NCBI GenBank assembly: GCA_005798775.1
Contig: SYIM01000003.1
Location: 1-45,980, forward strand
Direction of reading: 5' to 3'
Source: Burkholderiales bacterium
GTDB lineage: Bacteria > Pseudomonadota > Gammaproteobacteria > Burkholderiales > Burkholderiaceae_E
Length of the DNA: 45,980 nucleotides
Below the pieces are notes generated by a model. It did not search any database. It was not told where the DNA came from and saw only the letters and a list, made by a program, of their open reading frames with translations. The position numbers and the translations under genes are program-made. Below are positions 1-45,980 of the stretch, piece after piece (positions within the stretch are counted from its first letter, which is position 1; the number at the start of each line of letters is the position of its first letter).

Positions 1-127
1 AGAAATCGCCCATCCGGTAGAAGAGCAACATCTCCGGATACTCGGCCTTGATGCGCAGGAACTGCTGCATCATCGGCGTGTGGGAACTGGGTGAGGCCAC
101 CGCGGGCGTCTCGCGCGATATGGTCAT
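1..127 (-). CDS. mutS: DNA mismatch repair protein MutS, N-terminus only (gene runs off the left edge)
   Basis: Reverse strand from CAT at 125-127 reads [42 protein letters not shown], the characteristic MutS N-terminus; too short for the ORF track. Confidence 0.93.
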
Positions 128-144
128 GGGTAACGATGCACGGG

Positions 145-1134
145 CTAGCCCATGTAGGAGCGCCGACCGAAGTCACGCAGAAAGATGCGCACCAGGTGGC
201 GCTTGCGATCAGCTTCGTCGTAGTCCTGGTAATCGGTTCGCAGATGCGCCAGGCGAAAATTGTTCACGTACTGGATCTCGCCGGCATTCAGCACAAACGT
301 GATGTGGTTCTGTTCCCCTGACATGATGCGGGCGGCCTCGCGCAATGCCTCCAGGCCCAGTGCATCGGGCTGCAGGCCCGCCAGCTCATAGCCCTTGGGC
401 ACCAGCGCTGGATTGAAGCGCGAGCACACCTGCCCGCCTCGAAGCTCGAAAATCGGGTACAGGTTGGTCAGCGGGGCGCCCTCGGGATGCTCGCCCTGGC
501 GGTTCCAGTGAAAAGGTTCGTAAAGCCTGCGCAGCAGTTCAGGGCGCTGTTCGAGAAGCTCATTGTGCACGGTCATCATGCTCGCCGCTTTGCTGATGCC
601 GCCCGAGTGTGCGGTGCGCAGCACAAGCAATCCCAGGTACGGTGGCGGAAAGTTGAATCCGTAATCGCTGTGCCAGGAAATTTCCTGGTTGGTGAGGTCG
701 GCGCGTACCCGGGTATCGGTTTTCTTGCCAGTGTCGCGGACGTCATAGAGCAGCCGGCCGTCATAGGACTGCGCCACTGGCCGCGAGATCATCGAGGACA
801 GCATCCAGTACATGGCAGTGAGCGATTCCTTGTCGTGCCGCTGCACCGGCAGCCGGTCGAGCACAGCCATGCCCACGCCGTGGTCGAGTCGCTGTCGCAC
901 TTCCTTCATGAGCATGCGGCAGGCTTCAAGCGGATAGTCATCCAGACAGAGCGCCCGGATATCCATGGGATTGGTGCGAAGAATCGATATCACCTCGTCG
1001 ATTTCCGCGAGCGCAGGCTCTGGAACCGATACGCGCCAGTCGCTTTCACTGACATCGTCCCGCCGCCAGGCATAGGGCTTGGGGATGGGCTGCTCGTACA
1101 TGGCGGGCGAGGCGGGGCGGCTCAGATCATTCAT
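145..1134 (-). CDS. TauD/TfdA-family Fe(II)/2-oxoglutarate-type dioxygenase
   Basis: 329 aa; HxD motif in ISWHSDYGF and distal [12 protein letters not shown] typical of TauD/TfdA-like enzymes. Confidence 0.8.
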
Positions 1135-1145
1135 GGCGGGTTTCC

Positions 1146-2429
1146 TCAGGCGAGTTGTCGCTCAATCCAGCGGCCAGTGGCGAGCAGCGCTTGTTCACCG
1201 CGCCGCGGACCAATCACCTGCAGGCCGATCGGTAGACCTGTGTCGCCTTTCATGACCGGCAGGTTGAGCGCGGGTGTCCACGCGAGGGTCCAGAGATAGT
1301 TGAACAGGACCGGCCCGGTGTCTTGAAGGCCGAGCGGCGCCTCGCCGATTGCGGACAGGGTGAGCGTGGCGTCGTACGGAGCGAGCTGCGCGAGCAGGTG
1401 ACTGCGGCCGCGCTCGAGCTCTGCAACGGCTGCGTGATAGGAGGTAAGGTCGATCCCCTGGGCGTCATTGACTAGCGCCTGCGCCGCGGCCGACATGACA
1501 TCGCGATGAGTGCGGTATTCATGCACCAGCACCCGACCCGCTTCAAATTTAGTGACCACCCAGCAGGCGTCGAGCAACTTTAGGTCGAGTCCGGGGTTCG
1601 CCACTTCAGTGAGCTCGGCCCCCGCACGACCGAGTCGCTCGATGATTTCATCGAACTGCTTGCGGGCATCGGCCCGGGCATCGTCCCAAAAGTCGCTCCG
1701 GTAGATGGCAAGCCGCGGAGCGCGCATGAGGCCGCTGCCCACCGCACGGTATTCACGCATCTGCAAAGCAGCGAGAAAGAGCGAAAGATCCTCGATGCTC
1801 CGCCCCATGCAGCCCAGCGTGTCGAGGCTTTCGGAGAGATGACGCACCCCGGAAAAGCTCAGCTCGCCGTAGCCCGGCTTGATGGCATGGACACCGCAGT
1901 AAGCAGCAGGTCGGATGACCGAGCCGCTCGTTTGCGTGCCGACCGCGAGCGGTACCATGAAGTCCGCCACAGCTGCAGCGGAGCCCGATGAGGAGCCGCC
2001 AGGCGAATGCGCGGCGTTGTGCGGGTTGGTACAGGCGCTGGGATGTCGATAGGCAAATTCGGTGGAGGCGGTTTTGCCAAGCACCAGTGCGCCTGCCTCG
2101 CGACTGAGCGCCACGCAGGCAGCGTCGGCGACAGGGCGATGGCCAGCATAGATACACGATCCGTACGCGGTCGGCTGATCGGCTGTATCAATCACGTCCT
2201 TGAATCCGACCGGGATGCCGTGGAGCAGGCCGGCCCGCGGCGAGGCATCGGCGCGTTTCGCACTGGCGATCGCAACCGCGGGGTCGATCTGGACCCAAGC
2301 GCGTACCAGGGGATCGCGGTGCTGAATGCGTTCAAGACAGCTCCGCACAAGGGCTTCAGCGCTCAGGGCGCCAGCAGCGATCTCGGCCGCTGCTTCGACG
2401 GCGGTCAAGCGATGCGGTTCGCGTGTCAT
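1146..2429 (-). CDS. Amidase (amidase signature family)
   Basis: KDVIDTADQPT, SPGGSSSGSAAAVADFMVPLAVGTQTSGSVIRPAAYCGV amidase signature; likely start MTREPHRL at 2429 rather than the track start 2510. Confidence 0.88.
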   Translation of the reverse strand: MTREPHRLTAVEAAAEIAAGALSAEALVRSCLERIQHRDPLVRAWVQIDPAVAIASAKRADASPRAGLLHGIPVGFKDVIDTADQPTAYGSCIYAGHRPVADAACVALSREAGALVLGKTASTEFAYRHPSACTNPHNAAHSPGGSSSGSAAAVADFMVPLAVGTQTSGSVIRPAAYCGVHAIKPGYGELSFSGVRHLSESLDTLGCMGRSIEDLSLFLAALQMREYRAVGSGLMRAPRLAIYRSDFWDDARADARKQFDEIIERLGRAGAELTEVANPGLDLKLLDACWVVTKFEAGRVLVHEYRTHRDVMSAAAQALVNDAQGIDLTSYHAAVAELERGRSHLLAQLAPYDATLTLSAIGEAPLGLQDTGPVLFNYLWTLAWTPALNLPVMKGDTGLPIGLQVIGPRRGEQALLATGRWIERQLA

Positions 2430-2653
2430 GGGAGCTTTTCGATTCGGGTACGGACGGGAACCATACTTCAAACGCAAAGCCCTGTACACGCGGGGGCCGG
2501 CAATCGGCACAGCGCCACGTGGCCGATGCCGCGCGGCGGAATTTCACCCGCGCGCTTGACGTATCAAAAGATCGTCGCGTACCGTCGGGCACTCTGACCG
2601 ACCGGTGATCGGTCTCCAAATCGATTTACAACGATCCTTAACGGAGGATTTTC

Positions 2654-3640
2654 ATGCTTCAGTCCAAATGGTTAGTAGCGGGTCTGCTATCGGCCGCGCT
2701 CGGTGCGTTTTCGGTTCAGGCCCATGCGCAGGCCAAGGTCAAGCTCCGCTTGGGGCATGTCACATCGGCCGCCGCTATCGCGGGCCAGGGCGGAAAGGCG
2801 TTTGCCGATGCCGCACGCCAGCTTTCAAACGGCGAAGTTGAAATCGAGCTCTTTCCCAGCGGGCAATTGGGCGGCGAACTTGAAATGCTCTCGCAGGTGC
2901 GTCTGGGCACGCTCGACATCGCCATGAACGGATCGGGCATTGTCGCGGCGATCGAACCCACCTTCAGCATCACCGAATTACCGTATATCTGGAAAGACCG
3001 TGATTCGGCCTGGAAGGTGCTCACCGGGCCGACCGGTACGCGCATTCTTGGCACGCTCGAGGCGAAGGGCATCAAGGGCCTGTCCTGGGGGGTATGGGAT
3101 TTCCGCGGTTTTCTCATGAATGGCACCGACATCAACCAGCCAGCCAACATGAAAGGCAAGAAAATCCGCGTGATTGAAAACGCGCTCTATGTGCGGACCG
3201 TGCAGGCTTTCGGCGGTAATCCGGTTCCGATGGCCTGGCCTGAGGTGTACACCGCACTCCAGCAGCGCACCATTGACGGCGTGGACACCAACTATCACGG
3301 CATGGCCGATTCCAAGTTGTTCGAGGTCGCCAAGAGCCTCGCGATCACCGATCACATCTTCACGGCCACGGTCTATGTGATGAACCTGAAGAAGTTCCAG
3401 GCGCTATCGCCGGCGCATCAGGATGTGGTTCTCAGGGCCTCACGTGCGGCAGGCGAAACCATGCGGGCCGGCGCGGCCAAGGCCAATGAGGACGCCATTG
3501 CAGTCATGGAAAAGAACGGCGTTAAGCTGATTCGCCCTGATCGTCCGCCGTTTGAGAACGCGGTGGCTGGTGTTCACAAGTTCTTCTCCACCATGGTGGG
3601 GGCCGATCTGCTGAAAGAAGTGGCGGACGCCCAGCGCTGA
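2654..3640 (+). CDS. TRAP transporter substrate-binding protein (DctP family)
   Basis: Signal peptide then KVKLRLGHVTSAAAIAGQGGKAFADAARQLSNGEVEIELFPSGQLGGELEMLSQVRLGTLDIAMNGSG; GGAGG RBS upstream. Confidence 0.92.
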   Translation: MLQSKWLVAGLLSAALGAFSVQAHAQAKVKLRLGHVTSAAAIAGQGGKAFADAARQLSNGEVEIELFPSGQLGGELEMLSQVRLGTLDIAMNGSGIVAAIEPTFSITELPYIWKDRDSAWKVLTGPTGTRILGTLEAKGIKGLSWGVWDFRGFLMNGTDINQPANMKGKKIRVIENALYVRTVQAFGGNPVPMAWPEVYTALQQRTIDGVDTNYHGMADSKLFEVAKSLAITDHIFTATVYVMNLKKFQALSPAHQDVVLRASRAAGETMRAGAAKANEDAIAVMEKNGVKLIRPDRPPFENAVAGVHKFFSTMVGADLLKEVADAQR

Positions 3641-3647
3641 CCGGTTC

Positions 3648-4508
3648 ATGCCCTTCGTCGATGCAAACGGGGTCCGGCTCCACTACGAGAGTGTGGGGTC
3701 GGGTCGGCCAGTGGTGTTTTGCCACGAATACGCGAGCGATGCGAGAGCATGGGAGGCGCAGCTACGCTATTTCGGCCAGCGCTATCACGCGATCGCGTAC
3801 AACGGCCGCGGCTATCCGCCGTCATCGGTGCCACAGGACGACCAGAGCTGGCTCCATCGGCATCTCATCGACGATCTGACCGCTGTTCTGGACGGGTTGG
3901 GCATCGAGCGCGCACACGTGGTGGGTCAGGCCACGGGAGGTAACGTCGCGCTCAATTTTGCGGTTGCAAACCCCGGGCGTGTGATGGGTCTGGTGGTGAT
4001 TGGCGCCGGCGCTGGCACCACTGATCGCGAGCGATGGCTGGCCGACGCGCGGGCGCTGGCTGACGATATCGCAAGACGGGGTACCCGCGAGGCGTTCGCA
4101 GCCATTGAAGAGGCGCCACAGCGCGCCATCTTCAAAACTAAAGATCCGCTTGGCTGGGAGGGTTTTCGTGCGCTCCTTCATGATCTTCCAGCCGGTTCAG
4201 CCGAGAAGCTGATGCGGATCACGCTCACCGACAGGTTGCCTGTCACTGCTTTAGCCGTGCAGTTGCGGCGGCTAGACCTGCCCGTGCTGGTCATGACGGG
4301 CGACCAGGACTTTCCCTCGCACGAAGCCTGCCGCTTCATCCGTGACCATGCACCGCATGCCGGGCTGGCCATGCTTCCGATGTGCGGACATGCAATGAAC
4401 CTGGAGGAGCCCATGCTCTTCAATCAGATGGTCTCGGAATTTTTGTCTTCGGTGGACGCGGGCCGCTGGGGCACCTGGTCGTGCGTCGGGACAGGGAGCA
4501 AGAACTGA
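3648..4508 (+). CDS. Alpha/beta-hydrolase-fold protein with altered nucleophile elbow (GQATGG)
   Basis: HEYASDARAW, VVGQATGGNVALNFA, TGDQDFPSHE, CGHAMNLEEP; stop overlaps the next start (TGATG). Confidence 0.82.
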   Translation: MPFVDANGVRLHYESVGSGRPVVFCHEYASDARAWEAQLRYFGQRYHAIAYNGRGYPPSSVPQDDQSWLHRHLIDDLTAVLDGLGIERAHVVGQATGGNVALNFAVANPGRVMGLVVIGAGAGTTDRERWLADARALADDIARRGTREAFAAIEEAPQRAIFKTKDPLGWEGFRALLHDLPAGSAEKLMRITLTDRLPVTALAVQLRRLDLPVLVMTGDQDFPSHEACRFIRDHAPHAGLAMLPMCGHAMNLEEPMLFNQMVSEFLSSVDAGRWGTWSCVGTGSKN

Positions 4509-5107
4509 TGTTTCCAACACCTTTCGAACTCAAGTTGCTGTTCTGGGTCTGCGTGGTCATGGCCCTTTGGCTGGGCTGGATTGTCCGCGCTGATTGCGCC
4601 TCGCTGCCGCTGGTGCCGCGCATCTGGCGAAATTTCGAGAATTCCGTCACCGTGTTTCTGATGTTGCTCATGCTGTCGGCCTCCACCGTCCAGGTGCTTG
4701 CGCGCTATGTGCTTCCTGATGATGTGACGCTGCCCTGGACCGAGGAGGCCGGGCGGTTGTTCATGGTCTGGGCCACGCTATGGGCAGCGGCCACGGTACA
4801 GCGAACGGATGAGCACATCGCGATGAACGCTGTTTTCGACCTGCTCCCGGAGGCGGCGCAGCGCTGGCTGCTGGTGTTCTGCGACCTGCTCACGATCGCA
4901 CTCCTCGCGCCAGTGACCTGGTGGGGCTGGAGCAATGCCCGCACGCTCGACATCATGCAGTCGATCTCGCTCGGGCTGCCGCTTTCGATCTTCGCGTACT
5001 CCATTCCGGTGACTGCGGGTCTGATGATCATTTTTTCGCTCGGCCTCATTGCGCGCCGATTCTCGGACCAGCCGGTCCGCACTGGCGGCAGCACCGTCGA
5101 GATCTGA
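4508..5107 (+). CDS. TRAP transporter small permease (DctQ family)
   Basis: NSVTVFLMLLMLSASTVQVLARYVLPDDVTLPWTEEAGRLFMVWATLWAAA; likely start ATG 4508 (track start 4382 is too early). Confidence 0.88.
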   Translation: MFPTPFELKLLFWVCVVMALWLGWIVRADCASLPLVPRIWRNFENSVTVFLMLLMLSASTVQVLARYVLPDDVTLPWTEEAGRLFMVWATLWAAATVQRTDEHIAMNAVFDLLPEAAQRWLLVFCDLLTIALLAPVTWWGWSNARTLDIMQSISLGLPLSIFAYSIPVTAGLMIIFSLGLIARRFSDQPVRTGGSTVEI

Positions 5108-5125
5108 CCAGGAAAGTAATGCCCT

Positions 5126-6418
5126 ATGGATGGCCTCACGCTCATCACGATTGTCTTTTTTGTTCTGTTCGCTTTGCGGGTTCCGATCGCCATCACGCTA
5201 ATCGGTTCCTCCCTCGTGGGGCTGATGTTTGCGCCTTCGTCCATTCCCATCTCCACGCTGCCCACCACCATGTGGCAGGGCGTCAACCACTTTGTTCTGC
5301 TCGCTATTCCATTCTTCATTCTGATGGGTGACCTGGCGCTCGCCTCCGGCGTCACCCAGCGGTTGGTCAATGTGGCCAAGGCCTGGATCGGTCACATACA
5401 TGGCGGGCTCGCGCATGTGAGCGTGTCGGTCAATATCGTGATGGCGGGTATGTCGGGCTCTGATCTCGCCGATGCGGCCGCCACCGGCAAGCTGCTGATT
5501 CCAGCCATGAAGCGTGCGGGTTACCCGGTGGCCTATGCGGCATCGATCATTGCAGGGGCGGCCATGATCGGTCCGCTCATCCCGCCATCGATCGCCTTCA
5601 TCCTCTATGCCGCAGCCACGGAAGCCTCGGTTGGCCGGTTGTTTCTGGGTGGGGCTATTCCCGGCGCGCTGCTTGGGGCCCTCCTGATGTTGCAGGCCTA
5701 CGTGCAGGCGCGTCGGAACAATTTTCCGAAGGAGCCCAAGGCCACATTCGCTGAGCGGGTGAAGACCACTGCGGTCGGCATGCCGGTGCTGCTCATTCCC
5801 GCTGTGGTGCTGGGCAGCATCCTGTCCGGCATTGCGACACCCACCGAGGCAGCGGTGCTCGGCGTACTCGCTGTGATCGTGGTCGGTGGCTTCATGTATC
5901 GGGAAATGTCCGCGGCCACTTTTACTCGCCAGGTGCTGGCCACCTCGCGCACCATGGGCTCGGTCTTTCTGATCATTGCAGCCGCTGCGGTGTTCGGCCG
6001 GGTGCTCACGCTCTACGGCGTGGCAGACGGACTCGCTACCTGGATGACCGGCATCACCCGTGATCCGGCAGTATTCCTGTTTGCGGTCATCGTTATCTAC
6101 CTGCTTCTCGGCTGCATGCTCGATACCGTACCCATCATTCTGGTGTTCGTGCCGCTTCTCATGCCAACAGTGACTGCGCTGGGTATCAACGAGGTTCAGT
6201 TCGGTGTGATCACGGTCTTTACCCTTCTCATTGGGCTGGTGACGCCCCCTTACGGGCTCACGATGTTCCTGCTCTGCCGGATCGCCAATATTTCAATGAT
6301 GCAGTTCTGGAAGGAAATGTGGCCGATCTTCGGCACCATGCTGGTGACGCTCGCGTTGATTACTGTCTATCCCGAACTTACCACCTGGTTGCCTGATCTC
6401 TTGATGCCCGTTAAATGA
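5126..6418 (+). CDS. TRAP transporter large permease (DctM family)
   Basis: 430 aa, multi-TM; AIPFFILMGDLALASGVTQRLVNVAKAWIGHIHGGLAHVSVSVNIVMAGMSGSDLADAAATG, IGPLIPPSIAFILYA. Confidence 0.94.
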   Translation: MDGLTLITIVFFVLFALRVPIAITLIGSSLVGLMFAPSSIPISTLPTTMWQGVNHFVLLAIPFFILMGDLALASGVTQRLVNVAKAWIGHIHGGLAHVSVSVNIVMAGMSGSDLADAAATGKLLIPAMKRAGYPVAYAASIIAGAAMIGPLIPPSIAFILYAAATEASVGRLFLGGAIPGALLGALLMLQAYVQARRNNFPKEPKATFAERVKTTAVGMPVLLIPAVVLGSILSGIATPTEAAVLGVLAVIVVGGFMYREMSAATFTRQVLATSRTMGSVFLIIAAAAVFGRVLTLYGVADGLATWMTGITRDPAVFLFAVIVIYLLLGCMLDTVPIILVFVPLLMPTVTALGINEVQFGVITVFTLLIGLVTPPYGLTMFLLCRIANISMMQFWKEMWPIFGTMLVTLALITVYPELTTWLPDLLMPVK

Positions 6419-7332
6419 GCACCGTTCTTGTCACAGGACTGAACGGACTGATTGGTCGGGCGGTGGCCGACCGGCTGGTTCGCGATGGCCGATCCATCGT
6501 TGGGATGGACCAGCGGGTGAGCCCCCATGAATTCTTTCCCGTGCTGGCGCACGACTTGCCGGATCCGCACCGGTGGCATGAGGTGATCCAGCGTTTCGGC
6601 ATCACCGATATCATTCATCCGGGGGGGATCTCGGGGCCGATGCTGCGCCCGGATGCGCCAGCCCGTATCATCGATATCAACCTCACCGGGGTCGCGGGCC
6701 TTCTTGAGGCGGCGCGTGTTCACCGCATCCGCCGGGTGGTCTGTTTCTCCTCCGTGCTGGCCTATGGCGATCAGCCCGACCTGGCGCCTGTCACCGAGCG
6801 CACCTTGCCGCAGCCCACCACGATGTATGGTGCGACCAAGGCAGCGGGCGATGCGCTGATCAGCGCCTATCACGCGCAGTTCGGAGTGGATGCGGTATCG
6901 CTTCGGGTGGCTGGCTGCTATGGTCCTGGGCGGGTGACGCCGTGCGTGATCCGGCTGACCCTGGAGGCAGCACTGCGCGGGGAGGCTGCTCGGTTTCGCA
7001 GCGACCCGCGGCGGACGCGACAGTTCGTCTATGTCGATGATGTCGTCGATGCGGTGGTGGCTGTGCTCGATACGCCCGCGCTCGCTCAACGCACTTACAA
7101 CCTTGGACCGGGTGTGGCGCACAGCCTGTCAGAGGTCGAAGCTGCGGTTCGTACCTGTCTGCCTGAGGCTCGTGTCATCGATGACCCGAGCGGGCCGTTG
7201 GTGGGCAGCTTCGGTCTGGGGGCACTCAGCATTGAAGCGGCGCAACGTGATCTCGCGTTTTCGCCGCGAACGCCGCTTGCTGAAGGCGTAAAGCGCACGC
7301 TAGCCTGGGTCAGGCAGCGCGGAGACGGTTGA
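6415..7332 (+). CDS. NAD-dependent epimerase/dehydratase (extended SDR)
   Basis: VLVTGLNGLIGRAVADRL Rossmann motif, FSSVLAYG, YGATKAAGD (YxxxK); overlaps dctM stop (ATGA). Confidence 0.9.
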   Translation: MSTVLVTGLNGLIGRAVADRLVRDGRSIVGMDQRVSPHEFFPVLAHDLPDPHRWHEVIQRFGITDIIHPGGISGPMLRPDAPARIIDINLTGVAGLLEAARVHRIRRVVCFSSVLAYGDQPDLAPVTERTLPQPTTMYGATKAAGDALISAYHAQFGVDAVSLRVAGCYGPGRVTPCVIRLTLEAALRGEAARFRSDPRRTRQFVYVDDVVDAVVAVLDTPALAQRTYNLGPGVAHSLSEVEAAVRTCLPEARVIDDPSGPLVGSFGLGALSIEAAQRDLAFSPRTPLAEGVKRTLAWVRQRGDG

Positions 7333-7388
7333 ATCGTGTTCGGGGCGGATTGAGTTCACCGGCTGTCGCGTGGGTGGGTTCGGCCTGT

Positions 7389-7901
7389 TTACACATCGCG
7401 TACATGCCGCAGTAACTGGAACGATACGCGCCAGCGCTGCCCATCGCAGTCTATCGAGGCGGTCTGCGCGTTGACCCGGGTGATCACACCGATCCGCGGT
7501 TGCAGATGCCGATCGTCAAAGCTCACCCGGTCGCCGGCCCGAAACGACTCGCGCGTCGGTTTGGGCGGGGGCATGGGCGGCGGGTCGCTCGCCCGCCCAG
7601 CTGGGCTTGAGGCATCTGGTTCGATCGCGACATAAGGCAGTTTCCAGTGCTGGCGAAGCGCATCGTCGCGAACGACCGCATGGCGATCCTGTAGATCCAC
7701 CACCCGACCGCTTCGCATCGCGAGTTCGGCGGTGTTGCCACGATGATCAACGAAACCGACAGCCTGACCCACATGCAGCCGGGCGCGGACGTCGAGAATC
7801 CTCCGTGGGTCGGTCAGCAGTCGATCAAGCACCAGGCTCAGGTGATAGAGGTCGACGCTGCGGGAGCGATGGAGGGCCTCTAGCGTGTCGGGATTGATCA
7901 T
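7389..7901 (-). CDS. Hypothetical protein with two SH3/KOW-like repeats
   Basis: HVGQAVGFVDHRGNTAELAMRSGRVVDLQDRHAVV and AGDRVSFDDRHLQPRIGVITRVNAQTASIDCDGQRWRVS look like tandem small-beta-barrel repeats. Confidence 0.55.
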   Translation of the reverse strand: MINPDTLEALHRSRSVDLYHLSLVLDRLLTDPRRILDVRARLHVGQAVGFVDHRGNTAELAMRSGRVVDLQDRHAVVRDDALRQHWKLPYVAIEPDASSPAGRASDPPPMPPPKPTRESFRAGDRVSFDDRHLQPRIGVITRVNAQTASIDCDGQRWRVSFQLLRHVRDV

Positions 7902-8025
7902 CAGTCGCCTTTCCTGGGCCGGTCGTGGGTAATGAACAGCATACCGTTTCGGTCAACGCTTCACGGGTCGGCTTATATCCATGCTCCGCAGTATCGTGCG
8001 CCATTCCCACCATCGGAGTCTGACC

Positions 8026-8658
8026 ATGGCTGCCCCCATCGATCTGTACACCTGGAACACGCCCAACGGACGCAAGATCAGCGTTGCCCTTGAAGAAATG
8101 GGTCTGCCCTATACGGTACATCCAGTAGACATTACCAAGGGGCGCCAGCTCGAGGAGGCGTTTCTGCGGATCAGCCCGAACAACCGTATTCCGGCCATTG
8201 TCGATCACGATGGCCCGGGAGGCGAGCCACTCAGCGTTTTCGAGTCGGGCGCGATCCTCATTTATCTGGCCGAGAAAACGGGCCGCTTCCTGCCGGCTGA
8301 CCGCCGTGCGCGCGTGCAGGCGCTGGAGTGGCTGATGTGGCAGATGGGCGGGTTTGGTCCTATGCCCGGGCAGGTACATCATTTTCTGGGTGTGAGCGAC
8401 CCGCACGATCAGCGCTATGGGCTCGAGCGCTACAGCAAGGAAACGCTTCGCCTCTACGGCGTGATGAACAAGCGGCTGGGTGCGCACGAATTCTTTGCGG
8501 GCGCGCTCTCGATTGCCGACTTTGCCATTCTCGGCTGGGCTTGGCGGCACGAGCGCCATCGGGTTGATTTGAATGCTTACCCCAATGTGAAACGCTGGTA
8601 CGACCAGATGATGGCAAGGCCCGCGGTTCAGCGTGGCTTTGCGGTGGGGATGAATTGA
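8026..8658 (+). CDS. Glutathione S-transferase family protein (YfcG-like)
   Basis: TWNTPNGRKISVALEEMGLPYTVHPVDITKGRQ, NNRIPAIVDH, ESGAILIYLAEKTG; likely start ATG 8026. Confidence 0.9.
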   Translation: MAAPIDLYTWNTPNGRKISVALEEMGLPYTVHPVDITKGRQLEEAFLRISPNNRIPAIVDHDGPGGEPLSVFESGAILIYLAEKTGRFLPADRRARVQALEWLMWQMGGFGPMPGQVHHFLGVSDPHDQRYGLERYSKETLRLYGVMNKRLGAHEFFAGALSIADFAILGWAWRHERHRVDLNAYPNVKRWYDQMMARPAVQRGFAVGMN

Positions 8659-8662
8659 ATGA

Positions 8663-8697
8663 CGAGGCGTAGGCCCCCGCCTTAGTTGCACGCCTCG
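8663..8697. terminator. Candidate bidirectional terminator hairpin between convergent GST and SbtA genes
   Basis: CGAGGCGT (8663-8670) ... ACGCCTCG (8690-8697) with nested AGGC/GCCT pairing; no long T-tract. Confidence 0.4.
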
Positions 8698-8711
8698 CTG
8701 GTTGGCTGCGC

Positions 8712-9719
8712 TCAGCCCAGCACCACCGCTGCAACCCAGCTACAGAGCGGAATGCCCGCCAGCAGGTTGATGGGAAAGGTGATGCCCAGCGACAGGCCGC
8801 AATAAAGCGCCGGGTTGGCTTCGGGAATCGCCTGGCGCATGACGGCTGGCACTACGATGTATGACGCGCTTGCCGACAACACCATGAGGAGCGCGGCATC
8901 GGTGGCGGGTAGCCGCAGGGTGGCGCTCAGAGCCAGGGCGATGGCGGCATGCACGATCGGCGCGAGCACCGCGTAGGCGATGAGAAGCGGCGGCGCCTTG
9001 CGCGCATCACCGAGATTGCGCGCCACGGTGAGGCCCATGTCGATCAGGAAAAAGGCGAGCATCCCCTTGAATAGATCGATCGAAAATGGCTGCATGACCG
9101 CGCGTCCGGACTCGCCGCTCAGCATGCCCACCATGAGCCCTCCGATCAGGAGCAGATGCGAACCGTTGGTGAGTGACTCATGCAGGATGCGCCCAACCTG
9201 GGAGCCCGCGCCTGGCCCGGGGAGCGTAGCCACCGCCGCGTTGCTTCCGGGCAAGAGTGACCTTGCGATTTGTTCGGTACGTAGCGCGTTGGCAATCAGC
9301 ACCGCGACCAGAATCGCGGGTGACTCCATGAGTACCAGTGCGACCGCCATATGACCGCCCGCTGGCGTTCCCAAATCTTGAAGATACTGCGCAGCGGTGA
9401 GAAAAGTGACCGCACTCACCGACCCGTAGGACGCCGCGATGGCGGCTGCGTCGAAGCGGCCGATGCGGTGTCTCAGCACGAAATAACCGAAGATCGGGGC
9501 GAGCAAAGCCATCAGCACGGCGCCAAGAAGGCTGGCCGCGACAGACGCGGTGAGGCCAGACTCTGCGAGCGCAAAACCGCCTTTCAAACCAAGCGCCATC
9601 AACAGGTAGAGCGACAGGAATCGGGCGATGGGTGCCGGAATTTCCAGATCGGATCGGATCAGACCGGCGAACACACCGAAGACAAAGAACAGAATAGCGG
9701 GATCGAGCAGTGCGGGCAT
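8712..9719 (-). CDS. Sodium-dependent bicarbonate transporter family permease (SbtA-like)
   Basis: DPAILFFVFGVFAGLIRSDLEIPAPIARFLSLYLLMALGLKGGFALAESG and AASYGSVSAVTFLTAAQYL typical of SbtA family. Confidence 0.85.
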   Translation of the reverse strand: MPALLDPAILFFVFGVFAGLIRSDLEIPAPIARFLSLYLLMALGLKGGFALAESGLTASVAASLLGAVLMALLAPIFGYFVLRHRIGRFDAAAIAASYGSVSAVTFLTAAQYLQDLGTPAGGHMAVALVLMESPAILVAVLIANALRTEQIARSLLPGSNAAVATLPGPGAGSQVGRILHESLTNGSHLLLIGGLMVGMLSGESGRAVMQPFSIDLFKGMLAFFLIDMGLTVARNLGDARKAPPLLIAYAVLAPIVHAAIALALSATLRLPATDAALLMVLSASASYIVVPAVMRQAIPEANPALYCGLSLGITFPINLLAGIPLCSWVAAVVLG

Positions 9720-9809
9720 GGTGTTTAACCTGGATCGCGATTGTCCCCAAAGATCAATTACCTTGTAAAATTGATATTTAAATATTTATACATCAGTAAA
9801 TATCTATAT

Positions 9810-10730
9810 ATGAATGCGCTCACCCATCGTCAGATGCGGCTTTTTCTTGCGCTTGTACAAACCGGGAGCGTGAGTGCGGCTGCGCGCCTGATGCACATCG
9901 CCCAACCCACCGCGTCGATGCAGTTGCGCGAAATCACGAGCACCGTTGGTATGCCGCTCTATGAGGTCATCTCCCGAAAGATCAGGCTGACCCAGGCCGG
10001 TCTCGAGCTCGCGCGTACCGTTCGCCTGGTGGCCGAGGAATGGGATCAGTTCGCGCAGCGAATCGATGCCATGAAAGGGCTCAGGCGGGGGCGCTTACGG
10101 GTCGCCATCGTGAGTACCGCCGAATATTTCGTTCCCCGACTGGTGGGATCTTTTTGCCGCCGGTATCCCGATATCGAGGTCGCTCTAGAGGTGCAAAACC
10201 GGAACGGCGTGATGAGCCGCCTGCGCGAGGGCCTGGACGACCTCTATGTCATGTCCATGCCGCCCGACGACATCGAGCTCGACGATCAAGTCTTCATGGC
10301 CAACCCCCTGGTCCTGATTGCAGCCACGGGCGATCCGCTGCTCCGCGGCGCGGGGCCCCTCGCGCTCGTAACACTGTCCTCGCAGCGGTTCATCCTCCGG
10401 GAGCCCGGGTCGGGCACCCGCATGGCGGTTGATCGATATTTCCGCCGACGGGGGTTCCGGCCGCGCGTGCGGCTGGAACTCGGCAGCAACGAAGCCGTCA
10501 AGGAAGCGGTGGCGGGCGGATTGGGGCTGGGGGTGGTGTCGCGGCACACGCTCCACGGGCGCGAGCGCGAAGACGGTGTGGCGGTACTACAGGTTGCAGG
10601 TTTTCCCGTCAATTCGTCCTGGCATGTCGTGCACCCTCGCGCACGCCAGGTGTCGCCAATTGCCGCTGCGTTTCGCGAGCACCTGCTGTCAGGTGAGCCA
10701 ACGAGCCGTCGTCCGCCGCGGGCGGGCTGA
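9810..10730 (+). CDS. LysR-family transcriptional regulator (CbbR/CmpR-like)
   Basis: MNALTHRQMRLFLALVQTGSVSAAARLMHIAQPTASMQLREITSTVGMPLYEVISRKIRLTQAG HTH; divergent from SbtA gene. Confidence 0.9.
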   Translation: MNALTHRQMRLFLALVQTGSVSAAARLMHIAQPTASMQLREITSTVGMPLYEVISRKIRLTQAGLELARTVRLVAEEWDQFAQRIDAMKGLRRGRLRVAIVSTAEYFVPRLVGSFCRRYPDIEVALEVQNRNGVMSRLREGLDDLYVMSMPPDDIELDDQVFMANPLVLIAATGDPLLRGAGPLALVTLSSQRFILREPGSGTRMAVDRYFRRRGFRPRVRLELGSNEAVKEAVAGGLGLGVVSRHTLHGREREDGVAVLQVAGFPVNSSWHVVHPRARQVSPIAAAFREHLLSGEPTSRRPPRAG

Positions 10731-10768
10731 CAGCGCCGATTACCAGTATCCACCATGAAAGCATGACC

Positions 10769-12064
10769 ATGCATCCGCACGCACGCCTGCCCGACAGCCT
10801 GAATGACTGCCTGGCGCTCGACCATAACGATCCACTTCGCGCCTTGAGCGAGCAGTTCATCCTGCCTGAGGGAATCATCTACCTCGATGGGAATTCTCTC
10901 GGCGCCTTGCCGCAGGCGACCGCAGCACGAGTAAACGATGCCGTCACCAGGCAGTGGGGTCAGGGCCTGATTCGCAGTTGGAACGAAGCGGGGTGGTTTG
11001 AACTGTCGCAGCGCGTGGGTGACCGGATCGCGCGTCTGATTGGCGCGGGCGAGGGCGAGGTGCTCGCGGTGGATGGCACCTCCATCAACCTCTACAAGGT
11101 TCTGTGCGCGGCGCTTGATCTTGCGTCGGCGCGAGGCGCGCAGTCGCTCACCGTATTGAGTGAAGGGGGCAATTTTCCCACTGATCTCTATATTGCCGAA
11201 GGGGTGTGCCGTGAGCGGGGTGCCTCGCTTCGTTCCGTAGAGTCCTCTGGGCTCAACGCGGCCCTTGCAGCCGGCGTCGATGTGGTCATGCTCACTCACG
11301 TCAACTTTCGAACCGGCGCGATGCACGATATGGCGGCGCTCACACGCTGCGCGCAGGCGGCCGGCGCGTTGGTGATTTGGGATCTCGCGCACAGCGCGGG
11401 GGCGGTACCGGTGGACCTGCATGGGGCCAATGCAGACTTCGCTGTCGGCTGCGGTTACAAATACCTGAATGGCGGACCCGGCGCACCCGGCTTTGTGTGG
11501 GTACATCCGCGCCATGCCGACCGTGCGCTTCAACCGCTGTCAGGGTGGTGGGGGCACGCAGCGCCGTTCGCATTCACGCCGGGCTATCGCCCGGCGCCAG
11601 GGATCCTCCGCTACCAGTGCGGCTCCCAACCCATCCTCAGCCTGATCGCACTCGACGAAGGGTTGAATAGCGTGCTTGCAGCCGAGTCGCTGGGGGGCAT
11701 CACGGCGCTCCGCGCCAAATCGCTCGCGCTCACCGAACTTTTCATTCGGCGTGTTGAACCTCTGCTGACCGCGCATGGCTTTGGTTTAGCCACGCCCCGC
11801 GAGCACACTGCGCGGGGCTCACAGGTGAGCCTCACGCGAAGCGAAGGCGCCTACGAAATCATTCAGGCGCTGATCGCGCGCGGCGTCATAGGTGACTTCC
11901 GTGCGGGCGACGGTGCCGCGCACCCCGACATCCTGCGCTTTGGCTTTACGCCGCTTTATGTGGGGTTTGCCGATGTGTGGCGCGCGGCTGACCACCTTCA
12001 GGCGGTCATGGCAAGTGGCGAGTGGCGCGCACCGCAGTTCGCTTTGCGGCACGCGGTCACCTGA
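10769..12064 (+). CDS. kynU: Kynureninase
   Basis: IYLDGNSLGALP, RSWNEAGWFELSQRVGDRIARLIGAGEGEVLAVDGTSINLYK, GCGYKYLNGGPGAPGF (PLP lysine); exact start ambiguous (10763 or 10769). Confidence 0.92.
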   Translation: MHPHARLPDSLNDCLALDHNDPLRALSEQFILPEGIIYLDGNSLGALPQATAARVNDAVTRQWGQGLIRSWNEAGWFELSQRVGDRIARLIGAGEGEVLAVDGTSINLYKVLCAALDLASARGAQSLTVLSEGGNFPTDLYIAEGVCRERGASLRSVESSGLNAALAAGVDVVMLTHVNFRTGAMHDMAALTRCAQAAGALVIWDLAHSAGAVPVDLHGANADFAVGCGYKYLNGGPGAPGFVWVHPRHADRALQPLSGWWGHAAPFAFTPGYRPAPGILRYQCGSQPILSLIALDEGLNSVLAAESLGGITALRAKSLALTELFIRRVEPLLTAHGFGLATPREHTARGSQVSLTRSEGAYEIIQALIARGVIGDFRAGDGAAHPDILRFGFTPLYVGFADVWRAADHLQAVMASGEWRAPQFALRHAVT

Positions 12065-12074
12065 GGCCAGGCGG

Positions 12075-14099
12075 CTATTGCAGTGGCGACACCTGAATGC
12101 TGCGCACGAAGGCGTTGAACGGACCGCCCGAAATATTCGGCGTGTCCTGCGTGACCAAGACGTCGCTGCGCGTACGGAAGCTCGCGTAAAGGGTGACGCG
12201 AACGCGCCCAGCCACTGGTTGGTTCGTGTCGGCGTCGCGGATGCTCACCGAGCGTACCGGCCCCATGTAGCTGTAGAAGATCGGTGGGTCATCGGCGTTG
12301 AGTCGCGCGATGGCGCACGACGACAGCCCGGAATATTGGGCGCCCCAATAAACGCAGATGCGGGTTGAGCGCTTGACGATCACCTCCACGCCGTCGCTGG
12401 CGCCAGGGGCGGTTGCTCCACTGCCGCCGGTACCGCTACCGTTCGAGGTGCCTGTACCCGTGCCGCTGCCTGAGCCTCCGCCGCTGGACGAGCTGTCGGG
12501 TGACGCGGCTGCCACGCCCGCCAGGCGTTCGGCGCTGGGCGTCAGCCGCAGAGCGGGTACGGTCAGCCCTGATACCGTGAGCGCCTTTGCGCGGGTGTCG
12601 GTCGCGGTGAGGTTCGCGGTGAGTGCCGATTGCAGGGCGGCCGCATCAGCCGTCACCTGCAAGCCATGGAGCGCGGCCACCGCTCCCGACACCATCGCCG
12701 TGGCGGGCGAGGTTCCCATCGTCGCGGCCCAGCAGTCGATCGAGGATGCGCTGCTGCACGGTACCGGCGTTCGGAAGGTACCAACCGTATCGCCTCCGAT
12801 AGCCACCAGTTTCACCTGGCCGCTGAAGTTGCTGTAGGAGGCGAGGCGAGAGTAGTCGAGCCGGGCGGCTGCCACCGGCAGTGAATTACTCACACAGGCA
12901 GGAAACGAGATGGCTCCAATGGAGCCGCCGTTGCCCGCAGCGACCACCGGGATCACGCCCTGGGTGCGCAGCCGTTCGAAGGCCGAACGGAACAGTCCGC
13001 CGAGGTAGTCGCTATCGCAGGCTGCTGAGTAGGCGCCTGCGCCCAGGCTCATGTTGAGTGCTGCGATGGGCGGTTGGCCGGAGGCGCGACGCTGGCGCGC
13101 CTGCTCCGTCACCCATTCGATTGCGGCGAGCAGATCGCCCGAGCTTGCGCTGATTGCGCCGCGTGAATCGGCATTGAAGACCTGGACCGGAAGGATGCTT
13201 GCTGCGCGTGCGACGCCGCCGCGGTTCGCGGCCACTGAGTTGTAGTCCATCGCAGCAATCGCGGCCATGCTGGTGCCATGGCCACAGCCTGCGTTGAGTC
13301 CAGTGGTGCGGTTAGTGAACCGATCGACGCAACTGCGACCGGCCGTGCTGGAAGCCGTGTCGACACTGGTCCCGTTGGGACAGAATCCGGTGCCGCCGTT
13401 GGCTGCGGTGGAGAAGCACGCACCGGGGAGCACCTTGGTGCTGCCCAGCGCCGGATGGCGGTCTTCCACGCCGGTGTCGAGCACTGCAATCACACGCCCG
13501 CCGCCGGTCAGAGGCTGCCCGGCAAGGGTGGGCCACGCCGTCTGCCCGTCAAACGATTGCACGACTGCCTGCAGGAGCGCGGTGGCATCGCTTGCCGCCT
13601 GCGTGGTGAGCAGGCGATCGACATGAACGCCGCGCACCATGGGCATTCTGGGGAGCAGGTCGAGTTCGCATGAGTTGAGTTCGATTCGGACCGTGTTGCC
13701 CGCGGCCGGGCGCTTGGCGTTCCACAAGCGGGACTGCAGATCGGCGCTCGAACAGCCGGTGGTGATGGCGCCGGCAACCGGGCCTGCGGCGGCGGCACCC
13801 AGATCGGCGAGAAAGCGCTGCTGCAACCAGGCGCGCCGTGCTTCGCTGTCGCCGAGCGCCGCTGCTGCGACCGGCGCGTTGCTGTCGAGTTCGACGAACA
13901 CGCCCACGCTTTCGGTTTCGTCGGCGGGCCGGATCTCGTCAATCTGCGCGGCGACGGCCAGATTGCTGTCGGCCGATACAGGGCTCCCGCCGCCACCGGA
14001 TCCCGAGCCGCCGCAGGCAGCGAGCATCATCGTGAGGGATACCGAAAGGGTGAGGGCTGCGGTTCGGCAAGTGGCGCAAAGCAGAGCAATGGACTTCAT
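12075..14099 (-). CDS. S8 subtilisin-like serine protease, predicted lipoprotein
   Basis: Asp VIAVLDTGVEDRHPAL, His GHGTSMAAIAA, Ser GTSPATAMVSGAVAAL; lipobox LAAC then GGSGSGGGG; Gly/Ser/Thr linker before C-terminal domain; likely start 14099. Confidence 0.9.
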   Translation of the reverse strand: MKSIALLCATCRTAALTLSVSLTMMLAACGGSGSGGGGSPVSADSNLAVAAQIDEIRPADETESVGVFVELDSNAPVAAAALGDSEARRAWLQQRFLADLGAAAAGPVAGAITTGCSSADLQSRLWNAKRPAAGNTVRIELNSCELDLLPRMPMVRGVHVDRLLTTQAASDATALLQAVVQSFDGQTAWPTLAGQPLTGGGRVIAVLDTGVEDRHPALGSTKVLPGACFSTAANGGTGFCPNGTSVDTASSTAGRSCVDRFTNRTTGLNAGCGHGTSMAAIAAMDYNSVAANRGGVARAASILPVQVFNADSRGAISASSGDLLAAIEWVTEQARQRRASGQPPIAALNMSLGAGAYSAACDSDYLGGLFRSAFERLRTQGVIPVVAAGNGGSIGAISFPACVSNSLPVAAARLDYSRLASYSNFSGQVKLVAIGGDTVGTFRTPVPCSSASSIDCWAATMGTSPATAMVSGAVAALHGLQVTADAAALQSALTANLTATDTRAKALTVSGLTVPALRLTPSAERLAGVAAASPDSSSSGGGSGSGTGTGTSNGSGTGGSGATAPGASDGVEVIVKRSTRICVYWGAQYSGLSSCAIARLNADDPPIFYSYMGPVRSVSIRDADTNQPVAGRVRVTLYASFRTRSDVLVTQDTPNISGGPFNAFVRSIQVSPLQ

Positions 14100-14331
14100 G
14101 TTTTCCTCGAAATCGGAGGCGTCGGACATTGGCGGACCCGTGCACCCAAAAATCAGCATAGAGTTTATATAGGACAAATCCCCATTATTGAATCAGGACA
14201 ACCTACTAACGCTGAACCAGCGCACGGATTGGGGCTGGCTGATGTCGCTTCGAGGCTGTCGCGGTGCTCTGTCAAACCTGTTAAGTTCGCCCCCACAGTC
14301 ACGTTTTTACTGATCTCTCACGGAGTCTCCC

Positions 14332-16626
14332 TTGTCGAATCCGGCACCCCACGCGTCTGTCTCCTCGACCGCCTCGCCCACCGCTTCCCCGATCCGATAT
14401 GCGCGCCGCGAGGATCACCGGCTGATCACGGGTGCGGGCCGCTTCAGTGCTGACCACGCGGCGCCTGGCATGCTGCACGCCTTCGTCATTCGATCGCCCC
14501 ACGCGCATGCCCGGCTCCTGCGCTGCGACCTCGCAGCGGTGCGGGCGGCACCCGGCGTGCGCCTGGCGCTTACCGCGGCCGAGATCGAATCTGACGGCGT
14601 GAAGGAACTCCCCAATCTGATGGAAGTGAGTTCGCCCGACGGCGAACCGCAGCGTGTGGTGCTGATGCCCGTGCTCGCGCGCGATTGCGTGCATTTCGTC
14701 GGTCAACCGGTTGCGTGGGTGGTGGCCGACTCGGCCTCGCAGGCCTGCGAAGCGGCGGACCGTGCCGAGATCGATTATGAAGAATTGCCGGTGGTGACCG
14801 ACTTCGATCAGGCGCTCACACCGGGCGCCCCGACGCTGCACCCTGATGTGCCAGGTAATCTATCGGTTCAATATGAAGCGGGCGATCGCGCGCTGGTGGA
14901 TGCAGCCTTTGCGTACGCCGCACATATCAGCCGTCTCAAAATCGTGAGCCAGCGGCTGATCGGCGCACCGCTGGAGCCACGCGCGGTGCTCGCGGTTCAC
15001 GACTCTGCCACCGACCGCACCCGGCTTTACGCGCCCACGCAGGGCGTGCCAAGCATGACCAAGCAGATGTGCGCGGCGACCGGATTTTCGCCAGAGCAGT
15101 TCGACATCGTGAGTCAGGATGTGGGCGGCTCATTCGGTTTGCGTGCCAGTCCCTATTCCGAACATGTACTCGCGGTGCTGTCGGCGCGCCAACTGAATCG
15201 GCCGGTCCGCTGGCTGGGTACGCGCTCGGAGATTTTCCTGAGCGACTGGCATTGCCGTGCACTCACGCTGGATGGCCAGATCGCCCTCGATCGCGACGGT
15301 AATTTCCTGGCATTCCGATTTGAGGACACCGTCGATCTGGGCGCGTATGTGGTGTTCGCCGGCACACTGGTCGGCACACGTAACCTGTCGGTCTCGATGG
15401 GTGGCGCTTACCGGGTGCCTGCGCTCCACATGAGTTCGCGTCTTGCCTACACCAATACCGTACCGGTCTCTGCCTACAGGGGGGCAGGACGGCCCGATAT
15501 CGCCTATGCCATCGAGGCGTTGATTGATCACGCGGCGCGCGAGCACGGCTTTGACCGTATTGCGCTGCGACGAAGGAATTTCATTACGCCGGATGCGTTT
15601 CCATACCGCACCGCCAACGGGACCCTCTACGATCACTGTCACTTTGCCCGCCTGCTCGACAGGGCGCTCGAGCTGTCCGACTTTGACGGATTTGCAGCGC
15701 GGCACGCGGCGGCCGAGCGGCAGGGAAGGCTGCGCGGCATCGGGTTGGGGAGCTGGCTCGAGGTCTCCGGCATGGGCTCGGCGCCGCACGATTCAGTCCG
15801 CGGTGAGTTTGACGCTGACGGCCAGCTCATCGTACTGGGTGCGACCGGGGCCTCGGGGCAAGGCCATGAGACTTCGTTTGCAACCCTCGTCGAAGAGGCG
15901 CTCGGTTTACGCGCTGATCGCGTGATCTATCGCGCCGGAGATCACGGCGTGTCATTGGTTGGAAATGGTACCGAAGGGTCGCGCACCATCTACGGCGCGG
16001 GTAGTGCCATCACCGTGATGTGCGAGATTATCCGCGAACGTGTACTTGTGCTGAGGCGCGCCCGCGCGGAACCCGACGAGCCGCCCGCTGATCTGTCGGC
16101 CTGGGTGCGTACGCTCGACTCGGACGAACGCGCGCAACTTGCGGTTGAAGCGCAGGCCAAGTCGGGAGCCACGTTTCCCAACGGCTGCCACGTGGCCGAG
16201 ATCGAAATCGATCCCGCCACCGGTTGTACCGAACTCGTTCGCTATGTATCAGTTGACGATGCGGGGCGTGTTATTTCCGAGCAACTGGTGCACGGTCAGA
16301 TGCAAGGCGGCGTGGTTCAGGGCTGGGGACAGGCATTCTGCGAAAACACGGTCTACGATGAGCGTGGCCAACTGAGTTCGGGCTCCTTCATGGACTATGC
16401 CATGCCGCGCGCCGGTAACGTCCCGGCGCTGGTGAGCGACAACCTGCCGCTTCCCACCACGCTCAACCGCACTGGAGCCAAGGGCGTTGGCGAGTCTGGC
16501 TGTACGGGGTCGCTGCCCGCGCTTGCCAATGCCATGAGCGATGCGCTCGCTGCGCGGGGCGCTTCGGCGATCGATATGCCGTTTACCGCCGCCCGAGTTT
16601 GGGCGGCGCTCCATCCTGAGACCTGA
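14332..16626 (+). CDS. Xanthine dehydrogenase / CO-dehydrogenase family molybdopterin-binding large subunit (form-II-type)
   Basis: RREDHRLITGAGRF, AYRGAGRPDIAYAIEALID, GASGQGHETSFA, GVGESGCTGSLPALANA; TTG start. Confidence 0.88.
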   Translation: MSNPAPHASVSSTASPTASPIRYARREDHRLITGAGRFSADHAAPGMLHAFVIRSPHAHARLLRCDLAAVRAAPGVRLALTAAEIESDGVKELPNLMEVSSPDGEPQRVVLMPVLARDCVHFVGQPVAWVVADSASQACEAADRAEIDYEELPVVTDFDQALTPGAPTLHPDVPGNLSVQYEAGDRALVDAAFAYAAHISRLKIVSQRLIGAPLEPRAVLAVHDSATDRTRLYAPTQGVPSMTKQMCAATGFSPEQFDIVSQDVGGSFGLRASPYSEHVLAVLSARQLNRPVRWLGTRSEIFLSDWHCRALTLDGQIALDRDGNFLAFRFEDTVDLGAYVVFAGTLVGTRNLSVSMGGAYRVPALHMSSRLAYTNTVPVSAYRGAGRPDIAYAIEALIDHAAREHGFDRIALRRRNFITPDAFPYRTANGTLYDHCHFARLLDRALELSDFDGFAARHAAAERQGRLRGIGLGSWLEVSGMGSAPHDSVRGEFDADGQLIVLGATGASGQGHETSFATLVEEALGLRADRVIYRAGDHGVSLVGNGTEGSRTIYGAGSAITVMCEIIRERVLVLRRARAEPDEPPADLSAWVRTLDSDERAQLAVEAQAKSGATFPNGCHVAEIEIDPATGCTELVRYVSVDDAGRVISEQLVHGQMQGGVVQGWGQAFCENTVYDERGQLSSGSFMDYAMPRAGNVPALVSDNLPLPTTLNRTGAKGVGESGCTGSLPALANAMSDALAARGASAIDMPFTAARVWAALHPET

Positions 16627-16631
16627 AGCCC

Positions 16632-17924
16632 ATGTCAGCCAAGCCCGTGAACGAACTCAGTGCCTTCGTCGCGGCGCGCCTGCTTCAGCGCCGTGACCTC
16701 AGTGCCGAAGCGTATGTGGAGGCCTGCCTTGCGCGCATCGAGGCACGCGAATCGCTGATCGGCGCCTTTGCCTATATCCGCCCTCAGCAGGTACGCGAGC
16801 AGGCACGGGCCCTGGACCGTGGGCCGATACGCGGCCCGCTGCATGGTCTCACCGTTGGCATCAAGGATGTCTTTGATACCCGTGACATGCCCACGCAGGG
16901 CGGTTCGGAGGCCTTCCGCGGCCACCAGCCTGCAACCGATGCAGCGGTGATCGCATTGCTGCGTGGAGCGGGCGCCGTGATGCTTGGTAAAACCGTCACC
17001 ACAGAGCTCGCGACCTTTCCTCCCAACGGTACGCGTAACCCGCGCGATCCAGCGCATACCCCGGGCGGATCGTCATCGGGCTCAGCCGCTGCAGTGACTG
17101 ACTGCATGGTGCCCTTTGCCACTGCGACTCAAACACTGGGTTCCACGATTCGACCCGCCGGATACTGTGGTGTCGCGGGCTACAAGCCCACCTACAACCT
17201 CCTGCCGCGCCGCGGCGTGTGGCCGAACGCCGAGTCGGTCGACACGGTCGGACTGATGGCGCGTGACGTGCGTGATGTGGCGATGCTTGCGGCTGCGGCC
17301 GGCCACTATCCAGCGCTGGCATTCGATGACGAAGCTGTCAACGCGGCGCCTGTCATCGGGTTCTGCCAGACCTGGGAGTGGTCACGAGCTGATTCGTTCA
17401 TACACACTGCGTTTGAAGCCTGTCGCAGTCAGCTGGCTGCCGCCGGCGCGAGGGTCATTGCCATTGAGTTACCCGCATCGTTTCGCGGTCTTCTCGAAGC
17501 GCACCGCATGGTGGCGTGGTACGAGATGGCGCGCGGCTTTGCCGATATCGTGGCGCACGATGCCAATCGTATCCGTAAGCCACTCCTCGACCGAACGCTC
17601 GCAGGGCTCGAGGTCTCGCCCGCCTCCTACATGGCTGCACAGGCGCTGGGACGCGCCTGCCGCGAGCAGTTGGCCGACGTGTTTGGCCAGTGTGACGTGC
17701 TGTTTGCGCCAGCCGCTACAGGTGAGGCGCCCGCCGGACTGGAGAGCACCGGCGATACCTCAATGAACCAGATCTGGACGTTCCTTCACGGCCCTAGCGT
17801 ATCGGTGACCGGCGGGTTCGGCCCGAACGGCTTGCCGCTCGCGATGCAGGTGCTGGGCCGGATCGGCGACGACGCTCGGACGCTGCGCGCTGCGCGCTGG
17901 GTCGAGCGAGTGCTGGGGCGCTGA
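16632..17924 (+). CDS. Amidase (amidase signature family)
   Basis: GLTVGIKDVFDTRDMPT, HTPGGSSSGSAAAVTDCMVPFATATQTLGSTIRPAGYCGVAGYKPT. Confidence 0.9.
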   Translation: MSAKPVNELSAFVAARLLQRRDLSAEAYVEACLARIEARESLIGAFAYIRPQQVREQARALDRGPIRGPLHGLTVGIKDVFDTRDMPTQGGSEAFRGHQPATDAAVIALLRGAGAVMLGKTVTTELATFPPNGTRNPRDPAHTPGGSSSGSAAAVTDCMVPFATATQTLGSTIRPAGYCGVAGYKPTYNLLPRRGVWPNAESVDTVGLMARDVRDVAMLAAAAGHYPALAFDDEAVNAAPVIGFCQTWEWSRADSFIHTAFEACRSQLAAAGARVIAIELPASFRGLLEAHRMVAWYEMARGFADIVAHDANRIRKPLLDRTLAGLEVSPASYMAAQALGRACREQLADVFGQCDVLFAPAATGEAPAGLESTGDTSMNQIWTFLHGPSVSVTGGFGPNGLPLAMQVLGRIGDDARTLRAARWVERVLGR

Positions 17925-18504
17925 GCGCTCGCCCGCCGAGCAGGGCGCTGACCAGGGCATCGAGCGTTCGATCATCCAGCGATCGCTTGCGATCCAGGTG
18001 GTGATAAACCAGGTAGCCGTCAAACGCCATCACCAGAAAATGGCCGAGATCGGTGCTCTCGAACAGCCTGCGCCGCGCCGGTGGCATACAGTCCAGCACC
18101 AACGCCTGCATACGCGCTTCCATCCAATTGAGCAGCACCGGACGATAGCCTTCGCCACGTTCCATGGTGGAAATCGCCTGAATGATGTTGTTGCCAAACC
18201 CGCTGTTGTCTTTCGGTATATCGCGCCAGAAGGTCCCCAGCACATGCGTCATACGTGCGCGCCGATCGCCGATCGTGGCGGCCTCTTCGGCAAGCGCTTC
18301 GATCCGGGCCCGGAGCCAGGGGTCGTACAGCTCATAGAGAATCTGAAGCTTCGAGCGGAAATAGACATAAACATTGGCAGTGGAGGTGCCTGCGCCAGCT
18401 GCAATCTTTGGCAGGCTGGTGGCGGTGTAGCCGTGACGCGAAAACAGGGTGTGTGCCGAACGCAGGATTGCGGCTCTCACTTCGGCTTTCTTGGTCTGTC
18501 CCAT
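17794..18504 (-). CDS. TetR-family transcriptional regulator
   Basis: RAAILRSAHTLFSRHGYTATSLPKIAAGAGTSTANVYVYFRSKLQILYELYD; C-terminal Arg-rich tail overlaps the amidase gene antisense. Confidence 0.88.
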   Translation of the reverse strand: MGQTKKAEVRAAILRSAHTLFSRHGYTATSLPKIAAGAGTSTANVYVYFRSKLQILYELYDPWLRARIEALAEEAATIGDRRARMTHVLGTFWRDIPKDNSGFGNNIIQAISTMERGEGYRPVLLNWMEARMQALVLDCMPPARRRLFESTDLGHFLVMAFDGYLVYHHLDRKRSLDDRTLDALVSALLGGRALSAPALARPSAQRAASERRRRSGPAPASRAASRSGRTRRSPIR

Positions 18505-18528
18505 GTTCGCGTGAGATGAAGGCGAAGC

Positions 18529-19821
18529 TCAACCCATCAGCCCGGGCAGCCAAAGCGCGATCGAGGGCACCGCCACCAGCAGCGACACCCTGATCAGGTC
18601 TGCAGTGACGAATGGCGCAAGCCCGCGGAAGATCGTGCGTGTCGCAATATCGGGCTGTACCTGATGGAGCACGAAAACGTTAAGCCCGACCGGTGGGGTG
18701 ATGAGCGCCACCTCAACCATGGTGACCACCAGAATGCCGAACCAGACCAGGTCATAGCCCAGACTGCTCACGATCGGATAAAACACCGGCACGGTCAGGA
18801 ACAGCATGGACATTGAATCGAGAATGCAGCCCAGCACCAGATAGACGAACAGGATCAGCACGATCACCATCCATGGTTTGGAAGCGATGCTCTGCACCGA
18901 GGCGCCCAGTGCCTTGGGAACGCCGGCGATGTCAATGAAATTGGAGAACACCAGCGCGCCGATCAACAGAATGAGAATGGAGCAGGTAGAGCGCGCCGCA
19001 TCGAGCAGCACCTCGATGAAACGGCCGCCTCCCAGTTCTCGGCGTACCGCTGCAAACAGAAATCCGGCGAAGGCGCCTACGCCCGCTGCCTCGGTGGGGG
19101 TGAACACACCGAGGTAGATACCGCCAATGATGAAAAGAAACAGCGCGGCCACCGCCCAGACTTTGCGCAGGCTCCTCAAACGCTCACGGGCTGGCGTCCG
19201 TTCGCCGGGTTTGCCGCTATCCGGATGCCGCCATACCGACCACAACACCGCACCCACATAAAGCAGTGTGCCCAGAAGTCCGGGGATCACTGCCGCAATG
19301 AAGAGCTTGCCTACGTCGGTACGGGTCATGAAGCCGTAGATCAGAAGCGGCACCGATGGCGGAATCATGATGCCCAGCGTTGCACCCGCTGCAACCGAGG
19401 CTGAGGCGAGTGAATCGGCGTAACCAAATCGTCGCATCGGGGGTAGTGACACCTTCGCCATGGTGGCTGCGGTGGCAAAGCTCGACCCGCAGACGCTTGC
19501 GAAGCCCGCGCTGGCGATGACTGATGACATGGCAAGGCCGCCTCGAAGGTGGCCCACGAACGCATTGGCCGCGCCGAACAATTCATCCGAGAGCCGCGAA
19601 GCGGTGATGAATCCACCCATCAGGATGAAGAGGGGAATGACCGAGAGTTCCTCATTCATCACGGTGTTAAAGCCCACCTGTCCCACCATGGCCAGCGCAG
19701 CGGGCACGCCCTGCAGGAGCGCGAATCCGCCAAAGCCGATCAGGAGCAGACCGAAGGCAATGGGCAGTCCTGCAAAGAGCAGTGCGAACAGCAGGAGGAA
19801 CGCGCCGATCGCAAGTGTCAT
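18529..19821 (-). CDS. TRAP transporter large permease (DctM family)
   Basis: 430 aa; VIPLFILMGGFITASRLSDELFGAANAFVGHLRGGLAMSSVIASAGFASVCGSSFATAATMAKV, PPSVPLLIYG. Confidence 0.94.
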   Translation of the reverse strand: MTLAIGAFLLLFALLFAGLPIAFGLLLIGFGGFALLQGVPAALAMVGQVGFNTVMNEELSVIPLFILMGGFITASRLSDELFGAANAFVGHLRGGLAMSSVIASAGFASVCGSSFATAATMAKVSLPPMRRFGYADSLASASVAAGATLGIMIPPSVPLLIYGFMTRTDVGKLFIAAVIPGLLGTLLYVGAVLWSVWRHPDSGKPGERTPARERLRSLRKVWAVAALFLFIIGGIYLGVFTPTEAAGVGAFAGFLFAAVRRELGGGRFIEVLLDAARSTCSILILLIGALVFSNFIDIAGVPKALGASVQSIASKPWMVIVLILFVYLVLGCILDSMSMLFLTVPVFYPIVSSLGYDLVWFGILVVTMVEVALITPPVGLNVFVLHQVQPDIATRTIFRGLAPFVTADLIRVSLLVAVPSIALWLPGLMG

Positions 19822-19822
19822 C

Positions 19823-20314
19823 TCAGGATCTGCCTGGCTCGGCGTGACGGGAAAACAGACTGCGCAGAGCGAGCGTACCGAGCATCAACGCGCCGATCAT
19901 CGCGGCAGTAGCCATCAGGTAGCCAAGCGGTGCATAGGGAAAATTCAGTACTGGCGTGGTTTCGTCCATCGCGCCGAGTTTGCCCGCATGTACCCCGATC
20001 CGCCACGCCAGAAAACCGGTTCCGGCTGCGCTCACGCCATGGATCAGAAACAGGCGGACTCGCTGAACCGCGCCACGAAACAGATGATCGAAAAGACCTA
20101 GCGACAGATGTTCGTTGGTCCGGCAGAGAAGCGGTAGCGCCGTGAACGTCAGCGCGCCCATCTGCACCTGGATCATTTCGTAGCCCGCAGGTAACGGACT
20201 GGCGAACAGATACCGACCGCCGACATCGATCGCGACCGTGAGCATCAGACAGAAGAGCTGCGTCGCCACCAGGAAGCCGAGCGCCCGCACAGGCAGGCTG
20301 GAGCGGCGGGTCAT
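19823..20314 (-). CDS. TRAP transporter small permease (DctQ family)
   Basis: 163 aa, four predicted TM segments, VGGRYLFASPLPAGYEMIQVQMGALTFTALPLL; directly upstream of dctM. Confidence 0.87.
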   Translation of the reverse strand: MTRRSSLPVRALGFLVATQLFCLMLTVAIDVGGRYLFASPLPAGYEMIQVQMGALTFTALPLLCRTNEHLSLGLFDHLFRGAVQRVRLFLIHGVSAAGTGFLAWRIGVHAGKLGAMDETTPVLNFPYAPLGYLMATAAMIGALMLGTLALRSLFSRHAEPGRS

Positions 20315-20329
20315 AGAGAGCCCTCGGAA

Positions 20330-20356
20330 GTCGGGCGCGCGGGCTGCGCGCCCGAC
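20330..20356 (-). promoter_or_regulatory. Intercistronic RNA hairpin between dctP and dctQ
   Basis: Perfect 11-bp inverted repeat GTCGGGCGCGC-GGGCT-GCGCGCCCGAC immediately after the dctP stop; no U-tract. Confidence 0.7.
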
Positions 20357-20359
20357 CCC

Positions 20360-21385
20360 TTATTTATGTGCCGCAATGCTGGCTTTGAGCACAGCGAGTG
20401 CCGCCTTGGCATCGATACCGGTGGCCTGCGCTGACTTCAGCCAGTCGTCTTCAAAGGAGCGCAATGCTGATTCGAGCTCGGCGAGGTAAGGGCCCGAGGC
20501 CACCGTGACCTCCACGCCAGCGGTCTTCACGTTTTCGCGCGACTTGGCGGCCTCGGCATCCCAGTTGCGTCCGGCGATCCGGGACAGGCGCTCGCCCGAA
20601 AGCTTGAGAATGGCATCGCGGTCCGCCTGGGACAGCTGATTCCACTTGGCCTTGTTCACGCCAAAGAAGAAGGTCGCTGAGTAGATTCCCTTTGGGAAAT
20701 CGAGCAGATATCGGATCGTGCCCTGCAACGAAAAATCGGTGAACGATGAGGCGTCGATGAAGAGTCCATCGGTAACCCCTCGGCGCACCATCTCGGCGGC
20801 CTGCGGGCCAGGCGCGCGAATGCCCACGCCGCCCAGAGCTTTGGCGATATCCACGTTGATCGCAGCGCCCCCAGCGAGCTTCATGCCGTTCCAGTCAGCC
20901 ATTGACTTGAGCGGCTTTTTCGAAGTCCAGACCCGTCCGGGTTGAGCGGCCCAGATAGCGAGCAACTGAATACCGGCGTGTTCGTCGCGCGAGGCGAAGT
21001 GCTTGTCGGTCACCTGCCAGAGCGCCACAGACAGGGGTTCAGACAGGTCAGATAGGAACGGAAGTTCGCCCACCCGGGCGAGCGGGAAGCGCTGCGGGGT
21101 GTAGCCGTGCACGCTGAAAACTGCTTCGACGATGCTGTCTTTCACCATATCGAGCTGGGTGGGCGGCGGGCCCAGGCTGCTGGCAGTGACCTCAAAGCGG
21201 ACCCGCCCTTGCGTGGCGGTGGCCACTTCATCGGCCCAGGGCTTGATCGTGCGCGTCATGATCGGGTGGGTGGGCGGCAGCCAACCGTTGATGCGGAACA
21301 CGGTTTGCGCCTGGGCGGCAGCGCCCGCCAGGGTCAGGCTGAGCGCAAGGGTAGCGCCGGATAGGACGCGATGCAGACGGATCAT
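20360..21385 (-). CDS. TRAP transporter substrate-binding protein (DctP family)
   Basis: Signal peptide ALSLTLAGAAAQAQT; FRINGWLPPTHPIMTRTIKPWADEVATATQGRVRFEVTASSLGPPPTQLDMVKDSIVEAVFSVHGY. Confidence 0.92.
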   Translation of the reverse strand: MIRLHRVLSGATLALSLTLAGAAAQAQTVFRINGWLPPTHPIMTRTIKPWADEVATATQGRVRFEVTASSLGPPPTQLDMVKDSIVEAVFSVHGYTPQRFPLARVGELPFLSDLSEPLSVALWQVTDKHFASRDEHAGIQLLAIWAAQPGRVWTSKKPLKSMADWNGMKLAGGAAINVDIAKALGGVGIRAPGPQAAEMVRRGVTDGLFIDASSFTDFSLQGTIRYLLDFPKGIYSATFFFGVNKAKWNQLSQADRDAILKLSGERLSRIAGRNWDAEAAKSRENVKTAGVEVTVASGPYLAELESALRSFEDDWLKSAQATGIDAKAALAVLKASIAAHK

Positions 21386-21631
21386 CAGGGTTTCCTCGAT
21401 CGGTTGCGTGGACAGGCCACTGAACGTCGGCGGATATTAGCGAACGGCATTCGACTGTCAAGGATCTTCGATTGGATCTTCGATTGGCTTGCGGACCGGG
21501 GCGGCCTGTTGTGCAAGCGAACTGCACACAGCGAACTGCACCGGGTTGCCAAAACGGTAGCCCCATGTCCAGAATACCGAATGGCGTTTGCTTAATCCAA
21601 CACCCCTTAAATCTTCAACGCGGCCTTTCCC

Positions 21632-22966
21632 ATGCCTGTTACTGATTCGCAGGATCTTCGGTCGCTGGTTCGCCCGGATCGGGTCCATCACTCCGTTTAC
21701 GCTGATCCGGCATTGTTCAAGCTGGAGCTCGACCGTCTATTCGGTCGGACCTGGCTGTTGCTGGGCCATGCCTCGCAGGTGGCCCATCCCGGAGACTGGT
21801 TCACCACGCGAATGGGGCGCTTGCCGGTCATCGTGTCACGCGACGCGTCCGGTGCTGTGCGCGTTCTGGTCAATCGGTGTACGCATCGTGGCGCGCTGAT
21901 CTGTCATGAATCCAGCGGTCATTCGCGCGCCTTCGTGTGCCCCTACCATGGCTGGGGCTTCGAACTGGACGGTCGCCTCACTGGCGTGCCGGTGCCGCAG
22001 GGCTATGGTGCACAACCCCAGCGGATGTTCGCCGAAATGGGGTTACGCGCGGTGCCGCGGGTGGATCTCTACCGTGGCTTCATCTTTGCCAGCCTGTCGC
22101 CCTCGGGGCCTGATCTGGTCGACTTTCTCGGGCCGCTTGCGAGTTCATTTGATGATCTGGTCGATCGCGCACCCGACGGCGAAGTCGAGGTTGCCGGTGG
22201 CGTGTTCAAACACACTTACGAGGGTAACTGGAAGCTGGTGCTGGAAAATCACCTTGACGGTGTGCATCCCACCCACGTGCACATCTCGTCGGTGCATGTG
22301 GCGCGTGACGCGCCCGATCCCGGTCAACCGGAAAAATATGCCGATATTTCAATTCGGCAGATGCGCCAGAACGGTACGCCCGAACCGGTATGGGAGGCCG
22401 TTGGCATGTGGACCAGCGACTGGGGCCACGGCTACATGGGTGACTACCACTCCGATGGTCGGTTGGTGGTGGGGCTCAACAATCCAGTATTTGCGGAATA
22501 CCGAAAGCGGCTCGAGGGGCGGGTGGGCGCCGATGAAGCGCAGCGTATTCTGGGCGTCACGCGCTGGAACACCATCATCTATCCGAACGTGTCCTTCATG
22601 AGCCAGTTTCGGCAGTTGCGGATCGTTCACCCGCTTGCCGTCAATCGCACCGTGGTCTACACCTACAACCTCAGGCTGAAAGGCGCGCCCGAGCAGATGT
22701 TTCGCGATACCGTCGCGTTTTCCAATGTCGTGAACGGCACCGCATCCTGGGTGCTGACCGACGATCTCGAAGTGTATGGGCGGGTTCAGAAAGGACTGGA
22801 GTCGGCCCAGCCTGAGTGGGTGAATCTGGCGCGCGGCGTGGGGGGCGATGTGCCTGATGGTGCGCTTCTACGGGGCGGAACCGGTACGAGTGAAATATTC
22901 ATTCGTCGGCAGTTCGATACCTGGCTGCGTTATATGTGCGCCGATAGCTCAGGGAGCGCAGCATGA
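21632..22966 (+). CDS. Aromatic ring-hydroxylating dioxygenase, Rieske alpha subunit
   Basis: Rieske CTHRGALICHESSGHSRAFVCPYHGW; mononuclear iron ENHLDGVHPTHVH. Confidence 0.93.
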   Translation: MPVTDSQDLRSLVRPDRVHHSVYADPALFKLELDRLFGRTWLLLGHASQVAHPGDWFTTRMGRLPVIVSRDASGAVRVLVNRCTHRGALICHESSGHSRAFVCPYHGWGFELDGRLTGVPVPQGYGAQPQRMFAEMGLRAVPRVDLYRGFIFASLSPSGPDLVDFLGPLASSFDDLVDRAPDGEVEVAGGVFKHTYEGNWKLVLENHLDGVHPTHVHISSVHVARDAPDPGQPEKYADISIRQMRQNGTPEPVWEAVGMWTSDWGHGYMGDYHSDGRLVVGLNNPVFAEYRKRLEGRVGADEAQRILGVTRWNTIIYPNVSFMSQFRQLRIVHPLAVNRTVVYTYNLRLKGAPEQMFRDTVAFSNVVNGTASWVLTDDLEVYGRVQKGLESAQPEWVNLARGVGGDVPDGALLRGGTGTSEIFIRRQFDTWLRYMCADSSGSAA

Positions 22967-23481
22967 CGCGTCCTGCCGCTTCGCAGCCAGCCGACTTCGA
23001 TACTGCGCGCTTTGCTCGAATGGAGGACATTCGCCAGTTCCTGTTTCATGAAGCGCGTCTGCTTGATACCCACCAATTCGAAGACTGGCTCGCGCTCTTT
23101 ACCGATGATTCCACCTATTGGGTGCCACTCGAGGCTGCCCAGACCGATCCGCTGAGCACTTCGTCGATTATTCACGACGATCGAACGCTACTCGAGTTGC
23201 GCGTGCGCCAGATTACCCATCCCAGGGCGCATGCGCGGCGACCGCTCGCCCGGACCGTCCATCAGATCGGGAATGTTCAAATTCTCTCTAAGGACGCCAG
23301 CGAGCTGCGGGTGGCCTCCACGCTCATTCTGCTTGAGTACCGTCCCGAAGTGCAGCGTAGCTGGGCTGCGCTGGTCGAGCACCGCCTGCGGCGGGTCGAT
23401 GGGCGGCTCGCGATCGCAGCCAAGCGCGTCAACCTCATCAACTCCGAGGCGGAGTTGCCCGGCATTGCGTTTCTTCTTTGA
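22963..23481 (+). CDS. Aromatic ring-hydroxylating dioxygenase, beta subunit
   Basis: FLFHEARLLDTHQFEDWLALFTDDSTYWVPLEAAQTDPLSTSSIIHDDRTLLELRVRQI; overlaps alpha stop. Confidence 0.92.
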   Translation: MTRPAASQPADFDTARFARMEDIRQFLFHEARLLDTHQFEDWLALFTDDSTYWVPLEAAQTDPLSTSSIIHDDRTLLELRVRQITHPRAHARRPLARTVHQIGNVQILSKDASELRVASTLILLEYRPEVQRSWAALVEHRLRRVDGRLAIAAKRVNLINSEAELPGIAFLL

Positions 23482-23756
23482 GCGTCGATGCGCCCGATCG
23501 TTCAATGACTTCGGTCTCACCTGACTTTCTCGGTGTGACCGTGAATACCGTGTTGCCAGGGGTGGTTCTGTACGGTCTGCAATCCAGTCGTCTTCCTGAC
23601 GCCTACAAGCAGATGATTCTCGGGATGCAGTGCATCGCTGAACCCCTCGGCTGCGACGCCATCGCCAATGCGGTCGCTTTTCTCTGTTCGGAGGCGGCAC
23701 GCTTCATCACCGGTCAAGAGCTTGCAATCGATGGAGGGCTCACACATGGCGGCTGA
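23478..23756 (+). pseudogene. C-terminal remnant of an SDR-family dehydrogenase (Rossmann GxxxGxG, Ser and YxxxK parts missing)
   Basis: 92-aa ORF ends GVTVNTVLPGVV...CDAIANAVAFLCSEAARFITGQELAIDGGLTHGG, the classical SDR C-terminus. Confidence 0.82.
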
Positions 23757-25221
23757 TTCATTCGCGGCACCGAAGGTTTGGCTCGACCTCGATCAGGCAG
23801 CGCTCGACCGCGCCTATGATCAGGCGCCGCATGCCCCCAACATGCAGCAGGTGCTCAAGCGCTATGAACTCGCGAGTGAGCGCGCGCACGGCCGGCTTGG
23901 CGCGCCCTCGAGGCATCGTTATGGACCGACTGAAGCGGAGGCGCTTGATTGCTTCAGGCCTCGGTCTCGCAGCACTTCACAAGGTCTCCTGCCCGCGTTG
24001 CTCTTCGTCCATGGCGGGGCATGGCGTGGCGGGCTGGCACGAAACTATGCGTTCATCGCCGACTCGTTCATCGACCGGGGCTGCGCGGTGCTGATCCCCG
24101 ACTTTGCGCCGGTCACCGAACTCGATGGCGACCTGGGCCGTATGACCGACCAGATCCGTCGCGCGATCGCCTGGGTATCGGCCAACGCCGAGGCGCTCGG
24201 TATCGATCCTGCGCGTATCCATCTGTTAGGGCATTCGTCGGGCGGGCATCTGAGCGCAGCCGCATTGCACACGAATTGGGCGTCGGAATTTTCGCTACGC
24301 ACGCATTCACCGGTGGCGAGCCTCACCGTGTGCAGCGGCATCTACGAACTGCAGCCGGTGCGCTTGTCGGCCCGGAGCGACTATGTGAGGCTGTCAGAAG
24401 ACCAGGTGAATGCGCTCAGCCCCATTCGCCATGTGGCGGCCCTGACCACGCCGCTTACGGTCGCCTGGGGTTCGCTCGAGAGTCCGGAATTTCAGCGTCA
24501 GGCGAACGACTATGCAGCGGCTGCCGAGGCGGCAGGGCGCGCGGTGACGCGGTGCGTCGTGGAAGGCTGCAATCACTTTGAAATTCTCGAGACGCTCGCG
24601 AGCCCCTACGGTGTATTGGGCCAGATGCTGCTCGAACGGGTGGCGGCGGTGGGGGCGACTCGCGGGCGATGGGTGTCAACGGGCGGGGCTTCGGCAGGTG
24701 GCGCAGCGCCGGCGGCCGGAGAGGCACCCGCTGCCTCCACAGGGCGGACGAGCGATGGGCGCGCTGACCTGCACTGGATGCAACTCGCGCTTGCCCAGTC
24801 TGTGGAAGCATTCGAGCGAGGCGACTGGCCGACCGGCGCTGTGCTGGTTCGCGACGGCCAGTTGCTCTCGACCGGCCAGAACCGGCAGGTCTCGCAATGC
24901 GACACCACTGTGCACGCCGAGACTGACGCCATTCGGCGTGCCGAAGCCATCCACGGGGTCGGTAGCACGCAGGGGGCAACCCTCTATTGCACGATGGAGC
25001 CGTGTCCAATGTGCGCCGGGGCTCTCAGGAATGCGGGCGTCGTGCGGGTAGTGCTCGCACTCCGACACGCAACACTCAAACGAACCGATCTGGGCCCCTA
25101 CCGGCTTGAGGACTTCTTTACCCTTACTGGTTGGCAACCCGAGCTGAACAGCGGCCCCCTTGAGGGCGACTACCTTGCGCTCAGACGTCGATGGGGCCGG
25201 GACCCGGTCAGAAGCGGCTAG
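23746..25221 (+). CDS. Fusion protein: alpha/beta-hydrolase (arylformamidase/esterase-like) + zinc-dependent CMP/dCMP-type deaminase domain
   Basis: N-half HGGAWRGGLARNYAFIADSF and LLGHSSGGHLSAAAL; Ala/Gly linker; C-half WPTGAVLVRDG, HAETDAI, CTMEPCPMCAGAL; one uninterrupted ORF, likely ATG 23746. Confidence 0.9.
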   Translation: MAADSFAAPKVWLDLDQAALDRAYDQAPHAPNMQQVLKRYELASERAHGRLGAPSRHRYGPTEAEALDCFRPRSRSTSQGLLPALLFVHGGAWRGGLARNYAFIADSFIDRGCAVLIPDFAPVTELDGDLGRMTDQIRRAIAWVSANAEALGIDPARIHLLGHSSGGHLSAAALHTNWASEFSLRTHSPVASLTVCSGIYELQPVRLSARSDYVRLSEDQVNALSPIRHVAALTTPLTVAWGSLESPEFQRQANDYAAAAEAAGRAVTRCVVEGCNHFEILETLASPYGVLGQMLLERVAAVGATRGRWVSTGGASAGGAAPAAGEAPAASTGRTSDGRADLHWMQLALAQSVEAFERGDWPTGAVLVRDGQLLSTGQNRQVSQCDTTVHAETDAIRRAEAIHGVGSTQGATLYCTMEPCPMCAGALRNAGVVRVVLALRHATLKRTDLGPYRLEDFFTLTGWQPELNSGPLEGDYLALRRRWGRDPVRSG

Positions 25222-25262
25222 CGGGGCGCCGCCCGGCTGGGCGCTGATCCGAGGGCCCCACC

Positions 25263-26243
25263 TTACTCGAGCGAGAGTTTCTGCTGGGCGACCACCTGGC
25301 GGTACACCTCGAACTCGGCCTTGATCTGCGCAGCGAATTCGGCGGGGCTGTTGCCAATCACGATCGATCCGGTATCTTCGATACGCTTGCGAACCGCCGG
25401 ATCTTCCAGCGCTTTGCGGGCGGCCGCGTTGATCCGCTCAATGATGTCGCCCGGCAGACCCTTCGGCGCCAGAATGCCGTAGTACGCCATCCGGTTCACC
25501 GGCTCCAGGCCTACTTCCTTGAAGGTCGGGACATTCGGTAGCACCGCCAGCCGCTGGGGAGCAGCCACGACCAGCGGCACCAGCCGGTTGGCCTGCACGA
25601 ATGGTAATGCCGAGGGAATGTTGTCGAAGATGATGGGCACTTGGCCGGCGACGGTATCGTTCAGTGCCGGGCCCGCACCACGATAGGGGATGTGGGTCAC
25701 GAATACGCCCGCCAGGCTTTTAAACAGCTCGGTCTGAAGATGACCGATCCCCCCAGTACCCGACGAAGCGTAGGAATACTTGCCGGGCTTGGATTTCAGC
25801 TCATCGATAAAAGATTTGTAGTCACGTGCCTGGAAGCTGGGGTGCACCGCAATCAGGTTAGGCGTTGCAGCAATATTGATGATGGGCGTGAAGTCGGTGA
25901 CAGGGTTATAAGGGATCTTTGGATTGATCGCAGGGTTGGCGGCGGTGGTTGAGACCGTGGCCATGCCAAGCGAGTAGCCATCCGGTGTGGCTCGAACCGT
26001 TTCGGTAGCGCCGACCACGCCGCCGCCGCCTGCCTTATTTTCAATCACGACCGGCTGGCCGAGTGCCTTGCCAAGCGGCTCAGCGATCACCCGCGCAATG
26101 ATGTCGGTGGTGCCGCCGGGCGCGAAAGGCACCTGCAATTTGATCGCACGGGTGGGATAGGAAGCTTGGGCTATTGCCGCGGCACTGGCAAGGGTGAGCG
26201 CGGCAAGCGAGGCGGTAAGTGCAGCGCGGCGAAGGAGTTCCAT
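25263..26243 (-). CDS. Bug/TctC-family tripartite tricarboxylate transporter substrate-binding protein
   Basis: SYPTRAIKLQVPFAPGGTTDIIARVIAEPLGKALGQPVVIENKAGGGGVVGA; likely start MELLRRA at 26243. Confidence 0.93.
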   Translation of the reverse strand: MELLRRAALTASLAALTLASAAAIAQASYPTRAIKLQVPFAPGGTTDIIARVIAEPLGKALGQPVVIENKAGGGGVVGATETVRATPDGYSLGMATVSTTAANPAINPKIPYNPVTDFTPIINIAATPNLIAVHPSFQARDYKSFIDELKSKPGKYSYASSGTGGIGHLQTELFKSLAGVFVTHIPYRGAGPALNDTVAGQVPIIFDNIPSALPFVQANRLVPLVVAAPQRLAVLPNVPTFKEVGLEPVNRMAYYGILAPKGLPGDIIERINAAARKALEDPAVRKRIEDTGSIVIGNSPAEFAAQIKAEFEVYRQVVAQQKLSLE

Positions 26244-26355
26244 GGATTGACTCCGGTATGAAGATAATGAGGAGAGAGCGGAGAAAATGTACTCGAGTTC
26301 GCGATACGCGCCAAACCCTACCCGGTAGCAACACCGGAAATTCCTGGAAACCCTG

Positions 26356-27243
26356 ATGACTACTGCCGACATCCGCTGCGTCACCGATCATGCCACGTCC
26401 ATCGGCGAGGGCCCGCTCTGGGTCGCGCGCGAGCGGGCCCTGTACTGGGTTGACGTGGGCCTGGAGCCCAAGACGCTCCACCGCTACAGCCCGCAAAGCG
26501 GTCTCACCACCACCTGGAAGCTGCCGCAGCGCGCTTCCGGCGTGCGCGAGCGCGCCGACGGCAGCCTGCTGATTCACTTCCAGCGCGGCCTCGCGATTAC
26601 CGATCCGTCGCCCGATCAGCTTCGCTGGCTGCCGCTCTGGGGCATTGATTTCTCGATCCAGCGCCTGAACGACAGCGCGGTTGATCCCGCCGGCCGGCTC
26701 TGGATAGGCTCCTACGAACGCACGCTCAAACAACCGCTCGGCGAGTTGTATCGGATCGATGGCAGCCTGATCGCAGCCACCGTTGACCGGGGTTTTCAGG
26801 TCTCGAACGGCATCGCATTCAGCCCCGATGGCCGCACCATGTATCACACCGACACGCATCCCGAAGGGCACATCTACGCCTGGGACTGTGACGCGGCAAC
26901 GGGCGAGGTCGCCAACCGCCGGCTTCTGATCAGCTTCGTGGGTCGTCGTGGCCATCCCGACGGCTGCACGATCGATGCTGAGGGCATGCTGTGGGTGGCG
27001 GAACTTGGCGCCTCGCAGCTCGTGCGTATCGATCCGCAGGGTCGGATCGAACGCGAGCTGCGCCTTCCTGTGAGCCGCCCCACCAGTGTGGCCTTTGGCG
27101 GCCCCGATCTGCGCACGCTCTACGTCACGTCCATGACTTTCAGGCTGGACGACGCGGCGCGGGCCCGCGAGACATGGGCCGGGCGCCTGCTCGCCTTCGA
27201 ACCTGGCGTTCAGGGATTGGCGCTGCCCAAGCTCGGGTTCTGA
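26356..27243 (+). CDS. SMP-30/gluconolactonase/LRE family protein
   Basis: SIGEGPLWVARERALYWVDV, SNGIAFSPDGRTMYHTDT, GHPDGCTIDAEGMLWVAELG. Confidence 0.93.
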   Translation: MTTADIRCVTDHATSIGEGPLWVARERALYWVDVGLEPKTLHRYSPQSGLTTTWKLPQRASGVRERADGSLLIHFQRGLAITDPSPDQLRWLPLWGIDFSIQRLNDSAVDPAGRLWIGSYERTLKQPLGELYRIDGSLIAATVDRGFQVSNGIAFSPDGRTMYHTDTHPEGHIYAWDCDAATGEVANRRLLISFVGRRGHPDGCTIDAEGMLWVAELGASQLVRIDPQGRIERELRLPVSRPTSVAFGGPDLRTLYVTSMTFRLDDAARARETWAGRLLAFEPGVQGLALPKLGF

Positions 27244-27256
27244 ACCGTCAGATCGT
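27229..27256 (+). repeat. 28-bp direct repeat, copy 1 (covers 3' end of SMP-30 gene)
   Basis: AAGCTCGGGTTCTGAACCGTCAGATCGT, identical to 28017-28044. Confidence 0.95.
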
Positions 27257-27295
27257 CGCTCCGTTCGGGAAGACACCCTACAATCTGGTGTCTAG

Positions 27296-27572
<277 letters not shown>

Positions 27573-27573
<1 letters not shown>

Positions 27574-28005
27574 TGCGTTACCGCGACGTCAGCCTCCTCG
27601 CTCCACTATTTCTCAAGGAAGCGCTCAGCAGAAAAGTTGAGGCGTGGGTGGTTCGCCAAACGCCCGGCGATCTTTGCGTCAGCCACTGGACCCAGCAGGT
27701 TTTACAGTCTGATCGCGCGGGAAGTCCGCATGGGTGGTCTGACTGACGCGGATGCCCTGGAGGTCGTTGTCCAGTTTGATTGGGTCATTAAAGACTGCTT
27801 TGTCGTCGAACCACCGCGAATATCCGATTTCGATCTGGCCGCAACGTTCATCCGACAATTCAATACCAAGCTCCGCGCAGGCGACGCGCTGCACCTGGCA
27901 ATTGCCGCCAATCGCGCGACGGAAATGTTCTACACGCTCGATGAGCGCCTTCTTGCCGCCGCGCGGCTATTGAAGATTCCTGCGAGCCGCGGCATCAGGC
28001 GCTGA
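27573..28005 (+). pseudogene. PIN-domain (VapC-like) toxin, frameshifted
   Basis: Frame starting at ATG 27573 gives MRYRDVSLLAPLFLKEALSRKVEAWVVRQTPGDLCVSHWTQ then stops near 27746; the +1 frame continues FYSLIAREVRMGGLTDADALEVVVQ...LRAGDALHLAIAANRATEMFYTLDERLLAAARLL to 28005. Confidence 0.8.
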
Positions 28006-28016
28006 GCCCAGCACCG

Positions 28017-28044
28017 AAGCTCGGGTTCTGAACCGTCAGATCGT
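28017..28044 (+). repeat. 28-bp direct repeat, copy 2 (downstream of toxin)
   Basis: Identical to 27229-27256; offset 788 bp. Confidence 0.95.
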
Positions 28045-28815
28045 TGCCCACCCCGGCGATTCTCGATCGAGAATCCGCTTGATCGAGGCAAAAAACAGTT
28101 CCGACTGTTGGCGTTCGCCCGCGATCTGTGCGCCCACCCTGGCGCACATCGCCTCGGGCACCTGCCGGAGCGGCTTGCCGGCTGCCATCTGGGTGGCTAG
28201 CATCTGGTGCATGCAGGCGCGCTCGAGGTAATAGAGGTCATCAAACGCCCAGGCCAGGTTCGCCCCCACCACGGTGACGCCGTGGCTCGCCATGAAGAGC
28301 ACGTCTTGATCCTTCAGCTGTGAGGCGATACGTTCGCCCTCGGCATCGTCGAGCGCTACGCCGTTATAGTGATCGTCGTAGCCCACGCGTCCCCAGAAGC
28401 GTAGCGTGTTCTGGTTGCACCAGGCAAGCCGCCCACCCTCCACCAGCGTGAGCGCGGTGGCATGGGGCATGTGAGTGTGCAGTACGGCTTTGGCCCGCGG
28501 ACTGGTGCGATGAATCCAGCTGTGAATAAAAAAAGCGGTGGGCTCGAGCGCATGGCGGCCCTCCAGCAATCGACCGCTGCCATCGATCAGTAGCATGTCG
28601 CCTGCGGTGACTTCCGACCAGTGCAGGCCCTGAGGATTGATCAGGTAGCGATCGGGCGCGAGTTCCAGGCTGAAATGGTTGCAGACGCCCTCATTAAACC
28701 CCAGCCGAGCAGCCCATCGGAGCGCGGCGGTCAGATCGATTCGCGCTTCGCGCACGCGTTCGCGGTCGGGGAATGAAGAAGCATCGGTTGTCGCGGTGCG
28801 CGAGGGTGCATTCAT
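28036..28815 (-). CDS. Class II aldolase/adducin family protein
   Basis: NEGVCNHFSLEL, HTHMPHATAL, MASHGVTVVG. Confidence 0.92.
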   Translation of the reverse strand: MNAPSRTATTDASSFPDRERVREARIDLTAALRWAARLGFNEGVCNHFSLELAPDRYLINPQGLHWSEVTAGDMLLIDGSGRLLEGRHALEPTAFFIHSWIHRTSPRAKAVLHTHMPHATALTLVEGGRLAWCNQNTLRFWGRVGYDDHYNGVALDDAEGERIASQLKDQDVLFMASHGVTVVGANLAWAFDDLYYLERACMHQMLATQMAAGKPLRQVPEAMCARVGAQIAGERQQSELFFASIKRILDRESPGWATI

Positions 28816-28888
28816 GGTGGTTGGCCTCCTGGGTCGCCATTATTACCGACAGCGGCCTGACTGCTAAAGTGACGAGCTCATTTCAGCC

Positions 28889-30895
28889 GTGGTTGCCATG
28901 CCCGCTCGTATCGACCAACTTCGCGACCTGATTCTCAAGGCCAAGCACGCCTACTACTTTGGCCCCGAGCCGATCATGCCCGATGCCGAGTACGACTCCC
29001 TCGAAGACGAACTCCGACTGCTCGCCCCCGATGATTCGTTGCTCGCCATGGTCGGTTCGCCTGTGCCGGCTGACAGCATCCTCACCAAGGCCCGGCATGC
29101 GATGCCCATGGGCAGCCAGAGCAAGGTCAATTCCGAAGCTGAGTTTCGCGCCTGGGTGGAAAAAAGCGGCGGGCCGCCCCTCCATGTCAGCTTGAAGGGA
29201 GATGGCGCAAGCGCGGCCGCTTACTACCGCGAGGGGCGTCTCGTCCAGGCGATTTCGCGCGGCGACGGGGTGATCGGCGAGGACATCACCGCTAATGCCA
29301 TTCGGTTTCAGGGGCTACCCGCCTGGGTAGGCGCGGCCTTCACTGGAGCCATACGCTTCGAAGTGATCCTGACCGTGGCGGACTGGGCGCGGGTTGACCC
29401 GGCCCGTAGCAAAAACCCGCGTAATGCCGGTAGCGGCATCATGGGGCGAAAGAACGGTCATCAGTGTGATTTCCTGACAGCCTTCGCGTTTGACATAGAT
29501 GAACAGCGTGAGGGGACTTCGGTTCGTTTTACGTCGGAATCCGACAAACTCGCGCGCCTTGCCGAGTTGGGCTTTCACCTCATTCCGCACGCGCTTTGCC
29601 AGACGGTCGACGACGCCATCGCCTGGTATCGTGATGTGGCTGCGCGCCGCGAGACGCTCGCTTTCTGGATCGACGGGGTCGTGATCAAGATCGACGATGC
29701 GGCGCGCCAGGAGGCGCTTGGCGTCACCGCGGGTCGACCCAAGGGGCAGGTAGCCTGGAAGTTTGATTCAGCGGGCGCGGAAACCGTGCTGGAAGACGTG
29801 ATCGTGAGCGGCGGTCACACCGGCTCACTGGTGCCCACCGCTCAGCTTCGCCCGGTAGATATCGGTGGCACCACGGTGAGCAGCGCCTCGCTCGCCAACT
29901 TTGATGAAATCGCACGGCTGGATGTGGCGATCGGCGACTCGGTCTGGCTTATCAAGGCGAACGACATCATTCCAAAGGTGATCCGCGTGACGGCGCGGCC
30001 ACCTGACCGGCGTCCTATCCTCACTCCTCTTCAGTGCCCGTTCTGCGGCGGGGAGGTTGGTCGGCGCAGGACCACCTCGGGCGACGAAGGCGTGATCCTC
30101 GAATGCCGGAACGCGGTGTGCCCCAAAAAGAGCACTGGGAAAATTGATCGCTGGATCACGAGCCTCGACATTCAGGGCATCGGCGATTCGGTGCTCGAGG
30201 CGATGCTGGAACGCTTCGGCATCGAAGACGCCGCCGACCTGTACTCACTCGGCTCACGCGCTGCCGAGCTCGCCGAGCTGATCATCAATGACGACAAGGG
30301 CATTCGCCTGGGCGACAAGCGCGCCCGCACGATTCTCGATGCAATCGATGCCACCCGCACGCTCTCGCTCGCACAGTTCCTCGGGTCGCTGGGCATCGAG
30401 AGCGCGGGCGTTCGCCGGATTGAACTGATGATCGAGGCGGCGGGCGGTGATTTGGACACGCTCGATCAATGGCGTGCAGGCCGATTGCGCGAGGCTGAGT
30501 TCGCCGAGCGCGTGGGGGTTCCAAACCTGGGCGGCCTGATTCAGGATGGCATTGATGCAATGGGCACCGTCATCGACAAATTGCTTGCCAACGGAGTGGT
30601 GGTCACGCCCCCCCAGCGTGATGTGCACGGCGATGAAGAGGGGCGCGAGCCCGCGAAAACGGTGTGTATCAGTGGCAAGCTGCCAAGCGGGCGAAAGAAG
30701 TCTGACTACGAAGTGCCCCTCGCCGCCGTGGGCATGAAGCTTGTGGACACCGTCGCGCGCGAGACCACTTATCTCGTGCTTGCCGACCCGCAGTCGGCGA
30801 GCAGTAAGGCGGAGAAGGCGAGAAAGTTCGGTACCCAGGTCATTTCCGAAGCGGCGCTGATCGAGCTGGTTGGCGGTGCTCCAGCCCCCGCCTGA
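28889..30895 (+). CDS. Divergent NAD+-dependent DNA ligase (LigA-like paralogue) with BRCT domain
   Basis: Ia-like YYFGPEPIMPDAEYDSLEDEL, nucleotidyl motif LKGDGAS, SKNPRNAGSGIMGRKNG, motif IV DGVVIKI, four-Cys zinc module CPFC..CRNAVC, BRCT-like KTVCISGKLP. Confidence 0.88.
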   Translation: MVAMPARIDQLRDLILKAKHAYYFGPEPIMPDAEYDSLEDELRLLAPDDSLLAMVGSPVPADSILTKARHAMPMGSQSKVNSEAEFRAWVEKSGGPPLHVSLKGDGASAAAYYREGRLVQAISRGDGVIGEDITANAIRFQGLPAWVGAAFTGAIRFEVILTVADWARVDPARSKNPRNAGSGIMGRKNGHQCDFLTAFAFDIDEQREGTSVRFTSESDKLARLAELGFHLIPHALCQTVDDAIAWYRDVAARRETLAFWIDGVVIKIDDAARQEALGVTAGRPKGQVAWKFDSAGAETVLEDVIVSGGHTGSLVPTAQLRPVDIGGTTVSSASLANFDEIARLDVAIGDSVWLIKANDIIPKVIRVTARPPDRRPILTPLQCPFCGGEVGRRRTTSGDEGVILECRNAVCPKKSTGKIDRWITSLDIQGIGDSVLEAMLERFGIEDAADLYSLGSRAAELAELIINDDKGIRLGDKRARTILDAIDATRTLSLAQFLGSLGIESAGVRRIELMIEAAGGDLDTLDQWRAGRLREAEFAERVGVPNLGGLIQDGIDAMGTVIDKLLANGVVVTPPQRDVHGDEEGREPAKTVCISGKLPSGRKKSDYEVPLAAVGMKLVDTVARETTYLVLADPQSASSKAEKARKFGTQVISEAALIELVGGAPAPA

Positions 30896-30943
30896 AGACG
30901 CGCTCGCCTGTGCGGGTCGGCTCTCATCTCCTTGCTCAGGCGC

Positions 30944-31627
30944 TCAGCGGCTCAACCGGTAGGGCTCCTCAAAATCCCGGAAGTCCTGTTCAGCGAGTGC
31001 GTCCTGCATCCAGGCGCCGACCGCTTCCAGGTTTGTTACCCGGTCCATGTAGGCGCGTACATCGGCTGGCACAGGCAACTGGTAGGTGAACAGACGCATC
31101 ACGACCGGGGCATAGTAGGCATCGGCGATACCGAATTGGCCGAACAACATAGGTCCTTTGGATTGCCCCAGCAGTTCGGACCACATCGTCACGATTCGGT
31201 TCAGGTCGGCGCGTACCGCGGTCTTATCGCGCATAGCCAGCGCGCCAACTTCAGGCAAGCGTGCCTCGATGTTCATTGGGCAGGCACTACGTAATGCCGA
31301 GAAGCCGCCATGCATTTCGGCGCAGACACTGCGCGCCCGCGCACGGGCTGCGATCGGGCTCGGCCAGAGCTTGCGCTCAGGAAACTTCTCGGCTAGATAC
31401 TCGGCGATCGCCAGCGTGTCCCAAACGGCGAGTTCTTCATCGATCAGTACGGGTACCTGACCGGCTGGGCTGACTTCGACGATGCGTGTCTTGAACTGCG
31501 AGTCAGGGGAAAAACCATCGAAGCGCAGCATGACCTCTTCGAAGTCAATGTCCGATTGCCGCATCAGTACCCAGGCGCGCATGGACCAGGAGGAGTAGTT
31601 CTTGTTCCCGATGACAAGTTTGAGCAT
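30944..31627 (-). CDS. Glutathione S-transferase family protein
   Basis: LKLVIGNKNYSSWSMRAWVLMRQSDIDFEEVML, SPAGQVPVLIDEELAVWDTLAIAEYLAE. Confidence 0.9.
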   Translation of the reverse strand: MLKLVIGNKNYSSWSMRAWVLMRQSDIDFEEVMLRFDGFSPDSQFKTRIVEVSPAGQVPVLIDEELAVWDTLAIAEYLAEKFPERKLWPSPIAARARARSVCAEMHGGFSALRSACPMNIEARLPEVGALAMRDKTAVRADLNRIVTMWSELLGQSKGPMLFGQFGIADAYYAPVVMRLFTYQLPVPADVRAYMDRVTNLEAVGAWMQDALAEQDFRDFEEPYRLSR

Positions 31628-31704
31628 GGTGGCCTCGTTGGGTGCCGCTTACAGTGGTCGACGCCCTGCTTTACTTTCGCGACGACAGATCTCTTGCCGC
31701 CCGC

Positions 31705-32682
31705 TCACCCTGGGCGCTTACGATATTCAAATGCTTTGTCAAAGCGCCCCAGGATGTATTCGCCGCAGCTCACTTCGGGATACTTCGAAGCAACCCCCAC
31801 CGCAGTCACCGGCACAATCGGCGTGTCGTAGTCGGGATCGACGAACACAGCAATCGACAGCCGCTCGCGCCCCGAGCTGTTGATCACCCGATGCGGGTTC
31901 GACTTGAACACATCATTTGACCAGCGCCCCATCAGGTCGCCTGAGTTGATCACCAGCGTGCCCGGGATGGGGGTGGCGGTGACCCATTCGCCCCCACGCG
32001 TTGCAACCTGAAGCCCCCCAACCGGGTCCTGATGCAAGAGCGTGATGACCCCGTAGTCGGTATGCGGCGCCACGCCGTACTGCCGGTCGCCGAGCTCGGG
32101 CGGCTGCGGGGGGTAGTACACCAGCGAGCCGCGCGAAATCGGCTTCTCAAAGCGCTGGATAAAAGTGTCGTCGGAGGCGTGCAGGCTCACCGCGAGCGCG
32201 CGCAGCAGACGCTTCGCGCAGGCATGCGCCTCCTCGAGATAGCGGTTCAAGACGGGTCGCAGCTCGGGCATGAAGGCGGGCCAGCGGTTCGGTCCGATCA
32301 TACGGTTTCCCGCCAGAAAGTCGGGGTCGTCCTCGCCCACGTCCAGCCCCCAGATGAAGCTCTCCTTGAGATCGGGGCGTGCACGGTCAGACATCTTGGC
32401 TTCGCCCTGCTTGATGTAGCCGCGATGCCTGCCAACCGGCTCGATTGAGAGCTTGTCTGCGAGCGGCGCGGCGAAGAAGCGCCGGGCGGTGGTATCCACC
32501 TCTTCGATCAGGGACTGCGCAATGCCGTGGCCGCTTACATAAAAGAAGCCGATCCGCGCGGCGGCTTCACGCATCTGTTCGCCCACTTCTTCGAGCGTCG
32601 CGCGGTTTGGGTCGCCCAGCCCGGATACGTCAATCACCGGGATGTCATCGGCCGATACGACGCGTGCGCTGTGCCGGTTCAT
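31705..32682 (-). CDS. Isopenicillin N synthase-family non-heme iron oxygenase
   Basis: IPVIDVSGLGD, GFFYVSGHGI, HTDYGVITLLHQDPVGGLQV, SNPHRV; likely start ATG 32682 overlapping upstream stop. Confidence 0.9.
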   Translation of the reverse strand: MNRHSARVVSADDIPVIDVSGLGDPNRATLEEVGEQMREAAARIGFFYVSGHGIAQSLIEEVDTTARRFFAAPLADKLSIEPVGRHRGYIKQGEAKMSDRARPDLKESFIWGLDVGEDDPDFLAGNRMIGPNRWPAFMPELRPVLNRYLEEAHACAKRLLRALAVSLHASDDTFIQRFEKPISRGSLVYYPPQPPELGDRQYGVAPHTDYGVITLLHQDPVGGLQVATRGGEWVTATPIPGTLVINSGDLMGRWSNDVFKSNPHRVINSSGRERLSIAVFVDPDYDTPIVPVTAVGVASKYPEVSCGEYILGRFDKAFEYRKRPG

Positions 32683-33260
32683 TCGTCTTCCTTGTAATAG
32701 CCGATCACATCGCCTTGGGTGGTCACACCCAGGCCATTGAGCAGCCGGTTCGAATAGTTGAAATAGGCGCAGACCTGATTGACCTCGAGTATTTCGCCAT
32801 CGTTGCAGCCGGCCGCATGCAGCGCATCGATATCGGCCTTCTCCATGCGGGCCACACTGGTGGTGAGCTTGCCTGCATACCGGAGCAGTTGCAGCTCTTT
32901 GCCCTCGAACGCCTGCTCGGGTGCCCGCGCCGAGAGGGCGGCATGAATGGCATCGGACCGTGCCCCCTCGCGAATCAGCCGCCGGGCATTGGACCAATGA
33001 TGCGTGAGGCTGTAGGTGCATTCGTTGAGCATGCTGACGTAGGACGAGACAACCTCCAGAAACCAGAACGGCAGCGTGTTGTCGGGGTTATGCAGCACGC
33101 TTCGATAAAGCGCCACATGACCTTCCATCGTATGCGGCCGCAGGCTGTGCGCCTTCATCACGTTATCCACTGTACCGTGTGGTGTGGTCACTTTCTGATA
33201 GGCCGAGGCGAGCGATCCCTGCGCCTCTTCAAGGGGAATCATGCGGATCCAGGCAGACAT
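32679..33260 (-). CDS. AhpD/carboxymuconolactone decarboxylase-like (peroxidase-related) protein
   Basis: SMLNECTYSLTHHWSNARRLI and overall helical fold; CxxC appears as CTYS. Confidence 0.75.
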   Translation of the reverse strand: MSAWIRMIPLEEAQGSLASAYQKVTTPHGTVDNVMKAHSLRPHTMEGHVALYRSVLHNPDNTLPFWFLEVVSSYVSMLNECTYSLTHHWSNARRLIREGARSDAIHAALSARAPEQAFEGKELQLLRYAGKLTTSVARMEKADIDALHAAGCNDGEILEVNQVCAYFNYSNRLLNGLGVTTQGDVIGYYKEDE

Positions 33261-33338
33261 CTGAGGTGCTCCGGGGCTGGGGTGATCAGGGTTCGGTGTT
33301 CGCGGCGTGGGCCAGGTGGGCTCGGGCGCACGCCCTGC

Positions 33339-33953
33339 CTAATCTGGAAGCGGCATCGGCCGAGGCGGGCGTGCGAACAGGCGCTTCACCATCGGCTCGA
33401 AATGTTCGAGCGGCGCGCATTCATAGGCTGGGTCGACCGTCGCCTGGTCATAGCGCGCCACGAAGGTGGCTGCCCACTCGAAATGCGGATGCCCGCGCCA
33501 GCGCTCACGGGCGCGCCGGTCGGCCTCCGGATGATGATGCGCATGCACATCCTGAAAAATCGCGTGCCGGCGAAGCATCCATTCATTGCGCTCACTCACA
33601 TAAGCGCCCAGCAGCGCCGCTGCGAACTCACCATGCCGCTGCGGGCAGGCAATGAAGCCAATGTCATGGAGTAGCGCCACCGCTACGTCCTCCTCATCCA
33701 GGCCATCGCGCAGCGCCATGGTGGCTGACTGCAGGCTATGGCGATAGTTGTTCACCTGATAGCCGAAGGTGGTGTCGCGCTCGGAGGCCGCGAGCATGCG
33801 AAGCACCTGCCTGGCCTGCTCATCAGCGTAGTAACGCGCGCGCTGGGCACCCAGCAGATCCCAGTCTGCGCGGGTGAATTCCTCAAGCGAGATTTTGTCC
33901 ACATATCGCCAATCAGGCTGGTGAAGCGGGCTTGCTTTCGGGTGGCCTTTCAT
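33339..33953 (-). CDS. HD-domain protein, possible PhnZ/TmpB-like diiron oxygenase
   Basis: HSLQSA, LLHDIGF, HGEFAAALL, DVHAHHHP, FVARYDQATVDP. Confidence 0.7.
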   Translation of the reverse strand: MKGHPKASPLHQPDWRYVDKISLEEFTRADWDLLGAQRARYYADEQARQVLRMLAASERDTTFGYQVNNYRHSLQSATMALRDGLDEEDVAVALLHDIGFIACPQRHGEFAAALLGAYVSERNEWMLRRHAIFQDVHAHHHPEADRRARERWRGHPHFEWAATFVARYDQATVDPAYECAPLEHFEPMVKRLFARPPRPMPLPD

Positions 33954-34609
33954 TTGGATGCTCCCGCCAGGGCCTGCGTGAGCCAGGCTTCGGTGGCCGG
34001 ACGCCAGGGGGCAAGGCCTGCGGCGACGGCGGGGTGATCGGCGCTACGCGAAAGCCAGCCGGTGATCGATGCCGGCATGTTGAGCGGTTGGCCGAGCGCG
34101 TCCAGAAGGTGCGCCGCGAGCGGCAGCGTGACGGCAAAGCCGCAATCGGCGGTGCTGAATGCCACGCCCGCCATCCAGTGTGGGTCGCCTGATCGCAGTT
34201 GCGCAAGTTGCCGCAGGCGCTCCGCGATGCCGGCAGCCAGCGTGGGCAGCGATTCGCGTCGGGCCGGATCGCGAATCAGCGGAAACAGGGCGCGTACAGC
34301 AGGCTCCACCGCCAGATCATGCACGCGGGCCAGCATGCGGATGCGTGCACGGGTGGCAGCGTTGCCGGGCAGGAGCGCTGGCCCTTCGAAAGCTTCATCG
34401 AGATACTCGATGATTGCTTCGGATTCGGCCAACAGTAAACCATCATGGTCGATGGCCGGGATGGTGCCGGTCGGGATGATGGCCCGCCAGGCATCCGATC
34501 GGTAACCGCCTGGTGGCAGCCTTTCCTCAAACGCAATGCCCTTGGCATGAAGCGCAATCCGCACCTTGGTGCTGAAAGTGGAAACTGGTAGTCCGTAGAG
34601 AATCAGCAT
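33950..34609 (-). CDS. Glutathione S-transferase family protein
   Basis: MLILYGLPVSTFSTKVRIALHAKGIAFEERLPPGGYRSDAWRAIIPTGTIPAIDHDGLLLAESEAIIEYLDEAF; likely start 34609. Confidence 0.9.
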   Translation of the reverse strand: MLILYGLPVSTFSTKVRIALHAKGIAFEERLPPGGYRSDAWRAIIPTGTIPAIDHDGLLLAESEAIIEYLDEAFEGPALLPGNAATRARIRMLARVHDLAVEPAVRALFPLIRDPARRESLPTLAAGIAERLRQLAQLRSGDPHWMAGVAFSTADCGFAVTLPLAAHLLDALGQPLNMPASITGWLSRSADHPAVAAGLAPWRPATEAWLTQALAGASK

Positions 34610-34610
34610 G

Positions 34611-35399
34611 TCAGTGCTCCGCTTCAAACGCCGCCACGTCCTGCACGGCATCGACCACCGCCGCTGCGAGCAGCGCCTCGCCCTGGTCGCGAGTGGCAAG
34701 CAGGGAATGCGACCCGACCCGGCCATCAGGAAAGGCTGCGCGATGGGCGTTTCGGTCGAAGTGATTATCGCCGGCATGGTCGCGCAGAAACGCAGCAGTG
34801 AGCGCGGGGGGCGCCTCGAGCGCGTGCTCTGCTCCTTCGCGGCGCGCTCGCTCGCTGGCCGCTGGCTCAGCCGCCATCGCGATGGCAATTTCACTGGGGG
34901 TGGCGTGAAGCCCTTCGTGTGCGCCGTACCACTTGCGCCTCAGCTGATCGACCTGCGGATACTCCCACCAGCTGCGCAGCTGGCAGCGAGCCATCCGGGC
35001 GCCCTGCATCCTCGCGCGTTCAAGATAAAAATCCTGAAACGCTGCACTCGCCACCCCGATATTGGCGCCATGACCGTTCAGGCAATAGATTCGCTCGAAC
35101 CCCTGGTCGGCGAGTGCATGCAGCATGTCCAGAATGAGTGCGAGGAGAGTGCTCGCCCGCACCGCGATGGTTCCCGGAAAACCCAGATTGAACTGCGCGA
35201 CCGTATGGGCAACCGTGGGTGCGATCAGCGCCCCAGTACGCTCGCCCAACCGGGCTGCGATGGTCTGCGCGCAGACTGAATCCGTGCCGATCAGGCCGAC
35301 TGGCCCGTGCTGCTCGGTGGACCCGAGCGGCAACACAATGGTGCGCGACTGTTCCAGGTATTGCGCCACCTGCGCCGAGGTGCTGAGGGCGAGCTGCAT
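34611..35399 (-). CDS. Creatininase-family amidohydrolase
   Basis: LPLGSTEQHGPVGLIGTDSV, NLGFPGTIAV, YCLNGHGANIG, GLHATPSEIA. Confidence 0.9.
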   Translation of the reverse strand: MQLALSTSAQVAQYLEQSRTIVLPLGSTEQHGPVGLIGTDSVCAQTIAARLGERTGALIAPTVAHTVAQFNLGFPGTIAVRASTLLALILDMLHALADQGFERIYCLNGHGANIGVASAAFQDFYLERARMQGARMARCQLRSWWEYPQVDQLRRKWYGAHEGLHATPSEIAIAMAAEPAASERARREGAEHALEAPPALTAAFLRDHAGDNHFDRNAHRAAFPDGRVGSHSLLATRDQGEALLAAAVVDAVQDVAAFEAEH

Positions 35400-35423
35400 G
35401 GTGATAGCTTCTTCCGACGCGCC

Positions 35424-36188
35424 TTAACGCTGATGACGCGACATCCGGCGCTCGAGCGCACGTACGCCCCAGGACGTGAGCAGGATGAGTACCAGATACT
35501 CAAGCACCAGCATGGTGTAGATCTCGAGCGGGCGATATTCGGTCACATTGAGTTCGTTGGCGCGGCGTGTGAGTTCCTGAAGACCGATCACTGAAACCAG
35601 TGAGCTCATCTTGAGCACATACACAAACTGGTTGCCAAGCGCCGGAAGAATGGTGCGAATGGCCTGCGGGAATATCACCAGCCGGAACGTGTGCCAGCCG
35701 GACAGCCCCAGCGAGCGCGCGGCCTCGGTTTGACCGCGCGGTACCGACTGAATGCCCGCCCGAAAAACTTCAGCTTCGAACGCGGAGTCGGAGAGCGCGA
35801 GTGACAGGACGCCCGCCGTGAAAGCGCCAAACTGCAGCCCGGTGATGACCGGTAGACCGTAATACACCCAGAGGAGCAGTACCAGAAGCGGAATGGCCCG
35901 CAGACACTCCACGTACACCCGTGACGTGCTGCGAAGCAGCCGCGAAGGCGACATGCCGGCAAGCGCCATCGAGATGCCGATCAGCACCGACAGCGCAATG
36001 GCACTGACCGCGAGCGAGATCGTGAGCCCCAACCCTGCCGCCATGAACTGGATATTTCCCAGTCCTTTGGCGGAGAGCGGATTGAAAATGTACCAGCCCC
36101 AGGTATAACCCCCGGAGTTGGATGCGCAGCCCGCCAGCAGAAGTGGCAGGGCCGCGCACAGGCCGAGGGTTACTGCCCGCCGAGCCAC
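35424..36188 (-). CDS. Amino-acid-type ABC transporter permease with lipobox-like N-terminus
   Basis: LAGCASNSGGYTWGWYIFNP then QSVPRGQTEAARSLGLSGWHTFRLVIFPQAIRTILPALGNQFVYVLKMSSLVSVIG (His/Glu/Arg/opine family EAA loop). Confidence 0.9.
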   Translation of the reverse strand: MARRAVTLGLCAALPLLLAGCASNSGGYTWGWYIFNPLSAKGLGNIQFMAAGLGLTISLAVSAIALSVLIGISMALAGMSPSRLLRSTSRVYVECLRAIPLLVLLLWVYYGLPVITGLQFGAFTAGVLSLALSDSAFEAEVFRAGIQSVPRGQTEAARSLGLSGWHTFRLVIFPQAIRTILPALGNQFVYVLKMSSLVSVIGLQELTRRANELNVTEYRPLEIYTMLVLEYLVLILLTSWGVRALERRMSRHQR

Positions 36189-36964
36189 TTGGCTTCAAGA
36201 GCCTGGAAGAAACCCTCGGATTTCTTGAGTGCAATCCAGTTGTTGACGTAGGTCGTCCAGACCGCGTCACCCTGGGGGAGCGGATAGGCAAACGGGCGCT
36301 TGTTGCGAAGCTCGGCGCCTCCCACGATCGCCAGGTTGGGGAACTGCTTGACGAGCGTGGCTGCTTCCACATTGCTGGTAATGGTGGCCTGCGCGCGGCC
36401 TGCCAGCAGTTCCTGGTAGCCGGTGGCCGGTTTTTCAACCGAGCGTACGCGGGCCTGCGGGAAGTGGGCTTTAGCCTGCTCTTCGAACACGGTGCCCAGC
36501 AGTACGGAGACCACGGTGCCCGGCTGGTTCAGGTCGGCCCAGCTCTTGAATTTGGCCGCGTCGTTCTTCTGAACCAGTGGAACAGTACCCGCCTCGGTGT
36601 AGGGATCGGAGAAGGCAACGGTCTTGGCGCGTGCCATATTGAGCGAAGCGCCGGAGAAGATGTCGTAGCGGTTGGCGGTGATGCCGGCCACGAGCGTCGC
36701 CCACTCCGCAGGCACCCACTCGATCTTCACGCCCAGGTCTTTCGCGAACTGCTCCATGGCCTCGATGTCAAAGCCACGGTAGCTGTTGGTGGCAGGGTCG
36801 CGAATGGACATGGGGTTGAAGTCGCCGGTGGTGCCGACCCGAACCGTGCCGCGCTCGAGCACCGTCTGCAGTCGTGATTTACCGGGGGCCTGCGCCTGGC
36901 TGGGCGCAGTAAACAGGGCAAGGCTGGTCGCGGCAAGGGCGACCAGGATCCGGAAGGCTTTCAT
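36170..36964 (-). CDS. Amino-acid-type ABC transporter substrate-binding protein
   Basis: Signal peptide; RLQTVLERGTVRVGTTGDFNPMSIRDPATNSYRGFDIEAMEQFAKDLGVKIEWVPAEW. Confidence 0.92.
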   Translation of the reverse strand: MKAFRILVALAATSLALFTAPSQAQAPGKSRLQTVLERGTVRVGTTGDFNPMSIRDPATNSYRGFDIEAMEQFAKDLGVKIEWVPAEWATLVAGITANRYDIFSGASLNMARAKTVAFSDPYTEAGTVPLVQKNDAAKFKSWADLNQPGTVVSVLLGTVFEEQAKAHFPQARVRSVEKPATGYQELLAGRAQATITSNVEAATLVKQFPNLAIVGGAELRNKRPFAYPLPQGDAVWTTYVNNWIALKKSEGFFQALEAKWLGGQ

Positions 36965-37017
36965 GAGACGATCCTCGTCGGTTGAACAGGTCGACGAATG
37001 TTAGCAGCAAACCCTCA

Positions 37018-37049
37018 CCCCGCCCGCGATGCGGGCATCGCGAGCGGGG
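37018..37049. promoter_or_regulatory. Long interrupted palindrome/hairpin in divergent ABC/sox intergenic region
   Basis: CCCCGC-C-CGCGATG-CGGG-CATCGCG-A-GCGGGG: 13 paired positions, one C/A mismatch, 4-nt loop; no T-tract. Confidence 0.7.
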
Positions 37050-37073
37050 ATGTGCGGCTACACTGGCTGCGCG

Positions 37074-38318
37074 ATGCGTTATTCGATCTTCAACCTGATC
37101 AGCCAGGCCCTGCAAGGCCATCGTGGTTGGCCGAGGGCGTGGCGTGCTGCAGCGCCCGCGTCAAGCTATGACGCAGTCATCGTAGGCGGCGGCGGTCACG
37201 GGCTGGCAAGCGCCTGGCATCTCGCCCGCGACCATGGCCTGCGTGTGGCAGTGCTCGAACGCGGCTGGATCGGGTCAGGTAATACCGGTCGCAACACCAC
37301 CGTGATCCGGTCCAATTACCTCCGCGAGCAGGCGATCCGTTTTCAGGATGAGAACCTTCGGCTCTGGACCGACCTGTCGGCGCGGCTCGACTTCAATCTC
37401 ATGGTGAGCCACCGCGGACAGATCGAGCTTCTTCAGACCTGGGGCAAGGTTCGCGACTCGCGCCGGCGCCTCCACACCATGCGAATGGCGGGGGCTGATT
37501 ACGATCTGCTGAGTGCGGATGAATGTTATCAGTTGGTCCCACTCCTTAACCGTGACCCGGCGATGCGGCTTCCCATTCTTGGAGGTGCCTGGCAGGGGCG
37601 CGCCGGCACCGTGCGTCACGATGCGGTAGCCTGGGGATATGCGCGTGCTGCAAGCACCGCAGGCGTGGATATTGTCGAGCGCTGCGAGGTGACCGGTATC
37701 GATTGTCCTGGCGGCTCGGTGAAGGGCGTGCGCACGTCTTGCGGCGACATCACCACGCCGCTGGTGGGTCTGGCGGTCGCGGGCCACTCGGGCCGGTTGG
37801 CGGCAATGGCGGGGCTGCGGCTTCCCATTGAGACAGTCGCTTTGCAGGCCTTTGTGTCCGAGCCGCTCAAGCCTGTGCTCGATATCGTGGTCACGGCGCC
37901 AGCGCTCGCGGTCTACCTCAGCCAATCTGACAAGGGTGAGCTCGTCATTGGCGGAGGGGCAGATGGGTATGCGTCCTATGCTCAGCGCGGTGCGCCCCAG
38001 GTGGTGCTCGACACCGTGGCCTCGATGATCGAGCTGTTTCCGTCTTTTGCGCGCATCAAGCTCCTTCGGCAGTGGGCAGGGGCGATTGATCTGTCGGTTG
38101 ACACCACGCCGATCGTCTCGAACACATCGGTCAAGGGATTGTTCGTGAGCACCGGTTGGGGCTCGGGCGGGTTCAAATCCATACCCGCAGGCGGTCGAAG
38201 TTTCGCGAGGCTGATCGCCACGGGCGAGGCTGATCCCTGGATCCAGCCGTTTTCGCTCGAGCGCTTCCTCACCGGGCGACTGCTGTTTGAAACTGCCAGC
38301 GCCTCCAACCGGTTCTAG
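37074..38318 (+). CDS. soxB: Sarcosine oxidase beta subunit-type FAD-dependent oxidoreductase
   Basis: [63 protein letters not shown]. Confidence 0.92.
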
Positions 38319-38320
38319 CG

Positions 38321-38584
38321 ATGCTGAGACTTCACTGCCCCTTCTGCGGCGAGCGCCCTGAGACCGAATTTCAGTGCGCGGGCGAGGCCGCGCCGCGGCC
38401 GGACGATCCGGGGGCGCTTGATGAGGCCGCGTGGTCGCAGGTCCTGTATCAGCGTGCCAATCCCGCAGGCTGGAATATCGAGCTCTGGTGGCATGCGGCC
38501 GGATGTCGGCAATGGCTGCGTGTCGAGCGGCACACGCTTTCCCATGACACCGGGTCGATCACACTCGCCGGAGACCGGAATTGA
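38321..38584 (+). CDS. soxD: Sarcosine oxidase delta subunit-like
   Basis: MLRLHCPFCGERPETEFQCAGEA, WWHAAGCRQWLRVERHTLSH. Confidence 0.93.
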   Translation: MLRLHCPFCGERPETEFQCAGEAAPRPDDPGALDEAAWSQVLYQRANPAGWNIELWWHAAGCRQWLRVERHTLSHDTGSITLAGDRN

Positions 38585-41500
38585 AGGCGGGTTTTCGTCT
38601 TGCCCAGGGTGGCTCCGAGATCGACCGGTCGCAGCGGCTTGGGTTTCAGTTCGACGATCGGAGGCTCGAAGGTTTGGCAGGCGACACGCTGGCGTCGGCA
38701 CTGCTTGCCAATGGTGTTCGCACTGTCGCCCGCAGCTTCAAGCTTCATCGGCGGCGGGGCATTCGCGCCGAGGGCTGGGATGATCCGAATGCCTTCGTGC
38801 AACTGGTTGAACCCTGGGAGGAGCCCAACCTGCTCGCCACGCGGGCGCCGCTCGCAGAGGGGCTGGTCGCACGGGGTATGCATGGCTGGCCCGGTGTTGA
38901 ATGGGATGTCGGCGTCTTGGCTGACAGGCTCCATGCGCTCCTGCCCGCGGGGTTCTACTACAAGACCTTCAAGTGGCCGGGCTGGGCCTGGCCGCTCTAT
39001 GAGTCGCTGATTCGTCGCGCAGCCGGATTGGGACGTGCGCCTCGCACCGCAGGCGGCCCCTCGGTTGAGCGACGTCATGTGCAAGCCGATGTGCTGGTGG
39101 TGGGGGCTGGACCTGCCGGGGCGGCGGCGGTAGCACAGCTGCTCGCCGCAGGCTGCTCGGTGATCTGGGCCGATGATCGGGCCTCGCCTGGGGGGACGCT
39201 CGGTGCAAGTGCCGAGCCCGCCGATCGCACTGCGCTCGAGTCGATCCGCGGGGACGCAGGCCGCTGGTCGTCTGCGCCGGGTCTTCGCAGGCTTGCCGCC
39301 GCGACAGTGGTGGGCCTGTATGACCACGGCCTCGCCATTGCGGTCGAGCGCGACGGATGGTCGCGCGAATGCCTCTGGATGATCCGAGCCAACGCGATCT
39401 GCCTGGCCACGGGCGCCTTCGAGCGCGGCCTTCTTTTCGAGGATAACGACCGTCCGGGAGTGATGACCGCCAGCGCAGTACGCTCGGCGCTGCACCGTTA
39501 CGCAGTAGCCCCGTGTCGGCAGCTGGTGCTGGCGGCGAGCGATCTGTCGGCGTGGCAGGTCGCGCTCGAGGCGCATGATGCGGGCCTGCAGGTGGCGGCC
39601 GTCGTATCCCCGCGCTTAGCTGTGGCGCCCGCCACGCTTCATGCAGCGATACATGATCGAGGCATTGCACTTATCGAGGGACAAGTGCTTCGCACGCAGG
39701 GCGGACGGCATGGGTTATCGGCTGTCACAGTGAGCACGAGCGGCGCTGCGCGCACGCTTGCGTGCGATGGACTGGCGATCTCGGGCGGCTGGAATCCCGC
39801 GCTTCAGCTGTATGTGCAGGCCGGAGGCATTGCGCGCTACCACGCGGCAAGTGGCGCGCTGCGAGGCGAACCCGACGACCGGATGCTGGCGGTTGCAGGC
39901 GCTGTGGCGGGCGCGTTATCGACCGAAGCTTGCGCAGAAAGCGGCAGGCAAGCGGCGCGCGGGCTTCTTGATCGATTGGCAAGCGTGCGATTGGCAGGCG
40001 TGCGATTGGCAGGCGTGCGCGCAACCGGGGCGTCGGTCGCACCGGCTTCGGCGCAGCAGGCGGGCGAGACCCGATCGGGCGCGGCCCCGGCGCTCTCGGC
40101 TCATACGACCGAACCGCCGCCTGACCCGACCTCCCTCGTCGCCGCCCGCGTATTTGTCGATCTTGCTGGCGATGTGACGGCAGCTGATATCGCGCTTGCC
40201 TCGCGCGAGGGTTACTCGGCGACAGACTTGCTCAAGCGCTACACCACCTTGGGCATGGGCCCGGATCAGGGACGCTCAGCCGGGGTCGACGGCCTGCTGC
40301 ATCTGGCCCGGCTTGAAGGCCGTGATCCGTCGTCACTACCCCCCACCCGAGCTCGGCCACCCTTCGTACCGGTGGCCTTCGGCACACTGGCTGGATCCGA
40401 CCCTGGTCCGTTGATCCGGCCGGTCCGTGAAACGCCCATCACCGAATGGCATCGCGATCACGGGGCGGTGTTCTACGAATCCGGTGCCAATTGGCGACGG
40501 CCTGGTTATTACCTGCAAGCTGATGAGTCGATGGACGATGCCGTACGCCGCGAATGCCGTGCGGTTCGTCAGGCGGTAGGCGTCTACGACAGTTCGCCGC
40601 TGGGTAAATTCGAAATCGGCGGCCCGGATGCTGCGGTGTTTCTCGAGCGCGTGCTCGCCTGTCGGGTCTCCGATCTGCAGCCAGGCCGGGGCCGCTACGC
40701 GCTCGCGCTTCGAGAAGACGGTCGAATCTTTGATGACGGTACTGTGTTCCGGCTCGACGACAGGCGGTATTGGCTGAGCAGCACTGCGGGCAACGCAGAT
40801 GCGATGGCGAGCTGGCTCGAGTACGCGCGCCAGTGGCTGTTCAAGGGGGCGCTACGGGTGATGATTGAGCCCGTGGCATCGCATTGGGCCGATATCGTGG
40901 TCTGTGGACCGCAGGCGCGCGAGCTGCTTTCGCGACTGGTGGCGCCTCAGGTTCGCGTCGAGCTCGCCCGCGAGTCGTTTGCCTTCATGCGATGGCGGTC
41001 GGTGACAGTGGCGGGTATCGAGGCGCGCGTGTTTCGGGTGAGTTTTACCGGTGAACTCAGCTTTGAGCTTTGCGTACCCGCTTCGCGCGGGCTAGCGCTC
41101 TGGGAGGCGGTGATGGCGGCGGGTGCCGACCTGGGCATTGAGCCGGTAGGGTCGGAGGCCAATCATGTGTTGCGCGTTGAAAAGGGTTTCATCTCGCTCG
41201 GCCATGAAGTGGACGGAGACACGAACGCCGATGATCTGGGTCTGGGATGGGGCGTGCATTGGGACAAGCCTGACTTCATCGGACGGCGCTCTCTGGCGCG
41301 TGATCGGGCTCAGCCCGCGGCGCGCAGGCATCTGGTCGGGCTCGAGTGCGTCGATGAAGGGCTACCCTTTGAAGAAGGTGCTCAGCTTCTGAGTGGCGAC
41401 GCAGTGCTGGTTGCGAGTCAGTGCGAGTCGATCGGACTGGTGACCGCCAGCGTAAACAGCGAAGCACTGGGCCGGCCGATCGCGCTCGCCTTGCTCGAAG

Positions 41501-41697
41501 CGGGGCGGTTGAGAACGGGCGAAGTGGTACAGGTCACCCAGGCGCAGCCGATGCGAGCGCGCGGGCGTCTGCCGACTGCCGGTGCATCGGGCGACGCGGT
41601 TCGGCCCGGTCAACCCGCGAAGGGCTTGAGCCTTCGCGCGGCGCGGGTGGTGGCGCCGATCTTCTTTGATGGCGAGGGCGGGAGGATGCGTGGCTGA
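38581..41697 (+). CDS. soxA: Sarcosine oxidase alpha subunit-like
   Basis: 1038 aa; LAGDTLASALLANGVRTVARSFKLHRRRGIRAEG, VLVVGAGPAGAAAV, C-terminal GcvT-like domain; TTG start overlapping soxD stop. Confidence 0.92.
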   Translation: MKAGFRLAQGGSEIDRSQRLGFQFDDRRLEGLAGDTLASALLANGVRTVARSFKLHRRRGIRAEGWDDPNAFVQLVEPWEEPNLLATRAPLAEGLVARGMHGWPGVEWDVGVLADRLHALLPAGFYYKTFKWPGWAWPLYESLIRRAAGLGRAPRTAGGPSVERRHVQADVLVVGAGPAGAAAVAQLLAAGCSVIWADDRASPGGTLGASAEPADRTALESIRGDAGRWSSAPGLRRLAAATVVGLYDHGLAIAVERDGWSRECLWMIRANAICLATGAFERGLLFEDNDRPGVMTASAVRSALHRYAVAPCRQLVLAASDLSAWQVALEAHDAGLQVAAVVSPRLAVAPATLHAAIHDRGIALIEGQVLRTQGGRHGLSAVTVSTSGAARTLACDGLAISGGWNPALQLYVQAGGIARYHAASGALRGEPDDRMLAVAGAVAGALSTEACAESGRQAARGLLDRLASVRLAGVRLAGVRATGASVAPASAQQAGETRSGAAPALSAHTTEPPPDPTSLVAARVFVDLAGDVTAADIALASREGYSATDLLKRYTTLGMGPDQGRSAGVDGLLHLARLEGRDPSSLPPTRARPPFVPVAFGTLAGSDPGPLIRPVRETPITEWHRDHGAVFYESGANWRRPGYYLQADESMDDAVRRECRAVRQAVGVYDSSPLGKFEIGGPDAAVFLERVLACRVSDLQPGRGRYALALREDGRIFDDGTVFRLDDRRYWLSSTAGNADAMASWLEYARQWLFKGALRVMIEPVASHWADIVVCGPQARELLSRLVAPQVRVELARESFAFMRWRSVTVAGIEARVFRVSFTGELSFELCVPASRGLALWEAVMAAGADLGIEPVGSEANHVLRVEKGFISLGHEVDGDTNADDLGLGWGVHWDKPDFIGRRSLARDRAQPAARRHLVGLECVDEGLPFEEGAQLLSGDAVLVASQCESIGLVTASVNSEALGRPIALALLEAGRLRTGEVVQVTQAQPMRARGRLPTAGASGDAVRPGQPAKGLSLRAARVVAPIFFDGEGGRMRG
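39976..40020 (+). repeat. In-frame 15-bp tandem repeat (3 copies) inside soxA
   Basis: TTGGCAAGCGTGCGA / TTGGCAGGCGTGCGA / TTGGCAGGCGTGCGC encoding LASVR-LAGVR-LAGVR. Confidence 0.95.
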
Positions 41698-42238
41698 ATC
41701 GCCTGTAGTGCTCTGGCTCGAGCGGGCTCCGCCCAGGGCCTTGATCTCGGTGCGTCTCGATCCCGCTGCGGAAAGTGACTGGGTGGGCCAGGCACTGGGT
41801 GTTGAATGGCGGTCCCAGCCCCTGACGCTCCACCATGCGCAGCGTTGGCGTTGGTGGTCGACCTCCCCGGGCGTCTGGCTGATTGAGGGGTCGGCAGAGG
41901 ACGAAGCGCGGCTTTATCGCTTGCTCGAATCGGCGGGCGCAGCCCGCCTGGCGCTTGTTACGGTGGTGAGCGATGCGTGGGCAGGGCTACGCCTGAGAGG
42001 ATCCGCCCTGGCCCTCGCCGATCTGTTCGAACGCGCGGGACCGGTGGGCTCAGAGGCACTGGCAGGGCGCTGTCTGGCGACCCGGCTGGGTGCCTTCCCG
42101 GTCACACTGGTTGAGTCGCCTTCTGCAGAAGAGGGGCATGCGCTTGCTTCCAGGCAGATTGAACTGTGGGTGGAGCGGCCGCTGCTCGGGTCCCTCGAGC
42201 AGTGGCTGATCCGGCTGGGTGCGCTGAAAGAGCTCTGA
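41690..42238 (+). CDS. soxG: Sarcosine oxidase gamma subunit-like
   Basis: Downstream of soxA; SVRLDPAAESDWVGQALGVEW...WLIEGSAEDEARLYRLLE; likely GTG 41690 overlapping soxA stop. Confidence 0.82.
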   Translation: MAESPVVLWLERAPPRALISVRLDPAAESDWVGQALGVEWRSQPLTLHHAQRWRWWSTSPGVWLIEGSAEDEARLYRLLESAGAARLALVTVVSDAWAGLRLRGSALALADLFERAGPVGSEALAGRCLATRLGAFPVTLVESPSAEEGHALASRQIELWVERPLLGSLEQWLIRLGALKEL

Positions 42239-42242
42239 AAAG

Positions 42243-42343
42243 GCGCTGAGCGGGGCGCTGAGCGGGGCGCTGAGCGGGGCGCTGAGCGGGGCGCTGAGCG
42301 GGGCGCTGAGCGGGGCGCTGAGCGGGCGCTGAGGGCGCGCTGA
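42243..42343. repeat. 12-bp minisatellite (GCGCTGAGCGGG)n
   Basis: Units start at 42243, 42255, 42267, 42279, 42291, 42303, 42315, then degenerate copies. Confidence 0.97.
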
Positions 42344-42346
42344 TGC

Positions 42347-43348
42347 TTACGCCGCTGCGTCGGGTTCGGCTGCGACGCGTTTCTTGATGGGACGGATTGC
42401 GCGCCTCGTGGGGTCGCGACGGGCGTCGCCGTTGGAGGTTTCACCGGCAGACGGGGCCTTCGCCGCCGCGCTTGACCTTGCTGCGGCCGATGCCGCCGCC
42501 GCGCTCGACCTTGCTGCCGCCGATGCCGCCGCCGCCTCGGCCGCCACCACATGCCGCTGAAGAAGGGCGATCAGCCCTGAAAACACCTTGGGCGTGCCTG
42601 CCACGATCTGCTCGGAAAACAGGTAATCGCCGTCGGCACCGAAATTACCCACCATTCCGCCCGCCTCGGTAATGAGGAGGCTGCCAGCCGCCGCATCCCA
42701 GGGCGCGAGGCCCAGTTCAAAGAACCCATCGAGGCGACCAGCAGCAACATAGGCGAGATCGAGTGCCGCAGCCCCGGGGCGACGAAGGCCCGCGGCCCGC
42801 TCCATGACCACCCGCATCATGGCGAGGTAACCATCGAGCATGTCGAGCTTTCGAAATGGAAAGCCGGTTCCGATCAGAGACTCTTCAATGCGGATCCGCT
42901 TCGAGACCCGGATTCGCCTGCCATTGAGATAGGCTCCTCGACCACGCGAAGCGGTGAAGAGCTCATCTCGCGACGGGTCGTACACCACCGCCTGGGTGAC
43001 CACGCCCTTCTGCATGAGTGCGATGGACACCGCGTATTGCGGAAAGCCGTGAATGAAATTTGTGGTGCCATCGAGGGGGTCGATGATCCAGATGTGTTCA
43101 GCCTCGCGGGGATGGCCCGCAGCGCCTTTGGGATCGTGGCCTGATTCTTCGGCGAGGATAGAATGGTTCGGATAAGCGGTGCGTAGCACCTCGATGATGG
43201 CCTCTTCCGACGCGCGATCGACTTCTGTGACGAAATCGTTGCGCTGTTTTCGGGCCACCGCCAGCGTGTCAAGGTCGAGGCTGGCCCGGTTGATGATTCG
43301 GCCGGCCTGCCGAGCGGCCCGAACCGCGATGTTGAGCATCGGATGCAT
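42347..43348 (-). CDS. suhB: Inositol monophosphatase family protein (SuhB) with Ala-rich C-terminal extension
   Basis: [60 protein letters not shown]; extension [28 protein letters not shown]... Confidence 0.93.
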
Positions 43349-43385
43349 GAACGCGTCCTGAAATCGATCATTTTAAGGGAAGCCG

Positions 43386-44177
43386 ATGCACGGGCTGCAG
43401 TTCGATCCACCGGAAGCGTTTTCAAGAATCCGTTTCGTGCTAGTTCAGCCCAGTCATCCGGGCAATGTTGGGGCCACTGCCCGCGCCATGCGGGTGATGG
43501 GGTTTAAGCAGTTGGTGTTGGTCGACCCGCGCTTTCCCGATGTGCTTTTGCACCCGGACGCGATCGCCTTTGCGAGTAACGCCGCCGGAGTGCTGGCGCA
43601 CGCCCGGGTGCATGCCACGCTGGAAGAAGCGCTGGCACCGGTGTCGTTTGCTGTGGCGGTCAGTGCGTCATCGCGCGAGTTTGGCGCCACGCCGCAGACG
43701 CCTTCCGCGGCTGCGCGCGAAGCCCTGCGCGAACTGTCGATCGATGGCGTTCATCAGGTGGCGTTTGTGTTTGGTCCGGAGCGCACCGGACTTTCCATTG
43801 AATCGGTGGGCCGTTGTCAGGCGGTCACGTCGATTCCGACCGCGCCTGGCCATGGTTCGCTCAACCTGGCGCAGGCCGTGCAGGTGATGGCCTACACGCT
43901 TTCCTGCGAGGTTGCCACGCCCATCGAGCCCGATTTGCCGTGGCAAGGACGCCTCGCTACGCATGAAGCGGTCGAGCGGGTCTTCGAACACCTGGAGCGC
44001 TCCATGGTGGCGATCGGCTTCATCGATCCCCGGCATCCCAAGAAACTCATGCCGAGGCTCAGGCGGCTGCTGTCGCGCACTCGGCTCGAGATGGAGGAGG
44101 TCGATATCCTGCGCGGCATCTGCACCCAGATCGACCGACAGGCGGCGCTTCTTGATAAGGCGCGTCGCCAACCCTGA
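43386..44177 (+). CDS. trmJ: tRNA/rRNA methyltransferase, SpoU/TrmH family (TrmJ)
   Basis: [47 protein letters not shown]. Confidence 0.93.
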
Positions 44178-44275
44178 GCGAGCAAGGTTTCCCGTCAGCG
44201 CCTAAACTCACGCCCTTTGAGAGGGACGGACCCGCGAGCGGCGTCCGTGCCGAAGCCGACCTGGCCCGGAGTGCA

Positions 44276-45031
44276 ATGATCATGCTCGAGCGACTGCGCG
44301 ACGACATCGCAGCGGTGAGAGAGCGCGACCCAGCAGCGCGTTCAACGCTCGAGGTGTGCCTGTGTTATCCGGGTATTCACGCGCTCGCGTTCCATCGTCT
44401 GGCCAACCGCCTGTGGCAGGCGCGCTGGACCATCGCAGCGCGCTGGGTTTCGCATCTGAGCCGTTTCCTCACCGGTATTGAGATCCATCCCGGCGCGACC
44501 ATCGGACGGCGAGTGTTCATCGATCATGGCATGGGCGTTGTGATCGGCGAGACTGCCGAGATTGGCGACGATTGCACCATCTACCAGGGGGTCACCCTGG
44601 GCGGTACTTCGCTGGTACGCGGATCAAAGCGTCACCCTACCCTCGCACCCGGGGTGGTAGTGGGGGCAGGCGCCAAGGTTTTGGGGCCTTTTACTGTGGG
44701 AGAGGGCGCGCGCATCGGCTCCAATTCGGTGGTGGTAAAGGAAGTCCCCCCCGGCGCTACCGCGGTGGGCGTTCCGGCACGGGTGATCGAGAGCGAGGAA
44801 GCACAGCGCCGCGAGGCCCGGGCTGCGAAGATGGGCTTCTCCGCCTATGCGGTAACGCAGTCAGCCGACGACCCGCTGGTGATCGCGCTGCACCGACTCA
44901 TCGATCATGTCGCCGATCAGGATCGGCAGATCGAGGCGCTTCAGCAGGCGCTCAGCAAGTTAGGGGCGAATGTGACGCGCGGAGAGTCCCATCTTCTTGA
45001 CGTAAAAACGCTCACGCGGCTGGTAGATTAG
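44276..45031 (+). CDS. cysE: Serine O-acetyltransferase
   Basis: [43 protein letters not shown] left-handed beta-helix hexapeptides. Confidence 0.95.
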
Positions 45032-45788
45032 GTAAAACGCTCTCCCACCCTTCCGCCCCCACCCTCAACACCCCGCCTCGGCCGCTCGCCGCGAGCCAGT
45101 CGGGCAGCACCCAGCGCTCAAGTCCCTCGCCCAGGGAATAACTCCCCGGCCGGTGCGTGTGTCCATGAATCGCCCGCCGAACTCCCGCAGTGATGAGCGC
45201 AGCGCGCACCGCTGCCTCGTTCACGTCGCCGATATCGTGCCCCTGTTTGTTCCGCTCACTCTGCGTGCGCATCTCGCGGGCAATCGCCAAGCGCTCAGCG
45301 AGCGGCCGCGACAGAAAACGCGCTTGCCAGCCTTCGCTACGCACCTCGGTGCGAAACCGCTGATAGGCGTGGTCATCGGTGCACCAGGCATCGCCGTGGG
45401 CAAGGAGCACTGGCTCACCGAACAACTCCACCAAGGTGGGGTCGTCGAGCAACAGGGCACCGCAGCGCTCGGGCCAGGCGAGGTCGGGCCCGTCGCTCCC
45501 CAACAGGAAGTCGCGGTTGCCGCGCATGAGCGCTACGCGCACGCCCTGGTTCACGAGTCCCTTCAGGCGCTCGCCCAGTGCAGCCGCGACCTGATCGGGC
45601 TGATCGTCGCCCACCCAGGCCTCGAAGATGTCGCCTAACAAAAATAAATGGGTGATGGACGAGGCCTGCGCGTCCAGCGCCTTGAAAAATTGCGCGGCGG
45701 TGTTGGGGTCGTGATCGCCCAGGTGCATGTCCGAGGCGAAAAGGGCTACCTCGCCCGCACCGACACTCAGCCGCGCCGCACGACTCAC
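45012..45788 (-). CDS. lpxH: UDP-2,3-diacylglucosamine diphosphatase
   Basis: [60 protein letters not shown] start. Confidence 0.94.
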
Positions 45789-45980
45789 TTGCCGCCGACC
45801 ACCGTGATCGACTCAATCACCACCGGCTCCGCGGGCACATCGGCCATCGGGCCCATGCGCGTCGTCTTCACGCCCTTGATGGCATTCACCACCTCCATGC
45901 CCTTGATCACTTTCCCGAATACCGCATAGCCATGGCCATCGGGTTTCGGGTGATTGAGCATATCGTTGTCGGCGACGTTG
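45785..45980 (-). CDS. Cyclophilin-type peptidyl-prolyl isomerase, C-terminal part (runs off right edge)
   Basis: Reverse strand reads [64 protein letters not shown]; absent from ORF track. Confidence 0.92.
   Translation of the reverse strand, partial: NVADNDMLNHPKPDGHGYAVFGKVIKGMEVVNAIKGVKTTRMGPMADVPAEPVVIESITVVGGK

Follow-up and report, generated by a model that had tools for sequence, protein, structure and literature searches.

A rare fusion of an alpha/beta hydrolase and a zinc deaminase encoded behind a ring-hydroxylating oxygenase in freshwater Burkholderiales

Introduction

In the iad pathway of Variovorax, IadI, annotated as a kynurenine formamidase, acts in a pathway begun by IadDE (PMC12633357). 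The locus described here lies in a stretch of 45,980 nucleotides (contig SYIM01000003.1), referred to as the window, from a Burkholderiales MAG that is 78.5% complete. Both systems comprise a related Rieske oxygenase, a dehydrogenase and an amide-hydrolase-type enzyme (IadCDE and IadI in the iad pathway), and the iad pathway provides, by analogy, an example of a formamidase-type enzyme working where such an oxygenase opens the route. The names given to the iadC-K2 steps include no deaminase (PMC12633357), whereas the window encodes one, fused to the hydrolase.

Each half of the fusion has described relatives. With HaHSL-, BD-FAE- and kynurenine-formamidase-like hydrolases (9n8r, 2pbl, 4e11), the hydrolase shares the HGG motif, the GHSxGG nucleophile elbow, an acidic residue (E/D) and a His, but the C-terminal deaminase is a feature of the fusion. 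The deaminase has the HAE + PCxxC zinc site in common with TadA and with guanine and cytosine deaminases; it differs from them by a C-terminal signature of its own (RHAxLxRTDLGxYxxExF...YLALRxRWG) and by its catabolic gene context. Standalone deaminases of Variovorax, Pseudorhodoferax, Pseudacidovorax and other Burkholderiales are 59-76% identical to the fused domain. Unlike it, they are unfused, and their genes nearly always stand head-to-head with a TRZ/ATZ amidohydrolase gene.

Results and Discussion

Structure of the fusion gene

The initial annotation had described a single-ORF fusion of a hydrolase and a deaminase. This is confirmed: the frame is uninterrupted over 491 codons up to a TAG stop, Pfam recognizes both domains, and the architecture recurs in three genomes (Table 1). 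HGGAWRGG (aa 89), GHSSGGH (aa 162), the Ala/Gly-rich linker (beginning at aa 311), HAE (aa 390) and PCPMC (aa 419) are all arranged as initially described, and the zinc deaminase core is complete, as had been claimed, with all four of its residues present. The Pfam matches were BD-FAE/Abhydrolase_3 at aa 68-277 (E = 2.7e-17) and dCMP_cyt_deam_1/MafB19-deam at aa 341-440 (E = 9.6e-23).

Upstream of 23746, the frame stays open for 129 more bases. The Met at 23746 has counterparts in all three fusions, and in all three genomes the gene beginning there overlaps the SDR stop by 11 bases; this Met is therefore favoured as the start. In the AlphaFold model (mean pLDDT 57.5 overall), most of the deaminase was placed with high confidence, with many blocks above 90, while confidence was low for the hydrolase and very low for the linker. 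The low value for the hydrolase is probably due to the few sequences (three) covering this domain.

Table 1. Features of the fusion gene and its surroundings in the window (domain limits in aa are approximate).
Feature	Position	Strand	Remarks
TRAP genes DctM, small permease, DctP	18529..21385	-	Divergent from oxygenase operon; DctM and DctP matched in profile search
Small TRAP permease	19823-20314	-	Assigned by position and synteny only
Rieske ring-hydroxylating oxygenase alpha subunit, IadD-like	21632..22966	+	
Ring-hydroxylating oxygenase beta subunit	22963..23481	+	
Truncated SDR gene	23505..23756	+	Overlaps fusion start by 11 bases; full length in G001 and G004
Fusion gene (hydrolase, linker, deaminase), 491 aa	23746..25221	+	ORF and Pfam; conserved in G004 and G001
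Alpha/beta hydrolase domain, aa ~11-300	23776..24645	+	Pfam, solved relatives, alignment of 51 relatives
Oxyanion HGG	aa 89-91	+	Invariant among 51 relatives
Nucleophile Ser164	24235-24237	+	Invariant among 51 relatives
Acid Glu245	24478-24480	+	Always E/D among 51 relatives
His277	24574-24576	+	His in 49/49 relatives not gapped there (51 aligned)
Variable linker, aa ~305-338	24658..24759	+	Fast-evolving, in-frame indels only; pLDDT 23-33 for aa 301-330
CDA-fold zinc deaminase domain, aa ~341-484	24766..25197	+	H390, E392, C420, C423; Pfam, alignment, mostly confident model
Bug/TctC-type receptor gene	25263..26384	-	Convergent with fusion, 41 bases between; similar to Bug-like genes in other loci

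Recurrence and selection

Two further MAGs of the window's genus carry the fusion, giving three genomes of one genus. The same two-domain ORF is encoded on CAIPNM010000010 (genome G004, locus L029), with 92% identity to that of the window, and on VGHA01000005 (G001, L030), with about 72% identity. The linkers vary in sequence and length across the three genomes, and every indel is in frame. Values of dN/dS across the three fusions were 0.13-0.17 for the hydrolase, 0.07-0.15 for the deaminase and 0.33-0.72 for the linker; synonymous changes greatly exceed non-synonymous ones in either domain, and both domains are under purifying selection. The initial annotation had considered that a stop or frameshift in the linker might separate two genes, but the frame is kept in all three linkers. 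Its presence in three genomes, with the frame kept, led us to reject a chance or frameshift artefact; the fusion is no artefact of assembly or annotation.

Our scan of 84,980 species genomes relied on two peptide patterns and reaches close relatives only. A plasmid collection searched with the fusion gave no record covering 80% of the query. That the two families normally occur as separate proteins, as stated initially, agrees with our data: apart from the fusion, members of the deaminase subfamily stand alone (33 loci), and standalone relatives of the hydrolase were seen as well. Nor is the fusion a well-annotated common architecture, as it is confined to one genus in the collections searched and no description of it was found in the open-access literature. 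It is a genuine but rare domain combination, a new one of known families, in a small group of freshwater Burkholderiales. The three fused deaminase domains form one group in a tree (support 77/77), which is compatible with a single origin without proving it.

Gene neighbourhood and oxygenase

As first noted, the fusion gene closely follows the genes of a ring-hydroxylating oxygenase, and the order RHO-alpha, RHO-beta, SDR, fusion is conserved in all three fusion genomes. Upstream, each of them has TRAP genes (DctP/DctM) and a TetR gene in divergent orientation and, farther out, genes for an amidase and for the large subunit of a Moco-dehydrogenase; downstream of the fusion there is a convergent Bug-type receptor gene. 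The receptor gene in the window was named from its sequence and had no NCBIfam match. In the window, the Moco-dehydrogenase large subunit and then the amidase occupy 14332-17924, and no small or medium subunit was recognized among the genes annotated. A kynureninase gene (10763-12064; 276.7 bits, above the TIGR01814 cut-off) lies ~11 kb from the fusion. Compared with L029, the SDR gene of the window has an in-frame deletion of ~531 bp (177 codons). The break falls at a ~12-bp repeat (near 23530-23541), and only the first few and the last ~80 codons remain; the deletion may be real or an assembly error of the MAG.

Among solved structures, 7yls/8h2t matched the alpha subunit best (295 bits). 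We take it to be IadD, the indole-3-acetate (IAA) oxygenase of Variovorax; this fits the text of PMC10374108. Nine IAA-pocket residues of IadD are listed (PMC10374108). Matched by hand on the printed alignment, five of the nine differ (L211/H207, F251/N247, H311/W312, K322/M323 and Y362/F363), and the Fe ligands H216/H221 are kept. Given these pocket differences, the gene was not identified as an IAA oxygenase, and IAA is an unlikely substrate. We infer that the operon may act on an N-containing aromatic or heteroaromatic acid. Orthologues of the alpha subunit (63-71% identity) occur in four other genomes without the SDR-fusion pair, so that the oxygenase can do without it. At one locus (L176), an orthologue (67%) is found near a salicylyl-CoA 5-hydroxylase-type gene scoring above its cut-off, together with a TetR 53% identical to that of the window.

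Hydrolase domain and its standalone relatives

The hydrolase exceeded the Pfam cut-offs of PF20434 (63.4 bits; cut-off 26.8) and PF07859 (36.8 bits; cut-off 25) and has the nucleophile elbow and triad of the alpha/beta hydrolase fold (BD-FAE/Abhydrolase_3). Its best solved relatives were 9n8r (lipase 1), with an alignment covering nearly the whole domain, and 2pbl; kynurenine formamidase 4e11 matched more weakly (E = 5.4e-9). In the NCBIfam search, the fusion reached no equivalog cut-off, and no arylformamidase model was among the matches. Of the initial label 'arylformamidase/esterase-like', an alpha/beta hydrolase with an intact core stands, and 'arylformamidase' reduces to a generic resemblance. 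Membership in the hormone-sensitive lipases (HaHSL) was rejected, with 114.5 bits against an NCBIfam cut-off of 320.

In most of the 20 loci examined, the standalone relatives (41-52% identity) have a Bug receptor gene as neighbour; FAD monooxygenases, a CoA-transferase-like gene or an aconitase-family gene occur in several of these loci. Several of these hydrolases are convergent with the Bug gene, like the fusion in the window; as their Bug proteins are only ~32-37% identical to that of the window, this orientation was set aside as evidence. In Shinella, a 39% relative belongs to a gene block with oxygenase alpha and beta subunits and a reductase. This plasmid block (L108:3152-9697) further includes a glutamine-synthetase family gene and a gamma-glutamyl-GABA hydrolase gene, and presumably resembles aniline-type pathways.

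Proposed function

We lean slightly towards the fusion being a bifunctional catabolic enzyme that acts after the Rieske oxygenase, late in the breakdown of an N-containing aromatic or heteroaromatic acid. On the same reading, the fusion would have originated when a hydrolase gene became joined to a deaminase gene whose family is otherwise active in TRZ/ATZ-type heterocycle catabolism. In favour of the catabolic reading are (i) the single ORF with both cores, found in three genomes, with selection on both domains and a conserved operon; (ii) the standalone deaminases, 28 of 33 paired with a TRZ/ATZ amidohydrolase gene, and the sub-threshold TadA scores of the fused copies, with a true TadA present in G004; (iii) the standalone hydrolases beside Bug receptors, some with FAD monooxygenases or, in Shinella, with an oxygenase; and (iv) IadI in the pathway that IadDE starts. 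Against it stand the four oxygenase orthologues without the SDR-fusion pair and the truncated SDR in the genome of the window.

In the proposed scheme, the acid would be taken up via the TRAP and Bug-type genes, oxygenated on the ring by the IadD/E-like Rieske oxygenase and dehydrogenated by the SDR. An amide-, ester- or formamide-type bond may then be cleaved via Ser164-Glu245-His277 of the hydrolase. In the deaminase, carried on its flexible linker, Zn2+ held by H390/C420/C423 would activate water, with E392 as the predicted proton shuttle, and NH3 would be released from an amidine- or enamine-type C-NH2. Hydrolysis and deamination could be the last two steps in either order. The reactions proposed are those of the two enzyme families; we infer the catabolic role, the order of the steps and the service of both sites to one pathway. 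Sequential coupling of the two sites is plausible but unproven. More tentatively, at somewhat below an even chance, the fusion may be a new bifunctional enzyme of an undescribed pathway, hydrolysing an amide or ester in an oxygenated N-heteroaromatic intermediate and deaminating the product on the same chain.

Standalone hydrolase and standalone deaminase were not found as adjacent genes in the loci and genomes searched, and thus gene linkage outside the fusion adds no support for coupling. Together with the different neighbours of the two standalone families, this suits an alternative in which the link is physical only, the activities belonging to different reactions (e.g. those of a general esterase and of a purine/pyrimidine-type deaminase) and the deaminase having been joined by chance behind the hydrolase gene of the operon. 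The confinement of the fusion to one genus points the same way, as does a member of that genus, G002, with the deaminase alone in another context (L031). We nevertheless consider a purely physical link rather unlikely, because both domains and the operon position have been kept under purifying selection across 72% identity.

If the two activities prove to be sequential, the fusion would offer a compact means of removing nitrogen from N-aromatics in fresh water. The fusion joins a deaminase subfamily widespread in heterocycle-degradation clusters of Burkholderiales to a hydrolase associated with Bug receptors and with oxygenases of aromatics, and identifying its substrate would help to assign both standalone families.

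Deaminase domain and its subfamily

The deaminase belongs to the CDA-fold zinc deaminases: it matches PF00383, HAE and PCxxC are invariant in the alignment, and Foldseek led to TadA structures. The solved folds nearest to its model were TadA (TMt up to 0.87), followed by cytosine, guanine and guanosine deaminases. By sequence as well as fold, these best solved relatives would fit a housekeeping enzyme of nucleic acids (TadA-like) or nucleotide salvage that rides on the operon. Identity with TadA, the tRNA A34 deaminase, was rejected, as the fused copies scored 71.9-77.4 bits against the NCBIfam NF008113 cut-off of 150; moreover, separate genes above this cut-off are present in G004 (184 bits) and G002 (190 bits), and the standalone subfamily sits in heterocycle-catabolism clusters. 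A housekeeping role is therefore improbable. More improbable still, and hardly to be expected, is translation of the deaminase on its own, alongside the fusion or as the main product, from a start codon inside the linker. Candidate starts are a GTG at V310 in the window and an ATG close by in G004, but the three linkers have no start codon in common and their frame is kept throughout.

The standalone set comprised 33 loci, 31 from the genome scan and two from further genomes. In 28 of them the deaminase gene is head-to-head with that of a TRZ/ATZ amidohydrolase, at 37-107 bp from match to match. The exceptions are L031, L045, L054, L056 and L057; in L056 and L057, another ATZ gene, an amidase and PuuE are nearby. 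Clusters with a standalone deaminase also carry PuuE-, AtzE- and AMDase/EutA-type genes, and L037 a D-hydantoinase. From this gene context, the subfamily probably consists of catabolic small-molecule deaminases. The fused deaminase is a member of this uncharacterized subfamily tied to TRZ/ATZ amidohydrolases.

In Comamonadaceae and relatives (L032-L061), the head-to-head pair and the PuuE-, AtzE- and AMDase-type genes form a conserved catabolic cluster, for which no description was found in the open-access literature. Several standalone deaminases, e.g. those of L041, L042, L044, L048, L051 and L055, have kynureninase genes within ~10 kb.
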